Source: Verrucomicrobiota bacterium (lineage in GTDB: Bacteria; Verrucomicrobiota; Verrucomicrobiia; Limisphaerales; JADLHS01). Taken from it: a stretch of DNA of 37,666 bases. The stretch is taken from assembly GCA_025350905.1 (NCBI GenBank), contig JANXWY010000314.1, forward strand, positions 1 to 37,666, in the 5' to 3' direction. This document shows, in pieces, positions 1-37,666 of the stretch. The notes beneath the pieces were generated by a model, which searched no databases, was not told the origin of the DNA, and saw only the letters and a list, made by a program, of their open reading frames with translations. Position numbers and translations under genes: made by a program. Within the stretch, counting starts at the first letter, position 1, and every line of letters starts with the position of its first letter.

Positions 1-164
1 TCGTCATCGAGGGTTCGAGCTATCGGATGAAAGACCGGGAAAATCAATGAAACCACACCATCAGGAACACGGGACTTTCGCGCCGCCACGACCGGATTTT
101 CAAACCGGCGGTTTTACGCCACTTTCGCGCCGCCGCTCACAAATTGCGCAGTTTCTTATTCAAC

Positions 165-1697
165 ATGCAACCAGATGATCCTCCAGTGATGGTCGGTAGG
201 CCGCCCAAGGAGGCAGTTGCGACCCCAAAAGCACGAGGCGTTGAGGAGTATTTGCTCTGGGTGCTGGTGGTCTTGGCCGTGGGGTCCACCGTCGCGGTGT
301 TCTGTGTGATAGGTTTGCGAATCTCATTTTCCTACCATCTGGAGGTCAATGAAACGATGGTCTGGGAGTTGACGGATCGGGTGTTCCAAGGGAAATCCGT
401 TTACGTCAAACCGTCGGTCGAGTTTACGCCGGTGTTATATCCTCCGGTTTATCTCCATCTGGCGGCTGGATTGTTCAAACTTTTCGGCGCCTCGTTTCTC
501 ATCCTCCGACTGATTTCCATCTTCGCGACTTGCGGGTCCGTGGTCCTGATCTTCCGCGAAGTGAAACTTCGCACGCACCACTGGAAATACGGAATTATTG
601 CCGCGGGACTTTTCATGGCTTCGTATCAGCGCTCGGGATTTTGGATGGATCTGGGACGGATCGACTCACTGTGGGTCTTCTTCCTGTTGCTAAGTTTTTC
701 ACTGCTGCCCAAGTCGGCCGGCAAGGGATCGCTCGCGGTGTTTCTGGGCGTCTATTTGACGGCCTTGTTCACGAAGCAAACGACGTTGTTTTTTGCCCCG
801 GCCTTTGGCTTGGCCCTTTTTCGGGTGGCTCCGTCCGGCGCCTGGTTTCGGGTCGCTATCTTTGCGGGTTCGCAAATCGCCTGCCTGATGGCCCTGCACC
901 TGGTGACCTCAGGTTGGTTCACGTTCTACTGTTTCAAGGTGCCGGGAGGACATGGCATCTATGCCCACCGCTTCGAGGAATTCTGGCAGAACGCGGCGGC
1001 GCCGACGGTGCTGGCGCTGCTTCCGGCCGGGCTCCTTCTGCTGACGGTGGCCGGAGTCCATCCCGTTCGCCGACTGCTCACGCCCTTGCCACTCTTCGAG
1101 GTTTCAGCCATCGGCGCCGCGATTCTTGGCAGTATGAAGATCGGCGGAAGCTGGAATCACTTCATGCCGCTGTTCGCATTGAATGCCATCATTACTGGGG
1201 TGCTATTGGCGCGTTGGGCCGAGCACTTCATCCACCCGGCCGGGAGCCGCCTCACGACATCCTGGGAGTGTTTGATCCCAATTGGCTGCTGTATGGGCCA
1301 GTTTATCTTCTTCTGGCACAACCCGGCGGGCGCGCTGCCTTCGCCGGACCAGGCCGCAAGTCTCCGGAACCTGGAAAGCGCAATCTTGGACGCCCGTCGT
1401 CCTATCTTTTGCAAAGCCCCTTTCAACTACATGCTCTTGAAGCATCAGGAACATCCCACCCACGTGAATCCAGATGCGCTGCAGGATTTACAATGGGCCG
1501 GACTTCAGGACCTAGCCCGCCCACTGGAGGAAGAACTCGAGCGGTTGATAAATACCGGTCATTTCCGGACTTTGGTGCTGTACGAGCATCACTTCAATGC
1601 CTTGTCCCCGGAAGCCCGCTCGCTTTTTCCGAGCGTTACTAATTTCCCGGTCGCCACCTTTGAATCACCGTCCGTGTATGTCCTGTCCCGCCCTTGA
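165..1697 (+). CDS. GT-C type membrane glycosyltransferase (GT39/ArnT-like)
   Basis: Polytopic inner-membrane protein of about 510 residues. It has about ten hydrophobic segments, beginning with one near residues 30-50. After the first helix comes an extracytoplasmic loop with an acidic pair (EVNETMVWEL), and further on a LGRIDSLW segment, resembling the Asp/Arg loops of polyprenyl-phosphate-sugar transferases such as dolichol-P-mannose mannosyltransferases. Such enzymes move a lipid-linked sugar onto an acceptor on the outer face of the membrane. I chose the ATG at 165; the frame also opens at a TTG at 144, and an ATG at 189 is possible. No clear ribosome binding site decides this. It heads a same-strand cluster with a GT2 enzyme and an O-antigen ligase, so a role in surface polysaccharide or glycan decoration is likely. 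The donor and acceptor cannot be told from sequence. Confidence 0.75.
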   Translation: MQPDDPPVMVGRPPKEAVATPKARGVEEYLLWVLVVLAVGSTVAVFCVIGLRISFSYHLEVNETMVWELTDRVFQGKSVYVKPSVEFTPVLYPPVYLHLAAGLFKLFGASFLILRLISIFATCGSVVLIFREVKLRTHHWKYGIIAAGLFMASYQRSGFWMDLGRIDSLWVFFLLLSFSLLPKSAGKGSLAVFLGVYLTALFTKQTTLFFAPAFGLALFRVAPSGAWFRVAIFAGSQIACLMALHLVTSGWFTFYCFKVPGGHGIYAHRFEEFWQNAAAPTVLALLPAGLLLLTVAGVHPVRRLLTPLPLFEVSAIGAAILGSMKIGGSWNHFMPLFALNAIITGVLLARWAEHFIHPAGSRLTTSWECLIPIGCCMGQFIFFWHNPAGALPSPDQAASLRNLESAILDARRPIFCKAPFNYMLLKHQEHPTHVNPDALQDLQWAGLQDLARPLEEELERLINTGHFRTLVLYEHHFNALSPEARSLFPSVTNFPVATFESPSVYVLSRP

Positions 1698-1782
1698 TGC
1701 AACTTCCGATCAACCATTAACAAGTCGTTGGATCTGAAACCGCAATGCGCTCCGGTGTGAATGCGGTCACCGGATCCGCCCA

Positions 1783-2574
1783 ATGAAGATCAACATCACG
1801 ATTCCGGTGCTGAACGAGGAAACCAAATTGAGCGTGGCGGTTCATCGGTTAAGCCAGTGGGTGGCTGACCAACGTGGCCCGTTTGAATGGGAGCTTGTGA
1901 TCGCGGACAATGGTTCCACCGATCGGACCGCCGCGATGGGTCGCGAGTTGGCCGGCAGCTTGCCGATCGTCAGGTATGTGCGCTTCGAGGAGCGCGGACG
2001 TGGCGCGGCTTTATCCCGGGTGTGGCTGGCGTCGGATGCCAATGTGTTAAGTTACATGGATGTTGATCTGTCATCGGATCTCCTGGATTTTCCAGCCCTG
2101 CTTGAGCCGGTGGTTAGTGGACGAGCAGATATAGCCATCGGCTCGCGCCTGACTTCCGGGGCGCAAACGACGCGGTGTCTTTCGCGAGAAATCATTTCCC
2201 GGGTTTACAATCAACTATTGCGCCTGGTTTTTCAGACGAGAATTCAAGACTCGCAGTGCGGCTTCAAAGTGCTGTCCGCCGCAGCGGGCCAGGCGTTGCT
2301 GCCCCAAGTCAAGGATCGCGGCTGGTTTTGGGATTCGGAACTACTCCTGAACGCCGAGCGCCAAGGCTGGCGTGTTTTTGAGCACCCGATCCGATGGGTG
2401 GAGAACCCTGACAGCCGGGTGGCAGTTTGTCGCACGGCATGGCTAAACGTTTGTGGAATCTATCGGCTGCGACGGAGATTCGCGCGATCGAAAATGCCGA
2501 GCTTGTCGAGAACTCTGAAAACAGTTGGCAACAATGCCAGTGTAGGCGTGACGCCTGGCAATCGTAACGAATAG
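1783..2574 (+). CDS. Family 2 glycosyltransferase (dolichyl-phosphate-glucose synthase-like)
   Basis: Cytoplasmic GT-A fold enzyme of 263 residues. The N-terminus has the GT2 signature ITIPVLNEE, then ADNGSTDRTA (nucleotide-sugar binding), then MDVDLSSDL as the DXD metal-binding motif, IAIGSRL, and QDSQCGFKVL followed by WFWDSELL. The order SRL, QCGFK, WDSELL is typical of polyprenyl-phosphate glucosyl/mannosyl transferases (ALG5/DPM1 group). Family enzymes transfer a sugar from a nucleotide donor to undecaprenyl phosphate. It has no C-terminal transmembrane helices, unlike the GtrB subgroup. It lies 85 bp after the GT-C gene and 11 bp before the O-antigen ligase gene. A plausible reading is that it makes the lipid-phosphate sugar used by the upstream GT-C enzyme; that pairing is inference. 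Confidence 0.85.
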   Translation: MKINITIPVLNEETKLSVAVHRLSQWVADQRGPFEWELVIADNGSTDRTAAMGRELAGSLPIVRYVRFEERGRGAALSRVWLASDANVLSYMDVDLSSDLLDFPALLEPVVSGRADIAIGSRLTSGAQTTRCLSREIISRVYNQLLRLVFQTRIQDSQCGFKVLSAAAGQALLPQVKDRGWFWDSELLLNAERQGWRVFEHPIRWVENPDSRVAVCRTAWLNVCGIYRLRRRFARSKMPSLSRTLKTVGNNASVGVTPGNRNE

Positions 2575-2585
2575 AATCAATCCGC

Positions 2586-5204
2586 ATGAACTGGCACCAA
2601 GTCCGTCGCTACGTGAGTTTGGTGCTGGTTGGCGGAATCCTCGGCCTGGTGTTGGGGTCCGTTTGGATCTTGTCCGGCAATGCGCCTGAATGGTTGCGAA
2701 TGGTGGGGCTCGAAATCCAGGCCGCGTGCCGGGATGCGGAGACGCAGTGGATGGTGATGGTTTGTCTGGTGAGTTACCTGGTGGCGTTTCTGGTTCTCGG
2801 ACGGAGGCTTTTTCAGCCGCAAAAGAACACAGAGAACACAAAAGGGCAAACCCCCTCTCCGCCATCTGTCTTCCGATCTCCGACTTCAATCTCTGCGATC
2901 CTTGCGTTCCTTCGCGGCAATATTTCCCATCCCAACCTCTGGCTCGTTGGTTTGGTGGGAATCGTGTTGTTGCGCTATGCCTTCGCCTACGAAACCGCCG
3001 CGCGGTCGTTGCAGCCGCTGGTTTTGCTGGCAGGGGTTGTCTTTGGCAAGGGCGTCGCTTTGTGGGTCGGGTGGCAGCCAAGTCTAAAGGCCAAAGGCTC
3101 AAGTCTAAAGTTCGGGGAAGGCTGCAATGCGGAATGCCCATCTTTCAACTCTCAACCATCTGCCATCAACAAAGCGCGGGCTATCCTCTGCTTTCTAGTT
3201 TTGCTGCTCGCCTGCGCTTCTCAGTGGCAGCTGGATTCAGGAATGGAGTTTCAATATCGCGGCGTGCACCGTTGGACCGGAGCTTGGGATAATCCCAACC
3301 TTTACGGATTGTTAATCGGAGTTGGGATGGTCCTCGCCATCGGTCTATTCGTCCAAAGTCTAATGGCTAAAGGCCAAAGGCGTGGGAATGCGAACGAGCG
3401 ACACCTCACCCCGGGCCGCTCCCCGAACGAGGCGGAGAGGGGGTCCAGTGCTTCGCCAGCATGGCGTTGGGTGAAAATCATTTTGCTTCTCACAGCGGCG
3501 GGATTCTGCGGCGTTGGATTGGTGAAAAGCTACAGCCGCGGGGCGTGGTTGGGGACGACGTGTGGTTTGGGCTGGTTGTTATGGCAATGGCTTTCACGAA
3601 CCCACCTCACCCAGAACCCTCACTCCCAGCCCCTACCCATGAACCTCCCGGAGGCCGCGTTGATTTCCAAGGACTTGCCGACGGGAGGTTCAGGGGAACA
3701 AATCGCGAGCCTTGGCGGCTCGTGGAATCTCTCCCAGCCGCTGGGCGAGGGTGGCGTCGGACTCTCCCCCCGTCCGCCGGGCGGCGAGGGAGAAGCCCTT
3801 TCGTGTCATTCGTGTGTTTCGTGGTTAAGAAAAGGCCGGCTGCCGATCTCTTTGCTGCTGGCCTCGGTCTTAATTGCCTGCTACTGGCAGTTTCGGCACA
3901 CGGAGAACCCGTTGGCGCGGCGGGTGTTTTCCTTTGCCAACCCCAATGACTTTTCGTGGCGCAATCGCGTGAGCGCCTGGCAGGGAGCGGGCCGCATGAT
4001 GCTCGACAAACCGCTCACGGGTTTTGGTTGGGGCCAGGCGGAGGAAGTTTACGGTAAAGAATATCGCGCGGCGCGGTTGGAGGAAACGGCAGCGATCCAG
4101 TTGAACGACTATCTGACGCTCGGGATTTCGGCCGGCGTGCCAGCGTTGGTCTGTTTCTTCGCTTACAGTTTCTTGTCGGTTCGCCGGGGGATGGGCCAGC
4201 GTCGGCAGGACCTCGGCTTGCCAGTTCATGGCTCCGATGCGCGTCCATCGTTGGAGGTCGAAGATCCCCATAAACCTCCTCCTCACCCGGCCTCCGGCCA
4301 CCCTCTCCCCATCCGATGGGGAGAGGGATCGGGTGAAGGGGACGCGTCCCCGCTATCATCCATCAACTCACAACTTTCAACGATTGCATCAAGCGGCGCG
4401 TTGGTGTTGCTGGTGGGCTTCTGGTTTGATGGTGGCTTGTTCAAACTGCCAACGACGGCGGTGTTCTGGATGTTGGTGGAACTGAGGCAGATTGCCCCTC
4501 ACCCTTCCCTCTCGCCTTCCGAAGGGAAGAGGGTGTTCCCGCAGTCGCAGGGAACGGGTAAGGGGAGATCACTGCGCAACGTCTCGGCCCTCCTCCTCCG
4601 CTGGCTTGCGGGAAGCATGGCCCTCGCCGCCGCGGGCGTGACGGCGTTGCACCTCGTCATTCCCCAACTGGCCGTGAGCGAGCGGACCATGTCCATCGCC
4701 CGCAAGTTCCTTGTGCCACCCAAGGCGAAAAAGGATTTTGAGTCGCTCGCCGCCGAGCCGATCTGGTCGGGCAGGAAACTTGGAACGCTGCTGGAGCATG
4801 TCGAACTGGCGAATTACAACCGCGAACTGGTGAACTGGAAACTCGATGATCAAATTTATCAGCAGTTCGTGTTGTCGCCGCAGATTGATTCGGCACTGGA
4901 TGGCGAAAGGGATTGGCGGCGGCCGTTGTGGGAGAGCCTTTATCCGCGCATTCGGAAGGAAAATAATCTGGAAGCTGCGGCCGCAATCGTGGTGCGGCAC
5001 CTGCGGGAGCGGGTGAAAATTGTAGAACTACATGACGCACCGAGAACGATCACAGAAATCTGGCAGCGGGGGAAAGCGAGCGAACGAGAATTTGAAGATA
5101 TCTGCGTCGCAGCGTTGCGGGCAGCGGGTATTCCCGCGCGGTTGTCGCCATTTGGCCAGAGCGAGTTTGGGAATGGTGTGGAATGGAAGCCCGCGCCGCG
5201 CTAA
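2586..5204 (+). CDS. O-antigen ligase/polymerase (Wzy/WaaL family) with in-frame repeat insertions
   Basis: Polytopic membrane protein of 872 residues. The Wzy_C-like core is visible: a helix pair around residues 240-256, KSYSRGAWLG at about 314-323, a loop ending in DKPLTGFGWGQ (474-484), and LNDYLTLGISAGVPAL (506-521), the usual membrane and periplasmic signature of enzymes that polymerise O-antigen or ligate glycans to lipid A or other acceptors. About 180 residues follow the last helix (670-690) as a soluble tail. The protein is far longer than usual for the family (roughly 400-600). Much of the excess comes from six hydrophilic, Pro/Ser/Gly-rich segments encoded by repeat-like DNA at about 2817-2921, 3078-3173, 3354-3461, 3603-3840, 4209-4394 and 4497-4577. 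All are read in frame and mostly fall in loops between helices. The product may be functional, or the gene may be slowly eroding; the open frame favours function. Confidence 0.85.
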   Translation: MNWHQVRRYVSLVLVGGILGLVLGSVWILSGNAPEWLRMVGLEIQAACRDAETQWMVMVCLVSYLVAFLVLGRRLFQPQKNTENTKGQTPSPPSVFRSPTSISAILAFLRGNISHPNLWLVGLVGIVLLRYAFAYETAARSLQPLVLLAGVVFGKGVALWVGWQPSLKAKGSSLKFGEGCNAECPSFNSQPSAINKARAILCFLVLLLACASQWQLDSGMEFQYRGVHRWTGAWDNPNLYGLLIGVGMVLAIGLFVQSLMAKGQRRGNANERHLTPGRSPNEAERGSSASPAWRWVKIILLLTAAGFCGVGLVKSYSRGAWLGTTCGLGWLLWQWLSRTHLTQNPHSQPLPMNLPEAALISKDLPTGGSGEQIASLGGSWNLSQPLGEGGVGLSPRPPGGEGEALSCHSCVSWLRKGRLPISLLLASVLIACYWQFRHTENPLARRVFSFANPNDFSWRNRVSAWQGAGRMMLDKPLTGFGWGQAEEVYGKEYRAARLEETAAIQLNDYLTLGISAGVPALVCFFAYSFLSVRRGMGQRRQDLGLPVHGSDARPSLEVEDPHKPPPHPASGHPLPIRWGEGSGEGDASPLSSINSQLSTIASSGALVLLVGFWFDGGLFKLPTTAVFWMLVELRQIAPHPSLSPSEGKRVFPQSQGTGKGRSLRNVSALLLRWLAGSMALAAAGVTALHLVIPQLAVSERTMSIARKFLVPPKAKKDFESLAAEPIWSGRKLGTLLEHVELANYNRELVNWKLDDQIYQQFVLSPQIDSALDGERDWRRPLWESLYPRIRKENNLEAAAAIVVRHLRERVKIVELHDAPRTITEIWQRGKASEREFEDICVAALRAAGIPARLSPFGQSEFGNGVEWKPAPR
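2817..2921 (+). repeat. In-frame low-complexity insertion 1 in the O-antigen ligase gene
   Basis: The DNA contains AACACAGAGAACACAAAAGG-type sequence, then GATCCTTGCGTTCCTTCGCGG-type sequence. It is translated as a hydrophilic stretch (about residues 78-112, KNTENTKG...) between two hydrophobic segments. Boundaries are approximate. Its composition differs from the flanking membrane-coding DNA. Confidence 0.6.
3078..3173 (+). repeat. In-frame low-complexity insertion 2 in the O-antigen ligase gene
   Basis: The block has two near-copies of AAGTCTAAAG/GCCAAAGGCT-type words (3080-3112), then CTTTCAACTCTCAACCATCTGCCATCAAC-type sequence (3144-3171). It encodes a polar loop (about residues 165-197) that breaks up a run of hydrophobic helices. 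The same word types recur at 3354-3385 and 4360-4385 in the same gene. Confidence 0.6.
3354..3461 (+). repeat. In-frame insertion 3 in the O-antigen ligase gene
   Basis: It starts with CAAAGTCTAATGGCTAAAGG-type words like those at 3080. It continues with CTCACCCCGGGCCGCTCCCC and GAGGCGGAGAGGGGG (3409-3443), an imperfect inverted repeat of the CTCACCC...GAGAGGG kind. It is translated as a hydrophilic loop around residues 257-292. Confidence 0.6.
3603..3840 (+). repeat. In-frame insertion 4 (composite, about 80 codons) in the O-antigen ligase gene
   Basis: This is the longest insertion. It holds CCTCACCCAGAACCCTCACTCCC-type sequence, a perfect 11-bp inverted repeat TGAACCTCCCG (3640-3650) / CGGGAGGTTCA (3682-3692), a CTCTCCCCCCGTCCGCCGGGCGGCGAGGGAG-type imperfect palindrome (3760-3792), and a TCGTGTCATTCGTGTGTTTCGTGGTT-type word array (3801-3826). 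It encodes about residues 340-420, a Pro/Gly-rich loop before the helix at 421-433. At least three repeat families appear to have landed side by side. Confidence 0.65.
4209..4394 (+). repeat. In-frame insertion 5 with perfect palindromes in the O-antigen ligase gene
   Basis: It contains a near-perfect palindrome, CCCTCTCCCCATC (4301-4313) paired with GATGGGGAGAGGG (4315-4327), and a perfect 14-bp palindrome GGGGACGCGTCCCC (4338-4351). A CATCAACTCACAACTTTCAACG-type word array follows (4361-4382). It encodes about residues 542-603 between two transmembrane segments. Confidence 0.65.
4497..4577 (+). repeat. In-frame insertion 6 in the O-antigen ligase gene
   Basis: The block is CTCACCCTTCCCTCTCGCC followed by TTCCGAAGGGAAGAGGGTG, an imperfect inverted repeat. 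It is another member of the CTCACCC...GAGAGGG family seen at 3409 and 4282. It is translated as a polar loop (residues about 638-664, HPSLSPSEGKR...) between the helices at about 604-633 and 667-692. Confidence 0.6.
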
Positions 5205-5310
5205 GGCAAGCGGCATTTTGTGCCACCGTCAGCAGGGTGAGCTTCAACGCCCATCGCCGTCGCCTTCCTTTCGGACGTGCATTTATCGGATTATCTGTCA
5301 CTAATTCCGT

Positions 5311-6480
5311 ATGAAACGATTCTCCCTGATTCTCCTGCTGACTGTGGCAGTCCCCGCGTGCGCTGTGGATAGCGATGGCTTTGTGCCACTGTTCAACGGC
5401 CGTGATTTGACCGGCTGGGTGAATGCCAATTGCGCGCCCGAAACCTGGAGCGTCCGTGACGGCATGATTCATTGCACCGGTCAGCCCACCGGCGCGCTGC
5501 GCACCGAACGGCAATACGAAAACTTCGTCCTCGAAGTCGAGTGGCGGCATTTGGTCAGCGGCGGCAATTCCGGCGTGTTCATCTGGGGCACGCCCATTGC
5601 GGCGCCGGGCGTGCCGTTCCTGCGCGGCATCGAAGTGCAGGTGCTCGACCACGGTTACGCCGAGCAATACGAGAAGCAGAACGGGAAGAAGTCCGACTGG
5701 TTCACCACGCACGGCGATGTGTTTCCCATCCACGGTGCGAGCATGAAACCATTCGGGCGTCACAACGGCGATCGCAGTTTCCCGTCCGAGGACCGGAGCA
5801 AAGGGTTTCCGGAGTGGAATCATTACCGCATCGTCGGCACGAACGGCGTGCTTCGTCTCAGTGTGAACGGCAAGGAAGTGTCGGGCGGCGAGAATTGCAA
5901 TTATCGCAAAGGTTACCTTGCCTTGGAGTCGGAGGGTGCGCCGGTGGAATTTCGCAACCTCCGCCTCCAGGAACTGCCGTCGAGCGGCGCATCGCCGGAA
6001 CTGACTGCCCCGCTGGATCTGGGTTGGCGTCCCCTTTTTACAGGCCTCGATTTGCGCGGGTGGCAGACGAATGCGGTCACGGCCTCCCGCTGGCAGGCGG
6101 GCGGCGGTCGCATCGTGCTCACGAGCGGGGAAGCGGACGCGGCGGCCACGCTCTGGACGGATAAGGATTTTGGCGACGCGGAGTTCGTGCTGGATTGTCG
6201 GCCTGCGAAGCCGGCCGAGGGAAAATCAGCCGTGGTGCCAACAATTTTCTTGCGGGGTACCGGTGGGAACGGCGTCGAGGTGAAACTGGAGGGCGCGGCC
6301 CCGGGCAGCTATCAACGCTACGTCGTTACCTTGAAAGGCCGCGAAGTAACGGTGAAACGCAACGGTCAGGAAACGCAAAGCCGCACGTTGCCAGCCAATG
6401 CGCTGGCGCAGGGAGCGTTTGGTTTGTGCGCCGCGGGCGGTGCGGTGGAGTTCATGAATCTCTGCGTGCGGGATCTGTGA
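5311..6480 (+). CDS. Secreted tandem DUF1080 (3-keto-disaccharide hydrolase-like) protein
   Basis: Exported protein of 389 residues. The N-terminus MKRFSLILLLTVAVPACA is a signal peptide; cleavage after ACA is likely, though the Cys at 17 leaves lipid modification possible. The first DUF1080 domain (about 23-225) begins FVPLFNGRDLTGW and contains NSGVFIWG, the IEVQVLDH strand, HNGDRSFPS and EWNHYRIV, all typical of this concanavalin-like family. A second, shorter and more divergent domain starts at about 235 (WRPLFTGLDLRGWQ) and lacks the NSG..IWG and QVLDH motifs, so it may be a binding module. Family members are abundant in Planctomycetes and Verrucomicrobia, and some cleave 3-keto-glycosides; the substrate here is unknown. 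It stands alone, convergent with the DUF1501 gene. Confidence 0.85.
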   Translation: MKRFSLILLLTVAVPACAVDSDGFVPLFNGRDLTGWVNANCAPETWSVRDGMIHCTGQPTGALRTERQYENFVLEVEWRHLVSGGNSGVFIWGTPIAAPGVPFLRGIEVQVLDHGYAEQYEKQNGKKSDWFTTHGDVFPIHGASMKPFGRHNGDRSFPSEDRSKGFPEWNHYRIVGTNGVLRLSVNGKEVSGGENCNYRKGYLALESEGAPVEFRNLRLQELPSSGASPELTAPLDLGWRPLFTGLDLRGWQTNAVTASRWQAGGGRIVLTSGEADAAATLWTDKDFGDAEFVLDCRPAKPAEGKSAVVPTIFLRGTGGNGVEVKLEGAAPGSYQRYVVTLKGREVTVKRNGQETQSRTLPANALAQGAFGLCAAGGAVEFMNLCVRDL

Positions 6481-6571
6481 TAAAGTTGGGCGAAGACTTT
6501 AACTCGCTTTCCTGATGGCAGCCGGACTTGAATGAAGCTGAATCGGAAACGGCGAAAGGCGAAAGCACAGC

Positions 6572-7696
6572 TCAACCATACAAGGGCAGGGGCGCAATGT
6601 TGAACTCGGGGAAAACCTGGCTCAATTTGCCGCCGGCACCGTGGCGCTGCAAGATGGGTGCGAGCACGTTGCGGTAGTTGGTCGTGACCGGCAGGTCGCC
6701 TGGGCCTTCGAGGACCTCCCGGCTCAAGCCGGGCCATTTTCCCAGCACCCGCCCGCCTTCGATGCCGCCACCCATGACGAACATGACGCTGCCTCGTCCG
6801 TGATCGGTGCCGAACGCGGAGTTTTCTTCCACGCGGCGCCCGAATTCAGTCATCACCACCACCGTCGTGCGGTGCATTTCATCCCCCAGGTCTTGATAGA
6901 AGGCCGCCAGGCCTTTGGCCAACCGCGAGATCAGTGGATCCATGATGAGGGACTGACTAAAGTGTGAATCCCAGCCGCCCAAATCCACCGAAGCCGCCTG
7001 CAAACCGACACGCCCCTTGATGAGCCGGGCGACTTGGCGAAGGCCGCGGGAAAAATCGTCGCCCCCGTAATGCGCACCGTTAGCCGCCAGGTACGGGGTG
7101 TTGCGCAATTGCTCCACACGGCGGAGGGCGTCGAGTGTGTCGCGACCGGCGCCGGCCAGCCCGTCGGTTTGCGCGCCGTACAACTTGGCAAGCGATTGCG
7201 TCAGACGGGGACGGTTGTCGCCCAGGGAAAAATCATCGAGCGACTGCAGGACGGTCGCCGCGGGTGATCCGCGCAGGCATTCGGGAATGGACTTGCCCAG
7301 CGCGACGGCGGCGAGCGGACCGCTGCCGGCCTGGTTGCGGGCTTGAAGAAATCGTCCCAACCAGCCACCGCCCGTGACGCCGCCGTGCTCCATCAAATCC
7401 TGCGCTTCGAAGTGGGAACGCGTATTGTCCTCTGATCCGGCGGCATGAATGATCGCCAGCGCCCCGTCGTGATAAGCTGGTTCGAGCGCTTGCAGCAACG
7501 GGTTCAAGCCGTAAAAGCCGTCCAGGCGCACCGCCTGTTTTCGGCCGATGGCGATTCGGGGGCGCGCGCGGTAATAGCCATCGTCGTCCAGCGGCGCGAC
7601 GAGGTTCAGGCCATCCGCGCCTCCGCGTAGAAAAACCACAACCAACGTTTGACGCTGATCGCCATTGCCGGTCAAAATGCTTTGGACTTCGGCCAT
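6572..7696 (-). CDS. DUF1501 family protein (sulfatase-like fold)
   Basis: The 374-residue product matches DUF1501: FLRGGADGLNLVAPLDDDGYYRARPRIA near the start, HAAGSEDNTRSHFEAQDLME, a central SVDLGGWDSHFSQ, and VVVMTEFGRRVEEN...GTDHGRGSVMFVMGGG near residues 280-330. The GGWDSH and TEFGR...TDHG elements resemble metal-site motifs of the alkaline phosphatase/sulfatase superfamily, though no activity is established for the family. No signal peptide is visible, although many relatives carry a Tat signal. Its ATG follows the DUF1800 stop by one base (TGATATG), so the two are probably translationally coupled. DUF1800-DUF1501 pairs are characteristic of PVC-group and some other bacteria, and are thought to act on exported substrates. 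Confidence 0.88.
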   Translation of the reverse strand: MAEVQSILTGNGDQRQTLVVVFLRGGADGLNLVAPLDDDGYYRARPRIAIGRKQAVRLDGFYGLNPLLQALEPAYHDGALAIIHAAGSEDNTRSHFEAQDLMEHGGVTGGGWLGRFLQARNQAGSGPLAAVALGKSIPECLRGSPAATVLQSLDDFSLGDNRPRLTQSLAKLYGAQTDGLAGAGRDTLDALRRVEQLRNTPYLAANGAHYGGDDFSRGLRQVARLIKGRVGLQAASVDLGGWDSHFSQSLIMDPLISRLAKGLAAFYQDLGDEMHRTTVVVMTEFGRRVEENSAFGTDHGRGSVMFVMGGGIEGGRVLGKWPGLSREVLEGPGDLPVTTNYRNVLAPILQRHGAGGKLSQVFPEFNIAPLPLYG

Positions 7697-7697
7697 A

Positions 7698-9215
7698 TCA
7701 ACACCTTTGGAAAGCCGGCGCAGACAGGATCAAAGCCAGTCCTGCACCGGAATCGTAGTAGGCCTGGGCTTCATCGGGCGACGGCTTACGTCCCAATAGA
7801 TGCGCCATCAAGCCGGCATCGCCCCCGGCATTGCTTAGCAGCGCCGCGAAATCCAGCCGGGTGCCGTTGATGCGGTTCTCACTCAGGGCCAGGGCGAAGT
7901 TCCAGCGCCAGAGCAGCGTGCCCAGCCACGGCGCCGCGGGCTCCGGGAACCCGTCGGGCGTGGGATAATTGAAAGGCGCGTGCCCCATGCGTTGCAGGTA
8001 ACCAATGAGCTCCATTCCGGCATCCGTACTGGCGCCGGTCGCGCGCAGGGCGGAGACAATGTAATTGAACGGCCGCTTGATTTTGTTGCCGCGCGCCTCC
8101 CGAAATTCACTCGTCGCGAACAGCGCCCGGAGCGTGGTCGGAATGTCGCCACCGGATTGCGTAAAGGCGCTGGCCACACTTTCCGCGGCGCGGGCCGGTG
8201 GTTCGTCGGCAATGAAGCGCTGGCAGAGTTTGGTGCTGAGATGCCGCGCCGTCGCGGGATGGTTGGTTACGATTTCCAGCACGCGATCCAATTCCGCCTG
8301 GCCAAGTTGTTCGCGCCGCGCTTTATCCAGGTTGGCCGGAATGGCGGGAAAATTTTCCCCCAACACCTGCTTGCCGCCGCAATCGTGCTGCGAAAGTTTG
8401 AACTCCACTTTGCCGATCTGAAAATACGGTTCCTGGGCTTTCGAACGAACCGTCCATCCGGTCAGACAGCGCGCCACTTCCATGACATCCGTTTGGGTGT
8501 AGCCGCCGTGGACGCCGAGCGAATGCAGTTCCAACAGCTCGCGCGCATAATTTTCGTTCGGCTTTTCGGCCATGTTCCCACGGCGGTTGACCCGCCCATC
8601 GAGATACCAAAGCATGGCGGGACTCAGCGCGGAGGCCCGGAGCATCTCGGGGAAACTGCCGAGCGCGTGTTTGCGAATCACCTCGCGGTCGTCCGCCACC
8701 TTGAGCCATTTGCAGTCGCCCTTGGACGGATCAATGTTGAAGTGGTCCGACCAGAATTGCACCATGACTTCATACAGCTGTCGCTCGGACCAGATGGCGC
8801 GGGTGAGGGCGCCACGCATCAGCTCATTTTGCAACAACTCTTCCTGGTACTCGAACAATTCACCCAGCGGCTCGGTAAGCGTTTCGAACCGGCGAACGGC
8901 GTATTCCGCCTCAGCATCGTCGAGTTGCTGTGGGTTCAGCTGTTGTTCGACGTAAGCGGCGGCAGCCTCCATCGGCGTGGTTCCCAATTTACGGACCCGA
9001 GTATATTCGCCAGGCCGCGGGCCGAAAGCGGTCCGATTCAGTACGTGCGTCACCGGGTCAATGTCCTGGGTCGTTGGCGGTTGGAACGACCCGCTGCGCT
9101 TCGGCGATTCGTACAGGGCGCGCAACTCGCGCGGCAATCGGTCGCAGCCGACGGCCGCCAGCCAGGCGGCGCTGCTGCCGCCAACCTTCAAGAAATTGCG
9201 ACGAGAAAGCTGCAT
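7698..9215 (-). CDS. DUF1800 family protein with Tat-type signal
   Basis: Protein of 505 residues. The N-terminus MQLSRRNFLKVGGSSAAWLAAVGC has a twin-arginine motif (RRNFLK). A Cys at 24 follows AVG, so a Tat-exported lipoprotein is possible. The DUF1800 hallmarks follow: HVLNRTAFGPRPGEY, MVQFWSDHFNID, NENYARELLELHSLGV, VARCLTGWTV and HDCGGKQVLGE, then a helical C-terminal half. Biochemical function is unknown; the family nearly always sits directly before DUF1501. Its start ATG overlaps the stop of the upstream membrane-protein gene by one base (TGATG), so the three genes form one operon. Confidence 0.88.
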   Translation of the reverse strand: MQLSRRNFLKVGGSSAAWLAAVGCDRLPRELRALYESPKRSGSFQPPTTQDIDPVTHVLNRTAFGPRPGEYTRVRKLGTTPMEAAAAYVEQQLNPQQLDDAEAEYAVRRFETLTEPLGELFEYQEELLQNELMRGALTRAIWSERQLYEVMVQFWSDHFNIDPSKGDCKWLKVADDREVIRKHALGSFPEMLRASALSPAMLWYLDGRVNRRGNMAEKPNENYARELLELHSLGVHGGYTQTDVMEVARCLTGWTVRSKAQEPYFQIGKVEFKLSQHDCGGKQVLGENFPAIPANLDKARREQLGQAELDRVLEIVTNHPATARHLSTKLCQRFIADEPPARAAESVASAFTQSGGDIPTTLRALFATSEFREARGNKIKRPFNYIVSALRATGASTDAGMELIGYLQRMGHAPFNYPTPDGFPEPAAPWLGTLLWRWNFALALSENRINGTRLDFAALLSNAGGDAGLMAHLLGRKPSPDEAQAYYDSGAGLALILSAPAFQRC

Positions 9216-9748
9216 CAGACCTCTCCCGTGGCGGGCGTCAGGTTGATGATTGGAGGCTCGGCCATGCGAGGGTGGGTGGAGGCTTTCGCACTAAGAATGA
9301 ACGCACCCAAACCACTGACCAACGTCCAGAGGGGGAGGACAATCCAGCCAACGAATGGCAACAAAAACGTCAGCGCCAGCAGGATGCCCCCACGCAACCC
9401 TCGCCGCCAGGGCTGTTGGTCATCGCTGGGCGCGGGCAACCCGGCGCCGATTCGAAGCGTCAATCCCGCAGAACCGACGAGGCCCAGCAGGGCCGGGATT
9501 ACCATGAGCGTGACGCCGGCGAGTTTCAGCGCTGGATTGGGCAGATTGGCAATGACCACCCCGAAAATAACGGGCAACGCCGCAGCCACCAAGCCGATCA
9601 GTGTGATCTTGACCGGCGTCGAGTAATGCTGCTGGGCCCGTTTCACCAAGCTGGGAAAGAGGGCTTGGGCGATCAGCCAGTAACTGACATAAATCGTCAG
9701 TAGCCCGACAATAAGTAAGAAAATTTTCAGAATATCAGCCATGATCAT
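9215..9748 (-). CDS. Multi-pass membrane protein of unknown function
   Basis: A 177-residue protein with four predicted membrane segments, at about residues 6-30, 46-68, 74-96 and 120-152 (the last long enough for two). They are joined by short charged loops such as APSDDQQPWRRG. The polar C-terminal tail has no recognisable motif, and I do not recognise the family. A GGAG stands 9 nt before the ATG at 9748, which supports that start over the ATG at 9742. It is the first gene of the operon with DUF1800 and DUF1501 and ends overlapping the DUF1800 start. An accessory membrane role for those exported proteins is possible but only inferred. Confidence 0.7.
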   Translation of the reverse strand: MIMADILKIFLLIVGLLTIYVSYWLIAQALFPSLVKRAQQHYSTPVKITLIGLVAAALPVIFGVVIANLPNPALKLAGVTLMVIPALLGLVGSAGLTLRIGAGLPAPSDDQQPWRRGLRGGILLALTFLLPFVGWIVLPLWTLVSGLGAFILSAKASTHPRMAEPPIINLTPATGEV

Positions 9749-10527
9749 AATGTTATTCTCCGCTGTTTGAAGGTTTCGGTTGAGGGGGTGTGATGAACAT
9801 TCAATAGTCTTCGGGCGACAAGGGCTATTCTACTCAATTTCACTGCACTTGTTAATTCATATTTGTTTTCAGCGTCAAAGGATGGGCGATTTTCCCACGG
9901 GGCGTTCCTATTTGGCGCTGGTTACCAATCCCTTGCTGTTCGAAGAACACAGGTTGGCCTCGGATTGTTTCAGAATTCGCGTCGCGACGATCAAATGACC
10001 GGTGTCGCGATCAGGGCCACCTTTGTGCTCAATTCGTGATTCTCGGCGAGGAATTCCGAAGGGTTTCGCGGCACTCCCGGCGGTAGGCGCATGCCATTGT
10101 CATCGCTTCCGAAGTCCTCATTTGTTTTGAATTGCGTCCTGATTCAGATCGGATCGAGGCAAAAAACAACCGCGGTTCGTTTGATCGGGGCCAGAAGAAG
10201 CTCGTCGCGTCCTCGCTTGAACTCCCGCCAGCCCAAAGTGCCCAAAACTGCACGCCAGTTGGCAATGATCGGCACGCTGCGAAATCACTTTCCCAACCGG
10301 CACTTGGGAAAACCCGCTGCGGGCTTGAATCAAAATCCTGATTGCGCTGCTTGGCTCACGGTGCAATCGGACCCTTCAGACGTGGGGTGGAGCAGGTCGT
10401 CCGGATAGTTGATACCACCGGGAAGGTCGCTTGCCACTGAAAGGTGCGCCTTAGCGATTCTGAAACACCGAGCCGGACACCGGTTGTGCATCCGCCCATC
10501 GCAACAGCCCCGGCAAAACTATCGCAA
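9749..10527. other. Gene-poor region between dnaA and the DUF1800 operon
   Basis: About 780 bp without a convincing gene. Short open frames exist on both strands, but none shows a family motif, membrane segment or supported start. I saw no DnaA box, tRNA or clear terminator. The stretch from about 9760 to 9870 is more AT-rich and should hold the promoter of the 9748-6572 operon. It could also contain decayed coding sequence. Confidence 0.5.
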
Positions 10528-11904
10528 TTAACGCATCAACTGCTTTTCGAGGTAAAGCACGATCTGCCGGACGTTGGCATCCACTTCCATGCGGCCTTTA
10601 ACGAGGCGGCAGGCGTGCAGTACAGTGCCGTGGTCGCGGCCGCCGAAGGCCTCGCCGATGGAGCTCAGGGAATTTTCGGTCATCTGCCGGGACAGGAACA
10701 TGGCGACCTGGCGTGGGAAAGCGATGTTTTCGGGCCGGCGCTTGCTGGTCATGTCGGCGAGCCGGATGTCATAGTGTTCGGCCACGCGCTTTTGAATGAC
10801 TTCCATGTTGACCGAGAACCGGCCTTCTTCGTGGAGGATTTCGCGGAGCAAGCCTTCAACGACTTCGACATTGAGCTTCTTGCCGGTAAGCGAAGCATAC
10901 GAGGCCACTCGAATTAGCGCGCCTTCGAGGCGGCGAATGTTCGTGCGGATGCGATGGGCTAGGAAGTGGATGATGTCTTCGGGCAGGGTGACGCCCATGG
11001 ATTGGGCTTTCTTGTTCAGGATGGCCAACCGCATTTCGACATCGGGCGGCTGGAGATCCGTAACCAATCCCCATTCAAAGCGAGAAACGAGGCGATGTTC
11101 CAAGCCTTGAATTTCGCTGGCCGGGCGATCGCACGTCAGGACGATTTGCTTGTGGGCTTCGTGCAGAGCATTGAACGTGTGGAAGAACTCTTCCTGGATG
11201 CGCTCCTTGCCGGCCAGGAACTGAATATCGTCAATCAGCAGCACATCCGTCTGGCGGTATTTCTTACGGAACTTGACGAGCTGATTATTTTGAATTCCGT
11301 CAATGTATTCGTTGGTGAACTTCTCCGAAGAAACGTAGCTGACGCGGGCTCCTTTCCGACTTGCCGCCACGTGTTGGCCAATGGCGTGGAGCAAATGCGT
11401 CTTACCCAAACCCACGCCGCCATACAAGAAAAGCGGGTTGTAAGACTTGCCGGGCGCTTCCGCGACCGCCTTGGCGGCTGCGCAGGCAAAGTTGTTGTTA
11501 TTGCCAACGACAAAGGTTTCGAAGGTGTTCTTGGGATTGAAACTCCACTCCACATTGCCATGATTGCGCTCCAGCGGGGCCGACCCGCTCCTGGCTTTAG
11601 CAACGGGTTCTTTCGGCCCGCCCGGGGCAGGCTGGGAAACGGTCGCTAGGCTGGTGGTCCGAACCACGAAACGGGCGCGGAGCTGTTTGGCGCCGGCCAC
11701 GCTCAGCACATCCTGCAGCAATCCGGAGTAATTGTCCTTCAGCCACACCTCGCAAAAATCGTTGGCCACTTCCAAAACGACAGTATCCCCCTCGAGGCTG
11801 GTGGCTCGCAGCGGCGCGAACCAAAGATTGTAAGTGTCGGCGCTCAGTAGCGAGCGAAGTTGCTCTTGCGCGGAACTCCAAATTGTTTCGGCAGAAAATT
11901 GCAT
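10528..11904 (-). CDS. dnaA: Chromosomal replication initiator protein DnaA
   Basis: Replication initiator ATPase of 458 residues from the chosen ATG. Domain I (about 1-80) contains YNLWFAPL. A variable linker follows, then the NTFETFVVG entry to domain III. Walker A is GGVGLGKT (162-169), Walker B VLLIDDIQFLAGKE (221-234), and the box VII-like SRFEWGL also appears. The C-terminal DNA-binding domain has TSKRRPENIAFPRQVAMFL and the family signature IGEAFGGRDHGTVLHA. The frame also opens at a GTG at 11946, but the ATG at 11904, preceded by GGGGTAAG, begins with the usual domain I length. The neighbours are not dnaN, recF or gyrB, so the classic dnaA operon is broken up here. Confidence 0.97.
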   Translation of the reverse strand: MQFSAETIWSSAQEQLRSLLSADTYNLWFAPLRATSLEGDTVVLEVANDFCEVWLKDNYSGLLQDVLSVAGAKQLRARFVVRTTSLATVSQPAPGGPKEPVAKARSGSAPLERNHGNVEWSFNPKNTFETFVVGNNNNFACAAAKAVAEAPGKSYNPLFLYGGVGLGKTHLLHAIGQHVAASRKGARVSYVSSEKFTNEYIDGIQNNQLVKFRKKYRQTDVLLIDDIQFLAGKERIQEEFFHTFNALHEAHKQIVLTCDRPASEIQGLEHRLVSRFEWGLVTDLQPPDVEMRLAILNKKAQSMGVTLPEDIIHFLAHRIRTNIRRLEGALIRVASYASLTGKKLNVEVVEGLLREILHEEGRFSVNMEVIQKRVAEHYDIRLADMTSKRRPENIAFPRQVAMFLSRQMTENSLSSIGEAFGGRDHGTVLHACRLVKGRMEVDANVRQIVLYLEKQLMR

Positions 11905-12143
11905 GTTGCTTACCCCAGAGGCCCTTTTTTCAAGCGTTTTATTCACCTGACCTCAATATCGAGTTTTTCGTCCATCCCGGAACGCCATTTTAATCATCCA
12001 AAAAGTGGCACACCATCAAATTCCGTCCGAGTCGCAGCCTGATCGGTCTTGGCTGACTCGCCATTGCGCAAACAAGCCTTTGAATATCAATGCTTTGTAT
12101 CCCGCGAAAAAACAGCCCGCTGAACGACGGTAATTCGGCGGGT

Positions 12144-12182
12144 AAAAAGGCGAAATCACTTTGTTTTGCCGCCCGCCTTTTT
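12144..12182 (-). terminator. Possible bidirectional terminator upstream of dnaA
   Basis: AAAAAGGCG (12144-12152) and CGCCTTTTT (12174-12182) form a perfect 9-bp inverted repeat around a 21-nt spacer. An alternative pairing is GGCGGG (12137-12142) with CCCGCC (12172-12177). Read on the minus strand, it would end transcripts from the GAF-kinase operon before dnaA. The loop is long, so confidence is moderate. Confidence 0.4.
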
Positions 12183-12343
12183 ATTAAATGTGACGTTCGG
12201 TTACGAGGACAACATATTAACTCTTATTCGCGACTTATTCACATGGTGATAATAGTCAATAAAATCAGCCCTTCGGCGGTTCTTAAACCAGCCCCAGCCC
12301 TCGCGCTTCGGCCCGCTGCTGCGGCATTTTGGGCGCGCGAACT

Positions 12344-12370
12344 CCACAAACGAATTCACACGAATTGATT
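12344..12370 (-). repeat. Oligonucleotide repeat copy (CGAATT/CACACGAATT words)
   Basis: CCACAAACGAATTCACACGAATTGATT lies between the GAF-kinase stop and the dnaA upstream region. Its reverse complement reads as AATTCGTGTGAATTCGT words, of the same kind as the TTCGTGTCATTCGTGTGTTTCG block at 3801-3826 inside the O-antigen ligase gene. It is probably another copy of that dispersed family in the opposite orientation. Confidence 0.45.
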
Positions 12371-12392
12371 TCCAGCGAATGCGGCGAAGCAG

Positions 12393-14129
12393 TTAGGGGT
12401 CGGCCGGGAAAGTAATTTCCATGACGGTCCCGTGGCCGGGTTGGGATTTGATTCGGATGATGCCGTTGTGCGTCTCGACGGTGCGCCCGACGATTGCCAA
12501 CCCAAGGCCCGTGCCCTTGGGTTTGGTCGTGCTGAGGACCGAACTGAACGCGCGGCGACATTGTTCCTCACTCATGCCGGCACCGGTATCGGCGAATTCC
12601 ACGATGACCGATTGGGGAATTTCAAAAGGGTCGGGCCCGGTCAAGACCGCGCGCGTCGAAATAGTCAAAGTCCCGCCCGCGGGCATGGCTTCCGCGGCGT
12701 TGAGCATCAAATTCAGAAACGCCTGTTCCAACTGCATCGCGTCACCGGGGATTTGCGGGAGGCGCAGTTGCAACGCGCAAACGAGTTTCACGCCCTGATT
12801 GGCGAACTTATGGCGCACCAGCAGGCAAAGCTCTTCAATGATTCCATTCAAGTCCAACGATTGGAGCTTCGGTTCGGTCGTGCGGGCAAAATCCAGAATC
12901 CGTTCCACGATTTTGTTCAAGTGTTCGATCTTCTCGCTAATTAAGCGCGCATCTTCGGCGCGGGGATCCGTGGCCGGAAAATTGAGATCCAACGAGTGGT
13001 ACAGCATCTTCATCACCGTGAGGGGATTGCGGATTTCATGGGCGACCTCCGCCGCAAGCAAGCCCAAGGCGGACAGCCTTTCGTTCTGCCGCAACAACTC
13101 CTCCACGTCCACCACGCGTTCGTAGAGCCGCGCTTTTTCAATGGCGATCGCGGAAAGTTCCGCAAACGCCGATAAGATCCGGATTTCTTCGTCGGAGAAG
13201 AGATAGGGTTGCTCGGTGTAAACATTCAGCGCGCCGATGGCCGCGCCGGAAAAAACCAAGGGCACGCTTAACACGGAAACCAAACCTTCCAGTTGGGCCA
13301 CTTCAATATTCTGGTACCGCGTGGAGGTCTGCACGTTTTCGACCTGGATGGGCTTCTTCCGCCGGAGCGCCACGCCGAGCAGGCTCTCTTCGACGGCGAG
13401 CCGCGGCTTCCCGATGTACGCGGGGCCGGCGCCAAAACTTGCGCGCAAATCCAGCCACGCGCCCGATTCATCGAGCATCATCAGCGAACCCAGCTTGGCC
13501 CGCATCAGTCCGCACGCCTCGCGGGTAATGGTCTGCAACACTTCGTCGAGGTTGAGCGCGGAGTTTATCGTTCGACTCACCCGGGCGAGGGATTCCAGCA
13601 ATCGCGCTTTCAACCGGAGCTGCTCATAGAGCCAGGTGTTCTGAATGACGCGCGCGGCCTGGATCGCCAGCGATTCCAGGAGCTCCTGATCCTCGGCGCT
13701 GAACGCGTCCGGCCGGTCGGAATCCACATTCAGTACGCCGCGCACCTCCCCGTTTACTTCCAGCGGCACCGCCAACTCGGACCGCACCTCGGGACGCAGC
13801 ATGATGTAGCGGCGATCTTTGGTGACATCGCCCACCCGAGCGGCTTTGTGCGCCTGCGCCACCCAGCCCGTCAAGCCTTCGCCGGGGCGTAATTTCAAGT
13901 CCCCGGCCTTCTCCGGCAAGCCCTGCGCCGCCTGGATTTCCAGAAAGCCGGTCGTCGGATTCATCAGCACGACGGAGCAGCTCGACGCGTTCATGAGCCG
14001 GGCCGCTTCGCGCACGATCAGCAAGAGTGCCGGTTGCGGTTCGAGCGTGGAGTGGATGATGGCGCCCACGTGGTAGAGCGACTTCAACCGTTCGTAGCGT
14101 GCTTTGAGCTCGTTGAATTCGTTGTCCAT
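12393..14129 (-). CDS. Soluble sensor histidine kinase with two GAF domains
   Basis: Cytoplasmic kinase of 578 residues from the ATG at 14129. Two GAF domains span about 30-168 and 188-335, joined and followed by coiled-coil segments. The HisKA dimerisation helix carries EVAHEIRNPLTVM with phospho-acceptor His364. The HATPase domain has the N-box NLMLNAAEAM, DTGAGMS (G1), a phospho-relay-like FSSVLSTTKPKGTGLGLAIV (F/G2), and ends ITFPADP. No membrane segment exists, so it senses a cytosolic signal. The frame extends upstream to 14408 inside the permease gene, but that part is a shadow. A GGGAGGAGG lies about 23 nt before the ATG, rather far, so the true start is slightly uncertain. No response regulator is adjacent. 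It follows the LptF/G gene by 44 bp. Confidence 0.85.
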   Translation of the reverse strand: MDNEFNELKARYERLKSLYHVGAIIHSTLEPQPALLLIVREAARLMNASSCSVVLMNPTTGFLEIQAAQGLPEKAGDLKLRPGEGLTGWVAQAHKAARVGDVTKDRRYIMLRPEVRSELAVPLEVNGEVRGVLNVDSDRPDAFSAEDQELLESLAIQAARVIQNTWLYEQLRLKARLLESLARVSRTINSALNLDEVLQTITREACGLMRAKLGSLMMLDESGAWLDLRASFGAGPAYIGKPRLAVEESLLGVALRRKKPIQVENVQTSTRYQNIEVAQLEGLVSVLSVPLVFSGAAIGALNVYTEQPYLFSDEEIRILSAFAELSAIAIEKARLYERVVDVEELLRQNERLSALGLLAAEVAHEIRNPLTVMKMLYHSLDLNFPATDPRAEDARLISEKIEHLNKIVERILDFARTTEPKLQSLDLNGIIEELCLLVRHKFANQGVKLVCALQLRLPQIPGDAMQLEQAFLNLMLNAAEAMPAGGTLTISTRAVLTGPDPFEIPQSVIVEFADTGAGMSEEQCRRAFSSVLSTTKPKGTGLGLAIVGRTVETHNGIIRIKSQPGHGTVMEITFPADP

Positions 14130-14173
14130 AGCTTCGATGCCATTGCGCTGGCCTCCTCCCGATCCGGCGGCGG

Positions 14174-15298
14174 TCACCGGACTTTCGCCGTCAACCACAA
14201 ACCGGTGAGGGTGAAAAAAATATTGGGAAACCAACCCGCCAGCCAGGCCGGCAAATAACCCGCCGTGCCGGCGGCCAGACCGATTTGCAGCAATAGAAAA
14301 TAGCTGAAGCCAATCAGGATACTGCTGGCGACCCCGACAAAAACATTGCGGCGGCCGGCCGCGGCCGCAAAGGGCAGCGCGATCAAAACCACCACCAGAC
14401 ATTTCCACGGGGCGGCCAGGCGACTGTGCAGCTGGGTGTACAGCCAGAGTTGATCCGTCCGACTGGTGCCGGGGTGCAGCCGCAGGTAGTCGAGGATTTC
14501 CACCAACGGCGGGCTGACGCGGTGCCGATTCCTCAGATTGAGTCGCCGACTGATCTTGATCTCGCTGCGAATCTCCTCGGGCGTTTCAGAAAATTCCGGC
14601 AAGGACAGGACTTCAGAGCGCAATCCCGGAACCAAGGCCCCGTTCGTCGGCCCCCGACTGTGAAACTCACTGACGTTGTAAAACACCCACACGGCGTTGG
14701 ACTGGGCGGCGCGCCCCGCCCGCAACCAGCGGTCTGAACCATCCGGCAGCGCCCACATGACTTCCAGGTTGAACATCTCGGCCGTTCGTTCGTTGAACAC
14801 ACCGATCTTCCAGAGGCGACCATCGCGCGTGTTGTTGAAACCAAGATTGCGGATCAAGTAGGGCGGGTCGCCGCCCGGCGTCACCGACTTCCGCCGCTGC
14901 TTGATCGCCTCCGCCCGGTCCTCACTGTCCGGGGACCAAATTTCGTTGATGGCGAACAGCAGCAGACTCGCGACGAAACCGACGCCAAAGTACGGCGCCG
15001 CGATCCGCCACAAGCTCAACCCGGCCGCTCGCATGGCGGTGATTTCCTGATATCGCGCATGCTGCGTCAGCGCATAAAGCATCGCTAGCAAAAGCGCAAT
15101 CGGCAAGACGTAGCCCAGCAGGTCGGGCATTTTGACGAGGTAATACTCGGCGATATCGCTCGCGCCCAACTGGTTCTTTTGAAAATCTCCCAAATCTTTG
15201 AACAGTTCCGAAGACACCCAGAAAATCAAAATGCTGCCGAGACAATAGCCAAACGGCACGAGCAACTCCCGCAATAGATAGCGATCCAGCAGACGCAT
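14174..15298 (-). CDS. LptF/LptG family LPS export permease
   Basis: Protein of 374 residues matching YjgP/YjgQ permeases. It begins MRLLDRYLLRELLVPFGYCLG with the first helix. Two further helices around residues 60-80 and 100-120 include LPIALLLAMLYALTQHARYQEITAMRAAGLS, the conserved coupling-helix region that docks on the LptB ATPase. A large periplasmic beta-jellyroll domain follows (about 125-285), then three C-terminal helices. LptF and LptG with LptB drive lipopolysaccharide from the inner membrane towards the outer membrane. Whether this is LptF or LptG cannot be decided, and no second copy is in the window. It lies 64 bp after thiD in a same-strand series. Confidence 0.85.
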   Translation of the reverse strand: MRLLDRYLLRELLVPFGYCLGSILIFWVSSELFKDLGDFQKNQLGASDIAEYYLVKMPDLLGYVLPIALLLAMLYALTQHARYQEITAMRAAGLSLWRIAAPYFGVGFVASLLLFAINEIWSPDSEDRAEAIKQRRKSVTPGGDPPYLIRNLGFNNTRDGRLWKIGVFNERTAEMFNLEVMWALPDGSDRWLRAGRAAQSNAVWVFYNVSEFHSRGPTNGALVPGLRSEVLSLPEFSETPEEIRSEIKISRRLNLRNRHRVSPPLVEILDYLRLHPGTSRTDQLWLYTQLHSRLAAPWKCLVVVLIALPFAAAAGRRNVFVGVASSILIGFSYFLLLQIGLAAGTAGYLPAWLAGWFPNIFFTLTGLWLTAKVR

Positions 15299-15362
15299 TG
15301 CTGGAGAGGCTAATCACCGCCGGGCGAAGACAGCAAGCTTAGGGAAAATTCACCGCGCGGGA

Positions 15363-16196
15363 TCATCGGCCGGCCGGGTCATGCCGCAACACGGTGTACT
15401 CCGCGGCCCGATAACTCTGGCGGATGGCGCGGGTAATGTAGCGCTTCGCCGCCGCGACGGCGTGGGGCAACGACTCGCCGCGCGCCAAAAACGCGGCCAC
15501 CGCCGCCGAATACGTGCAGCCCGTGCCATGCGTGGATACACCCAGCACAAAGGGCGCGTTGAGCCGGAGCATTTTCCGGCCATCGAAGAAAATATCCGTG
15601 GCGATGGGCCCGCTCCGCAGGTGCCCCCCTTTCACCAGCGCCGCACACCCGAACCGCTGGTAGATTTCCCGCGCCGCCGCCTCCAGATCCGCCACGCTCT
15701 GCAGCCTGCGGCCAACGAGCAGCTCAGCTTCATCCAGATTGGGCGTGACGAGCGTGGCGAGCGGCAGCAGGCGTTCCTTGAGTACGCGGATTGCGCCGGG
15801 CTGCAACAACACCGCGCCGTTCGTGGCGACCATCACCGGATCCACGATGAGCGGCGGGCGCGCGCCGCGCGCGAAATAATCGGCGACCCAGCGGATGAGC
15901 TCGGCGGAAAATAACATGCCGGTTTTCACCGCTGCGGGCGGCAACTCGGCAAAGACGGCTTCCATTTGACCCAGTACCAGGGCGGCGCGAATCGGTTGGA
16001 GGCCGGTAACGGCTCGCGGGTTTTGAGCCGTGACGCAGGTGATGGCGCACGTGCCATGCACCCCCAGCGCAGCGAAGGTTTTCAAGTCCGCCTGCACGCC
16101 GGCGCCGCCGCCGCTGTCCGAGCCGGCGATGGTCAGGGCGATGGGAAGTCGGATGCGCTGGAACCGAGTTGGATTACCTCGCGAAGAGTGGGTCAC
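15363..16196 (-). CDS. thiD: Hydroxymethylpyrimidine/phosphomethylpyrimidine kinase ThiD
   Basis: Ribokinase-fold kinase of about 277 residues that phosphorylates HMP and HMP-P for thiamine biosynthesis. Diagnostic segments are [24 protein letters not shown] (substrate and phosphate loop), [43 protein letters not shown] and [12 protein letters not shown] with the catalytic Cys/anion-hole motif near the C-terminus. I chose the GTG at 16196 because its GTGA overlaps the pseudopilin stop by 4 bp, a normal coupling geometry. A GTG at 16229 would add 11 residues. No other thiamine gene is in the window, so it is an isolated pathway member. Confidence 0.93.
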
Positions 16197-17041
16197 GGTT
16201 TCCGGGAAGTTGCGTGTTCTTGCAGCCACTTGAAATCCGGATTGCTGGAGGTGCCGGAAGTGAAATGGGCCCCGTCCCCGACACCGCCATTGCGCGCCGC
16301 ATTGATCGTATCTGGGTCACGCCAACGGTGGGCGTCGGTGTGGCCGTCCGCGTAGGCCAGCGTACCGGAAAAGTTATGTTCCACGGAAGGACGATGCCAA
16401 AAGAAAGTAGGACTGCCCATGTAGATCACGAATGCCGAAAAGCAAACGCTCAAGGGTGCGGTGTCAACGAAGGTATATGTCTCAGCCGTGTTGATCGCCG
16501 CCAGGTCGGCTAGCTTGTCGAATTCAAAAAAAGCCGGGTTAACGGGGTTTCCGAGCCCCGTTTGCCAGCCAAAGTAGCAATTAAGCGCATAAGTGCGGAC
16601 ACGCGGGATGGCCTGCCCTCCAATGGAGACAGTCGTGCGGTCGGCCGGGCAACGGTAAACGGTTGGCGTGCGAATGTAATTGGCAAACAAGGCGTATTGG
16701 GGATCAAGCAGGAAATTCGTTCGGCCAAAGTCAGCGGGGAATATATGTTCCGTGCCCATCACCCACAATTGGTTGACGTTTGGCACCGGAGCGACGCTGA
16801 ACCCATTGGCGGCGAATCGCCCGTTGTTGTCGTCCGCGTATAGCTGCCAGGCCAGGGATACTTGCTTGAGGTTGCTGATGCACTGGATGCGATAGGCCTT
16901 GGCCTTGGCCGTGGAGAGGGTCGGCAGCAGCAGCGCCGCCAGCAGCGCAATGATCGCGATGACCACGAGTAGCTCAATGAGCGTGAATGCCGGGTTCGCC
17001 CGCCGCCAGTAGCGGGAATGGCTCATGGGCAATCGCTGCAT
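16193..17041 (-). CDS. Type II pseudopilin-like protein (prepilin N-terminal methylation motif)
   Basis: Protein of 282 residues. After a short basic leader ([18 protein letters not shown]) comes the prepilin peptidase site and helix [22 protein letters not shown], with Glu at +5, then [22 protein letters not shown]-terminal domain has a [12 protein letters not shown]-like segment and ends with the [14 protein letters not shown] motif. This layout is the verrucomicrobial/planctomycetal single-gene pseudopilin (H-X9-DG type), many paralogues of which occur per genome. It is likely processed by PilD-like peptidase and placed in a type II secretion or pilus-like assembly. The start could be the ATG at 17041 or 17026; the frame opens further but would collide with the hisC leader. 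It overlaps thiD by 4 bp. Confidence 0.88.
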
Positions 17042-17160
17042 GCTTTTAGTCTTATCAGGTTGCCGGCGTGATGGCAAAAACTGAAAAGCAACTGAAAAGC
17101 AATGACCCACCGTTCCCAACGTTTGACTCGGCCGGGCGTCTCTCAAACAATAGGCGGGTC

Positions 17161-18306
17161 ATGCAACCGACAAAATTGTCATCCAGTGGGTCACCTCGGG
17201 GCGTCCAACTCGTGCGGGCGCTCGTGCGGGCGTTGCACCCGTACGTGCCGGGCGAGCAGCCTAAAATTAAGGGGTTGATCAAGCTCAACACGAATGAGAA
17301 TCCGTACCCGCCATCTCCACGCGTTTTGCGCGTCGTGAAGACAGCCGTCGATGGGCGATTGCGGCGGTACCCGAATCCTGCCGCGGATCGCTTGCGCGAA
17401 AAGCTGGCGCAACACCATCATTGTGCGCCGGAAAATATCATCGTGGGCAACGGCTCGGATGAATTGCTGGCCCTCGCGGTGCGGGCGTTCGTTGAACCGA
17501 GTCCGAGCGCTAAAACGCCAAAGGGAAAATTGGCCCGGGCGACCGTGCAGTATTTCACCCCCAGCTATTCCCTGTACCCGGTGCTGGCGGAAATGCACGG
17601 CGCGACGACAAATGCGGTGCCACTCGAATCCGATTTCAGTCTGCCCGGACGGGCGCAACTCAAACGCCACAAGCAGTGGGATTTCAACGCCGCCTTGACG
17701 CTGGTCACAACGCCGAATGCGCCCAGCGGTCGCGGCTATGCGACGAAGGAACTGGAAGCGCTCTGCGTGGCCCAGCGGGGGGTCGTGGTGCTGGACGAGG
17801 CTTATGCCGATTTTGCCGACGCGAACGCCCTGCCCCTGGCGCTTAAGTTCCCGCATGTCCTCGTGGCGCGGACCTTTTCCAAGGCGTATTCCCTGTGCTT
17901 TCAACGCATCGGCTATTTTGTAGGCCCGATGGAACTCATCGCCGCACTGCATAAAATCCGGGATAGCTACAATGTGAACGGACTGGGGCAAATCGCGGCT
18001 GAAACCACGCTCGATGACCTCGCGTATTATCGCGCAAACTTTCGCCGGATCATTGCGACCCGAATTTGGTTGACTGGTGAACTCACGAAGCTCGGCTTCC
18101 GGGTACTGCCCAGTGAGACCAACTTTGTCCTCGTCCAACCCGCGCGCTTTCCGGCCCGGGATTGGCTGGCAAAACTGGGCGGCCAAAAAATCCTGGTGCG
18201 CTGGTTCAGTGCCCCGGAATTGCGGAATTATTTGCGCATCACCGTCGGGAGCCAGGGGGAGGCGCGCGCACTGGTTGCGGCGGTCCGGCAACTCCTGTTG
18301 GGCTGA
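17161..18306 (+). CDS. hisC: Histidinol-phosphate aminotransferase
   Basis: Fold-type I PLP aminotransferase of 381 residues; family enzymes convert imidazole-acetol phosphate to histidinol phosphate in histidine synthesis. Motifs in order are LNTNENPYPPSPRV (43-54), RRYPNPAADRLREKLA, NGSDELLALAVRAF (97-110), TTPNAPSG (183-190, usual form TxPNNPTG), VVVLDEAYADFA with Asp212/Tyr215, and ARTFSKAYSLCFQRIGYFVG with PLP lysine K241. YLRITVGS near the end holds the conserved Arg binding substrate carboxylate or phosphate. A GGCGGG precedes the ATG at 17161, so I prefer it to upstream in-frame starts at 17068. The lysine-loop downstream sequence (SLCFQRIG rather than GLAGLRLG) is divergent, so a related aminotransferase specificity is possible. 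Confidence 0.88.
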   Translation: MQPTKLSSSGSPRGVQLVRALVRALHPYVPGEQPKIKGLIKLNTNENPYPPSPRVLRVVKTAVDGRLRRYPNPAADRLREKLAQHHHCAPENIIVGNGSDELLALAVRAFVEPSPSAKTPKGKLARATVQYFTPSYSLYPVLAEMHGATTNAVPLESDFSLPGRAQLKRHKQWDFNAALTLVTTPNAPSGRGYATKELEALCVAQRGVVVLDEAYADFADANALPLALKFPHVLVARTFSKAYSLCFQRIGYFVGPMELIAALHKIRDSYNVNGLGQIAAETTLDDLAYYRANFRRIIATRIWLTGELTKLGFRVLPSETNFVLVQPARFPARDWLAKLGGQKILVRWFSAPELRNYLRITVGSQGEARALVAAVRQLLLG

Positions 18307-18419
18307 CGGCTGGGTGCGCCGCGCGTCAAGTATTGGGGCACGTTGACAGGTTGCCGGACGCATCCGTACGCGGGCCCAGCCTGACTTCCCGGCGGCACTG
18401 GTTCTGCTGAATAATCAAC

Positions 18420-19229
18420 GTGTACCAGGAATTCTACGGTTTGACCCACGCGCCGTTCGACATTACGCCGAACCCGCGGTTCCTGTTCTACAGCCCGAAG
18501 CATCGCGAGGCGTTCAACCATCTGCTCTACGGCATCCGCGAGCGGAAGGGATTTGTGCAACTCACCGGTGAAGTCGGGGCCGGCAAGACGACCCTGTGCC
18601 GGGCGGCCTTGGAACAACTGGATGAACACTACTCGACGGCGCTGATTTTGAATCCCGTCATGAGCGCGGACGAGCTGATGCGTGCCATCGCATTGGAGTA
18701 CGGCCTGCCCGTGACGGGCCTCGACCGCTTGAGCACCCTCGCGGTCATTAATCAATTTCTCCTCCAACAGGTCGAGCGCGGCCGGGACACCGTGCTCATC
18801 ATTGACGAATCGCAGAATTTGACCGACGAACTGCTGGAGCAAGTCCGCCTGCTCTCCAATCTCGAAACCGACGACCGCAAACTGTTGCAGATTGTCTTGA
18901 TGGGCCAGCCGGAACTGCGCGACCGGTTAAACAACCCGAAATTGCGTCAGCTGCGGCAACGCATCACCGTGAGATTTCATCTGCCGCCGCTCTCGCGGCT
19001 CGAGATGGAGCAATACATTCAGCATCGCCTGCACGTATCCGGCGCCAATGGCGAGCCGCATTTCACGCCGCCGGCGCTTTGGCGCGTGCACCGTTACAGC
19101 GGCGGCATCCCGCGACTGGTGAACGCGCTTTGCGACAAGGCGCTGCTCGCCGGCTTCGTGCAACAGACGGGCCGGATCAACTACCACCTCGTCGGCCTTG
19201 CCATCCGCGAACTCGAAGGCGAAATTTAA
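18420..19229 (+). CDS. ExeA/GspA-type AAA ATPase (secretion or pilus accessory)
   Basis: ATPase of 269 residues. It opens with the family leader MYQEFYGLTHAPFDITPNPRF. Walker A is GEVGAGKTT (50-58), Walker B VLIIDESQNL (125-134), and sensor-like LLQIVLMGQPEL follows. A winged-helix-like lid ends with SGGIPRLVNALCDKALL. ExeA/GspA proteins, and MshM relatives, help insert or assemble secretin complexes through peptidoglycan. This one lacks the C-terminal peptidoglycan-binding domain and transmembrane helix of Aeromonas ExeA. The start codon is GTG. Three bases separate it from the GspB-like gene, matching the known ExeA-ExeB pairing. Confidence 0.88.
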   Translation: MYQEFYGLTHAPFDITPNPRFLFYSPKHREAFNHLLYGIRERKGFVQLTGEVGAGKTTLCRAALEQLDEHYSTALILNPVMSADELMRAIALEYGLPVTGLDRLSTLAVINQFLLQQVERGRDTVLIIDESQNLTDELLEQVRLLSNLETDDRKLLQIVLMGQPELRDRLNNPKLRQLRQRITVRFHLPPLSRLEMEQYIQHRLHVSGANGEPHFTPPALWRVHRYSGGIPRLVNALCDKALLAGFVQQTGRINYHLVGLAIRELEGEI

Positions 19230-19232
19230 TTT

Positions 19233-19805
19233 ATGAGCCTCATTAACGACGCTCTCAAACGCGCCCGGCTGGTGCAACAGCAAACCCCGCCGCCGACCCC
19301 ACCGCTGCAATTCCGGCGGGTCGAGCTCGTGCCCGCGAACCCCACCCGCACACCCTTGGTACTGGTCTGCCTGGCATTGGCGGTCATGGTTGCCGTTGCC
19401 TTGGGCGGAACGGTCGTCGGGTTCGTGGCACGGAAATCCGCCCACGAACTCCCGGTGACCACCCGCGCGGTAAACGAACCGGCCGTGGCTTCGCCTGCTG
19501 CCTCCCCGTTCCCACCTGTCGACCCGCCGGCCCCCGCCCCCGCCCTCGCGCCTGCGCCGGCGCTGGCGCAGGCTGATCCTGGAACCAATACGCACACCCC
19601 TGTGGCGGCCGTCGAATCGCTCAAACCTCTGGCGCCGAAACTTCAGGGAATCTCGTTTCACCCAACCCGCCCGTCAGCTATTGTGAACGGCAAGAGCGTG
19701 GTCGTCGGCGACCGCGTGGATGGTTTCCGCGTCCTGGCCATCGCCAGCGGGAGCATCACCTTGGGCCATGGGACGGCGACGAATGTTTTGAGTTTGTCTG
19801 AATAG
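19233..19805 (+). CDS. GspB-like protein (type II secretion assembly factor)
   Basis: Protein of 190 residues. A short cytoplasmic N-terminus begins MSLINDALKRAR, the usual start of GspB-like and MshN-type proteins. One membrane helix lies at about 34-58. A Pro/Ala-rich periplasmic linker (about 80-125) precedes the C-terminal GspB domain, with LQGISFHPTRPSAIVNGKSVVVGDRVDGFRV (about 139-169). In Aeromonas the homologous ExeB works with ExeA in secretin assembly. It lies 3 bp after the ATPase gene. The core secretion genes (secretin, GspE, GspF) are not in the window. Confidence 0.82.
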   Translation: MSLINDALKRARLVQQQTPPPTPPLQFRRVELVPANPTRTPLVLVCLALAVMVAVALGGTVVGFVARKSAHELPVTTRAVNEPAVASPAASPFPPVDPPAPAPALAPAPALAQADPGTNTHTPVAAVESLKPLAPKLQGISFHPTRPSAIVNGKSVVVGDRVDGFRVLAIASGSITLGHGTATNVLSLSE

Positions 19806-19856
19806 GTGCTTCCCGGCATTCTGGGGCACAATGATTTGTTCCCCGCTTCGTTTCGC

Positions 19857-20546
19857 ATGAGTGAATTCCGCAAACGCATGGCGGCGTCGCCGGAATTCGC
19901 CCGCTTTGCGCCGTTCCTGATTTTCTGTGCCCTCACCACGGCCGGCGGAATGTTGGGTGGCGACTGGAAGTTCTGGCTTTACGGCGTCAAGGTGCTGGTG
20001 GGCGCGTGGATGGTGTGGGAGATGCGCCCCTTTGTGACGGAGATGCGCTGGGCGATCAGTTGGGAGGCGGTGGTCGTGGGTGTGGCTATCTTTGTACTCT
20101 GGGTGGGGCTCAATCCCTATTACCCCATGAACCAGTTGCTGTTCAAAGATACCAAGGAAAGCATTTGGAATCCATTTGACCGCTTTGGGGATGGCGGTCT
20201 GATGGCCTGGGTGCTGATCATTGTCCGCCTCATGGGAATGACCTTGGTCGTTCCGCCGCTGGAGGAAGTTTTCTACCGGTCGCTGTTCTACCGCTACCTC
20301 ATCAAATACGATTTCCTGAAAGTCCCGCTCGGTTACTTTGACGGGGTGGCGCTCGCCATCGTGGCCGCCACGTTTGGTTTCGTGCATTTTGAATGGCTGG
20401 CCGGAATTATTTGCGCCGTTGGTTACCAATGGCTCGTCATCCGTAAGGGCCGGCTCGGTGACGCCATGACCGCGCATGCGATCACCAACTTCCTGCTTGG
20501 GGTCTATGTCGTTTGGAAAGGCGGCGCCGCCTGGAAATTTTTCTGA
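19857..20546 (+). CDS. CAAX protease-related membrane protein (exosortase-associated CPBP type)
   Basis: Membrane protein of 229 residues with about six helices. It carries the CPBP/ABI motifs: EEVFYRSLFYRYL (E136, E137, R141), FVHFEWLAGI with His177, and MTAHAITNFLLG with His207; together these form the putative metalloprotease site. The layout, including NPYYPMNQLLF and the EEVFYRSLFYRYL wording, resembles the CAAX prenyl protease-related family often found near exosortases in PEP-CTERM genomes. The substrate is unknown. I chose the ATG at 19857; a GTG at 19806 would add 17 residues without obvious similarity. No exosortase gene is in the window. Confidence 0.83.
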   Translation: MSEFRKRMAASPEFARFAPFLIFCALTTAGGMLGGDWKFWLYGVKVLVGAWMVWEMRPFVTEMRWAISWEAVVVGVAIFVLWVGLNPYYPMNQLLFKDTKESIWNPFDRFGDGGLMAWVLIIVRLMGMTLVVPPLEEVFYRSLFYRYLIKYDFLKVPLGYFDGVALAIVAATFGFVHFEWLAGIICAVGYQWLVIRKGRLGDAMTAHAITNFLLGVYVVWKGGAAWKFF

Positions 20547-20560
20547 GCGCGCTTTTCAAC

Positions 20561-20640
20561 TCTTGATCTTAATCCTTATCGTAATCTTAAACTGTTCGGC
20601 GCCCTGAGATTAAGATTAAGAAAAAGATTAAGCGTAAGAA
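20561..20640. repeat. Imperfect inverted repeat of AATCTTAATC words
   Basis: The left arm (about 20561-20590) reads as TCTTGATCTTAATCC-type words; the right arm (about 20607-20640) as AGATTAAGATTAAGAAAAAG-type words. The two are imperfectly complementary around a GC-rich centre, TTCGGCGCC. It fills the gap between the CPBP stop and the RluA-fusion start. It may act as a terminator or simply be a dispersed element. Confidence 0.6.
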
Positions 20641-20654
20641 TACACTGCTGGTAA

Positions 20655-22268
20655 ATGTCGTCCGCCCCATCATCCTCGGTCCCGCCCTGCGTGCTCCACG
20701 AAGACGAGCATTTGTTGGTGGTCAACAAGCCCGCCGGCTGGAACACCCACGCGCCCAGTCCGTACGCCGGCGAAGGCATTTACGACTGGCTGAAGCATCG
20801 CGAACCGCGCTGGGCCCGCCTCGCCATCCTCCACCGGCTCGACAAGGAAACCAGCGGCGTCCTCGTTTTTGGAAAAACTCCGCTCGCGAATCGCTCCCTC
20901 ACGGAACAATTCGCCGGGCGCGCGGTGCAGAAGAAATATCTGCTGCTCGCGGAGCGCGCTCCCCAGCCGGCGGCGTTCACCGCGAAATCCCAGATTCTTC
21001 GTTCCGGCGAGCGTTACGTCTGCGGCGCGCACGGCGAAGCCGCGGAAACTAAATTTGAAGTCCAGAACCTCAAATCCCAAATCCAACCACCGGGTGGCGG
21101 GGCGATCCTCAATTGCTGTGAGTTGATGGCCGAAACCCTGACGGGCCGCACCCATCAAATTCGAGTTCACGCCGCCGCGAACGGCTTCCCCATCCTGGGC
21201 GATTCACTTTATGGCGGCCGGTCGTTTCCGCGCGTATGCCTTCACGCACTCGTACTGGGATTCAAGCATCCAGCGACTGGCGAACGCGTACTCTTCGAAG
21301 TTAAATCTGAGTTTGACCGGCCCTGGAGCCAAGCGCTGCAGGCCTCGGTCATAGACCGCACCCAAACCAACGCTTTCCGACTGGTGCATGGCGCCAGCCA
21401 GCTTGCCCCCGGATTCTACCTTGATGCCTTGGGCGATTACCTGCTGGCCCAATCTGACCGCCCGCTTCCCACCGCCGCCGAGATGCCGGAAGGTTATCTC
21501 GGGAGTTATTGCAAACTGCTCACTCGCCAAGTCCGAGTCGCCCAGACGACGGAGGCTTGCCCTAAACCATTCCGTGGCCAAACCGCGCCCGAACGCTTCG
21601 TCATCCGGGAGAACGGCGTGCAGTTCGAGTTGAGTTTCGCCGAAGGTTACTCGGTTGGATTATTTCTGGATCAGCGTGACAATCGCCGCCGTTTCCTGAC
21701 CGGCCACATCGCCGCGGACTTTGGGCTGCAGACTTCCGACAGCAAACTCGAAGTCTTGAACACGTTCGCCTACACGTGTGGCTTCTCGGTCTGCGCGGCA
21801 CTGGGCGGGGCGCGCACTACGAGTCTCGATCTCTCGAAGAAGTATCTCGAGTGGGGCCGGCGCAACTTCGCACTGAACGGACTCGATCCCGCTCAACATG
21901 ATTTCATTTACGGCGACACCTTTGATTGGCTGCGGCGGCTGGCAAAGAAAAACCGCGCGTTTGGGGCAATTATTCTCGATCCGCCGACCTTTTCGCAATC
22001 CAAGGAGGGCGGCGTTTTCCGGGCGGAAAAAGATTATGGCAAGCTGGTGGCCGCAGCGCTGCCGGTGCTGAAGCCCGGCGGCGTCTTGCTGGCCTCCACC
22101 AACGCCGCCGTGCTGCCCCCGGAAAAATTTCTTGAGCAAGTCAACGAAGCGGTGCGCGGGCAGGGACGCCAGATCCTTCAGCAACATTACGTTCCCCAGC
22201 CCCCGGACTTTCCTATCAGCCGCGCCGAGCCAGCGTATCTGAAGACCGTCTGGCTCCGGGTGGCCTAG
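20655..22268 (+). CDS. Fusion of RluA pseudouridine synthase and RlmI-like rRNA methyltransferase
   Basis: Predicted two-enzyme RNA modification protein of 537 residues. Residues 1-225 form a RluA-type synthase: LLVVNKPAGWNTHAP, LHRLDKETSGVLVFGKT with catalytic Asp63, QKKYLLL, and TGRTHQIRVHAAANGFPILGDSLYGG. Residues 236-537 resemble RlmI/RlmK m5C-type methyltransferases: FRLVHGASQLAPGFYLDALGDYLL, EGYSVGLFLDQRDNRR, NTFAYTCGFSVCAAL (SAM motif I), LDLSKKYLEWGRRNFALNGL, FIYGDTFDWL, and LDPPTFSQSK (442-450) with the DPPxF motif. RlmI's usual N-terminal PUA domain is absent, its place taken by the synthase. The RluA part has a polar stretch FEVQNLKSQIQPPGGG (134-149) encoded by AAATCC-repeat DNA. 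Targets are presumably rRNA; which positions is unknown. Confidence 0.85.
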   Translation: MSSAPSSSVPPCVLHEDEHLLVVNKPAGWNTHAPSPYAGEGIYDWLKHREPRWARLAILHRLDKETSGVLVFGKTPLANRSLTEQFAGRAVQKKYLLLAERAPQPAAFTAKSQILRSGERYVCGAHGEAAETKFEVQNLKSQIQPPGGGAILNCCELMAETLTGRTHQIRVHAAANGFPILGDSLYGGRSFPRVCLHALVLGFKHPATGERVLFEVKSEFDRPWSQALQASVIDRTQTNAFRLVHGASQLAPGFYLDALGDYLLAQSDRPLPTAAEMPEGYLGSYCKLLTRQVRVAQTTEACPKPFRGQTAPERFVIRENGVQFELSFAEGYSVGLFLDQRDNRRRFLTGHIAADFGLQTSDSKLEVLNTFAYTCGFSVCAALGGARTTSLDLSKKYLEWGRRNFALNGLDPAQHDFIYGDTFDWLRRLAKKNRAFGAIILDPPTFSQSKEGGVFRAEKDYGKLVAAALPVLKPGGVLLASTNAAVLPPEKFLEQVNEAVRGQGRQILQQHYVPQPPDFPISRAEPAYLKTVWLRVA

Positions 22269-22278
22269 GGCAGGGGAC

Positions 22279-23355
22279 TCACCCCGCCTGCAAGACTTTG
22301 AGCATCTCGCGATCAAGTTTGTGTCCGCGAAATTCCTCGTACCCCACATCGCTCCGGCCGCTGTCCACCACCCCAAACGACCCACGCAGATTCCACAGCG
22401 CCCAACCCCAACCCGCTTCCCGCCAGAGGCTCAACTGGTCGCCCATCCAGGCTAGCACCACCGCATGCGGCGTGCGGTTGTGTGCGCCCCATTCGCCGAC
22501 ATGAATCCCCACGCCTTTCCGCTCCAAGTCCTGCCAAGGGACGATGCGGTCGCGGCGCAACGTTTCCGAATTGATGGTCGCCTCCCCGCGTTTGAGGGGC
22601 CAGGTTGGCGTCGGCCATTTCTCCGCACCGGCGACCCAACTGGCTTGGTAGTGACTCACTTCCATCGGATCGTAACCCCGCGTGCTTTGCGCGAGACCCA
22701 GCTCCACCAGTCCAAAAACCGGATCTCGCCCCCAACTCAGGCCATCCGCAATAATGAGCCGCTGCGGGTCTTCGCTGCGAATGGCTTGAACCAATCGCTT
22801 TACCACTCGCACGTAAATCGCCTCGGACACGTTGGCCGGTTCGTTCAACAAATCAAAACTCAACTGCGCATTCGCCACCCCTTTGAAGCGCCGGGCCAGC
22901 ATCCCCCAATGAAATGCCGCGGCATCAAGTGCGGCTTCATCCTTCCACAAATCCAGCGGTTCTTTCGGCGGATTCACGCAATAACCCGGGGCGCGGTGCA
23001 GGTTGAGGTTTACGTGGACCCCGTGTTTGCCCCCGTACTCGACCGCCAGATCGAGGTGACCCAGTTCGGTGTCGCGAATCTGACGCGGGTCTTCGGCGGT
23101 TGACCAGCAGAGGTAGGAAAGCGGCAGGCGCGCGAAATCAAAGCCCCATTCGTTGAGCAACGCAAAATCGCTCTGAGCAAACGCTGGGTTGCCGTCTTTC
23201 CGGGCCACACATTTCTCCGTCAGATTGAATCCGCGCCAGCGTGGCAGCCGCCGGGCGGTGGGCTGGGCTGCGAGTGCCGCTGCCGGCCAGGCGGATTGGC
23301 TGAGGCCTGTGAGGGCCGCCGTGGCAAGCGTACTGACGAATTGTCGCCGGTTCAT
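22279..23355 (-). CDS. Glycoside hydrolase family 5 enzyme (cellulase-like), exported
   Basis: Exported (beta/alpha)8 glycosidase of 358 residues. The leader MNRRQFVSTLATAALTGLSQ has an RRQF twin-arginine-like motif and ends near AALAA (26-30). Catalytic landmarks are RGFNLTEKC, FDFARLPLSYLCW, VHVNLNLHRAPGY, SFDLLNEPANVS with acid/base Glu172, VSHYQASW, and GIHVGEWGAHNRT with nucleophile Glu288, followed by GWALWNLRGSFGVVDS. All are typical GH5 sites, and active-site residues are present. GH5 enzymes hydrolyse beta-linked glucans, mannans and related polymers; the substrate cannot be set from sequence alone. It converges on the RluA fusion with a 10-bp gap, and lies 12 bp after the VWA gene on the same strand. 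Confidence 0.9.
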   Translation of the reverse strand: MNRRQFVSTLATAALTGLSQSAWPAAALAAQPTARRLPRWRGFNLTEKCVARKDGNPAFAQSDFALLNEWGFDFARLPLSYLCWSTAEDPRQIRDTELGHLDLAVEYGGKHGVHVNLNLHRAPGYCVNPPKEPLDLWKDEAALDAAAFHWGMLARRFKGVANAQLSFDLLNEPANVSEAIYVRVVKRLVQAIRSEDPQRLIIADGLSWGRDPVFGLVELGLAQSTRGYDPMEVSHYQASWVAGAEKWPTPTWPLKRGEATINSETLRRDRIVPWQDLERKGVGIHVGEWGAHNRTPHAVVLAWMGDQLSLWREAGWGWALWNLRGSFGVVDSGRSDVGYEEFRGHKLDREMLKVLQAG

Positions 23356-23367
23356 AATATTTTTGGG

Positions 23368-24501
23368 CTATTTGGGGTCGCGATCAATTGAGCGCGTGAT
23401 CAGGCTGACGCGCGGTCTCGCCCGGGATCGGCGCCAGAAAAAAACTCCGCCGACCATCGCGATGAATACGAACGCCGCGACCACGATCCAGGTTTGGCGG
23501 GAAGGGTTGCTTTCGGCGTTGGCGCCGACCAACCCATCGGGAGCGGACGGCTCGGTGTTCGCTGCCATTACCGACGAGGGCATCACCGCGGGGGGATTGC
23601 TGATCTCAAGCGCTGTGGTCGGTAGTGGTGCCGGCGGTGAAATCGGCGGCAGCGCGGGCGGACTAATTTTTGGCCCAGCCGGGCTCGCCTCCGGCAGGAC
23701 ATTTGTGACCGGTGTCGAATTGCTGGCCGTTAGGATCAACGGCAATACAATGGGCGGGTCCGGTCGGGGCGTCGAATTGGTTGCGGTCGTCGTCGTCGAT
23801 TTCGCTTCGGGCACCGGCGTCCCTTTGGCCCTCGGCGTCGGCTCGGCGGGAAACTTGGGGAACTCGACCGGCCACGGCGGCGTATTCACAGTGAAGCCCA
23901 CGAATTTGCCCTTCACTGCCCGCAAAACGGTGAGAAACGGCATCTGCTTTTTGCGCTGGTCGGCGCCGTTCACGCGGTAGGCCTCGGCAATCGCCACATC
24001 ATACGGTGTGCCGATCATCGTGTCCGCGCCGTCGGAGATCAACAGCACGGTGATCTTGTCCGACCCGGCCACGACGTTCGTCAACTGCGCCAGCACCCGC
24101 GTCAGCCGGGATTTCTTTTCGTATTTTCGTTGTTTGAGAAAATCTACGATGACTTTGGCGATGGCCTCCCGCGACTGGGGCGTCCAGAGTTGCAGCGGGA
24201 ACTGGCCGGTATGCAGGTCGTCGGTGTACGTCCAGACGCCGATCGTGTCGCCGCGATGAAGTTGCTCGCCCAGGCCGTCAGTGAACAGTTTGCCGACCAC
24301 CCGTTCGGTATTGGTCGCGCGCTTCTGCATCGCCGCGGACGTGTCCACGATGAGCAGAAATCTTTCGGCCACCCGCTCGGTTGGGACGCCGGTTGTCGGC
24401 CCCATGGTCTGGGCGGCCAGGGAATAGGTCAGCCAAACCAGCCAAAACGTCGCGGCCGGTCGGCGCGCGGCGCCGCGCGGTTTCCCAGGAGAATAGCTCA
24501 T
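23368..24501 (-). CDS. Membrane-anchored von Willebrand factor A domain protein
   Basis: Protein of 377 residues. A basic N-terminus and hydrophobic stretch (about 14-30) look like a signal peptide or anchor. A VWA domain spans about 47-195: FLLIVDTSAAMQK, SRLTRVLAQLTNVV and KITVLLISDGADTMIG. The MIDAS is incomplete, with DTSAA (53-57) instead of DxSxS, so metal binding is uncertain. A long Pro/Thr-rich linker (about 215-330) precedes a single membrane helix near 335-357, followed by a short basic tail. The topology fits a surface-facing VWA on a flexible stalk. It overlaps the NYN gene by 4 bp (ATGA). No MoxR ATPase is nearby, so this is not a standard BatA operon. Confidence 0.75.
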   Translation of the reverse strand: MSYSPGKPRGAARRPAATFWLVWLTYSLAAQTMGPTTGVPTERVAERFLLIVDTSAAMQKRATNTERVVGKLFTDGLGEQLHRGDTIGVWTYTDDLHTGQFPLQLWTPQSREAIAKVIVDFLKQRKYEKKSRLTRVLAQLTNVVAGSDKITVLLISDGADTMIGTPYDVAIAEAYRVNGADQRKKQMPFLTVLRAVKGKFVGFTVNTPPWPVEFPKFPAEPTPRAKGTPVPEAKSTTTTATNSTPRPDPPIVLPLILTASNSTPVTNVLPEASPAGPKISPPALPPISPPAPLPTTALEISNPPAVMPSSVMAANTEPSAPDGLVGANAESNPSRQTWIVVAAFVFIAMVGGVFFWRRSRARPRVSLITRSIDRDPK

Positions 24502-24968
24502 CGGTTTTGCTTAAAGCGTTGGTTCTCGGTGCGATTGTATTGTTTCAATTCATTTGCGAATTCGGCCAGCACGCCTTGAACGTTGGAAATGAAACCTGAA
24601 CACGACGCGGTCAGGCCGCCGAAGCCCGTCACGGTATCGCGTTCGACCCGGTCGTCGGTAACCACCAGTACCTCGCCATAGGCTTGAAAGCGATGCGTGG
24701 CGCGTTCGATCAGGTCGTCCGCGGTCTGGCCCGCCTTCGAGAACAGCACTTCCACTGGGTCCGATGATTCCGGCGCGGGCACGCCGGGCGGTGCCCCGCT
24801 GCCGTCAAAAAAAATGGTGATGGGGGTGCTGATGGCGTCCTGGTAGCGCGTCAGGAGGTGAACCAACTCGGCCCGTGCGGCGGCGGAGTGCCGGGGTTTG
24901 CCCGGCGCCAGCTCCGGCCATTGGTGAAGCAGGCTGTAGCCGTCAACGAGGATTCGCACGAGCGCCAT
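24498..24968 (-). CDS. YacP-like NYN domain protein (putative RNase)
   Basis: Protein of 156 residues. It begins MALVRILVDGYSLLHQWPEL, with the first NYN/PIN acidic residue at Asp9. RAELVHLLTRYQDAISTPITIFFDGSGAP gives the second acidic site, then VEVLFSKAGQTADDLIER and EVLVVTDDRVERDTV give the third and fourth. This is the layout of YacP/Rae1-type NYN nucleases; Bacillus Rae1 cleaves mRNA at the ribosome. It is slightly shorter than Bacillus YacP (170). The stop overlaps the VWA start (ATGA), implying co-translation. The partner is unusual and may simply reflect operon packing. Confidence 0.85.
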   Translation of the reverse strand: MALVRILVDGYSLLHQWPELAPGKPRHSAAARAELVHLLTRYQDAISTPITIFFDGSGAPPGVPAPESSDPVEVLFSKAGQTADDLIERATHRFQAYGEVLVVTDDRVERDTVTGFGGLTASCSGFISNVQGVLAEFANELKQYNRTENQRFKQNR

Positions 24969-25067
24969 GGCGTCAGATTAATTGGGCGCGATGGGAATGG
25001 AAACGCAAATTGACATCGGGCCCGAGAACTTGGACCTTGGGTCGCAGATTAATGGAAGGCCCGAGTC

Positions 25068-25313
25068 ATGCCTATTTACGAGTACGAACTATGCGACGGC
25101 ACCTGTGCGGTGTGCGGGGGAACATTCACTTTAAATCGGCCGCTCTCCGCCATGCCGCTCACCCACTGCCCCGCCTGCAAAAAGCCGGTGCGAAAAGTCT
25201 TTTCCGCGTTTAGTTCGCCGATGAAACTCAAACCGCTCTCGGTCACGGACGCCAAGAAAGCCGGGTTCACCGTCCTCAAGCGGTTGGGTAAAGGTGAGTA
25301 CGAGCGACAATGA
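25068..25313 (+). CDS. FmdB family zinc ribbon protein
   Basis: Small protein of 81 residues. It begins MPIYEYELCDGTCAVC, has four Cys or more in two CxxC knuckles (CAVC and CPAC), and the family connector LSAMPLTHCPACKKPVRKVFSAF. FmdB/CxxC_CxxC_SSSS proteins are putative regulators or nucleic-acid-associated factors of unclear role. The first knuckle is displaced by an extra Cys-bearing insertion (CDGTCAVCGG rather than CxxCG directly), a variant worth noting. It lies 64 bp before the TIGR04073 gene on the same strand, with divergent neighbours upstream. Confidence 0.85.
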   Translation: MPIYEYELCDGTCAVCGGTFTLNRPLSAMPLTHCPACKKPVRKVFSAFSSPMKLKPLSVTDAKKAGFTVLKRLGKGEYERQ

Positions 25314-25377
25314 ATGGAAATCGCGCTTTACATCTTTCGTCCAGCCGTTAATTTTAGTTCCAGCAATTACACAACCT

Positions 25378-25836
25378 ATGCGAAAAAACATTTCTCTCCT
25401 GGGCGCGACGCTGTTGGTCGCCGTGCTGGTTTCCGGTTGCGCGGGCCCTGAGCAAAAACTCGGGCGTGGCTTAAGTAACCTTTACGAACCACTCCGCCTC
25501 GCAGACATGCAGCGTAGCATCGAGCAATCGACGCTCTACAGTCCGGCCTATGCCAGTACGGCGACCGGGTTCGTCGGTGGTTTGGGCAAGACCTTTGCCC
25601 GCTTCGGCGTCGGATTCTATGAAATCGTCACCGCGCCCTTTCCGAATCATAAGGATGGCGACTTCGGACCGGTCTGCACGAACTACCTCACCCCCAAGCC
25701 GGGCTATCCCGACAGCTACAAGCCCGGGCTGCCCGATGGTTCGATTTTCGCTACCGACACCTCGATCGGCTTTAGCGGCGGCGATATCGCGCCCTTCATT
25801 CCCGGCAACCGTTTTCGCGTGTTCGATCCCCCGTGA
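25378..25836 (+). CDS. Exosortase-associated lipoprotein, TIGR04073-like
   Basis: Lipoprotein of 152 residues. The signal MRKNISLLGATLLVAVLVSGC carries a good lipobox (LVSGC, Cys21). The mature part has QKLGRGLSNLYEPLRL, FVGGLGKTFARFGVGFYEIVTAPFPN and a late YKPGLPDGSIFATDTSIGF, matching my recollection of TIGR04073, a family co-occurring with exosortase (PEP-CTERM) systems. Its function is unknown. The ATG at 25378 gives a normal signal peptide; the frame opens earlier, at 25294, overlapping fmdB. A strong terminator follows at 25885. Confidence 0.72.
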   Translation: MRKNISLLGATLLVAVLVSGCAGPEQKLGRGLSNLYEPLRLADMQRSIEQSTLYSPAYASTATGFVGGLGKTFARFGVGFYEIVTAPFPNHKDGDFGPVCTNYLTPKPGYPDSYKPGLPDGSIFATDTSIGFSGGDIAPFIPGNRFRVFDPP

Positions 25837-25884
25837 TCGCTGCCGCGGGTTTGCCAAGGCCGCAAACCGCTTCCGCATTTCCCG

Positions 25885-25917
25885 AACGCGCCAACAGTTA
25901 TTGGCGCGTTTTCTTTT
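25885..25917 (+). terminator. Rho-independent terminator after the TIGR04073-like gene
   Basis: AACGCGCCAA (25885-25894) and TTGGCGCGTT (25901-25910) form a perfect 10-bp stem with a 6-nt loop (CAGTTA), followed by TTCTTTT. It starts 48 bp after the stop at 25836 and would separate this gene from ispE, whose promoter must then lie within about 40 bp, or transcription continues by read-through. Confidence 0.85.
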
Positions 25918-25956
25918 GGCCTAATTCGCAAATTTCCTGGTGACACGGTTGGCCCG

Positions 25957-26832
25957 ATGATGACGCTCGAAATAAATTCGCCCTGCAAAGTTAACCTGTT
26001 GCTGAATATTCTCGGGCGCCGGTCCGACGGCTTTCACGCCCTCGAAACCGTTTTTCACCCGGTCAACCTTTGCGATCGGCTCACGCTTGCCCGCGCGGCC
26101 TCGGAAATTCAACTCACTTGTAGCGACCCCGGTCTGCCCACGGATGCGGGCAACCTCGTTCACCGCGCTGCCACCGCCTTTCGGAACGCGGCGGCCATCA
26201 CCTCGGGCCTCCGCCTTCACTTGCAAAAGCAGATTCCCCTCGCCGCCGGTTTGGGCGGCGGAAGCAGCAACGCCGCTGCGACTTTGCGCGGCTTGAACGA
26301 ATTGTTTGGCCAGCCCCTCCCAGTGGCGAGACTGGCCGAACTGGCCGCGGCGCTCGGGTCGGATGTGAATTTTTTTTTGCAGGACCAACCGGCGCTGGCC
26401 ACCGGGCGGGGCGAAATCATCGAGTCGCTGTCGCCCTTCCTCGCCCTGCGCGGTGCGAGTTTTTTTCTGGTTCATCCGGGCTTCGGTATCTCGACCCCGT
26501 GGGCCTATCAAAACCTGGCCCGCTTTCCCGTCGCGCAAAATGGTACTCCGGGGCGCGCGCGGAAACTAATCGAACGGCTGCAGTCGGGCGATCTCCCCCA
26601 GGCGAGTGGGGAGTTCTACAACTCCCTCGAAGCGCCTGCGCTGGACAAATATCCCGTGCTGAAATTGTATCAGGAATTTCTCCGGGCGGAGGGTGCGTCG
26701 GCCACCCTCATGTCCGGCAGCGGCTCCACGACGTTTGCGCTGTTTCGGAATCAGGCGACGGCGGAAGCCGTGGGGGAAAAATTCAAAGCGAAATTTGGTG
26801 AGAACTGCTGGCTCGCCGTCGTGCCCGTCTGA
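25957..26832 (+). CDS. ispE: 4-diphosphocytidyl-2-C-methyl-D-erythritol kinase
   Basis: GHMP kinase of 291 residues; it phosphorylates CDP-methylerythritol in the non-mevalonate isoprenoid pathway. SPCKVNLLLNILGRRSDGFHALETVFHPV at the start includes the catalytic-loop Lys11 and the IspE-typical DGFHxLET. PLAAGLGGGSSNAAATL (94-110) is the glycine-rich ATP loop. LGSDVNFFL carries the catalytic Asp, and ATLMSGSGSTTFALF is the GHMP C-terminal motif. Length fits the family. The ATG at 25957 is followed directly by a second ATG at 25960. It converges with the DUF3106-like gene. Confidence 0.95.
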   Translation: MMTLEINSPCKVNLLLNILGRRSDGFHALETVFHPVNLCDRLTLARAASEIQLTCSDPGLPTDAGNLVHRAATAFRNAAAITSGLRLHLQKQIPLAAGLGGGSSNAAATLRGLNELFGQPLPVARLAELAAALGSDVNFFLQDQPALATGRGEIIESLSPFLALRGASFFLVHPGFGISTPWAYQNLARFPVAQNGTPGRARKLIERLQSGDLPQASGEFYNSLEAPALDKYPVLKLYQEFLRAEGASATLMSGSGSTTFALFRNQATAEAVGEKFKAKFGENCWLAVVPV

Positions 26833-26882
26833 TGGCCATCCTCCGCCGCGCACCGAACGCTTTTTCGCCGGGTTGCGCGGCT

Positions 26883-26904
26883 GCGCCGGCCGGCCGGCCG
26901 GCGC
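26883..26904. repeat. 22-bp perfect GGCC palindrome
   Basis: GCGCCGGCCGGCC continues symmetrically to GGCGC, making a perfect 22-bp palindrome of GGCC units between the convergent ispE and DUF3106-like stops. It could help terminate transcripts from both sides, or be simple-sequence expansion. Confidence 0.6.
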
Positions 26905-26925
26905 CATTCAACGTCGCCCGCCCGT

Positions 26926-27831
26926 TTACCCGCCATTTGTCACCCCGGGCGGCACGGAACGAATCGGCGACTGGGGCAATAGTGAAGTGGACGATCGGCT
27001 AATCGGCAGCGACGGTCGGCTCGGTGCCGTGCCAACCAGTTCCCGCCACGCCTGCCGTTCGCCGGGCGACATTTGGGACCAGCGCTCCGCATTTTTCAAA
27101 AACTCCTGGCGTTCGGTCTGATTCATCGTCGCGAACTTGGTGAAGGAGGCGAGGCACCGCAGGCGTTGTCCGGGCGAAAGCTTGCCATAGGCGGCCAAAG
27201 TTTTCTCCATCTCGCGGCGTTCGGCCTCGGAGAGGGTGCGCAGTACCTTTTCTTTTTCGTCGGCGGTCAGCTCCAATAATTGGTTGAAACGGCCTTGGAG
27301 CTTGCGCCGGACCTGATCGGCGGGAGTAACCGGCGCAATCGTTCCCGCTTCCCCGCCGGCAAAGTAGCTGGCCGTCTGGCGGTTCGTCAGCAATCGTTGC
27401 TGCACCGGCGGCGCGAGCTGATCCCACTGCTGGAGCCGCGTCGCGACCAGTTCCCGCGGGCCGGGCGGAATCAGCGCCAATTGGGCCGGGCGGTTGGTCA
27501 CCGGCGCGCTCATCAAGGGCAGCAGATACCAGCACAGCTCGGTCACCGTGAGCCGTAACTCCCGCTCCTCCGGCGTCAGCGCCTGATATTCGCGGATTTT
27601 TTCCACGAGCCGCGCCTGCACGTCAACGGTACGGTTGGTGAGATATTGTTTGCACTCCACCGGTGGCAGCGCGAGCAGGGCGCGAAAGGAATCCACCGGC
27701 GAGTTCCGCGGCGGCGGCGGCGGCCGGCTCACCTGGTTGGTCTCAGCAAAAACCGAAACCGAATTCAGCATCAGCCAGACGGCTGCCCGGCCGAGCGCGC
27801 GCCCAAGAAATTTTTGCGACGCCCCATTCAT
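26926..27831 (-). CDS. DUF3106-like exported protein
   Basis: Protein of 301 residues. The N-terminal hydrophobic stretch ends near SVFA (about 25-29), consistent with a signal peptide. A Pro-rich segment follows. The rest is helical and built on repeated motifs of the type TPEERELRL, APPVQQRLLTN, TADEKEKVLRTLSEAERREM, LSPGQRLRCLASF, TKFATMNQTERQEFLKNAERWSQMSPGERQAW; the last two resemble DUF3106 units. It follows the ECF sigma and anti-sigma-like genes with a 4-bp overlap and is thus likely under the same control. It may be a periplasmic signal-sensing or scaffolding partner; that is inference. Confidence 0.7.
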   Translation of the reverse strand: MNGASQKFLGRALGRAAVWLMLNSVSVFAETNQVSRPPPPPRNSPVDSFRALLALPPVECKQYLTNRTVDVQARLVEKIREYQALTPEERELRLTVTELCWYLLPLMSAPVTNRPAQLALIPPGPRELVATRLQQWDQLAPPVQQRLLTNRQTASYFAGGEAGTIAPVTPADQVRRKLQGRFNQLLELTADEKEKVLRTLSEAERREMEKTLAAYGKLSPGQRLRCLASFTKFATMNQTERQEFLKNAERWSQMSPGERQAWRELVGTAPSRPSLPISRSSTSLLPQSPIRSVPPGVTNGG

Positions 27832-28325
27832 TCCATCAACTTGAGCAATTCATTATCGGCCAGGATCGGCGGTCGCAATTGGCAGATGACGTCAAAATCT
27901 TCGATCACGTTCGGGTCGGCCAGCGCGGGCGACCCCGCTGCGGCCAGGAAATTTTTCACCAACTCGACTTGCTCCGCCGCCTCGTTGTGCCGGTAAACCA
28001 ACAGCCCCGCGCCGACCACCACCGTTGCCACGGCAAAACGTGGAAACCAATCCCGCCACCACGCCACCGTTCGCCCTCCCGTCGCCCGGGTCGGAGTCCC
28101 GTCGGTCCGCTCAATGGTCTGCCACACCCGCGCGGTGAAGTTGGACGGCACGGGCGCCTCCGGTAAACTCCTCAGGGCTTGCGCCAATGCCAGCTCGACC
28201 TCGACCTCCGCCTGCGCTTCGGGGTGAGCGCCGAGCCAGGTCTGGAGGTGGGCCTGTTCGGCGGCGGTGGGCGGACGCCGCCAGCTCAATTCACGCAAGC
28301 GTTCATAAACGGGATCAGGGTTCAT
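27828..28325 (-). CDS. Anti-sigma factor-like single-pass membrane protein
   Basis: Protein of 165 residues. The cytoplasmic N-terminal half (about 1-85) is helical and acidic (MNPDPVYERLRELSWRRPPT, HLQTWLGAHPEAQAEVEVELALAQAL). One membrane helix, FAVATVVVGAGLLVY, lies near 97-111. A short C-terminal part has no known motif. No zinc-finger HxxxCxxC of ZAS-type anti-sigma factors is visible, so the assignment rests on position and topology. It starts 45 bp after the ECF sigma stop and overlaps the next gene (ATGA). A role holding the sigma factor at the membrane is plausible. Confidence 0.6.
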   Translation of the reverse strand: MNPDPVYERLRELSWRRPPTAAEQAHLQTWLGAHPEAQAEVEVELALAQALRSLPEAPVPSNFTARVWQTIERTDGTPTRATGGRTVAWWRDWFPRFAVATVVVGAGLLVYRHNEAAEQVELVKNFLAAAGSPALADPNVIEDFDVICQLRPPILADNELLKLME

Positions 28326-28370
28326 AGCTCGAACTTTCTTTTGAAAACCGCAGCCGTGGCAAAGTTGCGG

Positions 28371-28979
28371 TCATTTCTTTTCCTCCCAGACGCCGGTTTG
28401 GAGATAAGGCTTGAGTTTGAGTTTGAGGGTTTCGCGCGCGCGGTGAATCAGGGATTTTGTCGCGGACAACGAACAGCCCAGGACGGCGGCGATTTCCTCG
28501 TAGCTGAGTTCTTCCTGGCGGCACAGCAGCAGCGCGGTGCGCTGGTTCTCGGGTAGCCTGGCCAACGCGGCCTCCACCTTTTCCACCAGTTCGCCACGCA
28601 GCAGTTCCTCGCTCGCGGGTGCAACGCGTTTGTCCTCGACCTGATACAGCGGTTGGTCCTCTGCGTCCTCGCGAGTTTGATCGAGGGAGCCGGCCGGATG
28701 CCGCGTGCGGCGGCGGATTTCATTCAGGCACAAATTGCGCGCGATGGTGAAGAGCCAGGTGGAAAACTTCGCCGTGGCTTCGTAACGCGGCGCCGCCTTC
28801 CAGACTTGGACAAAAACCGCCTGCGCCAGGTCTTCCGCTTCGGTCAGGTCCCGAAGCGTGCGGAAGGCGAGGTTCATGACGGGCTGTTTGTATTTCTCGA
28901 CCAACTCGGTAAAAGCGCCGCCATCACCCTGCTTGGCGCGCAGCATCAGGGTGGCGTCGGGGTCGAGGTTGACCGGCAT
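28371..28979 (-). CDS. RNA polymerase ECF sigma factor (RpoE-like)
   Basis: Sigma factor of 202 residues. Region 2 (about 20-92) holds LVEKYKQPVMNLAFRTLRDLTEAEDLAQAVFVQVWKAAPRY and FSTWLFTIARNLCLNEIRRR. An acidic linker (about 98-122) follows. Region 4 (about 128-190) holds ALARLPENQRTALLLCRQEELSYEEIAAVLGCSLSATKSLIHRARETLKLKL. The residue pattern fits the ECF/RpoE group without region 3. It is the first gene of an operon with the membrane anti-sigma-like protein and the DUF3106-like protein, a common arrangement for signal-responsive sigma factors. The target promoters cannot be told from this window. Confidence 0.93.
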   Translation of the reverse strand: MPVNLDPDATLMLRAKQGDGGAFTELVEKYKQPVMNLAFRTLRDLTEAEDLAQAVFVQVWKAAPRYEATAKFSTWLFTIARNLCLNEIRRRTRHPAGSLDQTREDAEDQPLYQVEDKRVAPASEELLRGELVEKVEAALARLPENQRTALLLCRQEELSYEEIAAVLGCSLSATKSLIHRARETLKLKLKPYLQTGVWEEKK

Positions 28980-29156
28980 GACCGCTTGAGATTATGCCAA
29001 CACCGCCCGGGGAACAAGGTTGTGCCGGCCGCCCGACCTTGCTCCCGGTCATTCGTCGGCCGCCCCGTCGCGCTAATGGAATGCGGCCGCGCCAGAACGC
29101 GAGCGGAGTTGCCAGACCCGGTTACGCTCCCGGCGGGTGCTTGATTCTCAAGTGCT

Positions 29157-31973
29157 TTGCCCGCAACCTCTCCGCCTGTGCAGGATTTGCTCAAAAAAAT
29201 TGAAGCCGAAGCCGCGGACCGCTTGCCCCTGCCGCCGGGCCGGCTCGTCGCCCAGGAGCTGCCGCGCTTCCGCGCTTTTCTAAAGCATGCCATGCACCGC
29301 GTCAAACTCGCGCACCAGAATGGAGGCGGCGGACTGGAAGTCTGTCAGGCGCGCTCGACCAGCATTGATTGCGTCATCCGCGCCTTATGGGTCGCCGCCG
29401 TGAATACGCTTTCCGACCAGGCGCGCAAGGAGTTTCCCCCCATCGCGCTGGTCGCGCTGGGCGGTTACGGACGTCGTGAACTGAATCCGCACAGCGACAT
29501 CGACCTGCTATTCCTGCACGAAGGTCAGGTGGCGGGTCACGCCAAACCGTTGCCGGTTCTGGAAAAAATCCTGAACGGCGTCTGGCTCACCCTGTTTGAT
29601 CTCGGTTTGAAGCCCGGCCACGCCGTCCGCTCGATCGCCGAGTGCATCACCGCCGCCAACGACAAGGACGACGCCCGCCGAATCGAGACCCGTACGTCCT
29701 TGATCGAGGCCCGGTTAATCGTCGGGGACGAAAAGTTATTCGCCCGGTTCCAGAAAACCGTCCTGGCCAAATGTGTGACGGGTTACGAGGACAAATACAT
29801 TGCCGCACGGCTCGACGACCAGGCCACGCGCCGCGCCAAGTTCGGTAACTCGGCCAGCATGCAGGAGCCAAACCTGAAGAATGGCTGCGGGGGCCTGCGC
29901 GATTTCCAAAACCTGCTGTGGATGGCGTTCTTCAAATACCGGACCCGGTCGCTCGCCGAACTGCAAAAGCACGAGTTGGTCATGCCCCGGGAGCGCAAGC
30001 AATTGGAAGCGGCCTACGATTTTCTCCTGCGTGTCCGCACGGAACTGCATTACCAAATCCCCCGGCCCTCGGATGCGCTGACCAAAAATCTCCAGCCCGC
30101 CGTGGCTTCCGCGCTCGGCTACCCTGACCGCTCCCCGAGCCAGCGCATCGAGAAATTCATGCGCGCGGTTTACACCCACGCGCGCAACGTTCTGATCATC
30201 ACCCGCACCCTCGAGCAGCGCATGGCGTTCATCAAGACCCCGCCCGCCCGGCTGTCGCTGCGCCGGTTGCTGCCGCGCGCCCGGGAAGCGGTGGCCGAAC
30301 CCGTCGACGGTTTCAAGTTCATCAACGGTGAAATCCACGCGACCTCGCCGCGCGTTTTTCGGGATCAGCCGCGCCGGCTGATGCGCGTTTTTCTCCACGC
30401 CCAGCAACGGGGCCTGCGCTTGCATTCCGACCTCGCGCAACTGATCCGACAGCAACTGGCGCTCGTGGACCGTGAATTCCTTCGGGATGAACGCGTGGCC
30501 GAGACCTTCCTCACCATTCTCAACCAGCGGGGGAACGTCGCGCCCATCCTCCGGGCGATGCACGAGGTGGACCTCCTGGGCAAGTACCTCCCGGAATTCG
30601 GCAAACTGACGTGTCTCGTGCAACACGAGTTCTACCACCAATACGCGGCGGACGAACACACGCTGGTCTGCCTCGAACAACTGGATCGCATCTGGGAGGC
30701 CAAAACCGCGCCGTACCAAAATTACGCGGCCCTCTTCCAGGAAATTGAGCGCCCCGGCGTACTTTACCTCGCGTTGTTGCTCCACGACACCGGCAAACCC
30801 GACGGTCACGGCAAACATTCCGAACTGGGGGCCAAGCTCGCGCTGCGCGTCGGGCGGCGGCTGCATATCGATGGCCTGGCCCTCGCCACGCTCACCCGGA
30901 TCATCGAGCATCATCTGCTCATGGCCATCATCTCGCAGCGCCATGATCTCGACGATTCCTCCGTGATTCGCAATTTCGCCCGGCAGATTGAATCCCCGGA
31001 AGCCCTCGACCTGCTGACCTTGCTCACTTTTGTCGATGCGCAGGCCACCAGCGACAAACTGTGGAACAGTTTCAAGGATTTGCTGCTCTGGCAACTGCAC
31101 CAGCGCGCCGCGCTGCTGCTGACCGGGGGCACGGAATTTGTCCGTGCGGAAGAGAAACAGCGCGAATTGAAACTGGAGGGCGTCCGTAAACTGCTGCCGC
31201 CCGCCATCGCCGACGAGGAACTGACGGCGCATTTCGCATCCCTGCCGGCGCGTTATTTCCAAATTCACTCGCCCCGCGAAATTCACGACGACGTCATCCT
31301 GGTGCATCGGTTCATGCGGCTGCAAATTGTCGAGGACCAGCAGCCCCTGGCGCCGGTGGCGAACCTGCACAACGAACCGGACCGCGGTTACAGCGTGGTG
31401 CGCGTCTGCACCTGGGATCGCCCCGGGCTCTTCAGCAAGACCGCGGGCGCGTTGAGTGCCGTGGGGCTGAACATCCTCAGCGCCCAAATTTTCACGCGCA
31501 GCGACGGCTTGGCGCTCGACGAGTTCTTTGTCACGGACGCCTGGACCGGCAAACTGGCCACCGTCGAGCAGCGCGAACTCTTTGAGCGGGTGCTCACCGA
31601 GGTCCTGGCGGACGACACGGTCCATTTGACGGCGCGGATTGCGCGCCAGAAGATTTCCCACCCGCTCTATCAGGCGTACACCGGCGAACGCATTCCCACT
31701 CAGATTGTATTCGACAATGCCGCCTCCGACACGCGCACGTTCGTGCAGATTGAGACGGAAGATCGGATCGGGTTGCTGTACACCATCGCCCGCACCCTCA
31801 CGGATCTGGAGCTGGACATTTCCACCGCGCGCATCTGCACCGAAAAGGGGGCCGCGATTGACAGTTTCTACATCAGCGAAGTGGATGGCGGAAAAATTCT
31901 TTCGCCCGAACGGCAGAAAGCCATCGAGCGCCGGCTGCACCATGCGATCAACACGCTCGGGGCGGCGGCATGA
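29157..31973 (+). CDS. glnD: [Protein-PII] uridylyltransferase/uridylyl-removing enzyme
   Basis: Nitrogen-sensing enzyme of about 938 residues that uridylylates or deuridylylates PII proteins according to glutamine level. The nucleotidyltransferase motif LGGYGRRELNPHSDIDLLFLH (101-121) has the catalytic Asp114/Asp116. GNSASMQEPNLKNGCGGLRDFQNLLW is the typical second UTase block. The HD domain carries LLLHDTGKPDGHGKHSELGAKLA and RIIEHHLLM, responsible for UMP removal. Two ACT domains end the protein (CTWDRPGLFSKTAGAL... and TEDRIGLLYTIARTL...). The frame starts with TTG at 29157; a GTG at 29178 is an alternative, and neither has a clear ribosome binding site. No glnB or amtB lies nearby. Confidence 0.96.
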   Translation: MPATSPPVQDLLKKIEAEAADRLPLPPGRLVAQELPRFRAFLKHAMHRVKLAHQNGGGGLEVCQARSTSIDCVIRALWVAAVNTLSDQARKEFPPIALVALGGYGRRELNPHSDIDLLFLHEGQVAGHAKPLPVLEKILNGVWLTLFDLGLKPGHAVRSIAECITAANDKDDARRIETRTSLIEARLIVGDEKLFARFQKTVLAKCVTGYEDKYIAARLDDQATRRAKFGNSASMQEPNLKNGCGGLRDFQNLLWMAFFKYRTRSLAELQKHELVMPRERKQLEAAYDFLLRVRTELHYQIPRPSDALTKNLQPAVASALGYPDRSPSQRIEKFMRAVYTHARNVLIITRTLEQRMAFIKTPPARLSLRRLLPRAREAVAEPVDGFKFINGEIHATSPRVFRDQPRRLMRVFLHAQQRGLRLHSDLAQLIRQQLALVDREFLRDERVAETFLTILNQRGNVAPILRAMHEVDLLGKYLPEFGKLTCLVQHEFYHQYAADEHTLVCLEQLDRIWEAKTAPYQNYAALFQEIERPGVLYLALLLHDTGKPDGHGKHSELGAKLALRVGRRLHIDGLALATLTRIIEHHLLMAIISQRHDLDDSSVIRNFARQIESPEALDLLTLLTFVDAQATSDKLWNSFKDLLLWQLHQRAALLLTGGTEFVRAEEKQRELKLEGVRKLLPPAIADEELTAHFASLPARYFQIHSPREIHDDVILVHRFMRLQIVEDQQPLAPVANLHNEPDRGYSVVRVCTWDRPGLFSKTAGALSAVGLNILSAQIFTRSDGLALDEFFVTDAWTGKLATVEQRELFERVLTEVLADDTVHLTARIARQKISHPLYQAYTGERIPTQIVFDNAASDTRTFVQIETEDRIGLLYTIARTLTDLELDISTARICTEKGAAIDSFYISEVDGGKILSPERQKAIERRLHHAINTLGAAA

Positions 31974-32539
31974 TTGCCGCGCGCGAGCGGCCCCGGGGCG
32001 CAGCAAGTGATGACCGCGTGCCGGTTGCGTAGCCGTGCGATAACCGGTGGGCCGAGGCGCCAGGGTGTCTCCCTGTTACGGCTCAAGCTTAAGCAACTCG
32101 CGCTTCGGTTCCGCCGGCAAATTCAGGCCGCTGCTCCGCGGCTCCGCGGCAATCGGGTCGCGGAGAAAAAACGGGCGCGAGATTCTGGGCGGAGTTGGAG
32201 CGCTGGTCGTCGAGAGTAAATTGTCGTTAATTGAGGAAAGCTGGATGTCTTTCCGATCGATACGTTTGAGGCGGTTGGATACGAGCAAAAGAGGTTGTTG
32301 CGAAAGCCAACGCCTGAAAGTTTGATCGCACGGTGAATTTCGCGGATTCAGGTTGGGCTTGGCTAAACGCGGCTTGGTGACCTCCGTCGCCAGTTCCTGC
32401 GAAAGCTGAAGCGGCATTCAGCCTGCCAGCAACGGGCGCAGGGTCGGTTGGCCCAGCCGTGCGCGCGCCCGCACCAACACCGCTGCCACCGCCCGCAGTG
32501 CCATCGTCCAGGCGGGTTCCCCCTCTTTCAAGCGAGCCC
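31974..32539. other. Region between glnD and the J-domain gene without a clear gene
   Basis: About 566 bp. A 113-codon open frame on the minus strand (32076-32417) starts with ATG and begins MPLQLSQELATEVTK, but it shows no motif I recognise and overlaps other short frames. The stretch 32200-32350 is more AT-rich. A decayed or small novel gene cannot be excluded. No repeat or RNA gene was seen. Confidence 0.4.
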
Positions 32540-32863
32540 TTACCGCAATTCGTGGCCGTGCTTTTTGAAGCGCCGTTGAATCTTGGCCCATGCCGCGTTG
32601 AGTTGGACCGTGCGCTCGAGGCTGCCGCCGCGTATGTCCGGGTGGACGCAAACAATCTGCTTTCGGTACAGCCGGCGCGCCTGTTCCAACACCTGCAGGT
32701 GATTAATTTTCCGTCGCCAAAACGACCCGTTTTCACGGGGCCGGCGGACGTACAGCATCTGCCGTGGCACCCCCAGTTTTTTCAACAGGCCAACGATGTA
32801 TCCGCGGTGACCGTCGTCATTGGTTTTCAGACCTCGGCTAAGATCAGGCGATATTACATTCAT
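32540..32863 (-). CDS. Small J-domain (DnaJ-like) protein
   Basis: Protein of 107 residues. The C-terminal half resembles a J domain: a helix with LEQARRLYRKQIVCVHPD, the invariant HPD at 74-76, then the helix-III/IV-like RTVQLNAAWAKIQRRFKKHG. J domains stimulate the ATPase of Hsp70 (DnaK). The first 50 residues (with RPRENGSFWRR) match nothing I know. No zinc-finger or C-terminal substrate domain exists, so this is a stand-alone type III J protein that may recruit DnaK to one partner. The ATG at 32863 is the only good start. It lies downstream of the NarL-type regulator on the same strand, 109 bp away. Confidence 0.7.
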   Translation of the reverse strand: MNVISPDLSRGLKTNDDGHRGYIVGLLKKLGVPRQMLYVRRPRENGSFWRRKINHLQVLEQARRLYRKQIVCVHPDIRGGSLERTVQLNAAWAKIQRRFKKHGHELR

Positions 32864-32972
32864 GATTTGCTGGGTCGGAAAAGCGAACCCTCATCCACCC
32901 CGCCGCTGGTGGTCCCGGCTGCCGGGCAGCGCACAGGATCGCGGCACAGGACGGGAGACCGGGGAGCGCATG

Positions 32973-33731
32973 TCAGTTTTCCTTGGGAATCAATCCGACC
33001 CGGAGCGCGAAGCGCACCAGGCCGGGGACGTCATGTACATTCAGGCTGGTCATTAACTTCATGCGGTGATACTCGACGGTTTTGGGGCTGACCTTCAGGA
33101 TTTCCGCGATGCCTTTGGTGTTCTGGCCTTCGGCGATGAGTTGCAGAATCTCGCGCTGGCGGCCCGTCAACTGTTCGAGCGGACTTTTCCCGTTGGCGAT
33201 TCCGCCCAAGGGAAACTGCTTGACGAGTCGCTGGGAGATTTCCTGGCTGAGATAAATTTCCCCCTGAGCCACCCGCTGCAAGGCGGTTTCAAGTTCGGCC
33301 GTGGCCGCCTTCTTGAGCAGGTAGCCGGCGGCGCCGGCCTTTAGCGCCCGCCAGTAGTATTCTTCGTTGTTGTGCATGGAAAGAATGATGACCCGTACCT
33401 CCGGAAACTCCTTCTTCATCCGGTCTGCCGCTTCCAGGCCGTTCAGGCCGGGCATGGTGATATCCATCAGCACCACATCGGGCCGGTGGGTCCGGACTGA
33501 CTCCAGGACTTCGCGGCCATCATCGGCTTCGGCCACCACTTCCACCGTGGGCAGCTTTTCCAGCAAAGCGCGAATGCCAGCCCGCACGAGCGTGTGGTCA
33601 TCTGCCAGGATGACGCGAATGCGTTTGCCCGGTTTGCCGGCTAATCTCCCGGCCTCCGTCGCTTTTGGCTCGGCGTCGGGCCGCCGGTCCCCCGGCCGTT
33701 TTCCAGCCTCGTCTCCGCGTGGCTTGTTCAT
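32973..33731 (-). CDS. NarL/LuxR-family response regulator
   Basis: Response regulator of 252 residues. A basic, disordered leader (about 1-36) is unusual for the family. The receiver domain (37-155) has IRVILADDHTLVRAGIRALL with acidic Asp44/Asp45, phospho-acceptor Asp90 in VVLMDITMPGLNGLE, and GYLLKKA with the conserved Lys. The LuxR-type helix-turn-helix (about 188-250) reads LTGRQREILQLIAEGQNTKGIAEILKVSPKTVEYHRMKLMTSLNV. The ATG at 33731 overlaps the kinase stop (ATGA), so the pair is translated together. A longer start at 33764 would lie inside the kinase gene. Confidence 0.93.
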   Translation of the reverse strand: MNKPRGDEAGKRPGDRRPDAEPKATEAGRLAGKPGKRIRVILADDHTLVRAGIRALLEKLPTVEVVAEADDGREVLESVRTHRPDVVLMDITMPGLNGLEAADRMKKEFPEVRVIILSMHNNEEYYWRALKAGAAGYLLKKAATAELETALQRVAQGEIYLSQEISQRLVKQFPLGGIANGKSPLEQLTGRQREILQLIAEGQNTKGIAEILKVSPKTVEYHRMKLMTSLNVHDVPGLVRFALRVGLIPKEN

Positions 33732-35926
33732 GCCACCTCCACTCCGGGCGTTGGGGTCAGCCATTTTAATGGGAACCAGGCGTGGACCTCGGTGCCCTGC
33801 CGGACGATGGAGGTGTATTCCAATCCCCCCCCGGCCAGGGCGGCGCGCTCTTCCATGCTCAACAGACCCAGGCTCTCGCCGCGCACGGCCTTTTCCCGGT
33901 CGGCGGCCACGTCAAAGCCGACCCCATCATCGCGCACGCGCAGGTGGAGTTGCCCGGCTTCGCTGCGCAACTCCACGGTGACTGTCTTCGCCTGGGCGTG
34001 GCGCAACACATTCGTCAGGGCTTCCTGCGCCACGCGAAAGCATTCGGTTTCAATCACCGGATCCAAGCGCTGCGCCAGCGGATCGGCGTGGAACTCGATG
34101 TGCAAATTGCCCAAGGCCGCCTGCCGCTCGGTGTACCACCGCAGCGCCGCCACCAATCCCAAATCGTCGAGGACCGACGGCCGCAAGTTCAGCGAGATGT
34201 CTTGCACTTGCTCCAGCACGCGGTCCACCACCTGCAAGCTCGCGTTCAAGCGCGGGGTCAGGCCATCGGCGTCGGGCGACTGCAACATCGCCTGCAGGTT
34301 CAATTGCATGACGGTGAGGGCTTGCCCGATTTCGTCATGGAGTTCGCGCGCGATGTTCCGGCGTTCGGTCTCCTGCGCCTCCACCAGCCGGCGGGAAAGC
34401 ACCTGCAACTTGCGGCTAAATTCCTTGCGCTTCGCCTCGGCCCGCTTGCGCTCGGTGATGTTGCGAATATTGCATTGAATGACTTTGCCGCCGTTGACCT
34501 GGTAAACGTTACTCACAAACTCCACGCTGAGGGATTTGCCGGTGCGAGTTTCCAACGGCAAGTCATCGTAGCGGACACAACCTTCCCGCGGCAGCTCGCG
34601 CAACTCCGCCTGGGCCGCGTGCGCAGCTTTGAACGGTCCAATTTCCCAGAGCTTGTTGCCCAGTAATTGTTCGCGCGTGTAGCCCAGCATATCCATCAGG
34701 AACGGGTTCACATCCTCAATCTGCCCGGTGTCCGCGTTCAGAATCAAGATCCCATCCTGGGCGGCTTCAAACAGCCGGCGGTAACGCAGTTCGGAAGACT
34801 GCAGGGCGTGGCTGGCGGCGAGCCGTTGGCCTTCGCGCTGTTCCAAGGCCTGGGCCATTTCATCGAAGGTGCGAGTCAGTTGGCCCAGTTCATCGCCCCG
34901 GGGGGCTAAGCCAGTGCGGGTGCTGAACTCGCCCGTAGCCAGTCGTGCGCTCGATTTCACGAGCGTGCGGACGGGGCGGAGGACGAGCAGATAGCTGCCG
35001 AACCAGCCGAGCAGACACGCAACGCCCGTGGCAATCCCCAACCCGGTCAGGTTCGCCGACAACCGCTGATCCGCTTCCGCAAAGAGCACCTGCTTGGGGA
35101 TGCTGCCGAGAATGGTGACCACGTCGTCCGCGACGAGCAGGCTGCGGCGGGTGGCGAACGCATGATAACCGGGAATCCCGTCCACCGAGAGCGCTTCCAC
35201 CACGCCGTGATTCCGGGTGAACGCTGTTTTTAGCAGTAATTTTTCGGCGAAAGGCTGGCCGATCCATTTTTCCGGCGCGGGATAACGAACCAGAATTTTC
35301 CCATTGCGGTCAATCTCGGTCCACGTGGCGCCGATGGGCAATTGGCCCGGCAGCGCCGACTCAAAACGGCTGACCCAGTCCAAATCCAGTGCGGCAAAGA
35401 CCACCGCCTGGACCTGGTCGGCCGCATCAAAAACCGGATACCCGAAATTGACCGTGGGTTTGCCCGCCGCGGGTTCGTCCTGAAAATTGGCAATTGCGAA
35501 GGCCCGCGATTTGAGGGCGTCGCGGAAATACTGACGGTTCGTCTGGTTGGCCGGTTCCGCCAGCGGCCGGGCGCTGGCCAGAACGATGCCGTTGGTCTTG
35601 ACGACGCCCAAATTGGCATAACGCGGATAGCTGCCGAACAGTTCGTCGAGCAGCTTCTTGCAGTCGCGCCGATCGCCCGAACGGATCGGAGCGGACTCCG
35701 CCAGAGCGAGCAGCAATTGGCGCGTTTGGCCGATCACCTGACCTTCCTCTCGCGTGGCCAGTTCCATCATCTGTTGGGAACGCTGCGTCCATTCCTTCAC
35801 CAGTCGCCGCCGCTCTTCCGACGCATGGTGCACCGTCAATCCCACCAGTGGGGCGCATGCCAGCAAGGCCAGCAACAGCAAGCGCCAGCGCAGACCGGTA
35901 ATAAGTTGGTGGAGCTTTTTTCGCAT
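33728..35926 (-). CDS. NarL-type sensor histidine kinase with Cache, HAMP and PAS domains
   Basis: Membrane kinase of 732 residues from the ATG at 35926. The first helix spans about 13-31. A periplasmic Cache-type sensor (about 32-287) contains YPRYANLGVVKTNGIVLAS, NRQYFRDALKSRAFAIANF and FGYPVFDAADQVQAVVFAALDLDW. The second helix is at about 293-316, HAMP at about 316-368, PAS at about 380-492. A coiled coil leads to HisKA_3 with RRNIARELHDEIGQALT and phospho-acceptor His530. The HATPase domain (about 625-720) ends with DDGVGFD and GLLSMEERAALAGG. Cache sensors typically bind small organic ligands. It is followed by its NarL-type regulator with a 4-bp overlap. Confidence 0.92.
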   Translation of the reverse strand: MRKKLHQLITGLRWRLLLLALLACAPLVGLTVHHASEERRRLVKEWTQRSQQMMELATREEGQVIGQTRQLLLALAESAPIRSGDRRDCKKLLDELFGSYPRYANLGVVKTNGIVLASARPLAEPANQTNRQYFRDALKSRAFAIANFQDEPAAGKPTVNFGYPVFDAADQVQAVVFAALDLDWVSRFESALPGQLPIGATWTEIDRNGKILVRYPAPEKWIGQPFAEKLLLKTAFTRNHGVVEALSVDGIPGYHAFATRRSLLVADDVVTILGSIPKQVLFAEADQRLSANLTGLGIATGVACLLGWFGSYLLVLRPVRTLVKSSARLATGEFSTRTGLAPRGDELGQLTRTFDEMAQALEQREGQRLAASHALQSSELRYRRLFEAAQDGILILNADTGQIEDVNPFLMDMLGYTREQLLGNKLWEIGPFKAAHAAQAELRELPREGCVRYDDLPLETRTGKSLSVEFVSNVYQVNGGKVIQCNIRNITERKRAEAKRKEFSRKLQVLSRRLVEAQETERRNIARELHDEIGQALTVMQLNLQAMLQSPDADGLTPRLNASLQVVDRVLEQVQDISLNLRPSVLDDLGLVAALRWYTERQAALGNLHIEFHADPLAQRLDPVIETECFRVAQEALTNVLRHAQAKTVTVELRSEAGQLHLRVRDDGVGFDVAADREKAVRGESLGLLSMEERAALAGGGLEYTSIVRQGTEVHAWFPLKWLTPTPGVEVA

Positions 35927-36094
35927 GTTGCCGTGCCCGATTGCGGCATCGGTCGCCCGTTGCGCCGTCGGGCTCGGATTCCCGTCTGCCTCGAATCCGC
36001 ACCGGAAGTGATTCGTCGGGCGAAGCGACGCGACCACGGTTTATGACTCGCAATTTCAAGGCGTGGTCTTACAAAAGCGGCATGCCCGCTCCCT

Positions 36095-36430
36095 TTACTG
36101 CACCACGTTCGCTGGCCGCAACCCCGCCGCTGGCGACTCCGTCGCCGACGAACTTTCAACCCGGAATTGGGCCGGATCGAACTCCGCACCGAGGACTTTT
36201 AACTCGACGATCTGCTGCGGCAGCAAGCCCAACGCATGGGCCCCCGTTTCGCTCTCGTAATCCCAAAGCCAGTAGCGATTCAATCCGTCCTTGCTCGCCG
36301 TGCTCGGACCGTAATTCATCGGGGCGCAGACCCGATCCAGCACGCCGCGGTCGGCGGTCGAATAAAAGCGCAGCCAAACCTTTTTCTGCTCCTGACTGGC
36401 CGCAATGAATTGGGCGTGATTCGGGATCAT
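36095..36430 (-). CDS. Conserved-looking hypothetical protein
   Basis: Protein of 111 residues with no family I can name securely. It begins MIPNHAQFIAASQEQKKVWLRFYSTADRGVLDRVCAPMNYGP and continues DGLNRYWLWDYESETGAHALGLLPQQIVELKVLGAEFDP. The alternation of short beta-like strands, KVWLRFYS followed by a charged loop and RYWLWDY, then the PQQIVELKVLG ending, recalls the WYL fold of ligand-sensing domains, but the W-Y-L motif itself is not clear. No signal peptide or membrane segment. It lies between the sensor kinase and the Thivi_2564-like gene, all on the minus strand. Confidence 0.65.
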   Translation of the reverse strand: MIPNHAQFIAASQEQKKVWLRFYSTADRGVLDRVCAPMNYGPSTASKDGLNRYWLWDYESETGAHALGLLPQQIVELKVLGAEFDPAQFRVESSSATESPAAGLRPANVVQ

Positions 36431-36457
36431 AGGTAGGATCGGATTCAGCAGCGCGGG

Positions 36458-36655
36458 TCATTTGAGCTGCGGGACGCGGATGTCGCTTGAGTGATCCAGA
36501 ATGCCGAAGGCAACCAACAACCACACGACCACGCAGATGACGACGACCACGTTAAGGATTTTTTTGATTTTGCCGTCCATCGGGATATAGGTGTTGACCA
36601 GCCAGAGCAAAACGCCGATGACGATGAGGGTGACGACGAGTGAGATCAGGGACAT
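36458..36655 (-). CDS. Thivi_2564-type small membrane protein
   Basis: Protein of 65 residues. One helix lies at about 3-22 (ISLVVTLIVIGVLLWLVNTYI), a short PMDGKIKKI linker follows, and a second helix spans about 33-53. The order helix, NTYIPMDGKIKKILN, helix is what I recall of the Thivi_2564 family, short inner-membrane proteins of unknown function. AAAGG stands 6 nt before the ATG. A GGGTNNNACCC motif lies 75 bp upstream (36731-36750). It resembles small stress-type membrane proteins in size and topology; any stress role is inference. Confidence 0.78.
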   Translation of the reverse strand: MSLISLVVTLIVIGVLLWLVNTYIPMDGKIKKILNVVVVICVVVWLLVAFGILDHSSDIRVPQLK

Positions 36656-37159
36656 AGCTTGCCTTTGTTGATTTGCAGGAGTGTTCTTCGTTTCATGATT
36701 TCAGGATAAGCCGGCGCGCGTGGGGGCGATATGGGGTCTTACCCTACCCAGGGATGGAAGCGGATCGCCTGGAGGAGCCGGCGGGGCGGAGCGAAGCAAC
36801 GAATAACCGCAGACGGGCCAGGCTTCGGCGGCGGTGGAACCCGCTTGGCCGCACACCGGGCAAGGGATCAACGCCAGATGCAGCGTTGCGAGTTTGGGAG
36901 CGAGGTGCGCAAGGCGTGGACCCTTGCGGCTCCAATACTGTCGTTGCCGGAAATCTCCAATGTTTCGTTGAGACTCAATCGCGCCACGGTGAGAAGGCGG
37001 GCGGCCGAACCGCACCATAAACAATTCGTCGGACGATCGGAGGGTAAGTAAGTCGGAATCGAGACGGCGAGGAAGGCGGGGCCGGTGAAATTGGCGGCCA
37101 GGGGAATCCTGGAGCCGGACCTATTCAAATTGTTTGCCCCCTTCCGTACTAAACAGAAA
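36656..37159. other. Gene-poor region with possible dispersed-repeat sequence
   Basis: About 500 bp between two small minus-strand genes. The 36731-36750 motif is described separately. The stretch 36800-36970 is GC-rich; on the plus strand it could encode GSTPDAALRVWERGAQGVD followed by PCGSNTVV, a wording I associate, without a search, with spurious proteins from dispersed repeats in Verrucomicrobia. No start, motif or membrane segment supports a gene. Confidence 0.4.
36731..36750 (-). promoter_or_regulatory. Candidate operator or promoter element, copy A
   Basis: ATGGGGTCTTACCCTACCCA on the plus strand contains the interrupted palindrome GGGTCTTACCC. It lies 75 bp upstream of the Thivi_2564-like start and matches 17 of 20 positions with copy B at 37403-37422, which sits in the same orientation before another small minus-strand gene. 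Confidence 0.45.
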
Positions 37160-37348
37160 CTACCGCACGATGATTTCCAGGGGGCGTTCCGCGACCGTCG
37201 CGGGATTTGCGACCACGGGCGGCGGTGGCTGGATGCCTTCCGGATGATCGTCGTAGCGCGCGCGCCCGTGCCTGCGACCGTCCCAAACCAGACATCCGGT
37301 GGTGCCGAGCAGGATGACCAGGCTGGTCAAAAGGAGAAATTTTTTCAT
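37160..37348 (-). CDS. Small lipoprotein-like envelope protein
   Basis: Protein of 62 residues. MKKFLLLTSLVILLGTTGC is a signal peptide with a weak lipobox ending at Cys19. The mature part is short, charged (DGRRHGRARYDDHPEG), then Pro-rich (PPPPVVANP), ending in AERPLEIIVR. I recognise no family. The ATG at 37348 gives the signal peptide; the frame extends to 37396 but adds a non-hydrophobic leader. A second copy of the GGGTNNNACCC motif lies 54 bp upstream. Confidence 0.65.
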   Translation of the reverse strand: MKKFLLLTSLVILLGTTGCLVWDGRRHGRARYDDHPEGIQPPPPVVANPATVAERPLEIIVR

Positions 37349-37402
37349 ATCCAGTTGAGATCGTTTCGAGCCTGACGCTAAATGCCAGGGGCGCACATCG
37401 CC

Positions 37403-37422
37403 ATGGGGTGTAACCCTACCAA
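37403..37422 (-). promoter_or_regulatory. Candidate operator or promoter element, copy B
   Basis: ATGGGGTGTAACCCTACCAA on the plus strand contains GGGTGTAACCC. It lies 54 bp upstream of the small lipoprotein start. It is 17/20 identical to copy A, with mismatches mostly in the three-base centre of the palindrome, as expected for a protein-binding inverted repeat. Confidence 0.45.
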
Positions 37423-37449
37423 CCGTTTGTTTTGTGCACCCGCCCCGCC

Positions 37450-37625
37450 GGGGTGCGACCAGAAGTGGCGGTCAACCCGGGTGGTAGGAGTGTTCGCGCT
37501 GCGAACACTCCGCCCGCGTCGAGCGGGCGGAACGTGCGGTGAGTCGGACGTGCCGCTGGACGCGGCCCGACGGCTCGCAGCGCGAGCCGTTCTACCACAC
37601 TGACCGCCACTTCCAGTCGCACCCC
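37450..37625. repeat. Nested inverted-repeat element (MITE/REP-like)
   Basis: Outer arms GGGGTGCGACCAGAAGTGGC... (37450-37474) and ...GCCACTTCCAGTCGCACCCC (37601-37625) are complementary at 23 of 25 positions. A second pair, GTGGTAG (37481-37487) / CTACCAC (37592-37598), lies inside. Three hairpins fill the interior: GGAGTGTTCGC/GCGAACACTCC (37487-37497/37501-37511, 11 bp, 3-nt loop), CCGCCCGC/GCGGGCGG (37510-37517/37523-37530) and CGGCTCGC/GCGAGCCG (37571-37578/37582-37589). No coding potential was recognised. It could fold as one cruciform or a branched RNA. Confidence 0.75.
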
Positions 37626-37666
37626 CGTCAGCTTGACCGCTTGCGCGGGCCAAAAAACTTCGCCAC

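Follow-up and report, generated by a model that had tools for sequence, protein, structure and literature searches.

In-frame palindromic repeats and other repeat-like blocks in the loops of a verrucomicrobial O-antigen ligase

A gene for an O-antigen ligase (Wzy_C, 872 aa; positions 2586..5204, plus strand) in a draft genome of Verrucomicrobiota has its conserved helices separated by six polar, repeat-like blocks. What are these blocks, and how has an apparently functional membrane enzyme come to contain them? The initial annotation of the window, i.e. the whole analysed stretch of 37,666 nt, saw in them several unrelated repeat families that resemble the in-frame palindromic elements of Rickettsia. 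Our analysis indicates that the blocks are very probably short non-autonomous repeats of mobile type, inserted in the ligase gene and kept since they are in frame and in tolerated loops.

The ligase and its six blocks

The reading frame has no stop over 872 codons, and its product matches the Pfam family Wzy_C (PF04932) with E 1e-8 and 35.5 bits, above the curated cut-off of 31.7, which confirms the annotated function and the open frame. The protein has the same core as WaaL-type O-antigen ligases (PF04932) and differs from them in its six repeat-filled loops and in a fused C-terminal domain, an extension at about 670-872. The existence of a paralogue, on contig C222, and the unusual length of the inserts might suggest a decaying pseudogene that gathers debris. 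This is hardly credible, however, given the 872 open codons, the dN/dS of 0.26 in the core (480 codons, compared to the paralogue), indicative of purifying selection, the conservation of core residues across genera, and the equally long loops in some ligase orthologues of other genera.

All six blocks are given on the plus strand. Block A (2817..2936), defined by its sequence words and by alignment with the paralogue and homologues, contains AACACAGAGAACAC (at 2826-2839) and TGCGATCCTTGCGTTCCTTCGCGG words in frame. Block B (3079..3180), found in the words and the alignment, contains AAGTCTAAAGG (at 3080) and CAACTCTCAACC (at 3146-3157) words, also in frame. Block C (3353..3465) consists of AAGTCTAATGGCTAAAGGCCAAAGG words and a degenerate CTCACCC palindrome at 3402-3473, found with model R1 and much weaker than the two other copies in this gene (14.5 bits, E 0.68). 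Block D (3600..3838; BLAST, word counts and R1) is assembled from several repeat pieces, including TTCGTGTCATTCGTG at 3800-3814. Block E (4200..4390; alignment and R1) is a loop with an intact palindromic element and CAACTTTCAAC words, and block F (4494..4589; alignment and AlphaFold2) is the loop that joins the ligase core and the C-terminal extension. Thus at least six polar in-frame blocks, with the words and palindromes that had been named for them, are indeed present in the open frame.

Measured between conserved anchors, loops A-E comprise 44, 43, 50, 86 and 83 residues, in total 212 residues beyond the shortest homologue loops, and block F (residues 637-668) adds about 32 more; therefore the earlier estimate of 200-300 added residues is right. 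In the AlphaFold2 model, pLDDT is below 50 at residues 84-86, 88-99, 166-189, 347-408, 547-563, 567-584 and 640-665, all within blocks A, B, D, E and F; such values are found in only part of block C (286-288), and low pLDDT is also seen outside the blocks (21-33 and 217-220). The suggested location of the blocks in loops thus agrees with the variable loops of the alignment and with the low pLDDT of five blocks, and for block C it agrees partly. The extra loops of the ligase are probably floppy.

Block A is shared with the paralogue (112 of 120 nt identical) and is absent or different in the other aligned homologues. Between the paralogues, no other DNA is as conserved as this block (93% identity vs 71-87% in its flanks); plain neutral junk would not predict this, and the observation counts against the explanation that we favor. 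Block B is likewise common to the paralogue (85 of 102 nt identical), as are the AAGTCTAA words of block C, with the palindrome replaced there by other sequence. Positions 3617-3735 in block D recur as a 97% copy on a different contig, C182. Orthologues mostly lack these peptide blocks or have different ones, yet part of loop D (GGEGES.S..HSC) is also found in another genus, in genome G006. Different repeats fill the same ligase loops in different genera.

A dispersed palindromic element

The palindromic element, CCCCTCACCC...GGGTGAGGGG, is 62-63 nt long and forms a three-way junction made of an outer stem of 10 bp, a 12 bp hairpin and a 4 bp hairpin. Its terminal inverted repeats, CCCCTCACCC/GGGTGAGGGG, are 10 bp long, and 96.8% of cells are paired. 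We scored the best 150 of 3728 candidates in the genome, and 112 matches collapsed into 77 distinct places, which is a lower bound. All 32 well-conserved copies (65 bits or more with model R1, hereafter intact) measure 60, 62 or 63 nt. Pair 43-52 of the third hairpin covaries as GC, UA, AU or GU; two of five measures of covariation are not above shuffles. Read from the first base, nearly all intact copies are stop-free in either orientation, and thus about 21 mostly hydrophilic residues would be added by an insertion in phase. Four element loci had no match among the curated families of Rfam at E up to 1.

The ligase ORF (2619 nt) has two R1 places, vs 0.03 expected (P about 0.0005). The intact copy at 4279..4340, on the minus strand, opposite to the gene, scores 82.2 bits and reads PPHPASGHPLPIRWGEGSGEG in frame; the diverged copy at 4495..4565, on the gene's strand, scores 47.8 bits and reads APHPSLSPSEGKRVFPQSQGTGKG.

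The other words behave differently. This genome has few AACACAG, AAGTCTAAAGG, CAACTCTC and TTCGTG words; AACACAGAGAACAC is present a single time in 6.27 Mb, TTCGTGTCATTCGTG once as an exact match and five times in total at up to one mismatch, and blocks A and B match nothing in the genome besides the paralogue among the BLAST matches listed (best 40 of 147 candidates scored). In a genome sample, tandem words had zero exact matches, and with looser patterns TTCGTG, TGCGTTC and TGCGGA were slightly commoner than chance predicts, and AAGTCTAAAG and CAACYYTCAAC were not. Most words are, therefore, low-copy at best. A loose TTCGTG-tandem pattern is found twice in the window, at an expectation of 0.0 (five shuffles of 422 kb). 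Given this scarcity of the word families, resemblance is the sole ground for classifying blocks A and B; they may be relics of other, low-copy repeats. Wide dispersal in this genome is shown for one repeat family only, the CTCACCC palindrome. Of the proposal that several unrelated families share one gene, the part concerning the palindrome, with its 77 or more places, has held up, but not the part concerning the four non-palindromic word families, for which dispersal is not shown here.

Low copy number of the words, and imperfect 7- and 9-nt units of the kind that slippage would give, are what one would see if the loops were ordinary fast-evolving linkers, grown by local slippage and point mutation and similar to repeats in composition only. 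For the palindromic element slippage is refuted by the number of its places, its sharp ends and its paired substitutions. Moreover, the loop of one gene resembles unrelated genomic places with 80-94% identity over about 60 nt (BLAST), and we consider slippage an improbable source of the blocks as a whole.

Placement in genes

Of the intact copies, 23 of 32 are in frame inside open frames, and two have coding DNA on both sides but are out of frame; the other seven lie elsewhere, four with noncoding DNA on both sides and three with coding DNA on one side. Across all 77 places, 35 are in frame and five are out of frame with coding DNA on both sides, and copies below 65 bits are in frame in only 12 of 45 cases. 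The comparison with in-frame palindromic elements of Rickettsia is thus upheld and extends beyond this gene. Coding status was assigned with a home-made hexamer score (flanks of 240 nt) whose training set was this genome and which was applied also to genomes G036 and G007; in-gene shares are rough, since this classifier puts only 51% of random windows (2039 of 4000) inside one frame. Against that 51%, the share of 23/32 is mildly higher (P 0.02), and in G036 and G007 the in-gene share is lower than that of random windows. Among the best 30 copies in each of two related genomes, where the element is likewise in many conserved genes, 12 and 9 are in frame, and 1 and 3 are out of frame.

Copies that break the frame are scarce in genes. 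Simulated insertion into coding DNA kept the frame in 606 of 2500 trials with no target duplication and in 1019 of 2500 with a 1-nt duplication; compared to the latter, the 23 in-frame cases among 25 coding copies have P of about 1e-7. Beyond stop avoidance, 26 of 35 copies show the preference vs 49% expected (P 0.002). When the sample and the window were compared all against all, other repeats turned up in 46 regions. Ten of these regions are at contig ends, and just two cases are in frame, one being the window element; in-frame placement is, therefore, not general to repeats of this genome.

In-frame hosts of intact copies include UvrA, MutS, LigA, KsgA, RecN, TrpE and RlmN; the element in DusB scores 51.4 bits and is outside the intact class. 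Proteins of DNA repair among the hosts are UvrA (twice), MutS, LigA, a UvrD-like protein and RecN.

Sites with and without the element

At 15 host sites, inspected by eye, 53 of 59 orthologue loci have no recognisable element. Sites are empty in 4/4 loci for DusB, 4/4 for the MurQ-like protein, 3/3 for the HisC-like protein and 3/4 for the FAD oxidoreductase, and for KsgA, DusB and LigA the best homologues in the PDB lack the inserted segment in the alignment. Orthologues without the insert are thus the rule, as anticipated, but the UvrA and MurQ-like sites are occupied at the same positions in an independent draft genome of another genus, which implies old insertion, transfer or repeated hits. 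With the piece of loop D that recurs in G006, the refuting conditions set in the initial annotation thus give a mixed outcome. Misassembly is rejected, as the same junctions recur in that independent draft. The element in the UvrA loop is oriented alike in this genome and G007 and is reversed in G001.

Frame preference beyond stop avoidance, together with the presence of different repeats in the same loops in different genera, could be explained by positive selection, if polar loop extensions served to diversify the ligase and other proteins. We find this implausible, as the hosts are functionally unrelated, most examined orthologue loci lack the element, and the inserts are predicted to be coil.

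Mobility and relation to known repeats

Flanking direct repeats at the 32 copies are 2 nt long in five cases and 3 nt in one, and none is longer, so there is no clear target-site duplication; comparison with empty sites is limited in this respect by sequence divergence. Complementarity between flanks was considered as a sign of a hairpin target and rejected, since no value on the diagonal clearly exceeded what was expected.

Rickettsia palindromic elements (RPE) were reportedly described by Ogata in 2000 and 2002. Their length is given as about 150 bp (PMC10969869); RPE-4 and RPE-6 are shorter and have been placed among the REPs (PMC3733652). Like RPE (PMC10969869, PMC2229807, PMC6649704), our element is palindromic, dispersed, stop-free and in frame in conserved genes, and is also found between genes; it is unlike them in length, 62-63 nt vs about 150 bp (PMC10969869), and in belonging to another phylum, and the likeness is judged from descriptions. 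Intragenic REPs were reported in 2013 in Opitutus terrae, where they are found in the two uvrA genes and in a DNA ligase, and in other species (PMC3733652). The resemblance to Rickettsia therefore stands, but the phenomenon is not confined to that genus.

The element resembles intragenic GTAG/CGTC REPs in making in-frame inserts of about 20-30 residues, and those of O. terrae in having uvrA and DNA ligase hosts in a verrucomicrobium with several repeat families per genome (PMC3733652). It differs from GTAG/CGTC REPs in lacking the tag, in forming a three-way junction rather than one short stem, and in having most intact copies in genes, whereas REPs are mostly intergenic (PMC3733652). Could the repeats nevertheless belong to this class of REPs, or be closely related to it, with RAYT (Y1) transposases moving them? 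The genome has 16 Y1_Tnp loci, one of which has a weak palindrome similar to the element on either side (22.2 and 21.4 bits), and the hosts in O. terrae are similar. But GTAG occurs in 3/32 and CGTC in 8/32 copies (counted up to 12 nt outside an end or 6 nt inside it), no excess over the chance level that we estimate at about 7-8/32 each, and the element is longer than the 20-40 bp of REPs (PMC3733652). A partial element match (34.9 bits) is seen at one of the 10 Y1 loci in G036/G007, and no full-length element lies beside any of the 26 loci within the flanks examined (up to about 1.5 kb per locus). Linkage to a Y1 transposase is, accordingly, not convincing, and this origin appears unlikely.

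Bacterial MITEs with ORF fusions (ERIC/RU, Correia; PMC2229807) are similar in being non-autonomous, with terminal inverted repeats and in-frame fusions; the element is shorter than these and has no clear target-site duplication, and no parent IS was found for it among the Y1_Tnp loci examined. We call the palindrome a new family of a known kind, nearest to RPE and intragenic REPs and set apart from RPE by description.

Origin and significance

In the favored explanation, the element would transpose in trans via a separate enzyme; repeats would land in the ligase gene and be retained where the frame is kept and the loop tolerates them. The inserted peptides are presumably translated, disordered and nearly neutral, and the ligase loops may be an especially tolerant sink. 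More tentatively, and with somewhat more doubt than belief on our part, the palindrome may be a gene-friendly selfish element: its stop-free main frame on both strands, weak symmetric target (R-6 R-5 / Y+5 Y+6) and frame-neutral inversion in place would allow it to live largely inside conserved genes, and tolerant proteins, such as the ligase, would be sinks for unrelated families. If so, unrelated repeat families would repeatedly lengthen the same ligase loops.

In-frame mobile palindromes are best known from Rickettsia and, as REPs, from few others; here they form a separate family. Location in genes is unusual for a structured repeat, such families being mainly intergenic in one survey (PMC2267715). 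For annotators, PLTRPSATLSPSDGERDGVRG or PHPxxxHPLPIGWGEGRGEG peptides are repeat-coded and cause spurious protein similarity, as we saw in this analysis. In verrucomicrobial genomes of 4.6-6.5 Mb, the element is found in genes of DNA repair, RNA modification and biosynthesis, and related sites with and without it are natural before/after pairs for the acceptance by proteins of about 21 foreign residues.

Repeat-coded loops of the ligase

The window is an entire contig (C155) of a draft genome of 6.27 Mb (95.5% complete). Its open reading frame at 2586-5204 (+) runs for 872 codons without a stop and matches Wzy_C (O-antigen ligase) above the Pfam cut-off. Alignment with a paralogue from the same genome (contig C222) and eight homologues from seven related genomes reveals a conserved membrane core and six hypervariable loops, blocks A-F (2817-2936, 3079-3180, 3353-3465, 3600-3838, 4200-4390 and 4494-4589). 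The repeat blocks that the initial annotation placed inside this gene are real, and the phenomenon is larger than one gene. Among homologues, loop lengths from anchor to anchor range over 13-83 (A), 15-78 (B), 24-62 (C), 11-104 (D) and 31-97 (E) residues; the ligase studied here exceeds the shortest homologue by 31, 28, 26, 75 and 52 residues, respectively, and has about 32 extra residues in block F. Other repeat-coded peptides occupy the same loops in several homologues. The ligase and its paralogue have blocks A and B in common, together with the first words of C, i.e., its short non-palindromic repeat motifs; the remainder of C and blocks D-F are unlike. The ligase core is under purifying selection, as dN/dS against the paralogue is 0.26 over 480 codons.

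Mean hydropathy of the blocks is -0.24 to -1.61, compared with +0.54 for the core. In an AlphaFold2 model (17 sequences, mean pLDDT 69, pTM 0.58), blocks A, B, D, E and F are low-confidence coil between helices, in keeping with the proposed location of the polar blocks in loops; block C is also predicted coil, but its pLDDT is below 50 only in part. Two further short stretches of low pLDDT are found beyond the blocks.

Between the paralogues (2817-2936 and locus L062 of C222), block A has 93% identity and the neighbouring stretches have 71% and 87%, a drop on both flanks that resembles the pattern seen after gene conversion. At L062 3890-4190, the C-terminus of the paralogue runs into an array of GGACAnnGTTCCG-type repeats near the contig end. 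The C-terminal extension of the ligase (4590-5204, approximately residues 670-872) has a weak match to the transglutaminase core; in relatives, such an extension forms the C-terminal part of independent ORFs that show hydrolase-type matches, located in one case (L267) directly 3' of the ligase ORF, and from these sequences it looks like a gene fusion.

A dispersed palindromic element

BLAST of 2800-4600 found dozens of genomic matches to region 4281-4340. Twenty-three aligned copies define an element of 62-63 nt with sharp ends, consensus CCCCTCACCCCGTCCCTCTCCCCATCGGATGGGGAGAGGGTGGCCGAAGGCCGGGTGAGGGG, which folds into a three-way junction with pairing in 96.5% of 572 cells. The percentage paired, the number of cells changed on both sides (10) and the covariation score, strongest at pair 43-52, all exceeded 500/500 shuffles; the number of both-side-changed pairs (2) and that of further pair types did not stand above shuffles, being reached by 211/500 and 63/500. 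A covariance model gave at least 112 matches at E <=0.01, corresponding to at least 77 places in the genome, a lower bound because scoring covered 150 of the 3728 first-look candidates. Two of the copies, on opposite strands, are in the ligase (4279-4340, minus; 4495-4565, plus). Four element loci had no match in Rfam.

Several dispersed families had been proposed for the blocks. The palindrome is one; the words are rare in this genome, AACACAGAGAACAC occurring once in the genome and TTCGTGTCATTCGTG once exactly, and looser patterns show a small excess for some words only. With at most one mismatch, TTCGTGTCATTCGTG is found 89 times in one other genome (G048) and 29 times in another (G053). 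We read the non-palindromic words as relics of low-copy repeats, any movement of which here would be hypothetical.

Further repeats were seen in the genome. A second dispersed repeat with core ACGTCGGCTGCTAC (locus L126 and others) has 8 pattern matches in a 422 kb sample versus 0.0 expected, and the peptide LTSAAT, which it can encode, recurs within proteins of this genome and its relatives. The contig end (37451-37625) is a high-copy repeat with up to 11 matches from the rest of the sample, 20561-20639 is a palindromic repeat with TTAATC-type arms and further genomic copies, and 16827-16992 is a piece of a multi-copy gene family whose N-terminus we take to be prepilin-like.

Insertion in frame

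The 77 places were sorted by coding state and frame of both flanks: 35 are in-frame within one open frame, 5 are coding on both sides but out of frame, 10 are coding on one side, 22 are noncoding and 5 are at contig ends. The 32 places scoring at least 65 bits divide into 23 in-frame, 2 out of frame, 3 one-sided and 4 noncoding; the other 45, with lower scores, include 12 in-frame. The same classifier assigned 2039 of 4000 random windows of this genome to the in-frame class, and simulated insertions into coding DNA stayed in-frame in 606/2500 (0-nt duplication assumed) or 1019/2500 (1-nt). Against these rates, location of the element in genes is mildly above background (P 0.02), and the in-frame state of copies within genes is far above it (P ~1e-7). 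In 26/35 in-frame places, the first base of the element coincides with the start of a codon, an excess over the number predicted from its open frames alone (P 0.002).

The 35 places fall in 34 ORFs. An NCBIfam scan of all but the ligase placed 10 of 33 above family cut-off (ABC-F, RlmN, UvrA, MutS, LigA, KsgA/RsmA, RecN, DusB, ValS and HsdR) and one more above the cut-off of a short N-terminal domain model only. Sub-cut-off matches, some perhaps due to the end of the locus, were to TrpE, PabB-like, PcrA/UvrD-like and MurQ-like proteins and a second UvrA. In LigA the element segment sits between the two cysteine pairs of the zinc finger. In two relatives (L302 and L327) the host frame is protein-kinase-like and carries the element between its ADFG and GTP motifs, in the activation loop.

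Orthologous sites and other genomes

Sixteen host sites were queried in 8 relatives, and 59 orthologue loci, three or four per site chosen from more on offer, were taken for 15 of them; the site on contig C111, with few matches, was left out. No element was recognisable by eye in 53/59, and many of these loci have another peptide in the same loop. In codon-wise views the element is missing, for example, from orthologues of DusB (4/4), MurQ-like (4/4) and HisC-like (3/3) proteins, nor does the segment occur in the best PDB matches to KsgA, DusB and LigA. Of the exceptions, TrpE of G003, UvrA of G001 and a methyltransferase of G004 have the element, UvrA2 of G004 has a possible remnant, and KsgA of G003 and G004 contain longer inserts of another palindrome type.

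The core pattern, with at most two mismatches, is present in 23 of 57 genomes searched, at 47 places here, 103 in G036 (another family) and 79 in G007 (another genus). Of the best 30 copies in each, G036 has 12 in-frame and G007 has 9; copies with coding sequence on both flanks but out of frame number 1 and 3, respectively. Since random windows of the same loci are in-frame in 372/761 and 456/752, the in-gene share in these genomes is below background, and of the two excesses seen here only that of in-frame copies within genes extends to them. The UvrA and MurQ-like sites of G007 are occupied in the same orientation as here; the TrpE loop is occupied here and in G036 in opposite orientations; and in G001 UvrA the element lies inverted in the same loop, behind a similar AGTCCAA heptamer tract. 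Such occupancy with differing orientation reflects either repeated hits on tolerated loops or an in-place flip via terminal inverted repeats. In the UvrA loop of three genomes (L222, L147 and L307), an AGTCCAA-type tract adjoins the element, which is inverted in one.

No clear target duplication is seen around 32 copies, the longest flanking direct repeat being 3 nt (1/32). The flanks show a weak symmetric preference, for purines 5' (-6, 28/32; -5, 26/32) and pyrimidines 3' (+5, 25/32; +6, 27/32), in columns picked from 24 scanned and uncorrected for multiplicity. One of 16 Y1 transposase loci in this genome is bordered on either side by weak element-like palindromes, and the same stretch contains TTCGTG-like and TGCGTTC-type words; as a clue to the mobilising enzyme it is a lead only.

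Relation to known elements

The facts for comparison with Rickettsia palindromic elements come from PMC10969869, PMC2229807 and PMC6649704. The terms Verrucomicrob, intragenic and CTCACC are absent from the main text of a 2025 survey of REPs (PMC12306157), as are Verrucomicrob, Opitutus and CTCACC from that of PMC2267715. No published description of the element was found in the literature searched, which does not in itself prove absence from print. Intragenic in-frame REPs have already been reported: in PMC3733652, hosts in Opitutus terrae include both uvrA genes and a DNA ligase. These GTAG/CGTC REPs resemble the element in lying in-frame within genes, uvrA and DNA ligase among them. The element is a new family of a kind already known.
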